Source of the DNA: Pelagibacterales bacterium SAG-MED41
GTDB lineage: Bacteria; Pseudomonadota; Alphaproteobacteria; Pelagibacterales; Pelagibacteraceae
Reading direction: 5' to 3'
DNA: 64,000 bases
NCBI GenBank assembly: GCA_014653545.1
Contig: JACWEJ010000001.1
Span: forward strand, 100,014-164,013
In this document: in pieces, positions 1-64,000 of the stretch
How positions within the stretch are numbered: position 1 is the stretch's first letter
How the letters are laid out: each line of letters begins with the position of its first letter
The notes under the pieces: generated by a model
What the model saw: the letters and a program-made list of their open reading frames with translations, nothing else
What the model was told of the DNA's origin: nothing
Databases searched by the model: none
Position numbers and translations under genes: made by a program

Positions 1-375
1 CAACAATTTTTAAAATTAACAAAAAAAAAGATTTATTTTTCATTTAACCCTCATCTGCTACCAACATTTAGAGGGATCTTAACATCAATCTATGTACAAA
101 CAAATAAAGGTATTACAGGTAAAATTTTAAGAAAATCATTAATTAATTATTATAAAAATTCAAAATTTATTAAAATTTTAAAATTAAACTCATCACTTGG
201 GTCAGGCAATGTCCTTAATACAAATAATTGCGAAATATCCATTTGCGAGACTAGAATTAAAAAAAAATTTGTGATTTTTTCTGCAATAGACAACTTAATA
301 AAAGGAGCATCTGGACAGGCAGTGCAAAATATGAATCTTTTATTTAAATTTCCAGAACATCAAGGTTTAAAATGA
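1..375 (+). CDS. argC: N-acetyl-gamma-glutamyl-phosphate reductase, C-terminal part
   Basis: Partial gene cut by the left edge; the last 124 codons are present, reading in frame from base 1. ArgC reduces N-acetyl-glutamyl phosphate to the semialdehyde in cytoplasmic arginine synthesis. The visible part has the family's HLLPTFRGILTSIYV segment and the closing IDNLIKGASGQAVQNMNL motif, both strongly diagnostic. The TGA stop overlaps the ATG of the next gene by 4 bp (ATGA), so the two are probably co-transcribed. The catalytic cysteine region lies outside the window. Confidence 0.93.
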   Translation, partial: QQFLKLTKKKIYFSFNPHLLPTFRGILTSIYVQTNKGITGKILRKSLINYYKNSKFIKILKLNSSLGSGNVLNTNNCEISICETRIKKKFVIFSAIDNLIKGASGQAVQNMNLLFKFPEHQGLK

Positions 376-923
376 AATTTTCTTTATTTGTCGTTATCTT
401 TTTATTATTAGCTAATTGTAGCAAAACTAAAACAGTTTTAATTTGTGGAGACCATCTTTGTATAAATAAAAATGAGGCAGAACAATATTTTCAGGAAAAT
501 TTATCATTGGAGGTCAAAGTTATAAATAAAATGGTTAAAAATGAGATAGATCTAGTAGAACTAAATTTAAAAGAAAATCAAAATGGTGAAATGAATATTA
601 GTATTTTATCCAAAAATAATACAAAAAAAAAATTAAAAATATTATCTAATGAAGAAATAACTAGGATTAAATCTAATATTAGGAATAAAAATAAAGAAAA
701 AAAGGTTTCTAAAAAAGTAATTGAAAAAAAAAATAAAATTATTAGCAAAGAAAAAAAAATTAACAATGAAAAAAAAATTTTAGAAAATAAAGTTAATAAT
801 AGGTCTAAAGATGTTGTTGATGTTTGCTCAATACTAGAAAAATGTAATATTGAAGAAATAACTAAATATTTGTTAAAGCAGGGAAAAAAAAAGGATTTTC
901 CCGATATAACCAGGAGACAATAA
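372..923 (+). CDS. putative lipoprotein, Lys/Asn-rich, unknown function
   Basis: 183 residues. The N-terminus is a short hydrophobic signal ending in the lipobox LLANC (Cys about residue 16), so export and lipid anchoring are likely. Residues about 95-145 are a charged low-complexity stretch of Lys, Asn, Glu and Ile, probably disordered or helical linker. A compact C-terminus follows with DVCSILEKCNIEEITKYLLK and two cysteines. I recognise no family. It sits between argC and hom with a 4 bp overlap upstream and 7 bp downstream. The gene is rich in A homopolymers, but the frame is open throughout. Confidence 0.7.
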   Translation: MKFSLFVVIFLLLANCSKTKTVLICGDHLCINKNEAEQYFQENLSLEVKVINKMVKNEIDLVELNLKENQNGEMNISILSKNNTKKKLKILSNEEITRIKSNIRNKNKEKKVSKKVIEKKNKIISKEKKINNEKKILENKVNNRSKDVVDVCSILEKCNIEEITKYLLKQGKKKDFPDITRRQ

Positions 924-930
924 TTAAAGT

Positions 931-2217
931 ATGAAAAAATTAAATATTGCAATAATCGGTTTAGGAAATATCGGCAGTTATTTATATAAATATCTTAATG
1001 ATAACAAAGAGATTTTAACAAAAAAAAATAATTGTATACCTTTTATTAAATATATATCGGCCCGAAATAGAAGAAAAAAAAGAAATATTAAAATTAAAAA
1101 AAACCAATGGCTAGATAATTATCTTGATGCAACAAAAATTAAAGATGTTGATCTGATAATAGAACTTATAGGAGGATCCGAAGGTCCAGCAAAAAAATTA
1201 GTTTTTCAAGCTCTACAAAACAAAAAACATGTAGTTACTGCTAACAAAGCTTTAATTGCTAAATACGGTGATCAATTAGCTATAATTGCTGAAAAAAACA
1301 GAGTTAATTTAGAGTTTGAGGCTTCAGTATGTGGAGGAGTCCCTATTATTAGATCTTTAAAAGAAAGTTTAATTGCAAATAAAATATCTAAAATTTATGG
1401 AATCTTTAACGGCACGTCAAACTATATCTTATCTGCTATGGATAAAAAAAATAAGAATTTACAAGAAGTATTGTTAGTAGCAAAAAAACTTGGTTATGCT
1501 GAAACTAATCCTTCAGCAGATTTAAATGGAAGTGATGTTATGGCAAAACTAAAGATTTTATCCTCATTATGTTTTAATTCATTTTTAAGTAAAAATATTT
1601 ATGTTGAAGGAATTAAAGAGATCGACACAACAGACATTAGAAATGCTAATAAATTAGGATATAAGATTAAATTATTAGGTTTTGCTGAACTATTAGATAA
1701 TAATATTTATCAAAGAGTGCACCCGACACTAATAAAAAAAGACTCTTACGTAGCTGGTATTGATGGTGTGTTAAATGCAGTAATTGTGGACGGTAAACCG
1801 ATAGGTCAAAGTATAATTCAAGGTGAAGGAGCGGGTCCAGCAGCAACCACTTCTGCTTTAGTGTCTGATATCTCATCAATTTTAAGAGGTAATATTAAAT
1901 TTCCTTTTTCTGTACCAAGCGGTGAAAGGAAAAAATTTAAATTTAATACTATAGATGAGAGACTATTTTCAGCTTATTTACGTTTTGAAGTTATAGATAA
2001 ACCTGGTGTTTTATCAAATATTACAAAAATTTTTTCTAAAAATAAAGTTTCAATAAAAAGGTTAGTTCAAAACCCAAATATAAATAAAAAAATTTCATCA
2101 ATAATAATTATTACTCATAAATCAAAAAATAAGTTTTTAAACAAAATATTAAAAGATATTTCTAAGAAAAGTTTTATAAAAAAAAAACCAAAACTTATAA
2201 GGATTGATGATAATTGA
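931..2217 (+). CDS. hom: homoserine dehydrogenase
   Basis: 428 residues, the usual size of a monofunctional homoserine dehydrogenase with ACT domain. It reduces aspartate semialdehyde to homoserine on the branch to threonine and methionine. Visible are the Rossmann motif GLGNIGSYL (about 10-18), the substrate-domain segment VVTANKALIAKYG (about 101-113), FEASVCGGVPIIRSL, and a C-terminal ACT domain (about 350-428) starting near RFEVIDKPGVLSNI. The ACT domain suggests threonine feedback. No aspartokinase domain is fused. The stop overlaps the glpX start by one base (TGATG). Confidence 0.95.
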   Translation: MKKLNIAIIGLGNIGSYLYKYLNDNKEILTKKNNCIPFIKYISARNRRKKRNIKIKKNQWLDNYLDATKIKDVDLIIELIGGSEGPAKKLVFQALQNKKHVVTANKALIAKYGDQLAIIAEKNRVNLEFEASVCGGVPIIRSLKESLIANKISKIYGIFNGTSNYILSAMDKKNKNLQEVLLVAKKLGYAETNPSADLNGSDVMAKLKILSSLCFNSFLSKNIYVEGIKEIDTTDIRNANKLGYKIKLLGFAELLDNNIYQRVHPTLIKKDSYVAGIDGVLNAVIVDGKPIGQSIIQGEGAGPAATTSALVSDISSILRGNIKFPFSVPSGERKKFKFNTIDERLFSAYLRFEVIDKPGVLSNITKIFSKNKVSIKRLVQNPNINKKISSIIIITHKSKNKFLNKILKDISKKSFIKKKPKLIRIDDN

Positions 2218-3158
2218 TGTCGATAGACAAGAAATTTTTAAAACTATTTATTAAAGTAACTGAAAAAGCTGCTATTGGTGCATCTAAATTCATTGGAAAA
2301 AAGGATAAAATAGCTGCTGATAAAGGTGCGGTAGATCCTATGAGAAAAGAATTAAATAAAATTAATATGGAAGGAACAGTAGTTATTGGTGAAGGTGAAA
2401 TGGATAAAGCTCCAATGTTATATATAGGAGAAAAACTTGGAACTTTGAATGGACCAAAGTTTGATATAGCTGTTGATCCACTGGAGGGAACAAAATTTAC
2501 TGCAAATGGTGAACCTAACGCTTTTTCTGTTTTAGCAATTTCTGAAAGAGGTGGTTTATTATCAGCCCCAGATACATACATGGAAAAAATTGTAATTGGT
2601 TCTAATCTTCCAAACAATTTAATGGATATAGATAATGGTGTCGAAAAAAATATTAGATTATTAGCTGACGCTAAAAGTAAAAATATTTCTGATATAAACG
2701 TGTGTGTATTAAAGAGAGCTAGACATCATGAAATTATTAGAGAATTAACCAGTTTAAATGTAAAGATTAACTACATAACTGATGGAGATATTGCAGGTGC
2801 TCTAAGTGTCATTGGTGATAAACCTAAAAATGATATTTATTATAGCACAGGGGGAGGCCCGGAGGGTGTTATAGTGGCAGCCGCCCTCTCATGTTTTGGA
2901 GGTCAGATACAAGGAAGATTGGTTTTGGATAATGAGGAAAAACTAAGAGCAAAAAAACTAGGTATCACTGATTTTAATAGAAAGTATAATATTGATGACA
3001 TGGTTAAAGGCGATGTGATTTTTTGTGCAACAGGAGTTACATCGGGTGATCTAGCAAGTGGAGTAAAAGATTTAGGAAATGAATACGAAGTCAATACTTT
3101 TGCGCTCCATAAAAGTGAAAATACTATAAAGTCAGTTCAAAATATTTATAATAAATGA
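2217..3158 (+). CDS. glpX: class II fructose-1,6-bisphosphatase
   Basis: 313 residues from ATG 2217; a TTG three bases upstream would add one Met, but the TGATG junction with hom makes the ATG the simpler choice. GlpX removes the 1-phosphate of fructose-1,6-bisphosphate in gluconeogenesis. Motifs seen: VVIGEGEMDKAPMLYIGE (about 56-72), the metal/phosphate motif DPLEGT (about 87-92), and TGGGPEGVIVAAAL in the second half. The hom-glpX-recJ order is typical of alphaproteobacteria. The stop overlaps the recJ start (ATGA). Confidence 0.95.
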   Translation: MSIDKKFLKLFIKVTEKAAIGASKFIGKKDKIAADKGAVDPMRKELNKINMEGTVVIGEGEMDKAPMLYIGEKLGTLNGPKFDIAVDPLEGTKFTANGEPNAFSVLAISERGGLLSAPDTYMEKIVIGSNLPNNLMDIDNGVEKNIRLLADAKSKNISDINVCVLKRARHHEIIRELTSLNVKINYITDGDIAGALSVIGDKPKNDIYYSTGGGPEGVIVAAALSCFGGQIQGRLVLDNEEKLRAKKLGITDFNRKYNIDDMVKGDVIFCATGVTSGDLASGVKDLGNEYEVNTFALHKSENTIKSVQNIYNK

Positions 3159-4939
3159 ACACACTTTCTGTAAGTGGCAAAGATTGGATTTTAAAGAAAT
3201 ACAATCAAGAGAATCTGAGTCTTATTAAAGAAACTTTTTCATTAGATGAAATAACGTCTAAACTTTTGTCAATTAGAAATATTAAAAAGAAGGAAATTAG
3301 TTCTTTTTTAAATCCATCGATAAAGAATTTTCTGCCTAATCCAAATAATTTAATTGATATGAAAAAATCAACGTTAAGAGCTGTTGATGCTATATCCAAA
3401 AATGAAAAAATAGGTATTTTTGGTGATTATGATGTCGATGGTGCTACTTCTACAGCTTTACTGGGAAATTATTTTAATGAATTAAATCTTAATTATGAAA
3501 TTTATATTCCCGATCGTAGAAAAGAGGGATATGGACCATCTATAAAGGGTATCAATGAATTAATTGATAAGAAAGTGAGGATAATCTTTACAGTAGATTG
3601 TGGGACACTATCTTTCGAAGCAATCAATTTTGCAAAAAAAAAGAAAATTGATGTTATAGTTCTTGATCATCACCAGTCAGAGATTAAATTACCAGAAGCT
3701 TTCTCTGTGATAAATCCAAATCGTATTGATGATAAATCAAATTTGCAATATCTATGTGCTGCAGGAGTCTCCTTTATGTTTCTTGTATCGTTAAATAGAG
3801 CACTTAGATCAAAAAATTGGTTTACTACAAAAAATATTAATGAACCGAATTTGATAGACTATTTAGATTTAGTTTCATTAGGTACAATTTGCGATGTAGT
3901 TCCATTAATAGGTCTAAATAGAGCAATCGTTAAACAAGGATTAAAAGTGATTAAATTAAAAAAAAATTTAGGTTTAAAAACTTTATTAGATTTATGCAAA
4001 ATCGAGTCCACCCCTTCAATTTATCATCTTGGGTATTTAATTGGACCTAGAATAAATGCAGGTGGCAGGGTTGGTAAATGCTCTCATGGTGCGAATTTAT
4101 TATTAAATAAAGATCCAAAGAATAGTTTTAAATTAGCTTCTGAATTAGATCAATACAATAAAGAAAGACAACTTCTAGAGAAAGATCTTCTGCAAAAAAT
4201 TTTAAATGAAACAAAAAATCATTTAAATGATCCTGTTTTAATTTTAAGTGGTCCTAATTGGCACGAAGGAATTATTGGAATTGTTGCAGCTAGATTAAAA
4301 GATAAATTTGACAAACCAGTTATAATAATTTCTTTAGATGGAAATATTGGAAAAGCATCAGCAAGATCTATAATAGGTTTTGATATTGGTGCTGTTATAA
4401 TTGCTGCAACTCAAGAAGATATATTATTAAAAGGAGGGGGGCATAAAATGGCTGGTGGCTTCTCTATTAAAGTAGAGAATATAGAAAAACTAAAAGATTT
4501 TGTATTTAGAAAATTTAAAAACATAAATATAGATTTAACAACAAAAAGACCTTTGCTTATAGATAGTGTTATCTCTCCATCAGCAGTAAATTTGGAATTT
4601 TATAATAAGGTAGAAATATTATCTCCTTTTGGTTCAGGTAACCCAGAGCCAAAGTTTATTATTGAAGATGTAAAAACTATTAATGGAAAAATTGTTGGAG
4701 AAAAACATGTTAAATCGATTTTGAGTGGTAAAGATGGTTCTACAATTAAATGTATAGCTTTTAATGCAGTTGAAAAAGACATTGGGGCTTATCTACTTAA
4801 AAAGAATAATAAATCATTTAATATTGCAGGAAAATTATCCCTAAATGAGTGGAAGGGGCAATCAAATGTAGAGTTTATTATCGACGATATATCTGTTAAT
4901 AAGACTTTCAAAAATATGGTCCCATCGTCTATCGGTTAG
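3155..4939 (+). CDS. recJ: single-stranded-DNA-specific exonuclease RecJ
   Basis: 594 residues, standard RecJ length. RecJ is a 5'-3' ssDNA exonuclease used in RecFOR recombination, mismatch and base-excision repair. DHH-family motifs are clear: GDYDVDGATSTAL (about 88-100), VDCGTLSFEA, the DHH motif itself in VLDHHQSE, and the DHHA1 motif GGGHKMAGGFSI (about 427-438). A C-terminal OB-type part follows (about 465-590). The last seven codons (VPSSIG and stop) lie inside the tRNA-Glu gene: stop TAG 4937-4939 falls in the tRNA D-loop, so protein and tRNA share 22 bp. Confidence 0.95.
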   Translation: MNTLSVSGKDWILKKYNQENLSLIKETFSLDEITSKLLSIRNIKKKEISSFLNPSIKNFLPNPNNLIDMKKSTLRAVDAISKNEKIGIFGDYDVDGATSTALLGNYFNELNLNYEIYIPDRRKEGYGPSIKGINELIDKKVRIIFTVDCGTLSFEAINFAKKKKIDVIVLDHHQSEIKLPEAFSVINPNRIDDKSNLQYLCAAGVSFMFLVSLNRALRSKNWFTTKNINEPNLIDYLDLVSLGTICDVVPLIGLNRAIVKQGLKVIKLKKNLGLKTLLDLCKIESTPSIYHLGYLIGPRINAGGRVGKCSHGANLLLNKDPKNSFKLASELDQYNKERQLLEKDLLQKILNETKNHLNDPVLILSGPNWHEGIIGIVAARLKDKFDKPVIIISLDGNIGKASARSIIGFDIGAVIIAATQEDILLKGGGHKMAGGFSIKVENIEKLKDFVFRKFKNINIDLTTKRPLLIDSVISPSAVNLEFYNKVEILSPFGSGNPEPKFIIEDVKTINGKIVGEKHVKSILSGKDGSTIKCIAFNAVEKDIGAYLLKKNNKSFNIAGKLSLNEWKGQSNVEFIIDDISVNKTFKNMVPSSIG

Positions 4940-4992
4940 GACAGTTGGTTTTCATCCAACAAAGAGGGGTTCGATTCCCCTTGGGACCGCCA
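4918..4992 (+). tRNA. tRNA-Glu (anticodon TTC)
   Basis: A full cloverleaf can be folded by eye. The acceptor GGTCCCA pairs with TGGGACC, the anticodon loop is TTTTCAT giving TTC, and the T-arm is AGGGG-TTCGATT-CCCCT. The discriminator is G, followed by an encoded CCA. The 5' 22 bases are also the end of the recJ reading frame. The next gene starts only 6 nt after the CCA. Confidence 0.97.
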
Positions 4993-4998
4993 AATTTT

Positions 4999-5955
4999 AT
5001 GAAGAAAATAGCTATTATTGAAAAAATTCATAGTGACGGTTTAGAGATAATAGATAAACACCCAGATTATGAATATGAATTAATTAACGATGTTTCAAAA
5101 GAAAATTTAATTAAAAAACTTCCTGACTATGATGCATGTACTCTTAGGGTTTCAAAACTAAATGAAAATATTCTTAAACATTGTCCTAAACTTAAAGTAA
5201 TTTCAAGACATGGGGTAGGCTTTGATAATGTTGATTTAAATTATATAAAAAAAAATAATATATCCTTATTAATTACGGCGACAGCTAATGCAGTAGCAGT
5301 AGCTGAACATGTGATTTATATGATGTTAACAATATCAAAGAGTATCAATAAATATGATTCTGAGGTGAGGAAAGGAAATTTTAAAAAAAATGCTTCAAAC
5401 ATTGAAACACTTGAGTTGTTTAAAAAGGAAATTTTGATTGTCGGATTTGGTCGAATTGGTAAAAGTTTAATCAAAAGGTGTTTGGGTTTTGAAATGAAAG
5501 TAAATGTATACGACCCTTTTGTTTCAAATGATATTATTTCTAAGTTTGGTGGAAATAAGATTGATAATTTAAGCGATGGTTTAAAAAGCTGTGATTATTT
5601 ATCGCTACACATACCTCTGACTGAAAAAACTAAAAATATGATTGATAGTTCAAAACTTAGTTCAATGAAAAAAAATGCTATAATTATTAATAGTTCTAGG
5701 GGCGGAATAATAAATGAAATTGATTTAAATAATGCATTAAATAAAAATATTATTTTCGGAGCAGGTTTAGATGTGTTCGAGCAAGAACCTGTCAATAAAG
5801 ATAATCCCTTATTAAAAAATAATAAAGTAATTCTTAGCCCTCACTCTGCTACTTTTACAAATGAGTGTAAATCTAGAATGTCTATTGAAACTACGAAAAA
5901 TATAATTGATTTTTTTAATAATAAATTAGATAAATCTATGATTGTAAAATTATGA
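4999..5955 (+). CDS. D-2-hydroxyacid dehydrogenase (phosphoglycerate dehydrogenase-like)
   Basis: 318 residues from ATG 4999; the open frame extends upstream only through tRNA-Glu, so the internal ATG is the real start. It is an NAD(P)-dependent oxidoreductase of the SerA/GhrB type, interconverting 2-hydroxy and 2-keto acids. Seen: SRHGVGFDNVDL in the N-domain, Rossmann motif IVGFGRIGKSL (about 142-152), catalytic Arg in NSSRGGIINE, Glu in FEQEP, and His in LSPHSAT. There is no C-terminal ACT domain, so allosteric serine control is unlikely and the substrate cannot be fixed from sequence. Confidence 0.88.
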   Translation: MKKIAIIEKIHSDGLEIIDKHPDYEYELINDVSKENLIKKLPDYDACTLRVSKLNENILKHCPKLKVISRHGVGFDNVDLNYIKKNNISLLITATANAVAVAEHVIYMMLTISKSINKYDSEVRKGNFKKNASNIETLELFKKEILIVGFGRIGKSLIKRCLGFEMKVNVYDPFVSNDIISKFGGNKIDNLSDGLKSCDYLSLHIPLTEKTKNMIDSSKLSSMKKNAIIINSSRGGIINEIDLNNALNKNIIFGAGLDVFEQEPVNKDNPLLKNNKVILSPHSATFTNECKSRMSIETTKNIIDFFNNKLDKSMIVKL

Positions 5956-6461
5956 TAGATATAAAAAGAAAATTTAAAAATTTTGGTCCATTAGAGTTTT
6001 TAGTACTAAGTTCACTTTTTTATATTGTCACAATGCTAATATGGACTGCATCAACTAGAGCTTCGGTTCTTCAAAAAGCGAATGACATAAAATCTAATCA
6101 CAAAATGATTGTAGAATTTGTAAATGATGAAATAAATAAATGTAGCTCTGAAGAAAAAAAAATAACCTCTTGGGGTGAAAATTGTAATTCTTCATGGAAT
6201 TCTTCAAAAATTGTAAAATATATATTAGATAATTTTAAATTAAATAATCCATATCAAATTCAAAAACCTTTAATACAAACTTCACAAGATCCACGTATTC
6301 AAGCTGAGGGCAAAGCAGGTCAATCTACCGACAAGGGTATAATTTTTGTATCTGAAAATAACTTTGAGTCAGATGCTGGCTCAGAATGGATAATTGGTAC
6401 TTGTATTAAATCACCTTGTGTAGCTGCAGGAAATAATGAACTAGTTTCTGCTTATCGTTAA
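5952..6461 (+). CDS. membrane-anchored protein of unknown function
   Basis: 169 residues. One transmembrane segment lies near residues 14-32 (FLVLSSLFYIVTMLIW), followed by a helical stretch (ASTRASVLQKANDIKS) and a soluble domain with four cysteines (two in the middle, two near the end in TCIKSPC). The layout of a short polar N-terminus, GPLEF, a hydrophobic helix and a Cys-pair C-terminus recalls type IV pilin-like proteins. However, Glu is not at the expected +5 position and the cleavage motif is poor, so I do not call it a pilin. Start overlaps the upstream stop by 4 bp; the end overlaps convergent iolE by 4 bp. Confidence 0.7.
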   Translation: MIDIKRKFKNFGPLEFLVLSSLFYIVTMLIWTASTRASVLQKANDIKSNHKMIVEFVNDEINKCSSEEKKITSWGENCNSSWNSSKIVKYILDNFKLNNPYQIQKPLIQTSQDPRIQAEGKAGQSTDKGIIFVSENNFESDAGSEWIIGTCIKSPCVAAGNNELVSAYR

Positions 6462-7357
6462 CTTGTAATTTTAAAACCACATTTTTTAGCGGTTCTGCTT
6501 AAGTAATTGTATCCTATCTTAGCGTATTCAAATGGATTTGCCTTGGCCGGATCTTGTTCAGCTTCAACTACAAGCCAACCTGAATAATTTTTTTTTTTTA
6601 AAGCGTATAAGAAAGGAACATAATCAATGCACCCATCTCCAGGCACTGTAAAGGCTCCATCCAAAAATGCTTGTCTGAAAGTTGCATCATTTTTTAATGA
6701 TTTATCTAAAATATCTTTTCTTATATCTTTACAATGAACATGAATTATTCTTTCATAAAATTTTTCAACTATTTTGATTGAGTTTCCTTGAGCAAAAAGC
6801 ATGTGACCTGTATCCACTAATAACTTAACAGTATCTTTGGTGTTTTCAATAAGTCTACTAATATCTTCCTGGGTTTCTACAACTGTTCCCATGTGATGAT
6901 GATATGCAAGTGGCATATTTTCATCTATCATCATTTTGCTTATTTCATTTATTGATTGAATAAATTTTTTCCATTCCTCTTTCGATAATTTAGGTCTTCT
7001 TGATAATGGTTTTACAGGATCTCCCTGCACAGAGTCCGTTATTTCCGCAAAAACCATGCATGGTGCGTTACAATCTTTAAATAATTTAAGTTGTTTTTGC
7101 ATAAGTCCAAATTCTTCTTTAGGCGATCTTTTTAATAGCTGAGCCCCGTACCAACCAGAACATAATTTAAGACTCTCTTTATTAAGCTTAGGAATAAGCT
7201 TTTCCGAGTCCATTGGGAATTTTCCACCAGACTCAATTCCGGTAAAGCCTGCCAAACTTGCTTCTTTTAAGCATTGTTCTAATGAAGTTTTACCTCCCAA
7301 TTCTGGCATATCATCATTGCTCCATGCAATTGGTGCTATTCCTAATTTTATCGACAT
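6458..7357 (-). CDS. iolE: myo-inosose-2 dehydratase
   Basis: 299 residues, family length. IolE dehydrates scyllo-inosose (2-keto-myo-inositol) to 3D-(3,5/4)-trihydroxycyclohexane-1,2-dione, the second step of inositol catabolism. The N-terminus has the diagnostic GIAPIAWSNDDMPELGG; the AP-endonuclease-type TIM barrel follows with metal-site segments YHHHMGTVVE, LLVDTGHML, VHCKDIR and VVEAEQDP. It is divergent from the iolG-like gene across 59 bp, and the IolE product is the substrate of IolD encoded at 13.5-15.3 kb. Confidence 0.9.
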   Translation of the reverse strand: MSIKLGIAPIAWSNDDMPELGGKTSLEQCLKEASLAGFTGIESGGKFPMDSEKLIPKLNKESLKLCSGWYGAQLLKRSPKEEFGLMQKQLKLFKDCNAPCMVFAEITDSVQGDPVKPLSRRPKLSKEEWKKFIQSINEISKMMIDENMPLAYHHHMGTVVETQEDISRLIENTKDTVKLLVDTGHMLFAQGNSIKIVEKFYERIIHVHCKDIRKDILDKSLKNDATFRQAFLDGAFTVPGDGCIDYVPFLYALKKKNYSGWLVVEAEQDPAKANPFEYAKIGYNYLSRTAKKCGFKITS

Positions 7358-7380
7358 AGTTTTAAGAAAGTAATATCATT

Positions 7381-7397
7381 TTATATTATAAATATAA
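7381..7397. promoter_or_regulatory. A/T palindrome in the iolE/iolG divergent promoter region
   Basis: In the 59 bp between the divergent starts, TTATATT and AATATAA form 7 bp inverted arms around ATA. It could be overlapping -10 elements or a half-operator. In DNA this A+T-rich such a palindrome can arise by chance, so support is weak. Confidence 0.25.
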
Positions 7398-7416
7398 TAA
7401 AGTTACAAAAGAATTT

Positions 7417-8412
7417 ATGGTAAATGTAGCACTTTTGGGTTTTGGAAGAATAGGGCAAATGCATGCTCAAAATATAAATCAAAATACAAGTCTAAAACTT
7501 TTATATGTTTACGAAAAAATAGATAAACTAAGTAAAAAAGCAAAAAAACTTTACAATTGTATTATTGAAAATAACTATAAAAATATTTTTTCAGACAAGA
7601 AAGTAGATATAATTTTTATTTCTAGTCCTACAAATACACATATTAAATTTATTGAAGAAGGAATTAAATACAATAAGACTATATTCTGCGAAAAACCATT
7701 AGATTTAAACATAAAAAAAATAATTAAAACTTTTAAAAAAGTTAAAAAAAATAATTCAAAAATACAATTAGGATTTAATCGTAGATTTGATCCTGGGCAC
7801 CACTCTATAAAAAAAGATTTAGATAATGGTAAAATAGGAAGATTGGAAAAAATAATAATAACTAGCAGAGATCCGGCTCCACCATCTAGGTCTTACCTTA
7901 AATCATCTGGCGGTATTTTTAGGGACATGATGATTCATGATTTTGATTTATGTAGATATTATTTAAAAAATGATGAAATTTCAGAAATAAGTTCTTCTAC
8001 TAGCTCATTTGAACATTTTTATAAAAAAATTAATGATCATGAATTAGCTGCAGTGACGATGAAATCAAAAAAGGGTGTTATATGTGTAATAACAAATTCT
8101 AGACATTGTTCATTTGGTTATGATCAAAGAGTTGAATTATTTGGAAAAAAAGGAATGCTCCTATCAGGCAATCTTAAAAATAACGCTGCGGAGACTTTTA
8201 ATTCAAATCAATCACATTCACAAAAACCATTTCTAAATTTTTTTATTGAAAGATATAGGGAAGCTTATAATCTTCAATTGAATGAACTTGTTGCGCTTCA
8301 TAAAAGGAAAATAAAACCAAGATCAACTTTCGTTGATGGTTATTTAGCACTAAAAATAGCTAATGCTGCATATCAATCATTAAACCAAAAAAGATTAATA
8401 AAATTAAAGTAA
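7417..8412 (+). CDS. iolG: inositol 2-dehydrogenase-like Gfo/Idh/MocA oxidoreductase
   Basis: 331 residues. It probably oxidises myo-inositol to scyllo-inosose with NAD+, the first catabolic step; the assignment rests on family plus divergent iolE. N-terminal Rossmann motif LGFGRIGQMHAQN (about 6-18), family EKP motif in FCEKPLD (about 92-98), QLGFNRRFDPGH, and the catalytic Asp/His segment GGIFRDMMIHDFDL (about 166-179). The binding-protein gene starts 98 nt downstream with its own strong ribosome binding site. Other polyol or sugar substrates are possible. Confidence 0.82.
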   Translation: MVNVALLGFGRIGQMHAQNINQNTSLKLLYVYEKIDKLSKKAKKLYNCIIENNYKNIFSDKKVDIIFISSPTNTHIKFIEEGIKYNKTIFCEKPLDLNIKKIIKTFKKVKKNNSKIQLGFNRRFDPGHHSIKKDLDNGKIGRLEKIIITSRDPAPPSRSYLKSSGGIFRDMMIHDFDLCRYYLKNDEISEISSSTSSFEHFYKKINDHELAAVTMKSKKGVICVITNSRHCSFGYDQRVELFGKKGMLLSGNLKNNAAETFNSNQSHSQKPFLNFFIERYREAYNLQLNELVALHKRKIKPRSTFVDGYLALKIANAAYQSLNQKRLIKLK

Positions 8413-8500
8413 ATGTAACTACCTAGAGTTGTAAATGTTTTTTTTCCTTTTGAATTTTAATTAATTTTAGGTTTTAATTGCCGAAAATTAACAAACAAAC

Positions 8501-8505
8501 GAGGG
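8501..8505 (+). promoter_or_regulatory. ribosome binding site of the sugar-binding protein gene
   Basis: GAGGG lies five bases before ATG 8511. Most genes in this window show no such Shine-Dalgarno. It settles the start at 8511 rather than the in-frame codon 33 bases upstream and fits a highly translated binding protein. Confidence 0.7.
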
Positions 8506-8510
8506 AAATA

Positions 8511-9434
8511 ATGAAAAAAATATACTTAACAATTGCTGCTCTTCTGAGTTGGGCAATGATGTCAGTATCTGCATTAGCGGTTGATATTATTGTTGTATCT
8601 CATGGACAAGCAAATGACCCTTTCTGGTCTGTTGCTAAAAATGGAGTTGATAAAGCTTGTAAAGATATGAAAGTATCTTGTAAGTACACTGCTCCAGCGA
8701 CATTCGACATGGTAGAAATGGCAAAATTAATTGATAATGCTGTTTCTCAAAAACCAAAAGGTATTGTTATCACTTTACCGGATGCTGCCGCTTTAGGTAA
8801 ATCAGTTAAAGCTGCTATATCTGCTGGTATTCCGGTAATCTCTATGAACTCTGGTTCTGATGACTATATGAAGCTTGGTATAAGTGCTCATGTTGGTCAA
8901 ACTGAATTTGAAGCAGGAGTAGGTGGCGGCCAAAAAATGAAAGCTGCTGGTGGAAAAAAAGCTTTATGTGTTAACCACGAAGTTGGTAACGTAGCTTTAG
9001 ATAGAAGATGTGCTGGTTTCAAAAAAGGTTTTGGTGGATCTGTAGATATACTAGGAACATCAAATGACCCGACTGAAATTCAAAAAGCTGTTGCTGCTAA
9101 ATTAGGTGGTGGATATGACACCATCCTTACTTTAGGAGCTGGTCTTGCAGGAGAAGCTGCTCTTAAAGCATTAGAGTCAGCTGGTAAAGTTGGAAATGTA
9201 AAACTTGGAACATTTGATATGTCTCCAGGCATGCTTAAAGCCGCTGCTGCTGGAAAAGTTGAATTCTTAATCGATCAACAACAGTACTTACAAGGTTATT
9301 TACCTATAGCTATCTTTTCTCAATATATGAGATATGGAACTATGCCAGCTGGTGTAGTTATGACAGGACCTGGTTTTGTTACACCTAACAATGCGAAAGA
9401 TGTAATAAAATGGGCTGCTCAAGGTTATAGATAA
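8511..9434 (+). CDS. sugar ABC transporter, periplasmic substrate-binding protein
   Basis: 307 residues starting at ATG 8511 after a clear GAGGG site. A signal peptide (about 1-23, SPase I site near ALA-VD) leads into a periplasmic-binding domain of the RbsB/FrcB type: VVSHGQANDPFW, MVEMAKLIDNAVSQ, GIVITLPDA and a late TFDMSPGML. It captures a sugar or polyol in the periplasm and hands it to the permease encoded next. Codon use is richer in G+C and Ala/Gly than the neighbours, as expected for an abundant protein. Ligand is unproven; iolE/iolG nearby suggest inositol, while FrcB-like architecture suggests a fructose/ribose type. Confidence 0.9.
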   Translation: MKKIYLTIAALLSWAMMSVSALAVDIIVVSHGQANDPFWSVAKNGVDKACKDMKVSCKYTAPATFDMVEMAKLIDNAVSQKPKGIVITLPDAAALGKSVKAAISAGIPVISMNSGSDDYMKLGISAHVGQTEFEAGVGGGQKMKAAGGKKALCVNHEVGNVALDRRCAGFKKGFGGSVDILGTSNDPTEIQKAVAAKLGGGYDTILTLGAGLAGEAALKALESAGKVGNVKLGTFDMSPGMLKAAAAGKVEFLIDQQQYLQGYLPIAIFSQYMRYGTMPAGVVMTGPGFVTPNNAKDVIKWAAQGYR

Positions 9435-9444
9435 GAAATATACT

Positions 9445-9482
9445 AAAAAGGCCTAGTGAAATTTCACTGGGCCTTTTTTTTA
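9445..9482 (+). terminator. intrinsic terminator/attenuator after the binding-protein gene
   Basis: AAAGGCC-tAGTGAAATTTCACT-gGGCCTTT forms a long stem with little loop, followed by eight T. It sits between the binding-protein stop and the permease start within one transporter operon. Partial read-through would give more binding protein than membrane components, a common arrangement for binding-protein operons. Confidence 0.85.
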
Positions 9483-9494
9483 ATTTTTTTATAT

Positions 9495-10622
9495 ATGTCA
9501 ACTAAGTCTAAAAGTATAAACATAAAAACTGATATAAATCAGGACGAAAGACTTAAAAAAGTTTCAAAGTTAAAATTATTATTAAATAGACCCGAACTAG
9601 GTGCTCTTGGAGGAGCAATTTTAGTCTTTATTTTTTTTGGGATTGTTGCTGGTGACACTGGAATGTTTAGCGCTTATGGTATGCTAAATTTTTTAGATGT
9701 TTCTGCTAATCTTGGTATCATAGCAATTGCTGCTGCAATGTTAATGATCGGTGGGGAATTTGATTTATCAATTGGATCCATGATTGGTTTTGCTGGAATA
9801 TGCATTGCTATACCTGCAATTTATTGGGGGTGGCCATTATGGATGAGTATAGTATTTGCATTTTCAATGGCAGTATTAGTTGGTTACTTTAACGGAATAC
9901 TTGTTGTTAAAACTGGTCTTCCATCTTTTATTGTGACACTTGCGATGCTTTTTATCTTAAGAGGCGCAACTTTAGCATTAACAAGGTTAATTACGGGAAG
10001 GACACAAGTACCCGGCTTAAGAGTTTTAATAGAGAATGATCCAATAGCATGGATCTTTGCAACTGATACCTTTAAATGGTTATTTACATGGCTAGGTTCA
10101 ATGAAATTAATTGACTTAAGAACTGATGGAACACCATTAGCTACAGGAATTCCTCCCTCTGTAATTTGGTTTATTTTTTTAGCAATAATTACTACATGGA
10201 TTTTAATGAAAACAAGGTATGGAAATTGGATCTTCGCTTCAGGAGGTGATAAAAATGGTGCTAACAATGTCGGTGTTCCAGTTGGTAGAGTTAAAATAAG
10301 TTTATTTATAGGAACTGCAGTTGCGGCGACAATCTTTGCAACAATTCAAGTTTTAGATGCAGGATCTGCTGACACCATGAGAGGAACTCTTAAAGAACTA
10401 GAAGCAATTGCAGCTGCTGTTGTAGGTGGATGCCTATTAACAGGAGGTTATGGATCAGCCATAGGAGCAGCCTTTGGAGCTATTATTTTTGGGACTGTAT
10501 CAATGGGAATTTTTTATACGGATGTAGATACTGATTGGTTTAAAGTATTCTTAGGAGCAATGATGCTGATAGCAGTAATTTTTAATAATTATATAAGACG
10601 AAAGGTTACCGAAAGCAAATAA
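9495..10622 (+). CDS. sugar ABC transporter permease (RbsC/FrcC type)
   Basis: 375 residues from ATG 9495; the longer frame from 9456 starts inside the terminator hairpin and is rejected. Polytopic inner-membrane permease of the BPD_transp_2 family with roughly ten hydrophobic segments. Family signatures: [18 protein letters not shown] (about 85-103), [16 protein letters not shown], and the cytoplasmic coupling loop [15 protein letters not shown]. It carries the substrate delivered by the upstream binding protein, powered by the next gene's ATPase, whose ATG overlaps this stop by one base. Confidence 0.92.
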
Positions 10623-11416
10623 TGTCTGATTATCTAGTCCAATTTAATAATATAAGTAAATTTTTTGGCAAAGTAATAGCTTTGAAAGACGTCACAATGA
10701 AATTACGAAAGGGCGAGATAATGTGCTTATTAGGTGATAACGGTGCAGGTAAGTCAACTCTTATTAAAACATTAGCAGGCGTTCACAAACCGGATGAAGG
10801 TGAAATTATTGTAGAGGATAAAAAAATTATTTTCGATAGTCCTAAAGATGCTTTGGATATTGGTATAGCAACTGTTTATCAGGATTTAGCTTTAGTTTCA
10901 CTTATGAGTGTTACTAGAAACTTTTTTATGGGAAGAGAACCTATGAAAGGACCACCTTTTTTTAAAACTTTTGACATCGAAAAAGCAAATAAGATAGCCG
11001 CTGAAAGAATGGGTCAAATTGGTATAGATGTTAGAGACCCATCTCAAGCTGTAGGAACTATGTCAGGTGGAGAAAGACAATGTTTAGCAATAAGCAGAGC
11101 AATTTATTTTGGAGCAAAAGTTCTTATTTTAGATGAACCAACATCAGCTTTAGGGGTTCATCAAGCCTCTGTAGTTTTAAAATATATAGTAAAAGCCGCA
11201 TCTCAAGGTTTGGCAGTTATTTTGATTACTCATAATGTTCATCATGCCTATCCTGTTGGAAATAGTTTCACAGTTCTAAATAGAGGAAAAAGTTTAGGTA
11301 CATATGAGAAAAAAGATATTACTAGAGAAAAACTTTTAAGTATGATGGCAGGTGGTGAAGAACTTAATAAATTAGAGGTCGAGTTAGAAGAAATGAATAG
11401 ACTTTCATCACAATAA
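10622..11416 (+). CDS. sugar ABC transporter ATP-binding protein (single domain)
   Basis: 264 residues with one ATPase domain, as in FrcA, unlike the ~500-residue double-domain RbsA/XylG type. Walker [10 protein letters not shown] (about 39-47), Q-loop YQDLAL, signature MSGGERQ (about 143-149), Walker [12 protein letters not shown] (about 163-173), H-loop ILITHNVHH. Two copies presumably power the permease dimer. The order binding protein-permease-single ATPase-ROK kinase is the same as the rhizobial frcBCAK fructose operon. The stop overlaps the kinase start by one base. Confidence 0.92.
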
Positions 11417-12315
11417 TGCAAATAGGCATAGATTTAGGCGCTACTAAAATTGAGTACGTTTTAATAGACAACGATAGTAAAGAATTAATAAGAAATAGGG
11501 TACGAACTCCCAATAATTACAATTCAACAATCTCAGAAATAATTTCAATTGTCAAAAATTTAGAGGATAAAAATAAAGGTTTAAATATTGGCATATGTCA
11601 TCCCGGAGCTACTGATAAAACCACGGGACTTATTAAAAATGCACATAATTCGCAGTGGTTGAATGGAAAAAATATTGTTAAAGATTTGAAGACAAAAATT
11701 AATAATAACATTTATTCTGAAAATGATGCAAATTGTTTTTGTTTATCAGAAGCTTACGATGGATCTGCAAGCCATTATGAAAGCGTTTTCGGTATCATAC
11801 TGGGAACAGGATGCGGTGGGGGATTTGTAATTAATAAAAAAATTATTTCTGGTTCAAACGGTTTAGGAGGTGAGTGGAGTCTGAACCAAATGCCTGAAAA
11901 AAATATTCCAAATTTAAAAGATAAAAAAATATTATCTTTTTCAAATAGAATTGAAGGCTTTTTATCTGGTAAATCTATTGAAAATAATTTTTTTTTAAGT
12001 TTTAAAAAAAGGCTCACTACTAAAGAAATATTTTTAAACTATAGAAACAAAGATAAAAATGCCGAAAACTTTGTAAATGATTATAAAGAGAAGCTTGCTA
12101 GATCTTTGATAATTATAATTACAACAATAGATCCTGATGCAATAGTATTTGGTGGCGGATTATCTAATGAAATTGATTTTCTTGATGAATTAAAATCAAT
12201 AACATCTAAATTAATAAATGAACCTAATTTAAAAACAGTATTCCTTAAACCTTTATATGGAGATGCTAGTGGTGTGAGAGGTGCAGCTTTATTAGGAAGA
12301 GAAAATCTTATCTAA
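11416..12315 (+). CDS. ROK-family sugar kinase with degenerate zinc motif
   Basis: 299 residues. Likely phosphorylates the imported sugar or a catabolic intermediate using ATP. Phosphate-1 motif IGIDLGATKIEYV (about 3-15), catalytic Asp in SENDANCF (about 108), phosphate-2 motif GIILGTGCGGGF (about 127-138), adenosine motif VFGGGLSNE. The usual ROK zinc site, GH followed by CxCGxxGCxE, is not there: the corresponding stretch reads GEWSLNQ then FSNRIEGFLSG with no cysteines. Substrate may be fructose, glucose or, given the missing iolC, 5-dehydro-2-deoxygluconate; none is shown by sequence. Confidence 0.85.
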   Translation: MQIGIDLGATKIEYVLIDNDSKELIRNRVRTPNNYNSTISEIISIVKNLEDKNKGLNIGICHPGATDKTTGLIKNAHNSQWLNGKNIVKDLKTKINNNIYSENDANCFCLSEAYDGSASHYESVFGIILGTGCGGGFVINKKIISGSNGLGGEWSLNQMPEKNIPNLKDKKILSFSNRIEGFLSGKSIENNFFLSFKKRLTTKEIFLNYRNKDKNAENFVNDYKEKLARSLIIIITTIDPDAIVFGGGLSNEIDFLDELKSITSKLINEPNLKTVFLKPLYGDASGVRGAALLGRENLI

Positions 12316-13465
12316 TTATACTTTTGATTTCTTGCTTTGTAAATATCGTTGGACGTTTACATAAATAGCTAATTTTTTGTTTTTTTCTTTTTCTTGCTGA
12401 TTTATGTATTGAGTCTATTATACTTAAGACGTGCAAAGATAAATCCCCATTACATTTATGTATTTTTTTGGTTTGAATTGCTTTTATCATTTCAGATAAG
12501 CCAACACCTCTATAATTTGCATTAGTAGGAGACTCATTAGCTCTAGAACTTTGTGATTTGATATTTATTTTACCTAGGGTCATTTTATTGGTCTTAAAAT
12601 TTTTCCAAGTACTACCTAATTTCTTACTTATTAGTACTGATCCACCAAACATATTAGGATCAGGAACTATCATAGAGCCTTTATCGCCATACAATTCTAT
12701 GTGATTTCTGAGATGTGAGATTACATCAAAAGACAGTGTTAATCTTATCACAGTACCATTTAAGAATTTTATTGTAGAGAAATAGGTTGTAGGACACATA
12801 ACCTTAAATTTTTTTCCTTTTTTTGGTCCTATGCCTATAACTCTTGTTTCTTTACCTTTTTCAGATTGACTTAAAACTTCTTTTGCAGGACCTAGAAGAT
12901 TGACTAGAGCTGTTAAATAATATGGACCCATATCAACTACAGGACCCCCACCTTTTTTTGCAAACCAAGACTCTGGATTTGGGTGATATGATTGAATTCC
13001 AGGGTAGGCAAATATAGCATTACCAAATATTACTTTACCAATTACTTTTTTATCTAAAAGGTCTCTAGATTTTTGAGATCCGCCACCTAAAAATGTATCA
13101 GGTGCATTTCCAACATATAATTTCTTTTTTTTAGCCAGTTTAATTAATTTTTTTCCATCTTGAAAATTTATTGCTAATGGTTTCTCTGAATAAACATGTT
13201 TCCCATTTAATAATGCTTGCTTTGCTACCTCGTAGTGCGCTGCCGGAATAGTTAAATTAAGTATTATCTTTATACCTGTATCACTCAATAATTCTTTAAT
13301 AGTAACAGCTTTTATTTTATTAATTTTAGCACATTTATTAGCAGCATTTTGATTTATATCTGCACATTTAGTTATTTTGAAATTATTAAAATATTTATGA
13401 GCTCTAAAATAAGTTTCAGCTATGTGACCACAGCCGATGAGCCCGACGTTAAAAACTTTAGCCAT
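12308..13465 (-). CDS. Gfo/Idh/MocA-family oxidoreductase
   Basis: 385 residues. NAD(P)-dependent sugar or polyol dehydrogenase. Rossmann motif LIGCGHIAETYFRAH (about 9-23), EKP motif in VYSEKPLAIN (about 93-102), and GGGPVVDMGPYYLTALVNLLG where the active-site Asp is kept but the usual His four positions on is Pro/Tyr, as in a distinct subgroup of the family. The C-terminus is Lys-rich. It lies 5 nt after iolD on the same strand, so it probably acts on an inositol isomer or related compound (scyllo-inositol is one possibility). Its end overlaps the convergent ROK gene by 8 bp. Confidence 0.85.
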   Translation of the reverse strand: MAKVFNVGLIGCGHIAETYFRAHKYFNNFKITKCADINQNAANKCAKINKIKAVTIKELLSDTGIKIILNLTIPAAHYEVAKQALLNGKHVYSEKPLAINFQDGKKLIKLAKKKKLYVGNAPDTFLGGGSQKSRDLLDKKVIGKVIFGNAIFAYPGIQSYHPNPESWFAKKGGGPVVDMGPYYLTALVNLLGPAKEVLSQSEKGKETRVIGIGPKKGKKFKVMCPTTYFSTIKFLNGTVIRLTLSFDVISHLRNHIELYGDKGSMIVPDPNMFGGSVLISKKLGSTWKNFKTNKMTLGKINIKSQSSRANESPTNANYRGVGLSEMIKAIQTKKIHKCNGDLSLHVLSIIDSIHKSARKRKKQKISYLCKRPTIFTKQEIKSIIR

Positions 13466-13470
13466 TAAAT

Positions 13471-15315
13471 TTAAACACCTTTTCTTTGTTTCTTTTTACC
13501 TTCAAGATGTTCTTTAAGTGATTTCTTATTTGCTTCAGTAGAAGGTATTCCTAGGGTTGGACTTTCCCAATAAGCAGATCCCTCCAACCATTGGTATCCG
13601 TCAGTATGTATTGAGATAACGTAAGTTTTTTTTGATTTTTTTGCTCTTTTAAAAGCTTCTTCTAATTCAGCAATTGAATTTACTTTCTCTCCATCTGCAC
13701 CCATGCTTTTAGCATGACTAGCAAAATCTACGGAAACTAAATTGGGTGTTTTTGAGCTTTTTAAAAGGCAATTAAATTCTTTACCCCCTTTGAATAATTG
13801 TAATCTATTTATAACTGCGTGTCCGCCATTATCACATACAATGATAATTAATTTATTATTTGTTATTACAGAACTGTAAATATCAGAATTAAATAAAAGA
13901 TATGACCCGTCTCCTACAAAAGATACTACTTCCTTATCTGGGTTTGCCATTTTAATACCAAGTGCACCTGAAATTTCATAGCTCATACAACTAAAACCCC
14001 ATTCGGTTTCATGAGTATTGAGCTCTCTTGGTTTCCATACCTGTATAACTTCCCCAACTAAACCTCCTGCAGCTGTTACGGCTATATCTGATGGATCTGA
14101 ATTTCTATAACAAGCACCAATAACATGAGCATAACTAGGTAATTTTTGATTTGTTGGTCCGCTTTCTTTATCGACGTACGACTCCCAATTTTTTAATTCA
14201 ATTCTTGATTTTTTATACCAATTATCATCTGCTTTCCAATTACCTAAGGCTTGAGATAATTCTATTAATGAGACTTTAGCATCCCCAACTATAGCTTGAG
14301 CCATATGTTTATTTGCATCAAATCTTGCGGCATTTATAGATACTAATTTAAAATCAGGATTTTCAAAATTAGTCCACGATCCAGTAGTAAAATCAGCTAA
14401 TTTAGTTCCTATTGCAATAGCCATATCTGTTTCTTTGCTTAAATTATTTGCGGCACGACCACCCAAACCACCAATAGCACCTAGATAATGAGAATGATCT
14501 TTTTTCATTGTTGAGTAGCCCATTACCGTTTGAGTTACAGGAATATTATGTTTGGTTGCAAAAGAACTCAATTCATCGGTTGCATCAGAATAGAAAACAC
14601 CGCCACCTGAAATAATTAAGGGTTTTTTTGATTTTTTAATAAGTTCAGCGGCTTCTTTAATTTGATAATCATCAGGTTTTGGTCTCCTAATAACGTGAAC
14701 TCTTTCTTTAAAAAAATCTTCTGGATATTCAAATACTTCACCTTGAACATCTTGACTTAAGGAAATACAAGCTGGACCACAATCTGCTGGATCTAGCATT
14801 ACTTGAATTGCTTGCTGTATACTTGAAATTATTTGTTCTGGTCTAGTAATTCTATCAAAATATCTAACTAAAGGCTTAAAACCATCATTTGCAGTTATTC
14901 CTGGATTATTGAAATTTTCTACTTGTTGAAGTACAGGATCTGGCATTCTATTTGCAAAAGTATCTCCTGGTAAAAATAAAATTGGAATTCTATTACTCAT
15001 TGCTACAGCTGCTGCTGTGATCATATTTGTTGAACCGGGGCCGACTGAGGATGTTGCAATAAAAATTTGTTTTCTTCTTTTTGCTCTTGAATAAGCTATA
15101 CCAGTTAAAGCCATATTTTGTTCGTGGTGACCCCGCCATGTTGGTAGATCTTTTTGATTTTCTTGAAGTGCTTGACCTAAACAAGCTACATTACCATGAC
15201 CAAATATTCCAAACACACCTGGAAATAAAGGTACTTTTTTTCCATCTATTAGAGTTTTTTGAGCTATTAGATACTTAATTAATGCGTGAGCACAAGTGAG
15301 TTGAATATTTTTCAT
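13471..15315 (-). CDS. iolD: 3D-(3,5/4)-trihydroxycyclohexane-1,2-dione hydrolase
   Basis: 614 residues, normal for IolD. TPP-dependent enzyme that opens the cyclohexane dione ring to 5-deoxy-glucuronate. N-terminal Pyr domain with FGIFGHGNVACLG (about 33-45) and WRGHHEQNM containing the catalytic-type Glu, then ATSSVGPGSTNM; central domain with ISGGGVFYS; C-terminal PP domain with the TPP motif FVGDGSYLLFNSDIYSS through CDNGG. The N-terminal length and WRGHHEQNMA separate it from acetolactate synthase. It is first in a two-gene minus-strand operon, divergent from the aldehyde dehydrogenase over 49 bp. Confidence 0.93.
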   Translation of the reverse strand: MKNIQLTCAHALIKYLIAQKTLIDGKKVPLFPGVFGIFGHGNVACLGQALQENQKDLPTWRGHHEQNMALTGIAYSRAKRRKQIFIATSSVGPGSTNMITAAAVAMSNRIPILFLPGDTFANRMPDPVLQQVENFNNPGITANDGFKPLVRYFDRITRPEQIISSIQQAIQVMLDPADCGPACISLSQDVQGEVFEYPEDFFKERVHVIRRPKPDDYQIKEAAELIKKSKKPLIISGGGVFYSDATDELSSFATKHNIPVTQTVMGYSTMKKDHSHYLGAIGGLGGRAANNLSKETDMAIAIGTKLADFTTGSWTNFENPDFKLVSINAARFDANKHMAQAIVGDAKVSLIELSQALGNWKADDNWYKKSRIELKNWESYVDKESGPTNQKLPSYAHVIGACYRNSDPSDIAVTAAGGLVGEVIQVWKPRELNTHETEWGFSCMSYEISGALGIKMANPDKEVVSFVGDGSYLLFNSDIYSSVITNNKLIIIVCDNGGHAVINRLQLFKGGKEFNCLLKSSKTPNLVSVDFASHAKSMGADGEKVNSIAELEEAFKRAKKSKKTYVISIHTDGYQWLEGSAYWESPTLGIPSTEANKKSLKEHLEGKKKQRKGV

Positions 15316-15364
15316 AAATTCAATATAAACTAGTTAAATAATATTCTTATTTCAACAACAATAT

Positions 15365-16807
15365 ATGTACGAAAAGTTTGGACAATTCATTGACGGCAAG
15401 TGGCAACAATCTGCTAGCGGTGAAACCTATGATGTAATTAATCCTGCCACTGAAGAAATAATTGGCAAAGCCTCTAAGGCAAATAGTGAGGATGTACAAA
15501 AGGCTCTTAAATCAGCTGAGAAAGGATTAGAAATCTGGAGAAATACGTCACCATGGGAAAGATCAAAAGTTATTAGGAAAATTTCTGAGCTGTTAAGAGA
15601 AAGAGTTAATATATTAGCAAAATGGTTAACACTTGAAGTAGGAAAGCCTATTACAGAAGGTCCGGGTGAAGTAGGCGGCGCTGCAGATATTTTTGAATGG
15701 AATTCTGAAGAAACAAAAAGAATATTCGGAGAGATAAACCAAAGTCGTTTTCCCAACACTAAAATACATGTAATATATCAACCAGTTGGAGTAGTAGCAG
15801 CATTGGTGCCATGGAACTTTCCAGTTATTCTAGCGTCAAGAAAAATTTCAACAGCATTAGCAGCCGGCTGTTCAGTCATAGTTAAACCTGACGTTATAAC
15901 ACCGGGAAGTGTGATGGAAATCGTAGATATATGCCGTGAAGCAGGCGTACCGCCAGGAGTAGTAAACTTATTATCTGGAGATCCGGCGGGGATTTCTGAG
16001 GAACTTATTCAGTCTGATATAGTGAAAAAAATTTCAATTACTGGATCAACTAGAGTAGGTAAATTAATTTTAAAACAAGCAGCAGATAAAGTTCAAAGGG
16101 TTACAATGGAACTAAGCGGTCATTCACCTTTTATAGTTTTTGATGATGTTGATTTAAATAAGGTAACCGATATGGCTATTACAGCAAAGTTCAGGAATAA
16201 CGGTCAAGTTTGTATATCTCCAAATAGATTTTATATTCATGAAAAGAAAAAAGATGAATTTGCTAATTTGATGGTAGAAAAAACTAAAAAATTAAAAATT
16301 GGTAATGGTATGGACAAAGATACTTTATTAGGTCCATTATGTACTAAACAAAGATTAGAAGGAGTAGAAAAATTAGTTGAAACTACAAAAAAAGAAGGTG
16401 GAAAAGTTTTATTAGGCGGCAAGAGAGCTGCAAAATTTAATAAAGGTTACTACTATGAGCCAACAATTTTTGATGATATTAAAGATAATTTCACAGTAAT
16501 GAAAGAAGAACCATTTGGTCCAATAGTACCTATTCTTACATTCAAAGATTTTGATGAAGTAGTAGAAAGAGCAAATAAAAATGATCTAGGTCTTTGTAGT
16601 TATATTTACACAACAGATTTGGAAAAAGCTAACAAAGCATCAGAGCTTATTGAGTCTGGATGCGTAGCAGTAAATACGCCAGTAGTAGCGGTAGCAGAAG
16701 CTCCTTTTGGGGGAATTAAACAGACTGGTTACGGTAGAGAAGGCGGCTCTATGGCCATTAAGGATTATCTTAATATAAAATATACCCATTTTGGTATTTC
16801 TTTTTAA
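15365..16807 (+). CDS. NAD(P)-dependent aldehyde dehydrogenase
   Basis: 480 residues, standard ALDH length. Oxidises an aldehyde to an acid. Seen: VPWNFPVILASRKISTALAAG (cofactor region, about 144-164), GSTRVGK (about 226-232), catalytic Glu in TMELSGHSP (about 252), catalytic Cys in NNGQVCISPNR (about 285-286), and EEPFGPIVPI. The C-terminus PFGGIKQTGYGREGG resembles succinate-semialdehyde dehydrogenases rather than MmsA/IolA. In this cluster it may oxidise the semialdehyde released by the aldolase encoded next; the ATG of that gene overlaps this stop by one base. Confidence 0.9.
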   Translation: MYEKFGQFIDGKWQQSASGETYDVINPATEEIIGKASKANSEDVQKALKSAEKGLEIWRNTSPWERSKVIRKISELLRERVNILAKWLTLEVGKPITEGPGEVGGAADIFEWNSEETKRIFGEINQSRFPNTKIHVIYQPVGVVAALVPWNFPVILASRKISTALAAGCSVIVKPDVITPGSVMEIVDICREAGVPPGVVNLLSGDPAGISEELIQSDIVKKISITGSTRVGKLILKQAADKVQRVTMELSGHSPFIVFDDVDLNKVTDMAITAKFRNNGQVCISPNRFYIHEKKKDEFANLMVEKTKKLKIGNGMDKDTLLGPLCTKQRLEGVEKLVETTKKEGGKVLLGGKRAAKFNKGYYYEPTIFDDIKDNFTVMKEEPFGPIVPILTFKDFDEVVERANKNDLGLCSYIYTTDLEKANKASELIESGCVAVNTPVVAVAEAPFGGIKQTGYGREGGSMAIKDYLNIKYTHFGISF

Positions 16808-17598
16808 TGAGAAAAAATAGATTAAAACAAATGTTTAAAGAGGGTAAGCCGATAATTAATGGTTGGTTACAAATACCAAGTGCCTTTTCAGCTGAGGTTA
16901 TGGCCCATCAAGGTTGGGACTCTTGCACAATAGATATGCAGCATGGTGTAGTTGATTATCCGAATGCTTTGAATATGCTTCAGTCAATTTCAACAACTGA
17001 GACAACACCACTTGCTAGAGTAAATTGGAATGAACCAGGACAAATAATGAAAATTTTGGATGCTGGGTGTTACGGAATTATATGTCCAATGGTAAGTAAT
17101 AGGAAAGAAGCTGAAAATTTTGTTGAAGCTTGTTTGTATCCACCAAAAGGTTATAGAAGTTTTGGTCCAATTAGAGGCTTGCTTTATGGAGGCTCAGATT
17201 ACGCAAAACATGCTGATAATGAAATATTAAAACTAGCCATGATCGAAACTAAAGAAGCATTAGAAAAATTAGATGAAATATTAGATACACCAAATCTTGA
17301 TGGAATCTATATAGGTCCTGCAGATTTGAGTTTAGCTGTAGGTGAAGAACCAGGCTTTGATAGACCTGAAAATACAATTGCATATAAAGAAATTATAAGA
17401 ATTCTAGAAGCTGCAAAAAAAAGAAAATTATTAGCTGGCATTCATAATGGATCAGTAGATTATGCGCAAAAAATGATTTCTAAGGGTTTTAATTTGGTTA
17501 CAGTTGGAGCTGATCAAAGATTTATGAGCGCTGGAGCTAAAGATGCTATTCAAAAAATTAAAGGAACAAAAAAAAGATCAGAGTCCAAAGGCTATTAA
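16807..17598 (+). CDS. HpcH/HpaI-family aldolase
   Basis: 263 residues. Class II metal-dependent pyruvate-type aldolase that cleaves 2-keto-3-deoxy or 4-hydroxy-2-keto acids. Seen: IDMQHGVVDYPNA (catalytic His, about 42-54), LARVNWNEPGQIMKILDAGCYGIICPMV (central barrel, Arg substrate contact), PKGYRSFGP, the metal-binding Glu in MIETKEALE, and GPADLSLAVGE. Paired with the ALDH it forms an aldolase-dehydrogenase unit and could take the place of IolJ/IolA in inositol breakdown, or serve another sugar acid route. Confidence 0.9.
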   Translation: MRKNRLKQMFKEGKPIINGWLQIPSAFSAEVMAHQGWDSCTIDMQHGVVDYPNALNMLQSISTTETTPLARVNWNEPGQIMKILDAGCYGIICPMVSNRKEAENFVEACLYPPKGYRSFGPIRGLLYGGSDYAKHADNEILKLAMIETKEALEKLDEILDTPNLDGIYIGPADLSLAVGEEPGFDRPENTIAYKEIIRILEAAKKRKLLAGIHNGSVDYAQKMISKGFNLVTVGADQRFMSAGAKDAIQKIKGTKKRSESKGY

Positions 17599-17605
17599 TT
17601 AATTA

Positions 17606-17854
17606 ATGGATTTCTATGTTTATATGCTCAAATCAAAGAGCATTAAGCCAGTAACTTATGTCGGTTACACAAAAAATTTAAGAAAGAGAATCATTCTTCA
17701 TAATTCTGGTAAGGGTGCAAAATTTACCAGAGGAAGAAAATGGAAGTTAATATATAAAGAAATATTTAAGTCAAAAAAAGAAGCTATTTCTAGAGAATAT
17801 TATATAAAGAATAATAAAACTTTAAGAAAAAAAATAAAATTAAAGTATTTGTGA
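17606..17854 (+). CDS. GIY-YIG domain endonuclease-like small protein
   Basis: 82 residues, a single GIY-YIG domain. The first strand motif is FYVYMLKS (about 3-10), the YIG equivalent is YVGYTKNLRKRIILH (about 18-32) with catalytic Arg, and a Glu sits in YKEIF. Members of this UPF0213/YhbQ-like group are small, common and poorly characterised; DNA cleavage or repair is inferred from the fold only. It is the first gene of the polysaccharide island and overlaps the glycosyltransferase GTG start by 4 bp. Confidence 0.85.
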   Translation: MDFYVYMLKSKSIKPVTYVGYTKNLRKRIILHNSGKGAKFTRGRKWKLIYKEIFKSKKEAISREYYIKNNKTLRKKIKLKYL

Positions 17855-19980
17855 AAATAGGAATATTGTTACCTTATAAAGAAAACTTTTCACCAGAATA
17901 TCCTGGAGCCGTTTCTTTATTTGTTTTTGAAACAAGTAAAAAAAGTAAGTACAAAAAAGATATAGTTGTTTTCGGTAATACAAAATTTAAAACAAAATTT
18001 AAAATTAAATATCAAAATATAAATCTTAGTAAGAATTTATTAAGCAGCCAAACAAATAACTACGTAAACAAATTTATTAACCTTCAAAAAAAATACAATT
18101 TTTCAATAATTGAAGTACATAATAGACCTAGTTATATTAATCAGTTGAGTATCAAAATACCTAATAATATATTTTCTCTGTATTTCCATAATGATCCACT
18201 TTCAATGGATGGATCTAAAACTGTTTATGAAAGAAAAAAATTATTAAAAACCTGTTATAAAATAATTTTTAATAGTAATTGGTCAAAAAAAAGATTTTTA
18301 GAGGGTTTAGAAAATAAATTTATAAATAGTAATAAATTAGAAGTTTTTTTTCAATCTGCAAGAAAAAGCAATTTATCTGTAATTAAAAAAAAGAAAAATT
18401 GGATAACTTTTGTAGGTAAACTAAATAAAGCCAAAGGTTATGACGTATTCTCCCAATCTATTAAACAAGTTTTAAAAAGATTTCCAAATTGGAGAGCAAA
18501 AATTATCGGCGATGAAAAAAGAGAAAAAATTGATTTAATTTTTAAAAATGCAGATCTTTTAGGCTTTGTTAACCACGAGGAAGTAATAAAAATTTTTAAA
18601 AAATCTAGTATTGCTGTTGCGTGCTCGAGATGGGAAGAACCCTTTGGTAGAACGAGTTTAGAAGCATCTGCTAATGGTTGTGCTGTTATTATAACCGATA
18701 GAGGTGGATTGCCAGAAACTATAACCAATGCAAGAATCTTAATTAATTTATCACATAAAAATTTAACTAAAGAGATAATAAATTTAATAAAAAATGAAAA
18801 TCTAAGAAAAAGTTTACAAACCTTATCAATTAAAAATTTTTACCTTACACATGAATATGTAACAAGAATGATAGATAAATATAGAGATGAAAAACTTCAA
18901 TTAACTAAAAAATTTTACATAAAAAAAATAAAAAAATCTTTACGAATTTTACATATTACAAATTTTAATGAACGTCTGGATGGTAGATTATTTTTTAATA
19001 CTGGCAGAAGAATTAATAATGGTTTTATTAGGCAAGGTCATAGTGTTCTTGGTTTTAGTGATAGAGATATTCAAAAATATTATAAATCCTTTAATGATTT
19101 AAAGGGAGCTAAAACTCTAAATGATAAATTAAGAAAAACTTGTTACAATTATAAACCTGACTTGATTGTTTTAGGTCATGCAGACTTGATATCTAAAGAT
19201 CAAATTTCTGAGTTAAAAGAAGATTATCCAAACACAAAATTTTGTCAGTGGTTTTTAGATCCACTAAATAAAAAAGGACCTGATTTCGAAAGAAATAAAA
19301 ACAGAATATTAGATAAAATAAAAGTAGTTGACTCAACTTTTTTAACAACAAGTCCCGATGTATTAAGTTTTTTGAATAAAGATAATAGTTTTTATATTCC
19401 AAATCCTAGTGACAAATCTTTTGAAACGCTTAATAATTTTAATAACGCATGTAATGTAGATGTTTTTTTTGCACTAAGTCATGGTGTTCATAGAGGTGTC
19501 TTAAAGAGTGGTAAAACTGACGATAGAATACTTTTTTTAAACAGTCTTAAAGCTAATACACCTAACGTTAAATTCGACATATATGGTGTATCTAAAATTC
19601 AACCGATTTGGGCAGATCATTATTTTAAAACAATTGCAAATGCAAAAATGGGTTTAAATTTAAGTAGAGGAGAGGCTATAAAATATTATAGTAGTGATAG
19701 AATTACTCAAATTGTCGGTAATGGACTTGTATGTTTGATTGACGAAAGGACTAATTATAATAATTTTTTCAGTAATAATGAAATGGTTTTTTATAAGTCA
19801 ATAAATGATTTATCGGAAAAAATAACAAAAATATCATCTGATGAAAAGCTTCGAAAAAAAATTGCTAAAAATGGTAAACTTAAATATATGAAATATTTTA
19901 ATTCGGATCTTGTATCAGAATATATAATAGATAAAACATTAGGTATTAAATCAAACAAAATATATTTATGGGAAAAATAA
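17851..19980 (+). CDS. fused two-domain glycosyltransferase
   Basis: 709 residues starting at GTG 17851, which overlaps the upstream TGA (GTGA). The N-terminal half (about 1-345) is a GT4/GT-B transferase: FVGKLNKAKGYDVF, IIGDEKREK and the donor-site E-x7-E motif in EEPFGRTSLEASANG (about 270-285). The C-terminal half (about 365-700) looks like a second GT-B domain of the CgeB type: LRILHITNFNERLDG, DLIVLGHADLIS, FCQWFLDPLN and late GLNLSRGEAIKYYSSDRI. Such fusions build surface glycans by two successive transfers on the cytoplasmic membrane face. Its end overlaps gmd by 13 bp. Donor sugars unknown. Confidence 0.85.
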   Translation: MKIGILLPYKENFSPEYPGAVSLFVFETSKKSKYKKDIVVFGNTKFKTKFKIKYQNINLSKNLLSSQTNNYVNKFINLQKKYNFSIIEVHNRPSYINQLSIKIPNNIFSLYFHNDPLSMDGSKTVYERKKLLKTCYKIIFNSNWSKKRFLEGLENKFINSNKLEVFFQSARKSNLSVIKKKKNWITFVGKLNKAKGYDVFSQSIKQVLKRFPNWRAKIIGDEKREKIDLIFKNADLLGFVNHEEVIKIFKKSSIAVACSRWEEPFGRTSLEASANGCAVIITDRGGLPETITNARILINLSHKNLTKEIINLIKNENLRKSLQTLSIKNFYLTHEYVTRMIDKYRDEKLQLTKKFYIKKIKKSLRILHITNFNERLDGRLFFNTGRRINNGFIRQGHSVLGFSDRDIQKYYKSFNDLKGAKTLNDKLRKTCYNYKPDLIVLGHADLISKDQISELKEDYPNTKFCQWFLDPLNKKGPDFERNKNRILDKIKVVDSTFLTTSPDVLSFLNKDNSFYIPNPSDKSFETLNNFNNACNVDVFFALSHGVHRGVLKSGKTDDRILFLNSLKANTPNVKFDIYGVSKIQPIWADHYFKTIANAKMGLNLSRGEAIKYYSSDRITQIVGNGLVCLIDERTNYNNFFSNNEMVFYKSINDLSEKITKISSDEKLRKKIAKNGKLKYMKYFNSDLVSEYIIDKTLGIKSNKIYLWEK

Positions 19981-21017
19981 AAAAAAAGAAAATAGCACTT
20001 ATTTTTGGTATTACGGGTCAAGACGGCTCTTATCTAGCTGAACTTCTTTTAAAAAAAAACTATATTATTCACGGAGTAAAGAGAAGATCTTCAAGCGCGA
20101 ACACAGAAAGAATAGATCATTTATTTGATAGTTTGAATTTTTCTAATAAGAATTTTTTTATACACTATGGAGATATATCCGATGGCACTAGTACATTGAG
20201 TATAATAAATAAAGTAAAACCAAACGAAATTTATAACCTAGCAGCACAGAGTCATGTAAGGGTCTCTTTTGATGTCCCTGAATATACAGCTGATATTACT
20301 GCTTTAGGAGCACTAAGAATTTTAGAAGCAATTAGAATTCTAAAATTAAAAAAAACAAAATATTATCAAGCTTCAAGTTCTGAAATGTATGGGTTAGTAA
20401 AAAAAAAAAATTCTCTTAATGAATTAACACCTTTTCATCCAAGATCTGTTTATGGTGTTTCTAAAGTTTTCGCTTTTCATACTGCGGTTCATTACAGAGA
20501 AGCTTATGGAATTTTTGCATCCAATGGTATTTTATTTAATCATGAGTCGCCAAGAAGGGGACCAACATTTGTTACCAAAAAAATAGTTCAAGGATTAGTG
20601 CGTATAAAAAAAGGTTATCAAAAAAAATTAACTTTAGGGAATTTATACGCAATAAGAGATTGGGGTCATGCCAAGGACTATGCAACATCAATGTGGAAAA
20701 TTCTACAATATAAAAAACCAGATGACTGGGTAATTGCAACTAACAAAGAAACCACCGTAAAAAATTTCGTAAATAAAGTATCAAAAAAACTTGAAATTAA
20801 ACTTAAATGGATAGGAAAGGGAGAAAATGAAAAAGGTATTGATCAAGAAAGCAAAAAGGTAATTGTAGAAATTGACAAGAAATACTTTAGACCTTCTGAG
20901 GTCGATTTCTTAAGAGGTGATTTTTCAAAAGCTAAAAAATTACTTAAATGGAAACCCATCTACAACACTGACGATTTGATAGAGGATATGATATCTTCTG
21001 AATTAGAGAATAATTAA
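19968..21017 (+). CDS. gmd: GDP-mannose 4,6-dehydratase
   Basis: 349 residues, standard length. Converts GDP-D-mannose to GDP-4-keto-6-deoxy-D-mannose, precursor of fucose, rhamnose, perosamine and colitose. Extended-SDR features: GITGQDGSYLAELLL (about 14-28), VKRRSSSANTERIDHL (NADP contacts), YNLAAQSHVRVSFD, catalytic YxxxK in YGVSKVFAFH, and NHESPRRG with KDYATSMW. Its product is the natural substrate of the ColD-like enzyme encoded directly after it (stop/start overlap TAATG). GDP-mannose could come from ManC at the right edge. Confidence 0.95.
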   Translation: MGKIKKKKIALIFGITGQDGSYLAELLLKKNYIIHGVKRRSSSANTERIDHLFDSLNFSNKNFFIHYGDISDGTSTLSIINKVKPNEIYNLAAQSHVRVSFDVPEYTADITALGALRILEAIRILKLKKTKYYQASSSEMYGLVKKKNSLNELTPFHPRSVYGVSKVFAFHTAVHYREAYGIFASNGILFNHESPRRGPTFVTKKIVQGLVRIKKGYQKKLTLGNLYAIRDWGHAKDYATSMWKILQYKKPDDWVIATNKETTVKNFVNKVSKKLEIKLKWIGKGENEKGIDQESKKVIVEIDKKYFRPSEVDFLRGDFSKAKKLLKWKPIYNTDDLIEDMISSELENN

Positions 21018-22210
21018 TGCCAAAAAGCTTTTTTTATCCTCTTCTTGAAGATCCTTTCAGAAAAAAGGATCTAGATAAAGCTATAGAAGTGATAAAAACA
21101 GGCAAACTTACTATAGGCAAACATACCAAAAAATTTGAAAAAGTTTTTACGAAGAAAATTAAAACAAAATTTTCTTTAATGGTAAATTCCGGATCTTCAG
21201 CTAATCTTTTAGCTTTACAATGTCTAATAAACCCTTATCGAAAAAAAAGGTTAGAAAGGGGAGACTCAGTTCTTATACCAACTGTTTGTTGGTCTACCTC
21301 ACTATGGCCTATAATACAATCAGGATTAAATCCTGTTTTCGTCGATATTGATCCTGTCACATTAAATATTGATTTAAAAGATCTAGAAAAAAAAATTAAT
21401 AAACGAACAAAGGCTTTATTGTTAGTTCATGTTTTAGGAAACTCAACGAACATGAATCAATTAATGAAGATTCTTAGGAAAAAAAATATTATTTTAATTG
21501 AAGATACTTGCGAGTCCTTAGGATCAAAATACAAAAATAAATATCTGGGTACATTTGGAGAATTTTCATCATTTTCTTTTTATTCATCACATCAAATATC
21601 TTCAGGTGAAGGAGGTATGATAACTTGTCGAAATTTAGAAGATTACGAAATTCTTAAAGCTCTTAGGTCTCATGGTTGGTCAAGAGGATTAAAAAGTGAA
21701 AAAAATATATCTAAAAAAAATAGACATTTAGACTCAAGATTTATTTTTTATAATTCTGGTTTTAATCTACGGCCAACTGATATTTCAGCTTCTATTGGAT
21801 TAAGTCAGTTTAATGATATGAATAATTTTATATCACTCAGAAATAAAAATAGAAATTTAATTGTTAATTCACTTAAAAAGAATAAGGTTATTAGCGAAAA
21901 ATTTTATTTTGTAGAGGCAAATAAAAACGTAAAACCTTCTTGGTTTGGAATACCCATTTATATTAAAAATAAAAAAAATAGAAAAAAATTTATTCAAAAT
22001 ATAGAAAAAAAAGGTATTGAAACAAGACCTATAATAAGCGGAAACTTTATAAGACAGCCATCAGTTAAAAAATATAAACTTATAAATAAAGCAAAATTTT
22101 TTAATTCAGACATAGTTAATGATCATGGTTTTTTTATAGGTTTACCAACAAAAAAAATTAATAATATTTTTGTAAATAGAATAATTAAAGCTTTTGAACA
22201 AAGTATTTAA
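21017..22210 (+). CDS. ColD/RfbH-like sugar-nucleotide 3-dehydratase (DegT fold, His in place of PLP lysine)
   Basis: 397 residues, DegT/DnrJ/EryC1 fold. The usual Schiff-base Lys position carries His: FSFYSSHQISSGEGG (about 189-203). This substitution marks the 3-dehydratases ColD (GDP-4-keto-6-deoxymannose) and RfbH/AscC (CDP sugars) and excludes an ordinary aminotransferase. PIIQSGLNPVFVDIDP and LIEDTCESLGSKY also match that subgroup. The length near 390, the lack of the extra Cys cluster of the Fe-S E1 type and the adjacent gmd favour a ColD-like reaction: PLP/glutamate-driven C-3 deoxygenation. Ends with a 17 bp overlap with the reductase gene. Confidence 0.85.
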   Translation: MPKSFFYPLLEDPFRKKDLDKAIEVIKTGKLTIGKHTKKFEKVFTKKIKTKFSLMVNSGSSANLLALQCLINPYRKKRLERGDSVLIPTVCWSTSLWPIIQSGLNPVFVDIDPVTLNIDLKDLEKKINKRTKALLLVHVLGNSTNMNQLMKILRKKNIILIEDTCESLGSKYKNKYLGTFGEFSSFSFYSSHQISSGEGGMITCRNLEDYEILKALRSHGWSRGLKSEKNISKKNRHLDSRFIFYNSGFNLRPTDISASIGLSQFNDMNNFISLRNKNRNLIVNSLKKNKVISEKFYFVEANKNVKPSWFGIPIYIKNKKNRKKFIQNIEKKGIETRPIISGNFIRQPSVKKYKLINKAKFFNSDIVNDHGFFIGLPTKKINNIFVNRIIKAFEQSI

Positions 22211-23030
22211 AAAAATTATCGGAATTACGGGTGCTAATGGTGCACTAGGAAGTCAGTTCATAAAAAAAAATAAAACTAAATACATTTTCAGAATTTACAA
22301 AGATAAAATTGAAAATAAAAAAAAATTTAAGTCATGGCTTTATAAAAATTTAGATATTCAGCAATTTGTTCATTTTGCTGCGATTTCATCAATAGAAAGA
22401 ACAAATAAAAATCCCGAAAAAACCTATAAAGTAAATTCATCAGCAACTATTGATATTATAAAAATATTGAACAAAGCTAAATTAATAAATTTTGATTATT
22501 TTTTATTTTCCTCTTCATCTCATGTATATAAACCATCCTTTAAAGCCTTATATGAGAATTCAACAAGAGAACCCTCAACAGTTTATGGAAGATCAAAAAA
22601 AAAAGTGGAGGATTTTATCTTAAAAAATCGTAAAAAAATAAGATTCAAAATAGGTGTTGCTAGAATTTTTAATTTTTATTCTCACAAGCACGATAAAGGT
22701 TTTTTTATTCAGGATATGAAAAAGAAAATGAAAATTAATAATAAGTTTTTAAGAATAAAAAAAATTAATGTTTCTAGGGACTATATTAATTTAAATCAGC
22801 TTTGTGAGATTTTATTTTTTATATTTAATAAAAAGATTTCAAAAATTGTTAACGTCGGAAGTGGAAGGGAATTAAATTTGATAGATTTAATCAAATTAAT
22901 AAAGATTAAAAACAAATTAAAAAATAAATTAATATACGAAGATAAAAAATATCCAGGACTATTTGCTAATATAAATTTATTAAGAAAATTAGGTTATAGA
23001 AAAAAAATGATAAAATTCAAATTCAAATGA
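22194..23030 (+). CDS. extended SDR, NAD-dependent epimerase/dehydratase or reductase
   Basis: 278 residues from TTG 22194; no in-frame ATG lies before the nucleotide-binding motif IIGITGANGALGSQF (about 8-22), so a rare start inside the upstream gene is needed. Visible: FVHFAAISSIERT, SSSSHVYKP, the catalytic YxxxK in YGRSKKKVEDF, and IVNVGSGRELNLIDLI. Position after gmd and the ColD-like gene suggests it reduces (or epimerises and reduces, as ColC does) the GDP-4-keto-3,6-dideoxy sugar to the final GDP-3,6-dideoxyhexose. That role is inference from context. Confidence 0.8.
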   Translation: MNKVFKKIIGITGANGALGSQFIKKNKTKYIFRIYKDKIENKKKFKSWLYKNLDIQQFVHFAAISSIERTNKNPEKTYKVNSSATIDIIKILNKAKLINFDYFLFSSSSHVYKPSFKALYENSTREPSTVYGRSKKKVEDFILKNRKKIRFKIGVARIFNFYSHKHDKGFFIQDMKKKMKINNKFLRIKKINVSRDYINLNQLCEILFFIFNKKISKIVNVGSGRELNLIDLIKLIKIKNKLKNKLIYEDKKYPGLFANINLLRKLGYRKKMIKFKFK

Positions 23031-24067
23031 AAAAATTTATTATATTCAGAACGGATAGACTAGGAGACTTTTTAATAATTACTAATATTATTAGAGCAAT
23101 AAAAAGAAAATATAAAAACTCACATATAACAGTGGTAGGATCACCTTATAATAAAAAAATTATCAATTCTTACAAAACTATTAATAAAGTACTAATTTAT
23201 GATAAAAATAGTACGTTGCGTAAAAAAATTTCAATCTTTAGCAACATAGTTAAATCTAATTATTTTTGTTCATTAAGTTTAGATGGAAAATCTTTTTCTA
23301 ATTTTGCAAATCTTTTTTTAAAAGCAAAAAAAAAATTTGGAATTGCTTACAAGTTTAATCTATTTGATTTTGTATTAAATTTAAAATGGTCTAAGCCAAA
23401 TTTTTTTTATAATTATTTTATATTTGATAAATTTGAGACTTTTACAAGCAAGAAAAATTTGTCAAATGCAGAACATTTACCATCTATATTAGTAAAATTA
23501 GCTAATAATCTAAATCTTAAACTAAATTCAAAAAATAATTATTTTTATGAAATTAAGAAAAAAAATATTTATCTATCTAAAAAATTATATAATAAAAGAA
23601 TAAAGTCAAATTTTATATTGATTCATCTTGATGAAAAATGGAACGATATAATTTTTATTAATACGAATTTATCTCAAGAATTGTTAAATTTTCAAAAAAA
23701 AGTTGATAAAAAGATAGTAATTACTTCAAACAATAATAGAGAATTATACTATAAGTATTTAAAGAAAAATTTAAAAAAAAATAGGAAAATTATTTTTTTG
23801 GAAAATTTAAATCTAGCAATATTTGAGAGAATGATAGCAATGTCATCATATTCCATCAGCTGTCACTCAGGTTTTTTGGTACAAATATCAGGTTTTAATA
23901 ATACAAATATTATTGACATTATAAATAAAAAAGATTTTCAGTGGTATAGTTGTTGGAAACCTCTAAACACAAAACATAAATTCGTCTACAAATCCAATTT
24001 AAATAAAAAAATCCAATTAAATTCAATATTCAAACAAATTGTAACAGTGGCTAATAAGTTCAAATGA
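23027..24067 (+). CDS. glycosyltransferase family 9 (heptosyltransferase-like)
   Basis: 346 residues. N-terminal IIFRTDRLGDFLIITNIIRAIKRKY (about 4-28) is the characteristic GT9 start of ADP-heptose:LPS heptosyltransferases. The C-terminal donor site is weaker, with MSSYSISCHSGFLVQISG (about 277-294) in place of the usual DTGxxH. Very rich in Lys, Asn, Ile and Phe. Probably adds a sugar to lipopolysaccharide core or another surface glycan at the inner membrane. Four-bp overlaps join it to both neighbours. Confidence 0.8.
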   Translation: MKKFIIFRTDRLGDFLIITNIIRAIKRKYKNSHITVVGSPYNKKIINSYKTINKVLIYDKNSTLRKKISIFSNIVKSNYFCSLSLDGKSFSNFANLFLKAKKKFGIAYKFNLFDFVLNLKWSKPNFFYNYFIFDKFETFTSKKNLSNAEHLPSILVKLANNLNLKLNSKNNYFYEIKKKNIYLSKKLYNKRIKSNFILIHLDEKWNDIIFINTNLSQELLNFQKKVDKKIVITSNNNRELYYKYLKKNLKKNRKIIFLENLNLAIFERMIAMSSYSISCHSGFLVQISGFNNTNIIDIINKKDFQWYSCWKPLNTKHKFVYKSNLNKKIQLNSIFKQIVTVANKFK

Positions 24068-25035
24068 TAAAAATTTGGGGAACTTCATTTAGTTTAATAG
24101 GTGATCTAATCATGAGCTTACCTCAATTAACTTATTATAAAAAAAAACATAAAAATACCTATATCTACTTTGTAATACATAAAAAAATATCTTATTGCGC
24201 TCCACTTTTTTTTAATCATCCTGATATAGACAAAATTCTTATTTCAGGTGAATGGAGCTCGTTTAATTCTGATGATTTTAAAATTGCATCAGAATGCGAT
24301 ATTGTTACTACTAAATTAGATCATATAAATAAAAAAATTTTAGATCGCCAACATGAGAATAATCGTTGGTACAATCAAAGATCTTGTATAGAAGAAACGG
24401 CTCTAATGTCTGGAATTACAGACCTAAATGATACCTTAACTAATAATGAAAAAATTCCTTTCTTGAACAAATGGTTTGACTCTGGATTTGAAGATGAGCA
24501 AAAAAAAGCTGCCTATACTTATGACAAAGTAGACTCAAAACGAAATAATATTTTAAGTAAATCATTGGCTATATGGCCTTTTGCAGGTTACGGTAGAAGT
24601 AAGAACCGCAATCCCTCTGAAAAATGGTGGGGTAGGTTAGTTTCAAAATTAATTGATAGTTCAATCAATGTTTATCATTTCGGTTACTTTAAAGAACCTA
24701 AGCTATCTGAAAATAAAAGATATTATCATAAATTAACTAACCTTGATTTTTTTAATCAAATTAAAATTTCCTTAGGATCTAAACTCGCTCTTGGCACAGA
24801 TTCAGGGTCTATGTGGGTACTAGCTGCCTACAATCATCCAATGATTATATTAGGAACTAACTGGTACGACAATCATGCAAGCAATTTTCAAGCTACTATC
24901 CCACCAATTAAAAAGGGAGAATGTATATTTAATCAAAATAATTTTTTAAATTTAAATATTGATGAAGTTTATAAGAAAATTTTGTCTTACGGTGTTAAAA
25001 ATGAAAATTTTATTGATAAAATTTTAAGATTTTAA
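24064..25035 (+). CDS. GT9-like glycosyltransferase
   Basis: 323 residues. IKIWGTSFSLIGDLIMSLPQLTYYKKKH (about 2-29) resembles the GT9 opening (GDxxxxLPxL). The C-terminal half has IWPFAGYGRSKNRNPSEKWW, like the acceptor/donor loop, and LGTDSGSMWVLAAYNHP (about 243-259), the DTGxxHLA-like donor motif. Substrate unknown. It is the last gene of the forward polysaccharide operon and converges with the recombinase gene 9 nt away. Confidence 0.75.
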   Translation: MIKIWGTSFSLIGDLIMSLPQLTYYKKKHKNTYIYFVIHKKISYCAPLFFNHPDIDKILISGEWSSFNSDDFKIASECDIVTTKLDHINKKILDRQHENNRWYNQRSCIEETALMSGITDLNDTLTNNEKIPFLNKWFDSGFEDEQKKAAYTYDKVDSKRNNILSKSLAIWPFAGYGRSKNRNPSEKWWGRLVSKLIDSSINVYHFGYFKEPKLSENKRYYHKLTNLDFFNQIKISLGSKLALGTDSGSMWVLAAYNHPMIILGTNWYDNHASNFQATIPPIKKGECIFNQNNFLNLNIDEVYKKILSYGVKNENFIDKILRF

Positions 25036-25044
25036 GTTTGTTTT

Positions 25045-25959
25045 TTATTCATTTGAAATTTTATTTAAAGCATTATTCTTGAATAAATCAGCCTCTTTAA
25101 TGTATCTTCGCACCATATCAACTGATTTATGACCAGTCATAGTCATTATATTCCTTTCACTAGCTCCATATTCAGCTGTTGTGGTTGCAAAACCTGATCT
25201 TAGACTGTGACCAGCATATTTTTTTTCATCTAAACCTGCGCTTAAAGCATGCTTCTTTAATATTAAAGCTACGTTTTTATCTGATATAGGAAAAACTAAA
25301 TTATTTTTATTTTCAATCATCCAGTTTTTAAGATGGTCAACCGGGCAATATTCTACATATTTAAAAGAGGGGATTGCTTTAGTCATTCCCTCTCCGGATT
25401 GGTCAGATTTAGATTTTTTTACAAATATTTTTACTCCTTCGTTAACAAATTCAACATCATCTCTAGTAATGGACACAAGTTCTGATCTTCTAAATCCACC
25501 TGAGAAACCTAATAAAATTAAAGATTTATCCCTTAATTTTTTAAATTGACTAACTGATGAATTATTAATTACTTTAATTATTTTTTTTAATTCATTAAAT
25601 AATAGAGGTTTTTTTGCTTTTTGATGAACACCTATTTGTCTCTTTATACCTAATAAATTTTCAACTATTATTGGATGTTTAATATCTAAATAATGTCCTT
25701 TGTATCTATGCATAACGTTTATAGACGCTAAACGTCTTTTTAAAGTGCTGTATTTAGATTGTTTTGATAAATATGTTAAATAAAGCGAAACTGTCTTTGG
25801 ATCAGTGGGCATGCTCTTCATCCCATGTTTTGAGCAAAATAATATAAAATCGTTAAAATCAGATTTATAAGCTCGAATAGTATTTTTAGCTTTAGAAAGC
25901 TTTAGATTGTCTAAAGTCTCAATTTCAAGTTTTTTAATTTCAGTTGTTAAATCTTTCAT
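25045..25959 (-). CDS. tyrosine recombinase/site-specific integrase
   Basis: 304 residues. The N-terminal SAM-like core-binding domain (about 15-110) has TIRAYKSDFNDFILFC; the catalytic domain (about 125-300) carries all expected residues: Arg in GFRRSELVSI, HxxR in HSLRSGFATTTAEYG, the second His in MTGHKSVDMV and nucleophile Tyr in RRYIKEAD. It cleaves and rejoins DNA through a 3'-phosphotyrosine. It could be an island integrase, a Xer-like resolvase or a phage-derived enzyme. Its start codon lies one base from a perfect 11-7-11 inverted repeat (25961-25989), a plausible binding site. No other phage genes are present. Confidence 0.92.
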   Translation of the reverse strand: MKDLTTEIKKLEIETLDNLKLSKAKNTIRAYKSDFNDFILFCSKHGMKSMPTDPKTVSLYLTYLSKQSKYSTLKRRLASINVMHRYKGHYLDIKHPIIVENLLGIKRQIGVHQKAKKPLLFNELKKIIKVINNSSVSQFKKLRDKSLILLGFSGGFRRSELVSITRDDVEFVNEGVKIFVKKSKSDQSGEGMTKAIPSFKYVEYCPVDHLKNWMIENKNNLVFPISDKNVALILKKHALSAGLDEKKYAGHSLRSGFATTTAEYGASERNIMTMTGHKSVDMVRRYIKEADLFKNNALNKISNE

Positions 25960-25960
25960 A

Positions 25961-25989
25961 ATTTCCGATAACCATTAATTATCGGAAAT
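25961..25989. repeat. perfect inverted repeat, dif-like 11-7-11 architecture
   Basis: ATTTCCGATAA and its exact complement TTATCGGAAAT flank the 7 bp spacer CCATTAA. The inner ends ATAA/TTAT and 11 bp arms match the layout of Xer/dif and other tyrosine-recombinase core sites (6-8 bp spacers). It starts one base upstream of the recombinase start codon, so in the recombinase mRNA it would also form a stable hairpin next to the ATG. Alternatives are an operator or a simple RNA hairpin. Confidence 0.6.
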
Positions 25990-26035
25990 ATATATTAAGT
26001 GATTTTAGATGTCAATATGTATAATTTCAAAGTTC

Positions 26036-26200
26036 ATGATTAAATTTATTCTTCCCATAGCAGTTTTTATAGCAGCCGTTTACGGAATTTCGTATTACTG
26101 GACCAACTCAAGTTCAAAAGGAAAAAAAAAGATAGCTTTAGGCTTAATAATAGCCCTTATAATAGGCATATCTCTAACAATTTTCTTAATATTTCACTAA
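26036..26200 (+). CDS. small two-helix membrane protein, unknown function
   Basis: 54 residues from ATG 26036 (an in-frame start at 26009 would add 9 residues; the shorter form places the hydrophobic segment at the N-terminus). Two transmembrane helices (about 1-21 and 33-53) are separated by a polar, basic loop with SSSKGKKK. No family is recognisable. The stop overlaps the MGMT-like start by one base, so the two are translationally linked. The region between this gene and the recombinase carries the inverted repeat. Confidence 0.6.
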   Translation: MIKFILPIAVFIAAVYGISYYWTNSSSKGKKKIALGLIIALIIGISLTIFLIFH

Positions 26201-26475
26201 TGAAGCTATTAGGAACTAAATTTCAGCTTAAAGTATGGGCTTATTTGAGGAAAATACCCCGTGGTAGCATTAAAACCTACTCTCAAGTGGCAAAAGCCAT
26301 TGGTAAACCGCTTGCTACACGTGCTGTGGCCAATGCTATAGGAAAAAACCCATACGCGCCTAAAATACCTTGCCATAGAGTTATAAGATCTGACGGATCG
26401 ATTGGAGGCTACTCAGGCAAAAGAGGTGTTAAAACAAAGAGATTTTTGCTAAAAAAAGAGGGTATAAAGCTCTAG
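26200..26475 (+). CDS. MGMT-type DNA-binding domain protein (Ogt/ATL family)
   Basis: 91 residues, only the C-terminal winged-helix domain of O6-alkylguanine-DNA alkyltransferases. The start FQLKVWAYLRKIPRGSIKTYSQVAKAIG and the active-site motif IPCHRVIRSDGSIGGYSG (about 67-84) are textbook. The acceptor Cys is present, so direct alkyl transfer is possible, unlike ATL proteins where Trp replaces Cys. The N-terminal domain is missing entirely, a streamlined form. It is followed by the only long gene-free stretch. Confidence 0.9.
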   Translation: MKLLGTKFQLKVWAYLRKIPRGSIKTYSQVAKAIGKPLATRAVANAIGKNPYAPKIPCHRVIRSDGSIGGYSGKRGVKTKRFLLKKEGIKL

Positions 26476-26528
26476 AATTGTTATTTGACGAGCGATCGAG
26501 TCTATTAGCCCCTATTTGACTGTATTTT

Positions 26529-26537
26529 TTATCCACA
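26529..26537 (+). promoter_or_regulatory. single consensus DnaA box
   Basis: TTATCCACA matches the DnaA-box consensus exactly. Only one copy is visible in the 412 nt spacer. A lone 9-mer is expected by chance in a bacterial genome, so function is uncertain. Confidence 0.25.
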
Positions 26538-26551
26538 CACTAGTAAGTTGT

Positions 26552-26658
26552 ACTCTAAAATCAATGATTGCAAAAAAAACACCCTCTATGGCCGTTTAAA
26601 CGCTATATTCAGTAATTGCAAAGCTTCTAGAATTATTGTTTGTTGCTGCTTTTAGAGT
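26552..26658 (+). ncRNA. candidate structured RNA
   Basis: ACTCTAAAA (26552-26560) can pair with TTTTAGAGT (26650-26658), closing a ~107 nt domain. Inside, GCAA-rich sequence near 26570 is partly complementary to TTGTTTGTTGC near 26637, and CGTTTAAACG (26593-26602) could form a small hairpin. A terminator-like hairpin follows about 115 nt further on the same strand. This could be an independent small RNA or a structured 3' UTR of the MGMT-like gene. No known RNA family is recognised. Confidence 0.25.
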
Positions 26659-26772
26659 GGTCTAAAATACCCTATTTTGCTTGATTTTGGTCTTCCAATT
26701 TTTAATTTTTAAAAGCCTTGCTTGAAAAACCTATTATTTTAGTGCTTTTGTAAACTTATTTATTTTTTTTTT

Positions 26773-26796
26773 TAGCTTAAATAGGCTACTTTTTTC
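26773..26796 (+). terminator. putative intrinsic terminator
   Basis: TAGCTTAAATAGGCTA can fold into a six- to seven-pair stem with one G-U pair, followed by C and seven T. It would end a plus-strand transcript about 300 nt past the MGMT-like stop. The stem is A+T-rich and therefore weak. Confidence 0.4.
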
Positions 26797-26887
26797 AATG
26801 TTTATTAATTTTTTTTATTATATATATAAATAATACTTACTTATTTATTAATATATTACTTTAATTATATTATATAAGTCATTGTAT

Positions 26888-27787
26888 TTATTGAAAAAAT
26901 TTAAGACTAAAATAAACTACAATTGGGATAGTAATAAATGACATTATAGTTGATGTCACGATAACACTAGCCACGCTATCAACCACCTTTCTCTCTGAAT
27001 ACATTGAGCCCACCAAATAAGTTAAAACAGCACTTGGCATACATGATTGAATTAGAAGAACACCAGCAGCAAAACCGTTTAAATTAAGAAATTTAATTAA
27101 TCCAAATCCTATTAAAGGTCCTATAATAACTCTAACCGCTCCTAGAATTGATGCATGGGTCCAAGAGACCACTTTTAATCTTGATAAAGCAATACCTAAA
27201 GACATTAAAACTAAAAATATAGTAGCGTACGTAAGCAAAAATGTAGTGTTTTCTAAGTATCCAGGAACATCCCATTCAAAATATAAAAATATGACTGAAA
27301 CAATTATTCCGTAAATTGGCATATTCTTAATTAATATTTCAAATGAAAAGCTTTTTTTGGCCAATAAAACTCCAAGTGTAAAGTGAAGAAAAATAATTAC
27401 TGATGCAATAGCAGATGCGACCCCTAGCCCAGCTGTTCCATAAGCAAATAAACAAATAGGTATCCCCATATTTCCAGTATTTGGTAAAATTAACGGTGGC
27501 AATTCACTAATAAAATCTTTTTTGAGTAAAAGTAAAAATAAAATACCTACTAGAGAAAAACATCCAATTATAATTAATGCATAGATAAAGTATTCAGTAA
27601 AAATACTTAAGGTTACTCCTGTAGTAGTAATCGTATAAAAAATCATTGCAGGTGTACCTACATTACCTGCAAAAGTTGTTATGAAGTCAGTACTAATTTC
27701 TGGATTTTTTTTTCCAAGATAATATCCCACTCCAATTACAAAAAAAACAGGGACAATAACATCAATGAGTTTTAGGTAGAGCTCCAT
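26888..27787 (-). CDS. AEC-family (auxin efflux carrier) transporter
   Basis: 299 residues with about ten hydrophobic segments across the whole length. Family features: FVIGVGYYLGKKNPE near the N-terminus, LPNTGNMGIPICLFAYG (about 98-114, the central NxGxxG(I/L)P motif) and QSCMPSAVLTYLVG (about 247-260). Members export organic acids, malonate or amino-acid-like anions; substrate cannot be told. Its start codon overlaps the sbmA-like stop by one base, so the two minus-strand membrane proteins form an operon. Confidence 0.88.
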   Translation of the reverse strand: MELYLKLIDVIVPVFFVIGVGYYLGKKNPEISTDFITTFAGNVGTPAMIFYTITTTGVTLSIFTEYFIYALIIIGCFSLVGILFLLLLKKDFISELPPLILPNTGNMGIPICLFAYGTAGLGVASAIASVIIFLHFTLGVLLAKKSFSFEILIKNMPIYGIIVSVIFLYFEWDVPGYLENTTFLLTYATIFLVLMSLGIALSRLKVVSWTHASILGAVRVIIGPLIGFGLIKFLNLNGFAAGVLLIQSCMPSAVLTYLVGSMYSERKVVDSVASVIVTSTIMSFITIPIVVYFSLKFFQ

Positions 27788-28791
27788 TAAGCTCTTACAT
27801 CAGATTTACGTGGTTTTCTCAACTTTTTTTTAAAGTTAATAGCAGTTTCAAATTCCATCAACCTTTTATGAATAGATCTTAATTCTGTAATTCTAGTCCA
27901 ATTTTGTAAAAATAGAGAAAAGCTACTTTGAACCTCTCTAAAGGCACTAGATGTTTGAATTAAAACTCCTAGTGTCATTGCACCTGTAAATAGACCTGGA
28001 CCCATTAACAAATAAGGTACAATTATCATAGTCTGATTGTACATTATTATCCAAAGATCAAAATATCCATAATGCAAGAACAACTTATGGTAATTAAATC
28101 TTATACCAGTAAATAGCTGTAGAACAGTTGGTGCTTGAGCATAGTTCTTTCTATCATCTTCACCATAAACAAGTTCCTTTCTAAATGCAGCTTCTACTTT
28201 TTGATTGTTATATTCTAAACCAGGAAGTTTAATTCCTACAATCCAACTTACAACTAAACCACCTAAACTAGCTGTTAATGAGACCCATACTAATGATCCT
28301 GAAATATCTTTAAAAAAAGGTATAACTACGTTTGATGAAAGACCCCAAAGAATTGGAAGAAAAGCTATAAGTAACATAATTGCTCTAACAATTTGCAATC
28401 CGAGACTCTCTACAATTTTTGCAAAATTCATTGCATCTTCTTGGATACGTTGTGAGGCCCCTTCTACTTTTGCATCTACTGCACGCCAATAAGGCATGTA
28501 GGAGAATGTCATAGCTTCTCGCCATCTAAAGGCCCATAATCTAGTGAAGTAATTTGTAATGGTGTAAATAATTACATATGGGATAGCGAGTTTCATAAAT
28601 AAAGCTATACCATCATAAAACTCAGATAACTCTCTATTAGGTGCATCTTGCAATAGATCGTAAAAACCCTTGTACCATTCGTTAATTTTAACATCGATAT
28701 AAGTTTGAGCTAAAAGAGATATAATTATAAAAGCAAAACCACCCCAAGACCAAAGAAGCCACTTATTTTCTGTAAAATAACTACGCCACAT
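27787..28791 (-). CDS. SbmA/BacA-like inner-membrane transporter
   Basis: 334 residues. Related to SbmA/BacA peptide-antibiotic importers, proton-driven proteins with an ABC-exporter-like membrane fold but no ATPase domain. Visible: YIDVKINEWYKGFYDLLQDA (about 31-50), FRWREAMTFSYMPYW (about 93-107), GASQRIQEDAMNFAKIVESLG (about 115-135), and AFREVQSSFSLFLQNW near the C-terminus. In rhizobia BacA matters for host peptides and lipid A very-long-chain fatty acids; the free-living role here is unknown. Confidence 0.88.
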   Translation of the reverse strand: MWRSYFTENKWLLWSWGGFAFIIISLLAQTYIDVKINEWYKGFYDLLQDAPNRELSEFYDGIALFMKLAIPYVIIYTITNYFTRLWAFRWREAMTFSYMPYWRAVDAKVEGASQRIQEDAMNFAKIVESLGLQIVRAIMLLIAFLPILWGLSSNVVIPFFKDISGSLVWVSLTASLGGLVVSWIVGIKLPGLEYNNQKVEAAFRKELVYGEDDRKNYAQAPTVLQLFTGIRFNYHKLFLHYGYFDLWIIMYNQTMIIVPYLLMGPGLFTGAMTLGVLIQTSSAFREVQSSFSLFLQNWTRITELRSIHKRLMEFETAINFKKKLRKPRKSDVRA

Positions 28792-28793
28792 AT

Positions 28794-29078
28794 CTAGTTT
28801 TTAAGAAAATTATCTGCATAAGATTTAATTACAAATTTTTTCTTTTTCGGTTCTATAACAGAGTATGAAATATTATTTTTTTCCGCATACTCTATTGCTT
28901 TTTCTTTAGTAGAAAATTTAAGCATAACTTCTTCTAAGGTATCAGTAGAAGTTTCCCAACCCATCAATGGATTTATTGATGGATCTTTTGTATCAAATTC
29001 TAAAACCCATTTTTTCAGCTTACCCCTGCCCGATTGCATAGCTGTTTTAGTGGGTATATAAATTTTTGCTTTTTTCAT
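28794..29078 (-). CDS. NDUFS4-like complex I accessory subunit
   Basis: 94 residues. Matches the ETC complex I subunit conserved region (18 kDa/AQDQ-type, NDUFS4): IYIPTKTAMQSGRGK (about 6-20), WVLEFDTKD, NPLMGWETSTDT (about 36-47), and FSTKEKAIEYAEKN. It stabilises the NADH-dehydrogenase arm of respiratory complex I and is shared by alphaproteobacteria and mitochondria. It is placed here apart from any nuo operon, 6 nt from tRNA-Pro and 2 nt upstream of the sbmA-like gene. Confidence 0.9.
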   Translation of the reverse strand: MKKAKIYIPTKTAMQSGRGKLKKWVLEFDTKDPSINPLMGWETSTDTLEEVMLKFSTKEKAIEYAEKNNISYSVIEPKKKKFVIKSYADNFLKN

Positions 29079-29084
29079 AAATAA

Positions 29085-29161
<77 letters not shown>

Positions 29162-29234
29162 ATCGTCTGTTTTATAGGATAAATAAACGTTTTTGGCAAT
29201 TGAAAGATCAGCACTATAGAAGTAAATAGTACAT

Positions 29235-30407
29235 ATGATCCAACAAATTACTAAACCATTCAAAGAATTTTTTAAGTTAGAAGCATCATCAGGAATAATG
29301 CTTTTGCTGGCTGCAATTTTAGCTTTGATAATTAGTAACGGTTCGTACAGTGTAGAGTATTTTTCAATACTCAAAAAATATATAACTCTTGGTACTGAAA
29401 GTTTTGGATTAAAATTAAGTGTTTTACATTGGATTAACGATGTTCTTATGGCTATTTTTTTCTTTTTTGTTTCGTTAGAAATAAAGAGAGAATTTTTACA
29501 AGGAGAGTTGTCAAATCCAAAACAGGCCATGTTGCCAATTGTAGGAGCAGTTGGAGGAATGGTTGTTCCAGCACTATTTTATATAGTTATTAATTACGAG
29601 GATAGCACAACTTTGAATGGCTGGGCAATTCCTTCTGCAACAGATATAGCTTTTTCTCTGGGTGTATTATCATTATTAGGAAAAAGAGTTCCTATTTCTT
29701 TAAAAGTGTTTTTGACTGCATTAGCAATAATAGATGATCTAGGTGCAATTGTAATCATTGCATTTTTCTATTCAGGAAATATTCAAATCATGTATTTAGC
29801 GTTAATGCTAGTCGCTTTAATAATTTTAGTTTTATTAAATAAATTTAAAATAAACAACTTCACGCCTTACTTGATAGTTGGAATTTTTCTATGGGACTTT
29901 ACTCATCAATCTGGCATACATGCAACGATCGCAGGTGTGCTTCTTGCTTTAACAATTCCACACAATACTAAAATTAGTAAAAATTCTTTACTTTTAAAAT
30001 TAGAACACGGGCTTTCGCCTTATGTTGCTTTTGGTATTATGCCTATATTTGCTTTTGCTAATGCAGGTGTTTCTCTTGAAGGTTTAACTTTTTCAAGTTT
30101 ATTAAACCCAGTTCCTCTCGGAATAGTTTTAGGCCTTTTCTTTGGTAAACAAATAGGGGTTTTTGTTTTATCTTATTTGGCAGTAATATTTAAGATTGCG
30201 GATAAACCAACTAATTCAACATGGCCAGCATTCTATGCAGTTTCAATTTTAACTGGAATTGGATTCACAATGAGTTTGTTTGTTGGTAATTTAGCTTTTG
30301 CTAACGATATGCAGTATATTGATGGGGTAAAAATTGGTGTGCTTGCTGGGTCATTGCTATCAACAGTCTTTGGTTATGTACTATTATTATTATTTTCAAA
30401 AAAATGA
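29235..30407 (+). CDS. nhaA: Na+/H+ antiporter NhaA
   Basis: 390 residues, about twelve transmembrane helices. Exchanges internal Na+ for external protons, useful in sea water for pH and sodium homeostasis. Motifs: FFFVSLEIKREFLQGEL (about 77-93), IPSATDIAFSLGVLSLLGKRVP (about 131-152) with the Asp-pair helix nearby in LAIIDDLGAIVIIAFF (about 167-182, ion-binding Asp pair), FAFANAGVSL and GIGFTMSLFVGNLAF near the end. The start is divergent from tRNA-Pro. The stop overlaps the IscU-like start (ATGA). Confidence 0.96.
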   Translation: MIQQITKPFKEFFKLEASSGIMLLLAAILALIISNGSYSVEYFSILKKYITLGTESFGLKLSVLHWINDVLMAIFFFFVSLEIKREFLQGELSNPKQAMLPIVGAVGGMVVPALFYIVINYEDSTTLNGWAIPSATDIAFSLGVLSLLGKRVPISLKVFLTALAIIDDLGAIVIIAFFYSGNIQIMYLALMLVALIILVLLNKFKINNFTPYLIVGIFLWDFTHQSGIHATIAGVLLALTIPHNTKISKNSLLLKLEHGLSPYVAFGIMPIFAFANAGVSLEGLTFSSLLNPVPLGIVLGLFFGKQIGVFVLSYLAVIFKIADKPTNSTWPAFYAVSILTGIGFTMSLFVGNLAFANDMQYIDGVKIGVLAGSLLSTVFGYVLLLLFSKK

Positions 30408-30805
30408 TAACAAATGAAATTATAAAGATTGCATCTAATACCACTAATGTTGGTTTAACTAACAAATATACTTTCAAATCTGTTAAAAAAAACTCAATAT
30501 GCGGTGATCTAATCAAGATTGAATTGAATTCAACCAATTCTAAAATCAATTCAATGAAATATGAAACTGAATCTTGTGTTTATTGCGAGGCTAGTGCTAG
30601 TTTATTAGCTAAAAAAATTAAGACCATGCCTATAAATATTGTAAGAAAAGAGTTAAATCGTGTAAAAGAGGGTGTCAAATTTAATGAAAATTTTAACTTT
30701 CATAAAAAATTTGATGAATTTAAACTTTTGATTAATAAAAAAAACTCTAAAAGGATAAACTGCATATTGTTACCAATTGAAGCAGTGTTAAAAGCTTTAA
30801 AATAA
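30404..30805 (+). CDS. IscU/NifU-N-like Fe-S scaffold protein
   Basis: 133 residues. The three IscU scaffold cysteines and the neighbouring Asp can be seen: SICGDLIKIEL (about 31-41), ESCVYCEASASLLA (about 56-69) and RINCILLPIEAVLKAL near the C-terminus. IscU/SufU-type proteins hold a nascent [2Fe-2S] cluster delivered by a cysteine desulfurase. This one is more divergent than housekeeping IscU and sits between nhaA and glutathione peroxidase without isc or suf genes, so a specialised role is possible. Confidence 0.8.
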   Translation: MITNEIIKIASNTTNVGLTNKYTFKSVKKNSICGDLIKIELNSTNSKINSMKYETESCVYCEASASLLAKKIKTMPINIVRKELNRVKEGVKFNENFNFHKKFDEFKLLINKKNSKRINCILLPIEAVLKALK

Positions 30806-31350
30806 TGAAAAAAATACTTATCATAGCTATAGTTATGTTTAGTTTTTTCAGCAAAACCAACGCCGGTTACGAACAATTAGCTCATGAATTTAGCTTTAAA
30901 AGTATTGATGGGGAAAAAATTGATCTTCGAAATTATAAAGATAATGTAATAGTTGTAGTTAATGTTGCATCAAGATGTGGTTTCACAAATCAATATGAAG
31001 ATCTTCAAAATTTATGGTCGAAATATAAGAGTAAAAATCTAGTAGTTATTGGTGTGCCTACGAATAATTTTAAACAAGAACCTGGTTCTAATAAAGATAT
31101 AAAAGAATTTTGTGAAACCAATTTTAATATAGGCTTTCCAATAACAGAAAAAATGGATGTGATTGGGGGAAACGCCCACCCTTTTTTTAAATGGGCAAAA
31201 GAAAACCACGGTAGGAGTGCTGTTCCAAAATGGAACTTTCATAAAATAATAATTGGAAGAGATGGTAAAGTTGCAGATACTTTTGCGTCAATAACAAAAC
31301 CTTCATCTAAAAAGTTTGTCAATTTAATCGAGGAAGAGATTAAAAATTGA
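30805..31350 (+). CDS. glutathione peroxidase family protein, exported
   Basis: 181 residues. A signal peptide (about 1-20, cleaved near TNAG) precedes a thioredoxin-fold peroxidase domain. The peroxidatic site is a cysteine, VNVASRCGFTNQY (about 49-61), not selenocysteine; IGVPTNNFKQEPGS corresponds to the FPxNQFxxQEPG motif with the catalytic Gln/Asn altered in part, and WNFHKIIIGRDG has the Trp/Asn pair. It detoxifies peroxides in the periplasm, probably with thioredoxin-type donors. Its end overlaps the convergent MBL-fold gene by 11 bp. Confidence 0.9.
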   Translation: MKKILIIAIVMFSFFSKTNAGYEQLAHEFSFKSIDGEKIDLRNYKDNVIVVVNVASRCGFTNQYEDLQNLWSKYKSKNLVVIGVPTNNFKQEPGSNKDIKEFCETNFNIGFPITEKMDVIGGNAHPFFKWAKENHGRSAVPKWNFHKIIIGRDGKVADTFASITKPSSKKFVNLIEEEIKN

Positions 31351-32107
31351 AATTTAAACCATCGTAAGCAGGTATAATATTTTTTGGTAACTTTTTCTTA
31401 AGCTCAAAATAATCTAAATCTATATGCAAATTAGTTAATATTGCTTTTTTTGGTTTAACTAATTTTATAAAATTCATTGCATCTTCATAATTAAAATGTG
31501 ATGGATGCTTATTTTTTCTTAAACAGTCAATTATCAAAAAATCTAAATTCATTAATTTTTTGGAAATTTTTTTACTAATTCTATTACAATCACTTATGTA
31601 TGCAATTTTATCGAATAAATAACCAGTAGCTTTGATCAATCCATGCGTCACGTCGAAAGACTCTATATTTAATTTATCTTTTTTTTTTCTTATTTTAAAT
31701 TTATTTTTAATAATATTTGCCTTCATGATGGGTTTGTATCCATGCTTTTGTAAAAAACAAAAAGTATACGTGCGCTTTAAACTTTTAATTGTTCTATTGC
31801 TACCATAAACTGGTATTTTCTTATCGTTCTTCCAATAAAAAGGACGCATTTCAAAAATTCCAGCAGTTTGATCTGCATGCTCATGAGTATAAATTATTGC
31901 ATCTAATGATTTTATATTATTCGTCAAAAATTGATTTTTAATATCAGGAGATGTATCTATTAAAATCGATAAATCACCTTTTTGGATATGGGCACAACAC
32001 CTAGTCCTAATATTTTTTAGATTTTTTTTTAGTTTAGCTGAGTAATTAGTTATCCAAGGAGAACCTAATGAACTTCCACATCCTAAAATTGTGAATTTAT
32101 TTTTCAA
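31340..32107 (-). CDS. MBL-fold metallohydrolase (PhnP-like)
   Basis: 255 residues from TTG 32107, which overlaps the tatD stop (TTGA); no ATG lies before the conserved start FTILGCGSSLGSPW. Metallo-beta-lactamase fold with metal ligands in YTHEHADQTAGI (about 94-105, HxHxDH-type), Asp in ISDCNR and VTHG. The closest recognisable group is the PhnP-like phosphodiesterases that open cyclic ribose phosphates; the partner tatD and metG order is a conserved alphaproteobacterial block. Exact substrate unknown. Confidence 0.85.
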   Translation of the reverse strand: MKNKFTILGCGSSLGSPWITNYSAKLKKNLKNIRTRCCAHIQKGDLSILIDTSPDIKNQFLTNNIKSLDAIIYTHEHADQTAGIFEMRPFYWKNDKKIPVYGSNRTIKSLKRTYTFCFLQKHGYKPIMKANIIKNKFKIRKKKDKLNIESFDVTHGLIKATGYLFDKIAYISDCNRISKKISKKLMNLDFLIIDCLRKNKHPSHFNYEDAMNFIKLVKPKKAILTNLHIDLDYFELKKKLPKNIIPAYDGLNFNF

Positions 32108-32880
32108 TTAATTTTTCCAAATAAATTAAAGAAGTTTTTTGTAGTTATATCGCAGAAATCATTAAATGAAATATCCTTTAATTTAGACAAGAATTTAATT
32201 GTATGAACTATATAGCTTGGTTCATTAGGTTTACCTCTTAATGGAACGGGAGCTAGATAAGGTGAGTCTGTTTCTACTAATATTCTGTTATTTGGTAGTT
32301 CTTTAAAAGTATTAGCTAAATCCTCAGATTTTTTAAACGTCACCACTCCACTTGCTGAAATGTAAGCTCCAAGATCTAGCAATCTAAAAGCAAATTCCTT
32401 TGAACCTGTAAAACAATGAATTAAAATTTTAAAATCCTTTTCTATTAATTTTTTTTTAAGTATTTCAAAGGTTTCAGCTTCAGCATTTCTAGTATGAACA
32501 ATCAATGGTATCTGAGTTTTTTGTGCTGCAATAATGTGTTCTTCAAAACATTTAATTTGGTCTTTTTTGTCTGAATAATTATAGTAAAAATCTAAACCAC
32601 TCTCACCAATTCCAATAATTTTTTTATTCAAATTAATTTTATTAATTATATCGACTGAATTAATATATTGATGGTTTTTTGCCTCATGAGGATGAATGCC
32701 ATAAGAACCATAAACACACTTATTGTTAGATATTATATTCAATATTTTATCAAAACTTTTATCCTCGGTTGAAATCGTTAGCAGATATTTAACTCCATCT
32801 TTATTAGCTCTCTGAAGTGTGTCTTTGAGAGACAGGGACATTGGTTCGTAATTTAAATGGCAATGAGAATCAATTATCAT
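32104..32880 (-). CDS. tatD: TatD-family hydrolase/DNase
   Basis: 258 residues from ATG 32880; an in-frame TTG at 32886 would add two residues. Metal-dependent amidohydrolase-fold nuclease. Seen: IDSHCHLNYEP (about 3-13, HxH metal motif), GIHPHEA (about 62-68), IGESGLDFYYN (about 87-97), VHTRNAE, HCFTGSKEF and LVETDSPYLAPVPLRGKPN (about 202-220). It degrades DNA ends, with roles proposed in repair or D-tyrosyl-tRNA quality control. Overlaps metG by 11 bp. Confidence 0.93.
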   Translation of the reverse strand: MIIDSHCHLNYEPMSLSLKDTLQRANKDGVKYLLTISTEDKSFDKILNIISNNKCVYGSYGIHPHEAKNHQYINSVDIINKINLNKKIIGIGESGLDFYYNYSDKKDQIKCFEEHIIAAQKTQIPLIVHTRNAEAETFEILKKKLIEKDFKILIHCFTGSKEFAFRLLDLGAYISASGVVTFKKSEDLANTFKELPNNRILVETDSPYLAPVPLRGKPNEPSYIVHTIKFLSKLKDISFNDFCDITTKNFFNLFGKIN

Positions 32881-34411
32881 TTTCAATTTTATTAAATAAT
32901 ATTTCTAAATTATCAAGTTCTTTATCATGATTTAAACAACTATCGTCGTTAATTTTATTAATCTTTATATTTTCGCTAGAAAAATTTATGATGTTAAGTA
33001 CTTTGTTTGTAGCATTGGGTATTATAGGATTTAGAAGAATACTAATATTTTTTATTTGTTGAACAATTGTAAATAAAATAGTTTTCATTCTATCTGGGTC
33101 TTTTTTTTTAACAGCCCACGGTTCTGAATCATTGAAATACTTATTTGCATCAAAAGAAAAACTTACAACGATTTTTATATATTCATTTAATTCTTGATTA
33201 TTCATTAAATCGATAAGTTTAGGTATATTATCTTTTAAATTATTTAATAATTGTTTATCCGAAACATTTAAGTTTTTACTTTGTGGTATTTTATTTTCAC
33301 AATTTTTTTTAATAAAAGAAAAAACTCTTTGACATAAATTTCCATAATTATTAGCTAAGTCATTATTAATACAGTTTTTCAAATTCTCCATTGAAATTGA
33401 CCCATCATTACCTAACGAAACTTCTTTGACTAAGTAATATCGTAATTGATCAATTCCATATTTATTTATAATCTCTATAGGATCTAAAATATTTCCTAGT
33501 GATTTTGACATTTTTTTTTCATCAGAAAGTATCCACCCATGACCGAAAACTCTTTTTGGAGGTGATAGTTTAGCTGCTAATAAAAAAGCAGGCCAGAAAA
33601 CTGCATGAAATCTTAAGATATCTTTACCAATAATATGTATATCTGCTGGCCAATAATTTTCATATTTTTTATCTTCTACGTTTGGAAAATTAAGTGCACT
33701 AATATAATTAGTTAAAGCATCTAACCAAACATATATAACGTGTTTTTCATTTTTAGGTACCGGTATACCCCATGAAAAGGAAGTTCTACTGATAGAGAGA
33801 TCTTTTAAACCTTTTTCAACAAATTTAATAACTTCATTTCTTCTAGACGCTGGTAAAATAAATTTTGGGTTTTTATTATAAAATTCTAAAAGTTTTTTTG
33901 ACCAAACAGATAATTTAAAAAAGTATGACTCCTCCTCTACCCACTCAACATTTGAGCCAGAAGATTTTGATACTTTATTTCCATTAATAATTTCTATTTC
34001 TTCTTCATCATAAAAAGCTTCATCAGAAACTGAATACCACCCACTATATTTATCTAAATAAATATCTCCCGACTTTACAAGCCTATTCCATATTTCAACT
34101 ACTGATTTATAGTGTCGTTTTTCAGTTGTTCTTATAAAATCATTATTAGATAAATTTAGTACCTTTGTTAAAGATCTGAATGTTTCAGAAAGTTCATCAC
34201 AAAAAACTTTGGGATCCTTATTATTTTTTTTAGCTTCTTTTTGTATTTTTTGTCCGTGTTCATCTGTACCAGTCAAAAACAATACATTGTAATCCTCTAA
34301 TTTTTTAAAACGTGCAAAAATATCGGCAACAATACTAGAATAAGCATGACCCATGTGAGGTTTGCCAGATGGATAATAAATTGGTGTGGTTATATAAAAG
34401 TTTTTACTCAT
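32870..34411 (-). CDS. metG: methionyl-tRNA synthetase
   Basis: 513 residues, the short form without the C-terminal EMAP-like tRNA-binding domain. Charges tRNA-Met and initiator tRNA. Class I signatures: YPSGKPHMGHAYSSIVAD (HIGH, about 12-29) and KKMSKSLGN (KMSKS, about 298-306). The connective peptide SVSDEAFYDEEEIE has no cysteine knuckle, so it is the zinc-free type. The C-terminal helical domain binds the anticodon. It overlaps holB by 8 bp. Confidence 0.96.
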   Translation of the reverse strand: MSKNFYITTPIYYPSGKPHMGHAYSSIVADIFARFKKLEDYNVLFLTGTDEHGQKIQKEAKKNNKDPKVFCDELSETFRSLTKVLNLSNNDFIRTTEKRHYKSVVEIWNRLVKSGDIYLDKYSGWYSVSDEAFYDEEEIEIINGNKVSKSSGSNVEWVEEESYFFKLSVWSKKLLEFYNKNPKFILPASRRNEVIKFVEKGLKDLSISRTSFSWGIPVPKNEKHVIYVWLDALTNYISALNFPNVEDKKYENYWPADIHIIGKDILRFHAVFWPAFLLAAKLSPPKRVFGHGWILSDEKKMSKSLGNILDPIEIINKYGIDQLRYYLVKEVSLGNDGSISMENLKNCINNDLANNYGNLCQRVFSFIKKNCENKIPQSKNLNVSDKQLLNNLKDNIPKLIDLMNNQELNEYIKIVVSFSFDANKYFNDSEPWAVKKKDPDRMKTILFTIVQQIKNISILLNPIIPNATNKVLNIINFSSENIKINKINDDSCLNHDKELDNLEILFNKIENDN

Positions 34412-35339
34412 GACTTAGTTTATCGTTTATAGCATTTATTAGAGAATTTTGATTTACATTATAAAGAACAAATTTATTCAAATTATCCAAAATATAATTT
34501 TTAATTTCAAAAATTTTATCATTTTTAAGTAAATTTTTATCTTTTATATATTTCATATGTTGATCAAATAAATAAAATAATAAATTTATTATCAAAATAT
34601 CTTTTTTTTTTTTATATAAATCTAATAGATGTAAAAGATTTTCTTCAAAATTATTTGTTGGTAAAATACTATATTCTTTACATATAAAATTAAATTTTAT
34701 AAAATTTCCAGGTGATAAGTGTGAAGATTTTGGGTCTATAATCAAATCTAATTTGTGTAAATTTACAAGCTTATCAATAATTTCTAATCTTTGTTTTTCA
34801 TTTAAAATAATTTTTACTTCCAAAGCTCTAGACTTAATGGTTTCTATTAATGGTTTTCCTTTATTATTTATTAAAAAAAAGTAATTTTTTTGTGATGGCT
34901 CTTCTATTATTTTAAGCAAAGCATTAAGGCTATTTTGATTGAAAAGTTCAATATCATCAAAAATAATAAACCTATCTTTTTTGGAAATTATAGATTGTAA
35001 AATTTGGTTTTTAAGGTTTCGGATATCATCAATCTTTACAGATTTATAATTTGCACCATTTATATAAATTATGTTTGAAAAGATATTTTTTTGAAATTGT
35101 TTTAAAATAATTGAATTCTTTGAAATTGAAAATTTTTTTTTATCATAGTTATCAATGTCAAAAATTGAGTATAAAAAATGATTAATAAGAGTCGATTTAC
35201 CTGATCCTTTATTGCCAGTAAACATCAACACTTTGGGTAAATTTTTCTTTGAATACAATTCTGATATAAATTTAAAATTCTCTTTTAGACTAAATAAGGT
35301 CAAAGATTTTTTGGTATCAAAAAAAACAGGGTAATTCAT
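34404..35339 (-). CDS. holB: DNA polymerase III delta' subunit
   Basis: 311 residues from ATG 35339, which overlaps the tmk stop by the usual 4 bp; the farther start at 35363 would overlap 28 bp. Clamp-loader AAA+ protein: Walker [15 protein letters not shown] (about 41-54), DDIELFNQNSLNALLKIIEEPS (about 131-152, sensor region), SRALEVKIIL. The cysteines of the canonical HolB zinc finger are absent. It loads the sliding clamp with DnaX. Sequence is very divergent and Lys/Asn/Ile-rich; conserved position after tmk supports the call. Confidence 0.88.
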   Translation of the reverse strand: MNYPVFFDTKKSLTLFSLKENFKFISELYSKKNLPKVLMFTGNKGSGKSTLINHFLYSIFDIDNYDKKKFSISKNSIILKQFQKNIFSNIIYINGANYKSVKIDDIRNLKNQILQSIISKKDRFIIFDDIELFNQNSLNALLKIIEEPSQKNYFFLINNKGKPLIETIKSRALEVKIILNEKQRLEIIDKLVNLHKLDLIIDPKSSHLSPGNFIKFNFICKEYSILPTNNFEENLLHLLDLYKKKKDILIINLLFYLFDQHMKYIKDKNLLKNDKIFEIKNYILDNLNKFVLYNVNQNSLINAINDKLSHE

Positions 35340-35983
35340 TTGATATTTAAATACTTTTGACATAAATCAAAAATTTTATGTTCTAAAAAATTGTCGTTAC
35401 TCGAGGAATCTAAAATATAATAATTTTTTTTATTTTTTGCTATTTTAATAAATGAATTTTGTGCTTTGTTATAAAAAGATTGAGCAAAATTATCATACCG
35501 GTTTTTCGTTTTTCTTTTAATCAATCTCTTTCTGGATATTTGCTTAGAAACTTTTAAAACAAAAACAATATTTGGTTTGACTCCATGTAGTATTTTTTTG
35601 TGTATATTTTCAATAAAATTTAATTCAACTTTTTTTCCATAAACTTGATAAGCTAAAGTAGAGTCAATAAACCTGTCGCAAATAACAACTTTTTTTTTTA
35701 ATAGAGCTGGTTTAATCTTATTTTTAATATGTTCATTTCTAGCTGCTAAATATAGTAGTGTATCAGTATATTTATCAAACTTTTCTTTGCCTTTTTTTGT
35801 AAAATAATCCTTGAGGATTAAATTTCTAATTAATTCTGAACTTTTTGTACCACCCGGTTCTCTAGTTAAAATAGTATCAATTTTTTTTTTTTTTAATTTA
35901 TTAAAAAGTTTTTTGCTTTGATAGGATTTGCCACAACCCTCAACACCCTCAAAAACAATAAAGAATGGTTTTTTTTTATACAT
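35336..35983 (-). CDS. tmk: thymidylate kinase
   Basis: 215 residues, usual length. Phosphorylates dTMP to dTDP. P-loop FEGVEGCGKSYQSKKL (about 10-25), substrate-binding TREPGGTKSSELIRN (about 40-54), and DRFIDSTLAYQVYGK (about 101-115). The LID region RLIKRKTKNRYD is basic. It overlaps the carboxypeptidase gene by 8 bp and holB by 4 bp in a block conserved in alphaproteobacteria. Confidence 0.95.
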   Translation of the reverse strand: MYKKKPFFIVFEGVEGCGKSYQSKKLFNKLKKKKIDTILTREPGGTKSSELIRNLILKDYFTKKGKEKFDKYTDTLLYLAARNEHIKNKIKPALLKKKVVICDRFIDSTLAYQVYGKKVELNFIENIHKKILHGVKPNIVFVLKVSKQISRKRLIKRKTKNRYDNFAQSFYNKAQNSFIKIAKNKKNYYILDSSSNDNFLEHKIFDLCQKYLNIK

Positions 35984-37124
35984 CTCCCCAAATCAAATAA
36001 TTTAGAGATGTTATTAGGCTTTTAAAAAAATTAACTTTTTTAAGATCTTCTTCAGCGTAAAGAGGTAAGGATTTTATTATTTCATCTTTATTCTTAACTG
36101 TCATAGTCGCAATTTGTGTACCCTTTATTACTGGAGCTAAAATAGGTCCTTCATAATCTAAAGATACAGTTAAATGTCTAATATCTTTTTTATTAATAGT
36201 AAAATAAAAATCGTCTTTTGTAGTGGCTTTAATTTTATTAGAAATTCCTAACCATGTGTCTAATTCAAAAATTGTTTCACCTTTTTTTGATATTTCAAAT
36301 GTGTTAGTATTTCTAAAACCCCAATTAAGTAGTTTTAAGGACTCTGAACTTCTTAAATTTTTTGTATTAAAACCTGATGCTACAGCAATTATTCTCCTAT
36401 CTTTTTTTTTCATTGTGCTGGCCAAAGAATATTTTTCAACTGCAAGATAGCCAGTCTTAACTCCGTCAACACCTACGTTCTTATATAACAATGGATTGCG
36501 GTTTCCTTGTTTAATTGGTTCACCGCCCGTTCTATCCCAAGTGAAAGTTTTTTCTGCAAACATTTCATAAAAGATTGGGTAGTTCTTAATTAAATATTTA
36601 GACATAATACCTATATCTCTGGCTGTAGAAACATTATCAGGGTCATTTATTCCTGATGAGTTGGTAAAATTTGTAGAAGTCATGCCTATCTCACCTGCTT
36701 TTTCATTCATCATATCTGCAAAATTTGACTCTGAACCGGCTATACCTTCAGCTAAAGCTACACATGCGTCATTTCCTGAGGCTATAATTATTCCCTTTAA
36801 AAGATTTTCAACTGAAACTTGATCATTTATCATTATAAACATAGAAGAATAGCCAGCCTGGGATAAACGCCATGCATTTTCTGAAATTGTAAACTTATCA
36901 TCTAAGGATAATTTATTTTTTTTTAGCAAATCAAAGGCAACTATAGCTGTCATGATTTTAGTCATCGAAGCAGGATAAATTTGTGAGTCAGGATCTAGCT
37001 CATACAAAACTTTATCTGAATGATAATCTATGAGAATGCCCGTTCTGGCCTGTATATTTGGATTTGCAGACAAATTTAGACTTAAATTAAAATACAAAAA
37101 TATTAAAATAATAATTTTATTCAT
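35976..37124 (-). CDS. D-alanyl-D-alanine carboxypeptidase (PBP5/6 type)
   Basis: 382 residues with an N-terminal signal peptide (about 1-21). Removes the terminal D-Ala from peptidoglycan pentapeptides in the periplasm. Serine penicillin-binding motifs: SxxK in YPASMTKIMTA (about 51-61), SxN in ASGNDACVALAEG (about 116-128), KTG in VKTGYLAVE (about 220). A C-terminal beta domain (about 280-345) and an end amphipathic helix (FKSLITSLNYLIW) suit membrane attachment. Part of the mltB-rlpA-dac cell-wall group. Confidence 0.94.
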   Translation of the reverse strand: MNKIIILIFLYFNLSLNLSANPNIQARTGILIDYHSDKVLYELDPDSQIYPASMTKIMTAIVAFDLLKKNKLSLDDKFTISENAWRLSQAGYSSMFIMINDQVSVENLLKGIIIASGNDACVALAEGIAGSESNFADMMNEKAGEIGMTSTNFTNSSGINDPDNVSTARDIGIMSKYLIKNYPIFYEMFAEKTFTWDRTGGEPIKQGNRNPLLYKNVGVDGVKTGYLAVEKYSLASTMKKKDRRIIAVASGFNTKNLRSSESLKLLNWGFRNTNTFEISKKGETIFELDTWLGISNKIKATTKDDFYFTINKKDIRHLTVSLDYEGPILAPVIKGTQIATMTVKNKDEIIKSLPLYAEEDLKKVNFFKSLITSLNYLIWGDV

Positions 37125-37854
37125 TGGTGTAAATGTCTAACTCTTCGAATCCAAAGTTTTTTAGCTTAATGTAATCATTTTTTAATAAATTAATAGTAGT
37201 ATATGGTCCTGAAATAACATGTGTTTCTTTGTTGTTAACCTGTTTAATGTTCAACTTATTGATATCAATATCTGATACTTCTTTAATAATTCTTTGCTTT
37301 AAAAAATTAGCTGTTTCTAAAGAATAAAAGGAAGCAATATGAATAAAAATTTTATTTGGTTTATTGATTATTTTTTTCTTTTTATCTTTGGAAATATTGG
37401 AAATCTTTACAGAGGTTACAGGCGCATTTGAAGATATCTTCTTTTCTTCATTGTAAATCTTGGCTTTTTCTGCAACAAATGATTTGTTCTTTTTTATTTC
37501 TAAGATTTCTAATATAGGTAGATCAATTCTTAGTTCTAGTTCATCAATAATAGGTTTTGTTATTAATATTTTATAAAAATCAGGATATTTGATGCGCTTT
37601 ATATTTTTAAGAATGATGCTTTTATTATTTCTTGGATTTATTATCTTAATTAATGTTCCTGTTTTTAGGTTTTGATGAGAAATTTGTAATTTTTCATTGT
37701 TTAATTTTCCCTTAATAATTTTATTTTGAAAATCATAATTATTATAAACATAAGCAAAACCTTTTGCAGAATATGGTTTTTTTTGATTTAGAGTTTTTGA
37801 TTGAGGTGAACAAGAAAAAATAAATAAAATAAAAAAAAGAAGTTTAAATTTCAT
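37117..37854 (-). CDS. RlpA-like lipoprotein with SPOR domain, degenerate barrel
   Basis: 245 residues. Lipoprotein signal with lipobox IFSCS (Cys about 15). Residues about 28-115 resemble the RlpA double-psi beta barrel (SAKGFAYVYNN, LKTGTLIKIINPRNNKSIILKN), but the conserved NDRGPF-type catalytic segment reads IKRIKYPDF, so transglycosylase activity is doubtful. Residues about 168-245 form a SPOR-like domain (IFIHIASFYSLETANFLKQ, VISGPYTTI) that would bind denuded septal glycan. It lies between mltB and the D,D-carboxypeptidase, the usual rlpA position. Confidence 0.78.
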   Translation of the reverse strand: MKFKLLFFILFIFSCSPQSKTLNQKKPYSAKGFAYVYNNYDFQNKIIKGKLNNEKLQISHQNLKTGTLIKIINPRNNKSIILKNIKRIKYPDFYKILITKPIIDELELRIDLPILEILEIKKNKSFVAEKAKIYNEEKKISSNAPVTSVKISNISKDKKKKIINKPNKIFIHIASFYSLETANFLKQRIIKEVSDIDINKLNIKQVNNKETHVISGPYTTINLLKNDYIKLKNFGFEELDIYTNE

Positions 37855-38854
37855 TTTTAAAACCTTCTTTAAGAGTGCATACAGCTAAAGCAAATCTCAA
37901 TGATCTGTTCCAATTTAATATCTTTTCATAATTTTCGAAGACAATATAAGCCGGAGATAAAGTTTCAGCACCTGGGATTATATCTTTATCAGGAATAATT
38001 ATTGCTGTATTTAAATTACCTTGTATTTTTAAATCATCAAAATTTCTAATATATTTTTTAAAAAATTTTACTTGTCTTTTATTCTTAATATTTCTTGCTG
38101 AGGAATTAAGATATTTTTTTGGAATATTTTCTTTAAGATCTATTTTGAAAAAACAAGGTTCATTTTTCTTCCAGCCTATTGTGTTAAGATAATTAGCTGC
38201 AGAGGCGAAAGAGTCTTCGGTATTTTTAAGTTCAATAGTTTTATTTTTATTATAATCTATGGCATAATTTCTTATTGTTCTCGGCATAAATTGAAAATTC
38301 CCAAAAGCTCCAGCCCAAGAGCCATATAAAATATCTTTATTTATAATATTGCTATCCACAAGTTTTAATAAAATTAATAATTCCTCGGTAAAAAAAGCAC
38401 TTCTACGTTTATCATAACTAAGTGTAGCCAATGAAGAAACTATATCCATTTTACCAAGATATTTGCCAAAATTTGTTTCAATTCCCATTAATGCAAGCAA
38501 TAGTTCTTTTTCAACACTAAATTCTTTTTCTATTTTTTCAATTGTAATTTTTTCTTGATTATAAAGTTTAATACCTGCTTTAATTTTTCGATTAGATGAT
38601 CTTTTTTTTATGTAGGTAGATGTATCTTCATAAAACTCTGGTTGATATCGATCATATTCAATTACCTTTGGTAAAAATTTAGCATTAGACATGATCTCAT
38701 ACACTACTTTTTTTGATATACCAGACTCAATAGCTGTAGTTTGAAATTTTTTTAGCCAATTATTAAAATCCTGATTGGCGGAAATATTGCTAAATAGCAA
38801 TAAATACAAAAAAAGAAATTTAATAATTAAATTGAACATTTTATTAATTATCAT
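37844..38854 (-). CDS. lytic murein transglycosylase, MltB family
   Basis: 336 residues; a second in-frame ATG at 38839 would place the signal peptide (FNLIIKFLFLYLLLFSNISA) at the N-terminus and may be the real start. Cleaves glycan strands to 1,6-anhydromuropeptides in the periplasm. Seen: DFNNWLKKFQTTAIESGIS, YDRYQPEF, catalytic Glu in LALMGIETNFGKYLG (about 135-149), GSWAGAFGNFQFMPRT (about 199-214) and the FASAANYL region. No C-terminal peptidoglycan-binding domain. Transcribed ahead of the rlpA-like gene with an 11 bp overlap. Confidence 0.92.
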   Translation of the reverse strand: MIINKMFNLIIKFLFLYLLLFSNISANQDFNNWLKKFQTTAIESGISKKVVYEIMSNAKFLPKVIEYDRYQPEFYEDTSTYIKKRSSNRKIKAGIKLYNQEKITIEKIEKEFSVEKELLLALMGIETNFGKYLGKMDIVSSLATLSYDKRRSAFFTEELLILLKLVDSNIINKDILYGSWAGAFGNFQFMPRTIRNYAIDYNKNKTIELKNTEDSFASAANYLNTIGWKKNEPCFFKIDLKENIPKKYLNSSARNIKNKRQVKFFKKYIRNFDDLKIQGNLNTAIIIPDKDIIPGAETLSPAYIVFENYEKILNWNRSLRFALAVCTLKEGFKNEI

Positions 38855-38946
38855 AATTAATAACTATTGAATAGTTTTACTAAATTCCACTTATTTATTG
38901 TTATTTAACCTCTTTGATAGTATTAAGGAACCCTAATAAATTTCAA

Positions 38947-39036
38947 GGAGAGGTGGCTGAGCGGTTGAAAGCACTGGTCTTGAAAACCAGCAACGGGGCA
39001 ACTCGTTCGTGGGTTCGAATCCCACCCTCTCCGCCA
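38947..39036 (+). tRNA. tRNA-Ser (anticodon TGA)
   Basis: 90 nt class II tRNA with a long variable arm. Acceptor GGAGAGG pairs with CCTCTCC, anticodon stem-loop CTGGT-CTTGAAA-ACCAG exposes TGA, variable arm lies around 38991-39009, T-arm is GTGGG-TTCGAAT-CCCAC, discriminator G and encoded CCA. The last base abuts the stop codon of the opposite-strand sdhE gene. Confidence 0.97.
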
Positions 39037-39294
39037 TCAAATTTTAAATTTTTTAAATATCTTTGAGACTTTATTTTTGTCAATTTCATTTTCAACCAAA
39101 TTAAAATTATAAAAATTTAATATAATTTCATCTTCAAAATCTAAAAAATTTTCTAGTTCAGCTAAAAGACTCTCATCAAAATCATTTATATATTTATTAA
39201 CAAAAGAACTTAATAAAATATCCATTTCTTTTGTTCCTCTATAACCAGCACGATAAATCAATTTTTTTTTAAATATTTCTAATTTATTGTTCAT
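39037..39294 (-). CDS. sdhE: succinate dehydrogenase assembly factor SdhE (FAD assembly)
   Basis: 85 residues. Small helical protein that helps attach FAD covalently to SdhA. The diagnostic RGxxE motif is present as YRGTKEMDILL (about 18-28), and LENFLDFEDEIILNF matches the family's later helix. Divergent from recG over 32 bp, an arrangement typical of alphaproteobacteria. The stop codon touches the 3' end of tRNA-Ser on the other strand with no spacer. Confidence 0.9.
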   Translation of the reverse strand: MNNKLEIFKKKLIYRAGYRGTKEMDILLSSFVNKYINDFDESLLAELENFLDFEDEIILNFYNFNLVENEIDKNKVSKIFKKFKI

Positions 39295-39326
39295 AAATTT
39301 GTATTATACATAATTTATTCACTTAT

Positions 39327-41372
39327 ATGAAAAAAGATTTTATATTCTCATCAATAGATAATTTAAAGGGGGTTGGACCTCAATTATCTAAATACCTTAA
39401 AAAAAAGAGGATCGATAAAATAAAAGATGTGATTTTAAATTTACCTTATTCTGAAACTGATAGATCAAGAATTTATAAGTTAAAAGATTTGGAAATAGGA
39501 AAAATACAAACAGTTAAAATTCAGGTAAAAAAATTAAATTTCCCCAGAATAAGAAATCTGCCTAATAGAATTTATTGTGAAGATGAAACAGGAAAAATAG
39601 AAATAGTTTATTTTAATAGTAGAGAAGGATATTTAAGAAAATTATTTCCAATAAATGATTTTGTAATTGTAAGTGGTAAAATTAATTATTTTAATAAAAA
39701 ATACCAAATAACAAATCCAGATTATGTTACATCATTAGAAAATCAAGATTACGTAGCAAAAAATATACCTAAATATAACTTAACTAAAGGAATTAACGAA
39801 AAAAAATATCGTTATATAAGCGAACAAGTAATTAGTAATTTACCTAAGATTGATGACTGGCTTGAAGAAGGTTTTATTAAAAAAAATAAATTAATTAATT
39901 GGAATGAAAGTATAATAAAATTACATACTTCAAAAGATGGGAAAAATAATCAATCTAAAAGTTTCAGAAGAATAGTCTTTGATGAGTTATGTGCAAACTT
40001 TTTAACTCTTTCAGAAAGCAGAAAAAGAGTTAAAATAAATAAATCTCCAAAAATATTTACTAACAAAAATTCTGAAATAATTAAAAAAAATTTACCTTTT
40101 AATTTAACTAATGATCAAGAAAAAGTTCTTAATGAAATAAATCAAGATTTACTTAGTAACAAAAGAATGTTTAGAATTATTCAAGGTGACGTAGGTTCTG
40201 GTAAAACTATAGTTTCACTTTTATCTATTCTAAATGTAATTAAAAGTGGATATCAATGCGCCTTAATGAGTCCAACAGAAATACTGGCAAAACAACACTA
40301 TATATTAATAAAAAAGATTTTTAAAAACGAAAATTTTGATATTGAGTTCTTAACAGGAAAAACTGAGTACAAATTAAGAAAAGTTATTTTAACAAATTTA
40401 TTAACTGGTAAGATTAAACTTTTAATAGGAACTCACGCACTTTTTCAAAAAAAAATAAACTTTAATAAACTCGGTTTAGTGGTTATTGATGAGCAACATA
40501 AATTTGGTGTGAAACAAAGAAGTGATCTAGCAAAAAAAGGTGGTCAAGAGTGTGATGTGTTGCTTATGTCTGCAACACCAATTCCTAGAACGATGATGAT
40601 GTCTCTTTATGGAGATATGGATATTTCAAAAATTACAGAAAAACCAGCTAAACGTAGAAAGATAATTACTTTGAGTAAACCTGAAAAAAAAATTAATGAG
40701 CTTTGGCCATTTATAAAAAAACAAATATTAAATAACAATCAAGTTTTTTGGGTTTGTCCTTTAATAGAAGAATCAACTTTTTTAGATTACTCCTCTGCTA
40801 AAAAAAAATTTGAAATAATAAATAAAAAATTTCCTAACAAAGTTGGTCTTATACATGGCGCTTTGAAAAGTGAAGAGAAAGATAAAATTCTAAAGAAATT
40901 TTTGTTAAAAAAGATATCAATATTAGTAACTACAACTGTTATTGAAGTTGGTATAGACTTTCCAAATGCTAATTTAATAGTAATTGAAAATGCTAATAAA
41001 TTTGGTCTTGCTCAGCTACATCAACTAAGAGGAAGAGTTGGAAGAGGTGAAGAACAAGGAACTTGTATTTTATTATTTAAAGATGGATTAAGTAAGAACG
41101 CAATAAAAAGAATAAAGGTACTTAAAGACTCTAATGACGGCTTTTTCATTGCTGAAGAAGATCTTAAATTGAGGGGGTTTGGGGATTTAATAGGGTTTCA
41201 ACAAAGCGGGATAAAGAATTTTAGATTTGCTGATCCAGTGATTCATGAAGATTTATTTGAATTAGCTGATAAATATGTTCAGGATTTAAAAAAAACTATA
41301 AATCAAAAAAAATTCTCGTTTTTGCTAAAACTTTTTGATAGAGCAGAAATAATTAACACAATTGAGAACTAA
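39327..41372 (+). CDS. recG: ATP-dependent DNA helicase RecG
   Basis: 681 residues, normal length. Branch-migrating helicase that regresses stalled forks and processes Holliday junctions. N-terminal wedge/OB domain (about 1-240), then SF2 motifs: I GDVGSGKT (about 288-295), Ia LMSPTEILAKQH, II DEQHKFGVKQR (about 388-398), III LMSATPIPRT, V TTVIEVGIDFPNA, VI QLRGRVGRGEEQG (about 570-582). C-terminal TRG-like region retained. Its end overlaps the convergent DUF502 gene by 4 bp. Confidence 0.96.
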   Translation: MKKDFIFSSIDNLKGVGPQLSKYLKKKRIDKIKDVILNLPYSETDRSRIYKLKDLEIGKIQTVKIQVKKLNFPRIRNLPNRIYCEDETGKIEIVYFNSREGYLRKLFPINDFVIVSGKINYFNKKYQITNPDYVTSLENQDYVAKNIPKYNLTKGINEKKYRYISEQVISNLPKIDDWLEEGFIKKNKLINWNESIIKLHTSKDGKNNQSKSFRRIVFDELCANFLTLSESRKRVKINKSPKIFTNKNSEIIKKNLPFNLTNDQEKVLNEINQDLLSNKRMFRIIQGDVGSGKTIVSLLSILNVIKSGYQCALMSPTEILAKQHYILIKKIFKNENFDIEFLTGKTEYKLRKVILTNLLTGKIKLLIGTHALFQKKINFNKLGLVVIDEQHKFGVKQRSDLAKKGGQECDVLLMSATPIPRTMMMSLYGDMDISKITEKPAKRRKIITLSKPEKKINELWPFIKKQILNNNQVFWVCPLIEESTFLDYSSAKKKFEIINKKFPNKVGLIHGALKSEEKDKILKKFLLKKISILVTTTVIEVGIDFPNANLIVIENANKFGLAQLHQLRGRVGRGEEQGTCILLFKDGLSKNAIKRIKVLKDSNDGFFIAEEDLKLRGFGDLIGFQQSGIKNFRFADPVIHEDLFELADKYVQDLKKTINQKKFSFLLKLFDRAEIINTIEN

Positions 41373-41983
41373 TTTATGTTTGTGGTGCCTGCAGAAACTA
41401 TAAATTTTGAGGCTTGTTCAAAGGATACATCAAGATAAATTAAATCTTTTTTTGGAATCATTAATAAAAAGCCACTTGTTGGGTTTGGCGTTGTTGGAAC
41501 AAAAACATTTATAGCATCTTCACCTACTTTATTTCTAATTATACCCTTATTTTCTTTTGTGGCGAAACCAACAACCCAAATACCTTTACGTGGATATTCT
41601 AAAAGAACAACACTTTTATCCTTGCTATCAGATTTAGTAAATGTTTCAGTCATTTGACCTATTGCGGAATAAATAGTTCTAAGTATAGGTATTTTTTTTA
41701 AAATATTATTAAAAATTTCAAAGAATTTTTTACCTAAAAAAGATAAAGATAGCCAACCAATAAAAGTAATTACTAGTAATGCAATTATTATTTCAACACC
41801 TGGGATATTAAAAGGTAGATAATTATTAGGATTTATTTCTTTTGGAATAATTTTACCAGAAATTCTTATTATAAAAATTGTTAGATATAACGTGATTCCA
41901 ATAGGTATTAAAACAACAATACCAGCTATAAAATTATTTCTTATTGATGAAAATATTGATTTTTTTATGTTTTGTTTAGACAT
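41369..41983 (-). CDS. DUF502-family membrane protein
   Basis: 204 residues. Two strong transmembrane segments: GIVVLIPIGITLYLTIFII (about 17-35) and IIIALLVITFIGWLSLSF (about 65-82), then PILRTIYSAIGQMTETFT and a soluble domain with PTTPNPTSGFLLMIPKKD (about 164-181), all DUF502 hallmarks. Function is unknown across the family; plant relatives (LCV-like) bear the same fold. Often found next to recG in alphaproteobacteria, as here. Confidence 0.9.
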   Translation of the reverse strand: MSKQNIKKSIFSSIRNNFIAGIVVLIPIGITLYLTIFIIRISGKIIPKEINPNNYLPFNIPGVEIIIALLVITFIGWLSLSFLGKKFFEIFNNILKKIPILRTIYSAIGQMTETFTKSDSKDKSVVLLEYPRKGIWVVGFATKENKGIIRNKVGEDAINVFVPTTPNPTSGFLLMIPKKDLIYLDVSFEQASKFIVSAGTTNIN

Positions 41984-42075
41984 TAATTATGAATAACTAG
42001 AATATATGATAAATATTATTATTAAGATAAAAATTGCAATTAATAATTTATTATTTAAAATCATGAATCTTAAAA

Positions 42076-42909
42076 ATGTATAACATAAATAGAAGAAAAT
42101 TTCTTGGGTATTTTGGATGTAGTTGCTGTTCGTTGATGCTTCCTTCCTGTTCAACCGTACCTATTACTGAAAGAAGACAATTAAGTATAATTCCAGAGAG
42201 TCGTATTAACCAACAAGCAGCCGCTGCTTATGAGACGTTTAGAAGTAAAACTAAATTAATTACAAGCGGACGACAATTGAACGAAATAAGAAATATAGGA
42301 AAAAAAATGGAGTTTGCAGTAAGCGCTTTTTTTCAAAAACAAGGAAAAGAAGATCCAACTAAAAATTTTGGTTGGGATTACGTTTTAGTTGACAATGATA
42401 AAGTAGTAAACGCATGGTGTATGCCAGGAGGGAAAATTGCTGTTTATACTGGATTGCTAAAAGTTACAAAAAATATTAATGCTCTCTCAATTGTAATGGG
42501 TCATGAAATAGCTCATGCTGTAGCTAAACATTCAGTAGAAAGAATGAGTCATGCAATGACAATAAATTTGGGAACAACGGTTGCAGATATTTTTTTAGGT
42601 GGTGCTATAAATAGAACTAGAAATACTGTTGGTCAGAATACGGGCTTAGATATCTTTCAACTAGGTGTTATGAATCCTTTTGGAAGAAAACAAGAAACAG
42701 AGGCAGACTATTTAGGTTTAATATTTTCTTCAATTTCTGGATATGACATAAGGGAGTCAATAAAACTATGGCAAAGAATGTCTGAAAAAAATAAAGGTAA
42801 AGAGCCTCCAGTTTTTTTAAGCACTCATCCGAGTAGTAAAAAAAGAATAGAAAATTTAAATAATTGGGTAAATGAAGTAATTATAAAATACCCACCAATA
42901 AAAATTTAA
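42076..42909 (+). CDS. M48-family zinc metalloprotease, Tat-type lipoprotein
   Basis: 277 residues. The N-terminus has a twin-arginine segment NRRKFLGYFG (about 4-13), a Cys-rich hydrophobic stretch and a lipobox-like LPSC (Cys about 25), suggesting Tat export and lipid anchoring. The peptidase core has the zinc motif MGHEIAHAVAKH (about 140-151) and the third ligand Glu in ETEADYLGL (about 212-220). Related periplasmic LoiP/BepA-type proteases control outer-membrane proteins. Stands alone between divergent DUF502 and tRNA-Lys. Confidence 0.9.
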   Translation: MYNINRRKFLGYFGCSCCSLMLPSCSTVPITERRQLSIIPESRINQQAAAAYETFRSKTKLITSGRQLNEIRNIGKKMEFAVSAFFQKQGKEDPTKNFGWDYVLVDNDKVVNAWCMPGGKIAVYTGLLKVTKNINALSIVMGHEIAHAVAKHSVERMSHAMTINLGTTVADIFLGGAINRTRNTVGQNTGLDIFQLGVMNPFGRKQETEADYLGLIFSSISGYDIRESIKLWQRMSEKNKGKEPPVFLSTHPSSKKRIENLNNWVNEVIIKYPPIKI

Positions 42910-42912
42910 TAG

Positions 42913-42988
42913 TGGTGAGCCCTGATGGACTCGAACCATCGACACCCTCCTTAAAAGGGAGGTGCTCTACCAACTGAGCTAAGGGCCC
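42913..42988 (-). tRNA. tRNA-Lys (anticodon TTT)
   Basis: On the minus strand acceptor GGGCCCT pairs with AGGGCTC (one G-U), D-arm TAGCTCAGTTGGTAGAGC, anticodon stem-loop CCTCC-CTTTTAA-GGAGG exposes TTT, T-arm GATGG-TTCGAGT-CCATC, discriminator A and encoded CCA. It lies 3 nt after the M48 protease stop on the opposite strand. Confidence 0.97.
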
Positions 42989-43032
42989 TAAAGAGTGTTC
43001 TTTTATATAGTTATCAATTAAATTTCAAATAA

Positions 43033-44148
43033 TTAATCAAACAAATTTATATACTTCTTATAGAATGATTGAAAAGTACCATTCTTAATATTCTTTTGAA
43101 TTTCGCCCATAAATTGTTGATAAAAATATATATTATGCAATGAAATAAGCATTGACGCCATTATTTCATTGGATTTTACTAGGTGATTTAAATAACTTTT
43201 AGAATACTTGTTTAGCTCCTTTATCGTGCAATTCTCATCCAGCGGCATTTTATCATTCTGATATTTCGAATTTTTTAGATTCACTTTCCCTTGCCAAGTA
43301 AACGCTAACCCAGTCCTTCCTGATCTTGTTGGCATAACGCAATCAAACATATCTATACCTTCATTTACCGCGCCTAGTATATCCGAAGGTGTGCCAACAC
43401 CCATAAGGTATCTTGGTTTATCTTTTGGAAGATAGTCTGTTGTCTCATTTAAAATCTCAAACATGTCAGATTGTTTTTCACCTACAGCTAATCCTCCCAT
43501 GGCATAACCACTGAAATTTATTTCAATTAATTTTTCAATACTTTCAATTCTTAAATCTTTATATAATCCACCTTGAGCAATTCCAAATAAAGCCTTTGAC
43601 TTGTCATTTCCAAATTCAGTTTTGCTTCTTTTTGCCCAATGTGATGAGACATCTATAGACTTGGATAAAATTTTTTTATCAGTAGTTAGTTTGGGGCATT
43701 CATCTAATACCATAATAATATCTGAATTTATGGACTTTTGTACTTGTATGCTTTTTTCTGGACTCAAAATAATTTTTTTTCCATCTAAGTGAGAACTAAA
43801 AATAGCTCCCATTTTTAAATCAATTTTATTAAATTTTGATAAAGACATAATTTGATAACCACCTGAGTCTGTAAGAATAGGCCTATTCCAATTCATAAAA
43901 TTATGAAGACCTTTAAATTTTTCTAATATCTTAATTCCTGGCCTTAAAAGTAAATGGTAAGTATTACCTAAAATAATTTGAGTTTTAGTTTTAAGAATAT
44001 CATCTGTAAATATTCCTTTAACAGTGCCTTGGGTTCCAACTGGCATAAATGCAGGTGTATCAATGATACCTCTTGGCGTAATTATCTTTCCTAATCTTGC
44101 CTTATCATTTTGAGTAACTAACTCAAAAGAAAATTCTTTACTTAACAT
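43033..44148 (-). CDS. tgt: queuine tRNA-ribosyltransferase with degenerate zinc site
   Basis: 371 residues. Exchanges guanine-34 of GUN-anticodon tRNAs for preQ1. Family motifs: DTPAFMPVGTQGTVKG (about 25-40), LTDSGGYQIMSLS (catalytic Asp, about 93-105), GIAQGG (about 199-204), GYAMGGLAVGE and FDCVMPTRSGRTG (nucleophile Asp, about 273-285). The zinc loop, normally CxCxxC, reads NCTIKEL: only the first Cys remains, while the later His (SLHNIYFY) is kept. Zinc binding is therefore in doubt although the active site looks intact. First in a run with ppi, coaD and gyrA. Confidence 0.93.
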   Translation of the reverse strand: MLSKEFSFELVTQNDKARLGKIITPRGIIDTPAFMPVGTQGTVKGIFTDDILKTKTQIILGNTYHLLLRPGIKILEKFKGLHNFMNWNRPILTDSGGYQIMSLSKFNKIDLKMGAIFSSHLDGKKIILSPEKSIQVQKSINSDIIMVLDECPKLTTDKKILSKSIDVSSHWAKRSKTEFGNDKSKALFGIAQGGLYKDLRIESIEKLIEINFSGYAMGGLAVGEKQSDMFEILNETTDYLPKDKPRYLMGVGTPSDILGAVNEGIDMFDCVMPTRSGRTGLAFTWQGKVNLKNSKYQNDKMPLDENCTIKELNKYSKSYLNHLVKSNEIMASMLISLHNIYFYQQFMGEIQKNIKNGTFQSFYKKYINLFD

Positions 44149-44154
44149 TAAAAG

Positions 44155-44712
44155 TTATTTTGATTTAATAGAAATTATTTTATCTGGATCTGTAACTAAA
44201 CCACTACTAGGATCACCTTTTTTAATCATATCAACAAATTCCATGCCTTTAATTACTTTACCAAACGCAGAGTATTGTCTATCTAAATGTGGAGCTGAAT
44301 CAAAACATATAAAAAATTGACTATTTGCGCTATCAGGATCTGCTGATCTTGCAGCTGAGAGAATGCCTCTGGTATGAGCAATGTCGGTAAACTCAGCCTT
44401 TAGATTTTGCTGATTTGATCCGCCTGTTCCTGCTAAGGATAAATTAAAATCAGGACTATTTGTGTTTCCAAATTTTACGTCACCGGTTTGAGCCATAAAA
44501 CCATCTATTACTCTATGGAAAACTACACCGTCATATTTTCCACTATCAGCTAATTCCTTGAATCTTTTGACGTGATTAGGAGCTTTCTCAGGATAAAGCT
44601 CGATTTCTACATCACCGTAAGTTAATTTTAAAATCATAAGATTATTTTGTGCAAAAATATTCGTATTTAGTAAACTAAAAAATACTATAAATAAATAGAT
44701 AACTTTTTTCAT
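44155..44712 (-). CDS. cyclophilin-type peptidyl-prolyl isomerase, exported
   Basis: 185 residues with a signal peptide (about 1-22, ending NIFAQ). Catalyses cis-trans isomerisation at proline during folding, here probably in the periplasm. Active-site segments: VFHRVIDGFMAQTGD (catalytic Arg, about 65-79), GILSAARSADPDSANSQFFIC (about 116-136) and HLDRQYSAFGKVIKGM (about 142-157). It lies 6 nt upstream of tgt on the same strand and its ATG overlaps the coaD stop by one base. Confidence 0.93.
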   Translation of the reverse strand: MKKVIYLFIVFFSLLNTNIFAQNNLMILKLTYGDVEIELYPEKAPNHVKRFKELADSGKYDGVVFHRVIDGFMAQTGDVKFGNTNSPDFNLSLAGTGGSNQQNLKAEFTDIAHTRGILSAARSADPDSANSQFFICFDSAPHLDRQYSAFGKVIKGMEFVDMIKKGDPSSGLVTDPDKIISIKSK

Positions 44713-45200
44713 TAAAAATTATTTTTTAAAACTTTTACGGTCGATTTAGTTACAAATCTATCTATATTACCACCTAAATTTGCTATTTCTTTAACAAATT
44801 TTGAAGAAATAATTTGATTTTCAACATCAGACATCAAAAACATGGTTTCAATGTTCAAATTTAATTTTTTATTCATTCCTGCTAATTGGAATTCATATTC
44901 AAAATCTGATACAGCTCTTAAACCTCTTATAATAACTTCTGCTTTATATTTTTTACATAAATTAATTGTAAGGGTATCAAAAGGTATTACCTCAATTTTC
45001 TTTTTATTAAACTTTAAATCTTTAAATAAAGAATTATTAATAATACTTAATCTGTCTTCTATAGAAAAATGATAATTTTTATCAATATTGTCTGTAGTTG
45101 CCACTATCAATTTGTCAAAAATATTTAGAGATTTTTTAATAACGTCTATATGTCCATAAGTAATTGGATCAAATGTACCTGGGTATATTGCAGTTTTCAT
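44712..45200 (-). CDS. coaD: phosphopantetheine adenylyltransferase
   Basis: 162 residues, family length. Transfers AMP to 4'-phosphopantetheine in coenzyme A synthesis. Nucleotidyltransferase motif YPGTFDPITYGHIDVI (about 6-21, TxGH-type), substrate motif IIRGLRAVSDFEYEFQLAGMN (about 89-109) and ISSKFVKEIA (about 130, ISSTxxR equivalent). It follows gyrA by 2 nt, an order found in other alphaproteobacteria. Confidence 0.95.
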   Translation of the reverse strand: MKTAIYPGTFDPITYGHIDVIKKSLNIFDKLIVATTDNIDKNYHFSIEDRLSIINNSLFKDLKFNKKKIEVIPFDTLTINLCKKYKAEVIIRGLRAVSDFEYEFQLAGMNKKLNLNIETMFLMSDVENQIISSKFVKEIANLGGNIDRFVTKSTVKVLKNNF

Positions 45201-45202
45201 TA

Positions 45203-47776
45203 TTATTGTATGTTATCCTCAATTTTTATTACAGATACAACTTTTTCAGTGCCTGACAATTTTTTAATTCTTACACCTTGAGTATTACGACCTGCAACTC
45301 TTATTTCTTTTACTGCGCAACGCATAATACTTCCTTTATCTGTAGATAAAATAATTTCGTCAGACTCATTCACAACTAAAGAAGCAGATATATTTCCATT
45401 TCTTGGTGAATTGATAATTCCAATAATTCCTTTTCCTCCTCTATTTGTTACTCTATAGTCAAGGTAGGATGATCTTTTACCGTACCCATTTTCTGAAACC
45501 GATAAAATAAATTTGTCTACTCCACTTTTAATTTTTTTATCTTTATTTATTGTGCTAACGTCGATATTTGAATTTACTAAAATGGCTAAAGATATTAGTT
45601 TATCTTTGTCATTTAACTGAATGCCTTTAATCCCTTTTGAAGACCTTCCTTTAAATAACCTCAATTTTTTTGATTTAAATCTAATGCATTTACCAAATTG
45701 AGTGCTTAATAAAATATCTTGATCATCTCTACATATTTTTACCCCTATAATCCTGTCATCTTGATCTAATTTCATTGCAATTTTTCCACTATTATTAATA
45801 TTGACAAAATCTTCTAGGGTATTTTTCCGTACGTTGCCTTTAGCGGTTGCAAAAATTACCATCAGATTTTTCCATTCTGACTCGTCCTCTGGTAAAGGCA
45901 TAATAGAACTTATCGAATGATGACTTTTTAAAGGAAGGATATTAAATATTGATTTACCTTTTGAGGAAGCTGTTCCTTCAGGTATTTTATGAGCTTTAAT
46001 TTTATAAACTAATCCCTGTGTAGAAAAAAACAGGACAGGAGTATGAGTATTAGCTGTAAATATTTGAACTACAAAGTCTTCCTCCCTAGTTGATATACCG
46101 GTCTTTCCTTTACCGCCTCTTTTTTGTGCTTTTAAAGAACTTAGAGGACTTCGTTTAATATAGCCTTGATTTGTAATGCTTATAACAACAGACTCTTTTT
46201 GAATAGTTTCCTCAATATTATAGTTAAGTACTGCATCAATTATTTTTGTCCTTCTGGGGGATGAAAATTTATCTTTAATTTTTTCTAATTCTGATGTGAT
46301 AAGTTTATAGAGTTCTTTTTTAGAACTAATTATCTTATTGTATTCAACTATTAATTGGGCCAACTTATTAATTTCACTCTCTATTTCTCCAATACCGTAA
46401 GCAGTAAGTTTTTGCAATCTTAGTTCTAAAATCGCATTTACTTGCTCATCTGTAAGAGAATAAGTTGAAATGTTTTTTTTCTTTTCAATTAAGGAAATTA
46501 ATTTAACACTTTTTTTTATTTTCCATTTTTTCGAAATTAAATTTTTTTTTGCAATTTCTGTATCTTTTGAATTTTTAATAATTTTGATGATTTCATCAAT
46601 ATTCTCAACCGCTGTTGCTAAGCCTATTAATATATGCGCTCTTTCCTCTGCTTTTTTTAAATCAAATTTTACTCTTTTAATTACTGTGTCTTCTCTAAAT
46701 TTTAAAAATTCTGAAATAAATTCTTTTAAATTTAAAATTTTTGGTTTTTTATTTACAATTGCTAAAGTATTAAAACCAAATGAACTTTCAATGTTAGTTA
46801 ACTTATATAATTGCCTTCTTATTGTTTCAGGCTCAACTGCTTTTCTTAGTTCAATTACAACTCGTATTCCTTCTCTATTAGACTCATCTCTTATATCTCT
46901 TATTCCTTCAATTTTTTTATCTCGAACTAACTGTGCTATTTTTTCAATTAATATAGATTTATTAACTTGATAAGGAATGGATTTGATAATTAATGTTTCT
47001 CTGCCACTTTTTTTTTCTTCGAGATCTATTTCTCCTCTAATTTTAAATGAACCTCTTCCTTTATTGTAGCCTTGTTTGATAATATCTTTTCCAATTATTA
47101 TTCCTCCAGTTGGAAAATCGGGACCCGGAACATGTTTCATTAGTTGAGCGATAGTGATGTCTTTATTATTTATATAAGCGATGGTTCCATCGATAATTTC
47201 TCCTAAATTATGTGGAGGTATACTTGTAGCCATTCCAACTGCAATACCTCCTGCTCCATTAACTAAAATGTTTGGATATTGAGAGGGTAAAACTTCAGGT
47301 TCTTTTTCTGTTTCATCATAATTGCTATGATATTCAACAGTGTTTTTTTCTAAATCCTCTGTTAAATATTGTGCAATCTTTCCAAGTTTAGTTTCTGTAT
47401 ACCTCATTGCCGCTGGAGGGTCTCCATCTATTGATCCGAAATTTCCTTGACCTGTTATTAATGGAACACTCATTGAGAAATCTTGAACAAGCCTAACTAA
47501 AGCATCATATACTGATTGATCGCCGTGGGGATGATATTTACCTATTACATCCCCAACTATACGTGCAGATTTCCTAAATGGTTTTGACCAATCATAACCA
47601 CCTTTGTACATTGCATAAATTATTCTTCTATGTACTGGTTTTAATCCATCTCTAACATCTGGTAATGCTCTACTAACTATTACACTCATTGCATAAGATA
47701 AATATGAAGAGCTCATTTCATCTTGAACAAAGATAGGTTTAAAAGATTTATTATTCTCTAGGGTGTTTTTTTCCAT
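45203..47776 (-). CDS. gyrA: DNA gyrase subunit A
   Basis: 857 residues. Cleaves and rejoins DNA in negative supercoiling with GyrB. N-terminal breakage-reunion domain: [21 protein letters not shown] (about 36-55), quinolone region [16 protein letters not shown], catalytic Tyr in [10 protein letters not shown] (about 126-135). The C-terminal domain (about 520-850) has six beta-pinwheel repeats and the GyrA box QKRGGKGK (about 546-553), distinguishing it from ParC. At the E. coli Ser83 position the sequence has Gln. Transcribed after ssb with a 6 nt gap. Confidence 0.97.
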
Positions 47777-47782
47777 GAAATT

Positions 47783-48241
47783 TTAAAAGGGAATTTCATC
47801 GTCTAAATCAGAACTGTCCTGATTTAGATTATCGTTAGGTAATGAACTTTTATTTTCTGAAACTAAATTGGAATTATTATTATTTCCTCTGCTATCAAGC
47901 ATAGTTAAACTCGAATTATAACCTTGAAGAACCACTTCTGTTGAATATTTATCCTGACCCGTTGACTCGTCTTTCCATTTTCTGGTACTTAATTGCCCTT
48001 CTACGTAGACATTAGCACCCTTTTTAACATATTGTTGAACAACATTAACTAATCCTTCATTAAAAATTACAATTCGATGCCACTCAGTTTTTTCTTTTCT
48101 CTCTCCACTAGATTTATCTTTCCAGGTTTGACTTGTGGCTAAGCTCAATCTTGCAACACTTTTACCATTAACCATTTGTTTGATTTCAGGATCTGCGCCT
48201 AAACGACCTATTAATTGCACTTTATTTAAACTTCCAGCCAT
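47783..48241 (-). CDS. ssb: single-stranded DNA-binding protein
   Basis: 152 residues. OB-fold domain (about 1-108) starting LNKVQLIGRLGADPEIK, with WHRIVIFNEGLVNVVQQYVKKG and YVEGQLSTRKW; then a Ser/Asn-rich linker (about 112-143) and the acidic protein-interaction tail LDDEIPF. It coats ssDNA in replication and repair as a tetramer. Divergent from uvrA over 100 bp; I see no SOS-type operator in that spacer. Confidence 0.96.
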   Translation of the reverse strand: MAGSLNKVQLIGRLGADPEIKQMVNGKSVARLSLATSQTWKDKSSGERKEKTEWHRIVIFNEGLVNVVQQYVKKGANVYVEGQLSTRKWKDESTGQDKYSTEVVLQGYNSSLTMLDSRGNNNNSNLVSENKSSLPNDNLNQDSSDLDDEIPF

Positions 48242-48341
48242 ATTAGTTTTGAATAATATTTGAATATTTATTTATTAATTTAAACTTTTATATCATAATA
48301 AGCTAATAAATATAAGGAGTATGTTATTTTAAAGAAAAAAT

Positions 48342-51221
48342 ATGTTGAAAAAAATCGTTGTAAAAGGCGCTAAAGAACACAACCTAAAAAATGTTTCTCT
48401 AGAAATACCAAAAGAGAAATTGGTTGTCATAACTGGTCTTTCTGGGTCAGGGAAATCATCTTTAGCATTTGATACAATTTATGCTGAAGGTCAAAGAAGA
48501 TATGTTGAGAGTCTTTCCTCATATGCAAGACAGTTCTTAGACAAAATGAAAAAACCTAAAGTAGATCTTATTGAAGGTTTAAGTCCTGCTATTTCTATTG
48601 AACAAAAAAATACTTCAAAAAATCCACGATCTACAGTCGCAACAGTAACAGAAATATACGATTATATGAGAGTTTTGTTTGCCCGAGTGGGTGTTCCTTA
48701 CTCACCTTTCACAGGTAAACCAATTGTATCTCAGCCAATAAGTGAAATGGTTGATAAAATTAAAAAATTACCTAAAGACAGTACAATTTATCTGCTTGCG
48801 CCAATAGTGAGAGGTAGAAAGGGAGAATATAAAAAAGAAATCTTAAACTATAAAAAAAGAGGATTTACCAAAATTAAAGTAGATGGAGAATATTTAAATA
48901 TAGATGAATTTCCGAATTTAAATAAGAAAATAAAACATGAAATTTCAATAATTGTTGATAGAGTTATTCTAAATTCAAGCCTTGGCAACAGATTAGCAGA
49001 CAGTGTTGAGACTGCTGTCAATCTCTCAAATGGCTTATTAGTTGTAGAGTATGAAAATGAAACTTTACCGAAAAAATTCAGAAAACCTGAAACTATAACA
49101 TTTTCCTCTAAATTTTCTTGCCCAGAAAGCGGTTTTACAATTGAGGAAGTAGAACCAAGACTATTTTCTTTTAATTCTCCTTATGGTGCTTGTGAAGAGT
49201 GTGAAGGAATAGGACATAATTTAAACGTAGATCCAAATTTAGTTATTTCAGATTCCAAAAAAAATCTTCAAGATGGTGTTATTGAGCCTTGGGCTAAATC
49301 AACATCTTTATATTATGCTCAAACTTTGGCCTCTATAGCTAAGCATTATAAAATATCAATGTCGGATCCTTGGAGAAAAATACCTAAAAAAATTCAGGAC
49401 ATTATTCTTTATGGATCAGATGAAGATGAAATAAAATTTTCATACGACGATGGATATGAAGCTTACACTACGAAAAAAGCCTTTGAAGGTGTAATTAATA
49501 ATCTTGAAAGACGCTACCTAGAAACAGATAGTGATTGGAAAAGAGAAGAAATATCTCAATATCAAAGCGAGTCAAAATGTGAAAAATGTAAAGGAATGAG
49601 ATTAAAAGATGAAGCACTTTGTGTAAAAATAAATTCTTTAAATATTAGTGAAGTAACTGAAAAATCAATAGATGAAGCTCAAAAATGGTTTGAAAATTTA
49701 CAAAATGTACTAACTGAACGTGAAAATAAAATCGCTCAACATATATTAAAAGAAATTAATGAAAGATTAAATTTCCTTTTAAATGTTGGGTTAAATTATC
49801 TTACCTTATCAAGGGAGTCAGGAACATTATCTGGTGGTGAAGCTCAAAGAATAAGATTGGCTTCTCAAATAGGTTCAGGTCTTACTGGGGTCTTGTATGT
49901 GCTTGATGAACCCTCAATTGGATTGCATCAAAGAGATAATAAAAAATTAATTACAGCACTTAAAAAATTAAGAGATTTAGGTAATACTGTTATTGTTGTT
50001 GAACATGATATTGAAACTATGGAAAATTCAGATCACATTATTGATATAGGTCCAGAAGCTGGATTGAACGGAGGACAAATTGTTGCTGAAGGTGCAGTTC
50101 AAGAAATAATAAAAAACCCAAAAAGTATCACAGGAGATTATTTATCTGGAAAAAAATATATTTCAATTCCAAGAAAAAGAAGATCGGCTAAAAATGGAAG
50201 ATTTATAGAAATAAGTGGCGCAAGTGGAAATAATCTAAAAAAAGTTAATCTAAAAATTCCTGTTGGCACATTTACATGCGTAACTGGTGTATCAGGAAGT
50301 GGAAAGTCAACTCTAATTTTGCATACTTTGTACAATGCGTTTAACCTAATGTTAAATAAGAATAAAAGCCGTAAAGTGCCTAAAGCATTCACTGGATTTA
50401 AAGGGACAGAACTTATAGATAAAATAATTGACATAGATCAATCACCGATAGGAAGAACACCTAGATCAAATCCAGCAACATATACTGGTGCTTTTGGACC
50501 AATTAGAGAGTGGTTTGCTGGATTACCGGAATCTAAAGCTAGAGGATATAAAGTTGGAAGATATTCTTTTAACGTAAAAGGAGGTAGATGTGAAACCTGC
50601 GAAGGTGATGGTGTGATTACTTATGAAATGCATTTTTTACCAGATGTATTCATTCCTTGCGATACATGTAAAGGTGCCAGATATAATAGAGAAACACTAG
50701 AGATTAGATTTAAGAATAAAAACATTGCTGATGTATTAGACATGACTGTTGATGAAGGTTGTGATTTTTTTGAAAATATCCAAAATATAAGATCAAAATT
50801 AATTACTCTTAAACATGTTGGTCTTGGCTATATGAGAATTGGTCAACAAGCAACAACGCTATCTGGTGGAGAAGCACAAAGAATAAAACTTGCAAAAGAA
50901 CTGTCTAAGAGACCAACTGGAAGAACCCTGTATATTTTAGATGAACCAACAACAGGTTTACACTCTCATGATATAAAAAAATTATTAGAAATTCTTCAGG
51001 CATTTGCGAATACAGGTAATACAGTTGTAGTTATTGAACATAATCTTGATGTTATTAAAACTGCAGACCATATTATAGATATGGGTCCAGAGGGTGGAGT
51101 AAACGGTGGAAAAATTATAGCAGAGGGAACACCTGAAAAAGTTTCTACAGTTAAAGATAGTTACACAGGCAAATTTATTAAAGAAATAATGGGCAGTAAT
51201 TCGATGAAAAAAACTGCCTAA
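48342..51221 (+). CDS. uvrA: excinuclease ABC subunit A
   Basis: 959 residues, standard. Damage-recognition ATPase of nucleotide-excision repair. Two ABC modules: Walker [13 protein letters not shown] (about 31-42) and [12 protein letters not shown] (about 648-659); signature [14 protein letters not shown] and [14 protein letters not shown]; Walker [14 protein letters not shown] and [12 protein letters not shown]. The second zinc finger is CETCEGDGV...CDTCKG; the first has CPES instead of CPxC, a form I believe is common in alphaproteobacteria. AAGGAG at 48314 is too far from the ATG to be its ribosome site. Confidence 0.97.
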
Positions 51222-51232
51222 AACATTTAGCT

Positions 51233-52129
51233 TTAAGGAACTAACTTTTCTTCTTCCTTTTCCAAAGTTTTGTAACTAACTTTAAATGTTTTTAGTATAG
51301 GAGAAGCTACAAAAATCGACGAGTAAGTGCCTATCAACACACCTAATATCATTGCAAAAGAAAATCCTCTTAAAATTTCTCCACCTAATATAAATATTGA
51401 GAATAAAGCTAGCAATGTTGTGACAGAAGTAATTATAGTTCTAGCAAGTGTTTCGTTAATTGATAAGTTAGCGATCTCGCTTATATTTAATCTATGATAT
51501 TTTCCAAGGTTCTCTCTAATTCTGTCATATATCACAACGGTATCATTCATTGAATAGCCAACGATAGTTAGTACTGCTGCAATAATAGAAAGGTTTATCT
51601 CCAAAGATAAAATTGAAAAAATACCCAAAGTAATTATAACATCATGAAATAATGCAACAATTGAACCTATGCTGAATTGCCATTCAAATCTGACCCAAAT
51701 ATAAAAAAGCATAGCTGCAAGTGATAATGAAATAGCTATAATTCCAGATTGTAAAAGCTCTGCACTTACTTTAGGGCCTACATTTTCCACTCTTCTAAAG
51801 TTAATCTCAGAAGATAAATTATCAGAAAGATTTTTCTTAATCTCAGGTATAAGTTGATTATTGTCACCTATTTGCTCAACTTTAATAAGATAGTCTCCTT
51901 CTTGACCAAATTTTTTAACATTAATGTCACCAAGATTCATTTTTTTTAAAACATCTCTTATAGAGAATGTTTCTATATTATTTGATCTAAGCTCAATAAG
52001 AGTTCCACCCTTAAAATCAATTCCATAATTTAATCCTTTAAAAGCTATAAAAAAAATACTTAATAAAAATAAAGTTAAAGAAAAAATATTTGTATACCTA
52101 AATTTTGATGAAAAATTTATATTAGTCAT
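51233..52129 (-). CDS. secF: protein translocase subunit SecF
   Basis: 298 residues, six transmembrane segments around one periplasmic domain. Works with SecD to pull proteins across the membrane using proton motive force. Motifs: GLNYGIDFKGGTLIEL (about 28-43), FRRVENVGPKVSAELLQSG (about 111-129), LTIVGYSMNDTVVIYDRIREN (about 187-207) and LARTIITSVTTLLAL. It follows secD with a one-base overlap; the end is 11 nt from convergent uvrA. Confidence 0.96.
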   Translation of the reverse strand: MTNINFSSKFRYTNIFSLTLFLLSIFFIAFKGLNYGIDFKGGTLIELRSNNIETFSIRDVLKKMNLGDINVKKFGQEGDYLIKVEQIGDNNQLIPEIKKNLSDNLSSEINFRRVENVGPKVSAELLQSGIIAISLSLAAMLFYIWVRFEWQFSIGSIVALFHDVIITLGIFSILSLEINLSIIAAVLTIVGYSMNDTVVIYDRIRENLGKYHRLNISEIANLSINETLARTIITSVTTLLALFSIFILGGEILRGFSFAMILGVLIGTYSSIFVASPILKTFKVSYKTLEKEEEKLVP

Positions 52130-53673
52130 TATATTTTTATCTCTTTATTTTTTGCATTTAAAACAATCAAAGAAGTAAGATGCCTAGCTAAGAAATATGC
52201 AGTAAAAAGTGTAGTCACAATCCCGATACCTAAGGTAATAGCAAAACCTTTTACTGGACCAGAGCCAAATGCAAACAATATAATAGCAGCTATTAAAGTT
52301 GTAATATTTGCATCAAGAACTGTAATTTTTGCTCTAGAATAGCCTGAGTCAAAAGCATGTATAACTGATTTTTCAGTCTTTAATTCTTCCCTTATTCTCT
52401 CAAAGATTAATACATTTGCATCTACAGCCATACCTACAGTTAAAATTATTCCAGCAATACCAGGTAAAGTTAAAGTTGCTTCCAAGATTGTAAGAACTCC
52501 AGTCAACATTAATAGGTTTGCTATAAGGGCTGTGTTTGCAATTAATCCAAAAATTTTATATTTATAAAGCATAAATAAGATAACCAAAACAAATCCTACA
52601 ATTAAAGAAGTTATTCCTGATTTAATCGAGTCTTCACCTAAATCAGGTCCAACAGTTCGTTCCTCTACGACTATCAATGGCGTTGGTAAAGCTCCTGAAC
52701 GCAGTAATAGTGATAAATCTGTAGCTTCTTGAAAAGTAAAATTACCTGAAATCATTCCGTTTCCTGACGTTATTGGTTCATTAATGTTAGGGGCACTAAC
52801 AATTTCTCCATCAAGAACAATAGCTAATCTTTTGCCAACATTATCCGTAGTTGCCCTGCCAAATTTTTGGGAACCTAGTCTATCTAATGTAAAAGAAACT
52901 GTAGGTTCATTATTTTGATTATTTATATTTGGCTGAGCGTCAATTAGATTTTCACCGCTCATTATTATTCTCTTACTGACGCTTAGTTTTTCACCATTTT
53001 CTGAAATAAGCTCATCTGAACCAAATTCATTATTATCAGTTACAAGTCTAAAATTTAATTGGGCTGTCTTTCCCAGTAAAGATTTTATTCTCTCAGGGTC
53101 TTTTAACCCTGGTAATTCTACAAGTATTCTTTTTTCACCTCTTTGAAGTATTGTAGGTTCCTTTGTTCCAACATCATCGATTCTTCTTCTAACAATTTCA
53201 ATTGATTGCTTCAAAGCTGAATTATTAATAGTCAATAATCCAAATTTGGAAAAAGATACTTCAATTTGATTACTATTTATTTTTTTATATTTTAATTCGT
53301 GTGATCGATAATTATCTATATAAGGATTGACTAAATTATCTTTTCTTACATTAAATAATAAATCGAACTTATCAACGTTATCTAAATTCAAAGATAGATT
53401 ATTTTTATTAATCTTGAAATTACTGTAGTTTATTTTATTTTCTTTAAGTAATTTTTTTATTGGAATAACTTTTGATTGAATTTTTTCTTCAATTAAACTA
53501 TCGGAGTTAATTTCAAGCAATAAGTAAGATCCTCCTTGCAAATCTAATCCTAAATTAATTTTTTTTTCTATAAATTTATTCTCTATATTTTGAAGATTTA
53601 AAACAGAAAAAATTGAAATAAAAAAGAATAATAGATAAATTGTTAATACGTTTATTTTAGAAAAATTTAACAC
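52129..53673 (-). CDS. secD: protein translocase subunit SecD
   Basis: 514 residues, starting at GTG 53673. N-terminal membrane segment, NLGLDLQGGSYLLLEI (about 41-56), a large periplasmic P1 region with RRRIDDVGTKEPTILQRGEKRI (seen in two pieces), then five membrane helices with GIAGIILTVGMAVDANVLIFERIREE (D-helix). It drives late steps of Sec export. It lies 9 nt after yajC, forming the yajC-secD-secF operon. Confidence 0.96.
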   Translation of the reverse strand: MLNFSKINVLTIYLLFFFISIFSVLNLQNIENKFIEKKINLGLDLQGGSYLLLEINSDSLIEEKIQSKVIPIKKLLKENKINYSNFKINKNNLSLNLDNVDKFDLLFNVRKDNLVNPYIDNYRSHELKYKKINSNQIEVSFSKFGLLTINNSALKQSIEIVRRRIDDVGTKEPTILQRGEKRILVELPGLKDPERIKSLLGKTAQLNFRLVTDNNEFGSDELISENGEKLSVSKRIIMSGENLIDAQPNINNQNNEPTVSFTLDRLGSQKFGRATTDNVGKRLAIVLDGEIVSAPNINEPITSGNGMISGNFTFQEATDLSLLLRSGALPTPLIVVEERTVGPDLGEDSIKSGITSLIVGFVLVILFMLYKYKIFGLIANTALIANLLMLTGVLTILEATLTLPGIAGIILTVGMAVDANVLIFERIREELKTEKSVIHAFDSGYSRAKITVLDANITTLIAAIILFAFGSGPVKGFAITLGIGIVTTLFTAYFLARHLTSLIVLNAKNKEIKI

Positions 53674-53682
53674 GAAAAAGAA

Positions 53683-53967
53683 TTATTTTTTTACTTCTTC
53701 TTTTTTAAGCAAACTTGTTATTGTAGATCTTATAATTTGAACTTTTGTGTTCTCCCCTATAGTAACCTCAATCCGGTCATCTTCCATTACACGATCAACT
53801 ATTCCTATTATGCCTCCAGATGTAATGATTTCATCTCCTCTTTTAAGAGCTGCTACCATTGCTTTATGATCTTTAACTCTTTTTTGCTGGGGTCTAATTA
53901 AAAAGAAATAAAATATTACAAAAATTAAAATTAGGGGTATAAATTGTGCTATTCCTTGTCCGCTCAT
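53683..53967 (-). CDS. yajC: preprotein translocase subunit YajC
   Basis: 94 residues. One transmembrane helix (FIPLILIFVIFYFFLI, about 9-24), the family RPQQKRVKDHKAMVAALKRGDEIITSGGI (about 25-53) and a small basic soluble tail. Accessory to SecDF in the holotranslocon. Encoded just ahead of secD and 41 nt after serS on the same strand. Confidence 0.95.
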   Translation of the reverse strand: MSGQGIAQFIPLILIFVIFYFFLIRPQQKRVKDHKAMVAALKRGDEIITSGGIIGIVDRVMEDDRIEVTIGENTKVQIIRSTITSLLKKEEVKK

Positions 53968-54008
53968 GAAAAAATAAATATATTAAAAGTCCTGGTTAAA
54001 CAAGCAAA

Positions 54009-55262
54009 TTATAATTTAATTTTCTCCAGATTATTCATGTATTTTTTTAATACTTTTGGGATGTTAACAGAGCCATCTTCATTTTGATTATTTTCTAACA
54101 AAGCAATCATTAGTCTGCCAACAGCTAATCCAGAACCATTAAGTGTTCCTACAAATTCGTTATTGTCATTTGATTTAAATTTTGCATTCATTCTTCTCGC
54201 TTGAAAAGTTCCACAAGATGAACAGCTTGAAATTTCTCTATAATTATTTTCTGAAGGAATCCATGCCTCAATATCATAGGTTTTTTCTGCGCTGAAGCCC
54301 ATATCACCAGATGAAAGTAAAACAACTTGGTATGGAATTTCCAGTTTTTCTAAAATTTTTTCAGCACAATTTAACATTCGTTCTAATTCTTCGTTACATT
54401 TGCTAGGTTCAACAATACTTACAAGTTCAACTTTATAAAATTGATGCTGTCTAATCATGCCCTTAGTATCCTTACCGTAGCTACCTGCTTCTTTTCTAAA
54501 GCATGGAGTTGAGGCAACAAATCTTTTAGGTAAATTATTCTTTTCAATAATTGATTTTCTAACTAAATTTGTCAAAACAACCTCAGCTGTAGGAATTAAA
54601 AATTTTCTTTGATCAGATTTATCAAATTTAATTTCAAACTGATCCTCTTCGAATTTGGGGATTTGTCCTGTGCCAAACATCACATCCTCATTTACAATTA
54701 AGGGAGGAGATATCTCTGTATATTGAAACTCATTAGTATGAGTATCAAGCATAAAATTTATTAATGCTCTTTCGAGCAAAGCGATTTTGTCTCTCAAAAC
54801 TACAAACCTAGAACCTGATAGTTTTATAGATGTTTCAAAATCAATAGAACTACCTTTAACACATAATTCTACATGAGATTTTAATTTAAATTTAAATTTT
54901 TTTAATTCACCTGACTTTTTAATTAATTTATTAAATTTATCATCTTTACCTACCGGAACATCGTCTAAAGCTAAATTGGGAAGTGAGTGAATAATCTTAT
55001 TTAGGTTATTCTGCGTAACAGTTAGTTTTTTAGATATAGATAAAATTTTTTCAGAAATTTTTTTTGATTTAAGAAAATTAGACTCATCTTTAGATTTAGA
55101 TAAAGATTTTTTTTCCTGCTCTAACTTTTCTTTTTTACTAATTAAGCTTCTATTTAATTCATCTTTTTCTTTAAAATCTATTATATTAAAATCTACATTC
55201 CGGTCTTTAAATTTTTTTTTATATGTACCTATATTTTTTCTTAAATTTTTTAAATTATGCAT
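54009..55262 (-). CDS. serS: seryl-tRNA synthetase
   Basis: 417 residues. Charges tRNA-Ser; its substrate tRNA-Ser(TGA) is encoded at 38.9 kb. N-terminal coiled-coil arm (about 30-100, rich in Lys/Ser/Leu), then the class II core: motif 2 FVASTPCFRKEAGSYGKDTKGM (shown in parts, about 243-264) with HQFYKVELV, and motif 3 LNGSGLAVGRLMIALLEN (about 374-391). SCSSCGTFQARRMN is also typical. It overlaps tatC by 8 bp. Confidence 0.96.
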   Translation of the reverse strand: MHNLKNLRKNIGTYKKKFKDRNVDFNIIDFKEKDELNRSLISKKEKLEQEKKSLSKSKDESNFLKSKKISEKILSISKKLTVTQNNLNKIIHSLPNLALDDVPVGKDDKFNKLIKKSGELKKFKFKLKSHVELCVKGSSIDFETSIKLSGSRFVVLRDKIALLERALINFMLDTHTNEFQYTEISPPLIVNEDVMFGTGQIPKFEEDQFEIKFDKSDQRKFLIPTAEVVLTNLVRKSIIEKNNLPKRFVASTPCFRKEAGSYGKDTKGMIRQHQFYKVELVSIVEPSKCNEELERMLNCAEKILEKLEIPYQVVLLSSGDMGFSAEKTYDIEAWIPSENNYREISSCSSCGTFQARRMNAKFKSNDNNEFVGTLNGSGLAVGRLMIALLENNQNEDGSVNIPKVLKKYMNNLEKIKL

Positions 55263-56022
55263 CTTCTATATTTATTTTTTTATCTTTTTTTTCAGTGAAT
55301 CTTACAGTTATTATAGACAACTCATAAAGTAATAGAAGAGGTATTGCTAGACCTACCTGAGTAATTGGATCTGGGGGAGTTAGTATAGCTGCTAATGTAA
55401 AAATAATTACAATTACGTATCTTCTTGTTTTTTTTAAATATACTGAATTTACAACTCCAATTCTTGCTAATAAATTTAATAATATTGGCAACTGAAAGCT
55501 TATTCCGAATGCAAATATCAATCTCATAATCAAAGATAAATATTCATTAACTTTTGCTTCTAATTGGATGGGTAAAGTTGAATTTGATCCCATTGACTCA
55601 AATGATAAAAAAAATTTAATAGCTAAAGGCATAACTAAATAATAAACTAACATTCCGCCAAATAAAAAAAGTATTGGGGTTGATATAAGGTAAGGTAACA
55701 ATGCTTTTTTTTCATTTTTGTATAACCCTGGTGCGATAAATTTATAAATTTGTATTAATAAAACTGGGCTACCTAAAAATATAGCTGCAAAGAAAGCCAC
55801 TTTTAAATAGGTGATAAATGTTTCATGTAGAGCTGTAAAAATTAAACGCCTTGATAGTGGGTCGTCTTTAACAGCCTCTGCATAAGGGTTTACTAAAAAA
55901 GCATAGATATACTCTGCAAAAGTGTAAGATATTATAAATATTACGAGGATAAATATTATTGATTTTATTAATCTTGAACGTAACTCAATAAAGTGACTGG
56001 TAAATGAATTATTATCACTCAT
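55255..56022 (-). CDS. tatC: twin-arginine translocase subunit TatC
   Basis: 255 residues with six transmembrane helices. Receptor for twin-arginine signal peptides. Motifs: SHFIELRSRLIKSI (about 9-22, the conserved HLxELRxR start), YEKKALLP-type loop as YKNEKKALLPYLISTP (about 96-111), FGISFQLPILLNLLARIGVV (about 171-190), and RRYVIVIIFTLAAILTPPDPITQ (about 199-221). Encoded after tatB with an 8 bp overlap. Confidence 0.97.
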   Translation of the reverse strand: MSDNNSFTSHFIELRSRLIKSIIFILVIFIISYTFAEYIYAFLVNPYAEAVKDDPLSRRLIFTALHETFITYLKVAFFAAIFLGSPVLLIQIYKFIAPGLYKNEKKALLPYLISTPILFLFGGMLVYYLVMPLAIKFFLSFESMGSNSTLPIQLEAKVNEYLSLIMRLIFAFGISFQLPILLNLLARIGVVNSVYLKKTRRYVIVIIFTLAAILTPPDPITQVGLAIPLLLLYELSIITVRFTEKKDKKINIEDA

Positions 56023-56251
56023 TTTCTTCTTTATTATTTTCTTTTTTTGTATTTTTTTGATTTATATCTTTTTCAATGTCAATGTTATCAGTAATCGAAG
56101 TAACCTCTCTTTGAAAACTACTTAGAGTATTTTTTAATTTTCCAAAATAAGAGCCTATTTTTTTTAATGCTATAGGAAATTCTTTTGGTCCTAAAACCAA
56201 TATAGCAATTATAACTATCGCTAAAATCTCTAACCAACCAATTTGAGGCAT
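56015..56251 (-). CDS. tatB: Sec-independent translocase subunit TatB
   Basis: 78 residues. N-terminal helix with the TatB Glu/Gly pattern: QIGWLEILAIVIIAILVLGPKEFPIALKKIG (in two parts, about 3-33), then an amphipathic helix and a charged Lys/Asn/Glu tail. Shorter than typical TatB, but GPKE at the helix end separates it from TatA. It sits 6 nt after tatA in the tatABC operon. Confidence 0.92.
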   Translation of the reverse strand: MPQIGWLEILAIVIIAILVLGPKEFPIALKKIGSYFGKLKNTLSSFQREVTSITDNIDIEKDINQKNTKKENNKEENE

Positions 56252-56257
56252 ATTAGA

Positions 56258-56458
56258 TTACTTATTTTCAGAATTTGAATTATCTGAATTGTTGTTGGAA
56301 TTATCATCTCCAGAAGATTTGTCATCGGACATGCCTTTTTTAAAACTTTTAATGCCTTTTGCTAAATCACCCATTATACTTGATATTTTCCCCTTACCGA
56401 AAAGAATAACAACTAAGATTGCAATTATTATAATACCTGTCCAACCAATATTTCCCAT
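56258..56458 (-). CDS. tatA: Sec-independent translocase subunit TatA
   Basis: 66 residues. [21 protein letters not shown] forms the membrane helix, followed by the hinge [27 protein letters not shown] and a Ser/Asn/Asp-rich tail. The FGxxK motif is diagnostic of TatA. It polymerises with TatC to open the pore for folded proteins. Confidence 0.95.
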
Positions 56459-56498
56459 AATAAATATATATACAATAATTTAATCTAAAAAAATACGT

Positions 56499-57188
56499 TT
56501 ATTTTTCTTCATCGGGAGCCTTTTTAATCGCCTCGTCAATATCTTCATAAATATCATTTTGTTTTTCATTAATTGATTGTTCTTTGAAAAACCTGCCAGT
56601 ACCAAAAATTGATTTATCAATAGTAGTAGTATCGATAAGTCCAGCAGATCCGAGCTCATCAATGGTTGGGAGGTCTGATAATTTTTGTATGTTGAAATGA
56701 TTTAAAAAAGTTTCTGTTGTTCCATATAAAATTGGTTTACCGGGTATATCTTTTCTTCCTGCTGGTCTAACCCAATTTAACTCAAGAAGTATCTCTAGCG
56801 TGTTTGAAGCAAAAGAAACACCTCTAATTTCCTCTATTTCGGATCTTGTAACAGGTTGGTGATAAACGATTATAGCTAATGTTTCTATGGTTGCTTTTGA
56901 TAACTTTTTATGAGTAGATTTCTGAAGGGACATTAATTTTGATAGATCATCAGAAGTTCTAAATGACCACTTATTTTTAATACAAACCAAATTGATACCG
57001 CGATGTTTGTAAATATCTTTGATATTTTCTAAAATTTTCTTTATATTTGTGTTTGTTTGAATTCTTTTTTCAATTGTTTCAATATCTAGTGGTTCTGAGG
57101 CAGCAAACAAAATAGCCTCAACCTGTCTTTCAAGCTTAGAAGGTGCTGATGGAAAACTAATAATATTATTTTTTTTTTTATTTGGCAT
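56499..57188 (-). CDS. scpB: segregation and condensation protein B
   Basis: 229 residues. Two winged-helix domains: VEAILFAASEPLDIETIEKRI (about 23-43) and LSKATIETLAIIVYHQPVTRSEIEEIRGV (in parts, about 95-123), then GRKDIPGKPILYGTTETFL. It dimerises with ScpA and SMC to compact the chromosome. One base separates it from scpA upstream; tatA begins 41 nt downstream. Confidence 0.95.
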   Translation of the reverse strand: MPNKKKNNIISFPSAPSKLERQVEAILFAASEPLDIETIEKRIQTNTNIKKILENIKDIYKHRGINLVCIKNKWSFRTSDDLSKLMSLQKSTHKKLSKATIETLAIIVYHQPVTRSEIEEIRGVSFASNTLEILLELNWVRPAGRKDIPGKPILYGTTETFLNHFNIQKLSDLPTIDELGSAGLIDTTTIDKSIFGTGRFFKEQSINEKQNDIYEDIDEAIKKAPDEEK

Positions 57189-57189
57189 A

Positions 57190-57924
57190 TTAAGACTTTT
57201 TAATCATTAAATTATCAAATGTCCTGTTTTGAGAAATTTTTGTTAATCCTTCTTTTGTAAGTTCTAAACTTGCTGCAAAAATACCAGCAATACCTGTTCT
57301 TTTCATTTTATTTTTTAGATAAAACTCAGGTATTAATTCAAAAATATTTTTCCACTCATTAATTTTATTTAAATTATTTTTAATTTGCTTTATACCTTCC
57401 TCAGTTGTCAAAACTGGCAATTTAGGAATACTAATGTTTTGAAAGGTTTTTTGCATTTGTATGTCCGAATAACTTTTAAGTAATTCATAAAGTGAAACAT
57501 CATAAATAGGCGTATTAATTGATCTAATGCCACCTTTAATTCCTCTGGTAAAAATATGGATACCAAGTCTTTTTTTTTGTAACATTTGATCTGATAATAT
57601 TCTAATCAATTCAAGTTTCTTTAATTGTAATTTTAATTTTTCAGCAACCTCTAGAGCCTTAAAATCGTCATCTTCATCATCTGGCAGAAGTAACTTTGAT
57701 TTTAAGTAAGCGAGCCAAGTCGCCATAAGCAAAAATTCTGATGCGGTTTCTAGATTTAAATTTTTATTATTTTTGATAAATTCTAAAAATTGATCTGCCA
57801 GTTTAGTAATAGAAATCTCAGCTAGATCAACTTTTTGGGATTTAGCTAAATCTAGTAGTATTTCAAGTGGGCCGTTATAGTTAGGAATATTTATTGATAT
57901 TTGATTTGTGCTATTTGATTCCAT
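57190..57924 (-). CDS. scpA: segregation and condensation protein A (kleisin)
   Basis: 244 residues. N-terminal SMC-binding region with YNGPLEILLDLAKSQKVDLAEISI (about 15-38) and ASEFLLMATWLAYLKSKLLLP (about 61-81); an acidic middle; a C-terminal winged helix around GIAGIFAASLELTKEGL (about 213-229). It bridges the SMC heads. Order nagZ-scpA-scpB-tat is conserved in alphaproteobacteria. Confidence 0.95.
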   Translation of the reverse strand: MESNSTNQISINIPNYNGPLEILLDLAKSQKVDLAEISITKLADQFLEFIKNNKNLNLETASEFLLMATWLAYLKSKLLLPDDEDDDFKALEVAEKLKLQLKKLELIRILSDQMLQKKRLGIHIFTRGIKGGIRSINTPIYDVSLYELLKSYSDIQMQKTFQNISIPKLPVLTTEEGIKQIKNNLNKINEWKNIFELIPEFYLKNKMKRTGIAGIFAASLELTKEGLTKISQNRTFDNLMIKKS

Positions 57925-57932
57925 AATTAATT

Positions 57933-58877
57933 TTACCTTAAAATTTTATAAATTTCCGATGTTTTTTTTGCTGTAAATTGATCGATATATGGAACAGATT
58001 TAATCAATTTAAAGTTGTCTTTAATATTTCCAGAACAATATAAAACTAAATTACATCCAGCTAACAAAGATTTTTTTGCGTTCTCCATTAAATCATACTT
58101 TAATGCTTTCATGGAAATATCATCGGACATTATAATGCCCTTAAATCCTATTTTTTTTCTAATTATTTCACTAATTATCTTTTTAGAAAAAGTTGAAACA
58201 TTTTTAGAGTCAATTTTTGAGTAAAGTATATGTGCTGTCATAGCGAGTTTCGAATTAGTTAATTTAAATGGATAAAAATCAGTTTTATTGAGCGATCTCA
58301 TTTTTAAGTTAACTTTTGGCATTCTTTGGTGACTGTCTATTGTAGAACAACCATGACCTGGAATATGTTTAATAACAGTAGCAATTCTATTTATATGACA
58401 CTCATTAATAGTAATTTTACCTAAATCTCTTACAACATCTTTATCTCTAGAAAAACTTCTTTTACCAATAATATCGTTTGTATTATTTCTTAAAACGTCA
58501 AGAACAGGAATTGTATTTATATTTATTCCAATATTATTTAAATTATCGCACAATGTCTTTAAGTAATATTTATACATTGCCGTAGCTATTTTTTTGTCTA
58601 ACTTGTAAAGTTTTCCAAAATAATTTGCTTCGAAATTGTGGCTTATAATATCTTTTAATCTTGAAACAGTAGAACCTTCTTCATCAATTAAAATGGGGAA
58701 TTTTTTATCTTTTACAAGTTTTTTTATATTTTTAATTAGATTTCTAATTTGTAGAATAGATCTTATATTTCTTTTAAATAAAATTAAACCCCAGGGTTTC
58801 TCTTTAGATAAAAGTAGCTTTTCTTGTTTTGTTAAGTTTACTCCTTTTATACTAATTATAATTGCTTTTTTTTTCAT
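57933..58877 (-). CDS. nagZ: beta-N-acetylhexosaminidase (GH3)
   Basis: 314 residues. Removes N-acetylglucosamine from muropeptides during cell-wall recycling. GH3 signatures: KPWGLILFKRNI (about 27-38), ILIDEEGSTVSRL (about 62-74), NTIPVLDV, RSFSRDKDVV (about 139-148), VIKHIPGHGCSTIDSH (about 167-182, KHFPGHG-type) and the nucleophile Asp in IIMSDDISMKAL (about 249-260). Start overlaps the small membrane protein gene by 4 bp. Confidence 0.93.
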   Translation of the reverse strand: MKKKAIIISIKGVNLTKQEKLLLSKEKPWGLILFKRNIRSILQIRNLIKNIKKLVKDKKFPILIDEEGSTVSRLKDIISHNFEANYFGKLYKLDKKIATAMYKYYLKTLCDNLNNIGININTIPVLDVLRNNTNDIIGKRSFSRDKDVVRDLGKITINECHINRIATVIKHIPGHGCSTIDSHQRMPKVNLKMRSLNKTDFYPFKLTNSKLAMTAHILYSKIDSKNVSTFSKKIISEIIRKKIGFKGIIMSDDISMKALKYDLMENAKKSLLAGCNLVLYCSGNIKDNFKLIKSVPYIDQFTAKKTSEIYKILR

Positions 58878-59137
58878 TTAAATTTTAATAGATTCCAAAA
58901 ACTTCTTGGTTTGTCATTTTGAATTTCATTAGAGAAACCATCATTGAATTCAATCACATTATCAGTATCGTTTTTTAAAATCGGTAAGTTTGATATTTTT
59001 TTATTAATAATTTGATCGATGTTGTTTCTATTAAATTCTTTTGTCTCTAAATTTTTATTAGAAGAATAAAAATTATAAATATTGATGAAAAAAAATAAAA
59101 TCAAAATTCCTAAAAAAAAATTGAACATTTTACTCAT
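58874..59137 (-). CDS. small membrane-anchored protein at the SPOR-protein position
   Basis: 87 residues. One N-terminal transmembrane helix (FFLGILILFFFINIYNFY, about 7-24) and a short polar periplasmic tail rich in Asn, Asp and Lys. Many alphaproteobacteria have a SPOR-domain septal protein between argS and nagZ; here only the anchor and a linker-like tail remain and no SPOR repeat is visible. It may be a reduced remnant or a lineage-specific replacement. It overlaps argS by one base and nagZ by four. Confidence 0.65.
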   Translation of the reverse strand: MSKMFNFFLGILILFFFINIYNFYSSNKNLETKEFNRNNIDQIINKKISNLPILKNDTDNVIEFNDGFSNEIQNDKPRSFWNLLKFK

Positions 59138-60861
59138 TACATTTTTTTTGGTAATGATACATCTAGAATACGCATTCCGTTTTTAATAACTATTGCTACA
59201 AGATTAATAATTGCTAAAATTTCTTTTCTTTTTATTTTTTGATTTTCTATAAATTTATATCTTTTATCTTCATTTCCCTTGCTCCAATACGCATGAAATA
59301 ATGTTGAAAGCTCATATAGATAAAAAGGAATTTTATGTAAATCAAATTTTCTAGATGCGGACTCTATTATTTTTGGCCATTCAAATACCTTTCTAATAAT
59401 TTTTTCTTCCATCTCGTTCAGGTTAAAATCAATTTCATTAATTTCAATTTTTTTTACAAGGCTTGTATTAAGCGCTCCTAGGAGAGAATTAATTCTAGCA
59501 TAAGCATATTGTACATAAAAAACCGGGTTATCTTTTGTCTTTTCTTTAACTTTGTCAAAGTCAAAATCAATTTCTACATCATTACTTCGATTTAGCATCA
59601 TAAATCTAATTGGATCTTTATCTACCTCACTTAAAAGATCTTGAGCAGAAATAAAATCACCCGCTCTTTTTGACATTTTAAAAGGCTCTCCATTTTTAAA
59701 AAGTTTTACTAATTGACAAACTTTACAATTAAGTTTTATTTTTTTTTCTGATAATGCTGAGACTGCAGCCGTGATTCTTTTAATATAACCAGTATGATCT
59801 GCTCCGAGTATATTTACCAAATTGTTATAACCTCTATTAACTTTATCCATATGATAAGCAACATCATTTGCAAAATAAGTCCACGAACCATCATTTTTTT
59901 GAAGTGCTCTATCTGAGTCATCACCAAATAAAGTGGATTTAAAAATTAATCTTTCAACTTTTTTCCAATTATCATTTTTTTCTCCCTTAGGTGGTTGTAG
60001 GAATCCTTTTTCTACATATTTTTTTTTTTTTAAATTATTTATTGCTTTACTAACTAAGTCTTTATTAACTATCTCTGTTTCAGAAAAAAAATTATCATGT
60101 TTAATACCTAAGAGTTTTAAGTCGTTTTTAATTAATTGCATCGATTCCTCTAATGATTTTTTTTTAAGATATTCAAAATTCTTTTCAAAATCTTTTATAT
60201 CTAGATTATCGTTTTTATTTAGAATTTTTACAGCAATATCTTTAATATAAAGTCCTGGATAAAGATTATCTTTTTTGGGAAATGGTTTTTTAAATTTAAT
60301 TTCTAATATTCTAAAGTATACAGATTCTACAAAATTTTTTATCTGACTACCGTAATCGTTAATATAGTATTCTTTAACAACCTTATTGCCATTAAAAGTT
60401 AACAAATTAGCTAAGACATCCCCATAAATGGCCCCCCTACAATGACCAACGTGCATTGGTCCCGTGGGATTAGCTGAGACAAATTCAATATTATAAGTTT
60501 CATTTGTTTTATTAGAACCATAGTTTTCATTGTTTTTTAAAATAGAATTTATATTTTCTTTTAAAGCAGATTTAGAAAGTTTTATATTTAGAAATCCAGG
60601 ACCAGCAACTTCTACGTTTGAAAAATTTTTAATTTGATCCAAAAATAATTCTCTTAGTTTTTCAGCTAATTTTTTTGGATTTAATTTATTTGATTTACCT
60701 AGAATCATCGCAATGTTACATGATAAATCAAAATTAAATTGCTCTGGGGGTACCTCCAAATTAATTTTGTCAAGATTTTCAATTTTTTCTAATTTTAAAA
60801 TATCATTTTTAGTTAAAATTAGGTTTTGAATTTCTTTTAAATGATGTTCAAAAATGTTCAT
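59137..60861 (-). CDS. argS: arginyl-tRNA synthetase
   Basis: 574 residues. Class I enzyme that charges tRNA-Arg. N-terminal additional domain (about 1-110), HIGH motif in SANPTGPMHVGHCRGAIYGD (about 129-148), VLGADHTGYIKR-type segment as NILGADHTGYIKR, KMSK motif in FKMSKRAGDF (about 392-401), and the C-terminal DALR anticodon domain with VQYAYARINSLL. The gene overlaps dgt by 4 bp. Confidence 0.96.
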   Translation of the reverse strand: MNIFEHHLKEIQNLILTKNDILKLEKIENLDKINLEVPPEQFNFDLSCNIAMILGKSNKLNPKKLAEKLRELFLDQIKNFSNVEVAGPGFLNIKLSKSALKENINSILKNNENYGSNKTNETYNIEFVSANPTGPMHVGHCRGAIYGDVLANLLTFNGNKVVKEYYINDYGSQIKNFVESVYFRILEIKFKKPFPKKDNLYPGLYIKDIAVKILNKNDNLDIKDFEKNFEYLKKKSLEESMQLIKNDLKLLGIKHDNFFSETEIVNKDLVSKAINNLKKKKYVEKGFLQPPKGEKNDNWKKVERLIFKSTLFGDDSDRALQKNDGSWTYFANDVAYHMDKVNRGYNNLVNILGADHTGYIKRITAAVSALSEKKIKLNCKVCQLVKLFKNGEPFKMSKRAGDFISAQDLLSEVDKDPIRFMMLNRSNDVEIDFDFDKVKEKTKDNPVFYVQYAYARINSLLGALNTSLVKKIEINEIDFNLNEMEEKIIRKVFEWPKIIESASRKFDLHKIPFYLYELSTLFHAYWSKGNEDKRYKFIENQKIKRKEILAIINLVAIVIKNGMRILDVSLPKKM

Positions 60862-61997
60862 TTGATCTGGTTATATAGATTTATTGCATATCTATCTGTC
60901 ATGCCAGCAATATAATCACATATAATACGTTCTAAATTTGAACTATTATATTTTTTAATATCAATATATTTTTTAGGATTTCGCTTTATAGATATAAATA
61001 ATTTAGTAATTACTTTTTTTCCATAATTTGTTCTAAATTTTACCTTTTTATGGAAATACATTTTTTGTTTTAAAAATTTTTTTATTCTAGTATCAAAAAT
61101 TTTCATTTTATCTGAGAAAGTCACTATTTGCATTTTTGTTTTATAAATATCATTTAAATTTTTAATTTTGTTGATTTTAATATTATTACGAGTAGTTAAA
61201 ATTACATCACTTACCATCTCATTAATAATTTCTCTTATAATTTGCCTTATTATTAAATCTATAGAATATTTATTGGTTTTTTTAATATGTTTTATAATTA
61301 TTTTGTCTAGAATAGGTATATTTTTTAGATCTTTAAGTTTGAATAAGTTGGATTTTAAACCGTCTTCAAGATCATGGCTATTATAAGCTATATCATCTGA
61401 TATTGATGCAAATTGTGCTTCAAGTGATGAATTTAATGTAAATTTTATTTTCTTTTTAAAAAAATTATTTCCAAGAATCTTATTAAATTTTTTCAAATTG
61501 TTAATTGGGCCATTATGTTTAATTAAACCGTCAAGTGTTTCAAAAGAAAGATTGAGACCTTTAAAGTTATAATATCTATTCTCTAGTAAAGTAATTATTC
61601 TTAGTGTTTGTATATTGTGATCAAAACCTCCATAATTTGTCATACAATTATTTAATGATTCCTCCCCAGCATGACCGAATGGTGTGTGGCCTAAGTCATG
61701 TGCTAAACTAAGTGTCTCAGATAGATCCTCGTTTAGATTAAAAAATTTAGATAATGTTCTGGCAATTTGAGAGACTTCTAATGAGTGTGTTATTCTTGTC
61801 CTAAAATGATCACCAGATGTATTTACAAACACTTGAGTTTTATGTTTTAGACGTCTAAAGGCTGTAGAATGAATAATTCTATCTCTGTCCCTTTGAAAAT
61901 CATTTCTCAAACTAGTTTCAATTTCTTTAAAAAACCTACCTTTTGATCGGAAAGGTACTGCTAACTTAGACAAATTGCTTATTGTTTTTTTTTGCAT
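60858..61997 (-). CDS. dgt: deoxyguanosinetriphosphate triphosphohydrolase-like protein
   Basis: 379 residues. HD-domain enzyme that releases triphosphate from dNTPs. Motifs: RDRDRIIHSTAFRRLKHKTQV (in parts, about 36-56), RTRITHSLEVSQIAR (first metal His, about 67-81), LAHDLGHTPFGHAGEE (HD pair, about 98-113), and SDDIAYNSHDLEDGL (about 196-210). Matches the bacterial type 2 subgroup found upstream of argS in alphaproteobacteria. Divergent from the IscA-type gene over 38 bp. Confidence 0.93.
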   Translation of the reverse strand: MQKKTISNLSKLAVPFRSKGRFFKEIETSLRNDFQRDRDRIIHSTAFRRLKHKTQVFVNTSGDHFRTRITHSLEVSQIARTLSKFFNLNEDLSETLSLAHDLGHTPFGHAGEESLNNCMTNYGGFDHNIQTLRIITLLENRYYNFKGLNLSFETLDGLIKHNGPINNLKKFNKILGNNFFKKKIKFTLNSSLEAQFASISDDIAYNSHDLEDGLKSNLFKLKDLKNIPILDKIIIKHIKKTNKYSIDLIIRQIIREIINEMVSDVILTTRNNIKINKIKNLNDIYKTKMQIVTFSDKMKIFDTRIKKFLKQKMYFHKKVKFRTNYGKKVITKLFISIKRNPKKYIDIKKYNSSNLERIICDYIAGMTDRYAINLYNQIK

Positions 61998-62035
61998 GCT
62001 AATATTTAAGATTATATACTAGAAATATAACGTTT

Positions 62036-62350
62036 ATGGAAAAAAAATTAAATTTTACTAGTCAAGCTTTAAATCAAATAAATAAGATAACTATAGGTGA
62101 TGATAAAAAATTTTTTAGGATCACAGTTCAAGGTGGCGGTTGTTCGGGTTTTAAATATAATTTTGGTTTTGATTCTAAGACAAACGATGATGATGTAATT
62201 TTTGATAAAGCAATTATAGATAAATCTTCTCTTGAAATTATTTCAGGTTCAGAAGTTGATTTTAAAAGAGAAATGATCGGAGAGTCATTTGTTATTAATA
62301 ATCCTAAAGCAACCGCTTCTTGTGGGTGTGGATTATCTTTTTCTGTTTAA
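62036..62350 (+). CDS. erpA: HesB/IscA/ErpA-family Fe-S carrier
   Basis: 104 residues. A-type carrier that passes Fe-S clusters to apoproteins. The three ligand cysteines are in VQGGGCSGFKYNFGFD (Cys about 37) and ASCGCGLSFSV (about 94-104). Divergent dgt and downstream xthA are a typical alphaproteobacterial setting for this gene. The TAA overlaps the xthA ATG by one base. Choice between ErpA and IscA names is by context. Confidence 0.9.
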   Translation: MEKKLNFTSQALNQINKITIGDDKKFFRITVQGGGCSGFKYNFGFDSKTNDDDVIFDKAIIDKSSLEIISGSEVDFKREMIGESFVINNPKATASCGCGLSFSV

Positions 62351-63129
62351 TGAAAATTATCTCCTGGAACGTTAATTCAGTAAGAGCTAGATTAGAAAAT
62401 ATCAAAAATTATATAAAAGACTCTTCACCGGATGTTCTATTGTTACAAGAAATTAAGACTCAAAATGAAAATTTCCCATCGGATGAATTCAAAAATTTAG
62501 GCTATATTTCACATATCTTTGGGCAAAAAAGTTATAATGGCGTGGCAATTGTTTCAAAGTATAAATTAGATAAAGTGCAAACTGATTTTATCAAAGATGA
62601 TTTAAAACAATCTCGGATAATTACAGGAGAATTAAAGATTAATTCTAAAAAAAAAATAGAATTAATAAATATTTATGTTCCTAATGGAAATCCAGTTGAC
62701 ACAGAAAAATATGAATATAAAAAAAACTGGCTTAAAAAATTCATAAATAGTGTAAAAAAAAGAATTATTAAAAATCCAAACTTATTAATTGCAGGAGATT
62801 TTAATATAATACCGGAGGAAGTAGATGTTCACGATTTTAAACGATACGAAAATGATGCCTTAGGAAGACTGGAAATAAGAAAAAAATTTAGAGAGTTAAT
62901 CAATTTGGGTTTTAAAGATACATATAGATTAATTAATAAAAGAAGACAAGAATATACCTTTTGGGATTATTTTGCAGGATCTTGGCAGAAAAATTACGGA
63001 ATGAGAATTGATCACTTTTTATTATCAAATAGTTTAGTAGAGAATGTTAAGGCAATTAACATAAATAAGAAACCTAGATCTAAATTAAAACCTTCGGATC
63101 ATACACCTATAGAATTAATAATTAATTAG
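62350..63129 (+). CDS. xthA: exodeoxyribonuclease III
   Basis: 259 residues from ATG 62350 (TAATG junction); a start 30 bases upstream would lie inside erpA and is rejected. AP endonuclease and 3'-5' exonuclease of base-excision repair. Motifs: KIISWNVNSVRARL (about 2-15), DVLLLQEIKTQ (metal Glu, about 29-39), YNGVAIVSK, LINIYVPNGNP, LIAGDFNIIPEEVD (about 146-159), and the end MRIDHFLLS with SDHTPIEL (catalytic His). Its end overlaps the convergent manC gene by 8 bp. Confidence 0.95.
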   Translation: MKIISWNVNSVRARLENIKNYIKDSSPDVLLLQEIKTQNENFPSDEFKNLGYISHIFGQKSYNGVAIVSKYKLDKVQTDFIKDDLKQSRIITGELKINSKKKIELINIYVPNGNPVDTEKYEYKKNWLKKFINSVKKRIIKNPNLLIAGDFNIIPEEVDVHDFKRYENDALGRLEIRKKFRELINLGFKDTYRLINKRRQEYTFWDYFAGSWQKNYGMRIDHFLLSNSLVENVKAININKKPRSKLKPSDHTPIELIIN

Positions 63130-64000
63130 CTCTTCCGTATACATCTTGGTATCTAATTATATCAGTCTCTTTTAAAATAGATCCAATTTGAGCTTCAATG
63201 ATTTTAACAGTTTTTTTCCCAGGATTTTCAATACGGTGTATTGAACCTAGAGGTATATAAATGTTTTCACCTGGTTTTAAATTGAACTTTTTTTTATTTA
63301 GCGTAATTTTAGGTTTACCTTGAGTAACAAGCCAATGTTCAGATCGATGAAAATGTTTTTGAAGGCTTAATATACCCTTTGATTTTACAGATATTTCTTT
63401 TATTAAAAAATTCCTACCGCTATATAAATTTGTATAATTACCCCAAGGCCTAAAGAAAATATTTTTTTTCTTCTTATATTTATTTTTAAGTTTGCTGTAA
63501 ATTTTACAGATTTCTTTCCAACTACCCAGATCAGACCATGGAATATTAAGTTTAATTGCATTGATGTTATTTGATTTTTCTAAAATGGCATAGTCAAAGG
63601 ATATAGTCTTACTTTTCTTGAAATCTTGTTTATTAAGATAGTAAACATTGTTCTTATATTTAGATTTAGAAACAGCTTCTAAGCAACTTTTATAAGTGGA
63701 ATTTTGGTATTTTTTAAAATTATTAATAATAGAAATTTTTCTTAGAAAAAACATACCAGAATTCCAATAGGCCTTTTTTTTAATTATTTTCTCAGCTTTA
63801 TATATATTTGGTTTTTCTATAAATTTTGTAACTTTATAAAATTTCTTTTTCCCTTTCTTTGATAAAAAGTATCCAAACTCACTTGAGGGGGTTAAAGGTT
63901 TAATGCCGAAAATAAAAATATTACTTTCATCTAAATATTTTTCATGAATCTTTATTGATTTATAAAATTGATTAATCTTATCAATAAAATGATCTGAGGA
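63122..64000 (-). CDS. manC: mannose-1-phosphate guanylyltransferase/mannose-6-phosphate isomerase, partial
   Basis: The gene runs off the right edge; at least 292 residues are visible because the frame stays open from 63754 to base 64000 (SSDHFIDKI, FGIKPLTPSSEFGYFL, KFIEKPNIYKAEK, YWNSGMFF). These are nucleotidyltransferase motifs of the ManC/AlgA family. The C-terminal cupin holds type II PMI residues: RPWGNYTNLYSG, HFHRSEHWLVTQGKP and IPLGSIHRIENPG. It makes GDP-mannose, substrate of the Gmd encoded at 20 kb. The 5' part lies outside the window. Confidence 0.93.
   Translation of the reverse strand, partial: SSDHFIDKINQFYKSIKIHEKYLDESNIFIFGIKPLTPSSEFGYFLSKKGKKKFYKVTKFIEKPNIYKAEKIIKKKAYWNSGMFFLRKISIINNFKKYQNSTYKSCLEAVSKSKYKNNVYYLNKQDFKKSKTISFDYAILEKSNNINAIKLNIPWSDLGSWKEICKIYSKLKNKYKKKKNIFFRPWGNYTNLYSGRNFLIKEISVKSKGILSLQKHFHRSEHWLVTQGKPKITLNKKKFNLKPGENIYIPLGSIHRIENPGKKTVKIIEAQIGSILKETDIIRYQDVYGRAN

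Follow-up and report, generated by a model that had tools for sequence, protein, structure and literature searches.

The marine bacteria of the SAR11 group, the ocean's most abundant bacteria, carry at their chromosome terminus a module of one tyrosine recombinase and one adjoining dif-like site, and with a probability of about 90% we take this module to be their dif/Xer system for chromosome dimer resolution. It is best read as a single-recombinase Xer/dif system that operates like XerH/difH or XerL and comes from another recombinase family. Chromosome dimer resolution was previously reported as a function that SAR11 gave up when its genome was streamlined, P. ubique being described as lacking dif/Xer (Carnoy & Roten, 2009; PMC2731167). 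A review of single-recombinase systems omits Pelagibacter (PMC5357621), and the literature searched contained no description of an Xer system in SAR11. Very likely the module is the replacement for the function reported lost. The XerCD pair would thereby have been swapped for one enzyme and one adjoining plasmid-type site, about 1 kb in total. This extends the single-recombinase Xer systems by another type and supplies SAR11 genomes with a defined terminus marker.

A tyrosine recombinase gene adjoins an exact palindrome

The window, i.e. the whole stretch of 64,000 nucleotides that was analyzed, harbors an exact 11-7-11 palindrome, ATTTCCGATAA-CCATTAA-TTATCGGAAAT, as read from its sequence, which is separated by the single base 25960 from the start codon of the recombinase gene (ATG 25957-25959, minus strand; Table 1). 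An earlier sequence-only reading had described a tyrosine recombinase whose start lies one base away from a perfect dif-like 11-7-11 palindrome. Both the palindrome and its distance were found to be exact, and the adjacent ORF matched the tyrosine recombinase families PF00589 (E 1.9e-21) and PF02899 (E 1e-6). The residues R157, K184, H251, R254, H277 and Y286 are invariant among 19 SAR11 homologues and were assigned putative catalytic roles via motif reading. No other match to the palindrome was detected in the window at up to three mismatches, nor in 100 dinucleotide shuffles. A chance palindrome was rejected, since no shuffle matched and the reversed pattern gave two viral matches versus at least 120.

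Table 1. Features of the recombinase-site module in the window.
Feature	Position	Strand	Remarks
Single Xer-type tyrosine recombinase	25045-25959	-	304 aa; PF00589/PF02899
dif-like crossover site, class 1	25961-25989		11-bp arms and 7-bp spacer; exact palindrome
Outer arm	25961-25971		ATTTCCGATAA
Asymmetric spacer	25972-25978		CCATTAA; TTAATGG on recombinase strand; presumed strand-exchange region
Promoter-side arm	25979-25989		TTATCGGAAAT
Predicted -10 box	25987-25992	-	TATATT; overlaps site edge; read from sequence
Predicted -35 box	26010-26015	-	TTGACA; 17 bp from -10 box; read from sequence

Because the predicted TTGACA-17-TATATT promoter runs into the site, autoregulation of the recombinase is plausible, and the site-bound enzyme probably limits its own expression. 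In relatives with the second site class described below, the -10 box is strongly conserved and the -35 consensus is TTGAC.

Enzyme and site are conserved as a unit in Pelagibacteraceae

The recombinase was identified in 150 of 197 Pelagibacteraceae genomes, nearly always as a single copy, and in 69 of the 77 near-complete ones; the window's own draft is 60% complete. The gene is under strong purifying selection (dN/dS 0.05-0.09), and the public names of loci with the window's site type place them in Pelagibacteraceae. At up to three mismatches, the class 1 core TTCCGATAACCATTAATTATCGGAA was found in 54 genomes and the class 2 site TACTAAYGATAATTAATKGTTATCAATAGTA, a differing counterpart at the same position beside the recombinase, in 94 further genomes, with one copy each, so that a unique palindromic site in non-coding DNA occurs once per genome in 148 genomes. 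None of the genomes listed as matches had both classes together, and the reversed-pattern control for class 2 matched no genome. Where measured, the site lies 6-20 bp from the start codon, and GATAA-N7-TTATC was present at most 20 bp upstream of the ATG of all 66 distinct recombinases. The class 1 core is conserved at 1.97 bits per column versus 0.48 in the upstream flank, the arm TTCCGATAA being near-invariant within the class. The asymmetric spacer is near-invariant throughout the family and conserved as strongly as the arms.

These counts support the one-enzyme/one-site unit proposed in the sequence-only reading, as the conserved site accompanies the recombinase throughout, with one copy per genome that lies beside the gene and not at many unrelated loci. 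The covariation between enzyme and arms that had been proposed as a check was also observed: in the tree, the class of the arms tracks the clade of the enzyme. As genera are intermixed between these clades, the pattern suggests a joint exchange of enzyme and site among SAR11 lineages. An ancient duplication followed by loss would look similar. Of the 47 genomes that had no recombinase match, 12 drafts were checked and 11 of these contain no tyrosine recombinase at all. Such drafts may be incomplete or truly gene-free, and since one of those devoid of any tyrosine recombinase scored 99% complete, some lineages could have lost the module.

The overlap of the site with the predicted promoter and its position against the start codon would also fit a palindrome that is a mere operator for the recombinase or another regulator, the true crossover site lying elsewhere. 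We regard this as extremely improbable: the spacer is asymmetric and conserved like the arms, neither of which an operator needs, the site coincides with the GC-skew switch (see below), and phages and plasmids have related sites that are not next to a promoter of this kind.

In a further reading, the recombinase would serve a genomic island or prophage as integrase, with the palindrome as its att site and the neighboring glycosyltransferase genes as cargo. Genes of this type do lie downstream of the recombinase in 10 of 10 closed genomes compared, and both plasmids and viral contigs encode relatives of the enzyme. However, the search for a second site copy, raised in the earlier reading as well, yielded none in any genome with a site (54 class 1, 94 class 2), hence there is no flanking att, and the att reading was rejected on this ground. 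Since the gene is near-universal and single, maps to the terminus and is subject to strong purifying selection, a role as island or prophage integrase is exceedingly unlikely, and the same four properties favor dimer resolution.

The module is located at the chromosome terminus

In 11 closed genomes, the distance between dnaA and the recombinase gene is 0.42-0.51 of the chromosome length. In three of them, 20-kb pieces sampled all around the circle showed a flip of both GC skew and gene orientation at the module, from plus to minus. Within a 40-kb stretch of 10 closed genomes, the cumulative GC-skew maximum was no more than about 5 kb away from the site. In the window this maximum is at 23956, 2 kb from the site. 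The site thus sits at the GC-skew switch, as expected for a single-recombinase Xer/dif system.

The enzyme is the sole tyrosine recombinase in 8 of the 11 closed genomes, the remaining three having extra integrases, whereas 15 of 16 other alphaproteobacteria tested encode at least two XerC/XerD-type genes. One chromosomal tyrosine recombinase is thus lineage-wide in SAR11 (150/197 genomes), and XerC/XerD are lacking in the closed genomes (sole tyrosine recombinase in 8/11). FtsK with its gamma domain is encoded in all 11 closed genomes.

Taken together, these data lead to the following model. When sister chromosomes undergo an odd number of crossovers, a dimer with two dif copies would result; these copies would be united as FtsK probably pumps DNA toward dif at the septum. 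Two protomers would bind each near-symmetric site via its TTCCGATAA (class 1) or TAAYGATAA (class 2) arms, and strand exchange across the 7-bp asymmetric spacer would then release two monomers.

Conserved gene blocks were observed to change sides relative to the module from one SAR11 genome to another (L168-L187 versus 26888-48241 of the window), as though inversions had pivoted on the terminus. This switching of sides would fit another role of the module at the terminus, e.g. programmed inversion or decatenation of terminus DNA. Such a role is very unlikely, as one site per genome leaves no inversion partner within the chromosome and FtsK gamma is retained in all closed genomes.

Two polar words were noted around the site. 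GAGCAGG points toward it in a ratio of 39:3 in three genomes and is a candidate FtsK-orienting word; GGGNAGGG does so at 15:1 and resembles FtsK-orienting motifs. Both are only suggestive, because GC skew alone biases such words. The region downstream of the recombinase in the window (17851-25035) contains sugar/glycosyltransferase-type genes, and a homologue of the ORF at 17851-19980 is present on the recombinase's downstream side in each of the 10 closed genomes compared.

The recombinase groups with plasmid and viral enzymes

Against the curated XerC and XerD models, the recombinase reached only 72.7 bits (XerC, cut-off 335) and 77.7 bits (XerD, cut-off 330), and it also stayed below the cut-offs of XerS (42.8 versus 267 bits) and archaeal XerA (81.9 versus 220 bits). 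The profile match to XerH was weak (35.7 bits), and the tree contained no XerH. A profile of the SAR11 recombinase family gave 208-324 bits to plasmid recombinases versus 19-77 bits to alphaproteobacterial XerC/XerD. In a midpoint-rooted tree, SAR11, plasmid and viral sequences were split from XerC/XerD with a support of 100/100, and the SAR11 recombinases formed one group (support 91/95). Membership in XerC/XerD was rejected on these scores, the low profile bits and the separate side of the tree; by its grouping with plasmid and viral relatives the enzyme belongs to a plasmid-type recombinase family.

The nearest named relatives are plasmid-borne, with 34-40% identity (36-40% for the recombinases of Alicyclobacillus, Sporosarcina and Protochlamydia). 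A related palindrome lies upstream of 3 of 11 such genes (Alicyclobacillus dauci at -48, Protochlamydia pPNK at -106, Sporosarcina at -270), and since related plasmid recombinases carry a similar upstream palindrome, such recombinase-plus-site modules may form a broader family on plasmids. From these relationships we infer that XerCD gave way to a plasmid-type module in a SAR11 ancestor. The XerH-like character assigned in the sequence-only reading accordingly describes the mode of operation and not the descent.

The predicted structure matched Cre best, followed by XerA and XerH; this AlphaFold model is moderate (pLDDT 79, pTM 0.58) and was used solely as support. Like the SAR11 module as interpreted here, Cre/loxP of phage P1 combines one enzyme with symmetric arms and acts in dimer resolution, although Cre is only about 20% identical to the SAR11 enzyme. 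The layout of loxP is 13-8-13. The plasmid recombinases named above are the closest named proteins, several with a related upstream palindrome, but they are located on plasmids, where their function is putative, and are neither chromosomal nor lineage-wide. XerCD/dif shares the terminus site, the inner ATAA/TTAT and FtsK gamma with SAR11, yet uses two enzymes from the other side of the tree.

XerH/difH of Helicobacter and Campylobacter and XerS/difSL of streptococci and lactococci consist of one recombinase and one site at the terminus, with the gene adjoining (PMC2731167, PMC5357621). SAR11 has this arrangement in common with them; it differs in the size of the protein (about 304-319 aa versus about 354-362 aa) and in its site, which has TTCCGATAA or TAAYGATAA arms and a 7-bp spacer. 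As judged from its published description, the nearest precedent is XerL/dif of Legionellales, with a single recombinase and long uninterrupted inverted arms in a terminus site; like the SAR11 enzyme, XerL had escaped homology searches, and here too a mobile element imitates the site (PMC9765430). In L. pneumophila more than 400 kb separate the xerL gene from dif (PMC9765430), whereas the SAR11 gene adjoins its site.

Pelagiphages carry dif-like sites

HTVC010P-type pelagiphages are among the most abundant viruses known. Such phages have been called lytic, as no integrase or lysogeny gene was found (PMC6811365, PMC8163748). The class 1 pattern TTCCGATAA-N7-TTATCGGAA was detected in at least 120 viral-contig loci versus 2 for the reversed pattern, and the loci from the site scans contain at least 55 class-2-like sites versus 2 after shuffling, these counts being lower bounds because near records were left out. 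HTVC010P-like proteins are encoded at no fewer than 74 of 123 loci from two site scans. At least about 60 of them have the site at a fixed place, 313-577 bp upstream of terL, a placement also noted in two isolates (L317, L319), and in at least about 21 loci a class-2-like site is present within 120 bp of a class 1 site (24 entries, three of them the same site seen twice). A stretch of 35 bases is identical between one phage locus (L308) and the dif region of a SAR11 genome (G163). The isolates Greip and HTVC100P have class-2-like sites with 6-bp spacers, and HTVC010P itself only degenerate site traces.

Tentatively, and at slightly less than even odds, we propose that HTVC010P-type pelagiphages carry mimics of SAR11 dif, some with both classes in tandem, and that host Xer integrates them at the terminus or resolves their genomes. 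This would be a route by which integrase-less pelagiphages may persist in their hosts and is a specific prediction of our analysis. Xer-dependent integration or resolution is put forward as a hypothesis, because the commonest phage spacers differ from those of the hosts and a protein scan of viral contigs revealed no SAR11 chromosomal junction. The exact class 1 host site with spacer CCATTAA was in no viral contig searched, where near records may be missing, and direct proof of phage integration at dif was not found in viral contigs or SAR11 genomes. An HTVC010P-type TerL is encoded in 8 of 397 SAR11 genomes; these copies probably use another route, since a dif-like site was absent from the stretches examined around HTVC010P-type structural genes, which are present in some SAR11 assemblies.

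Related recombinases are also encoded on other viral contigs, many of them GC-rich, with TTCCGATAA-N7-TTATCGGAA near or overlapping the gene (nine contigs). The non-SAR11 alphaproteobacterium G481 has one such site (L312, 1501-1525). A class 1 site also occurs on a contig that is assigned to a Diapherotrites archaeon MAG but may be phage DNA binned wrongly.
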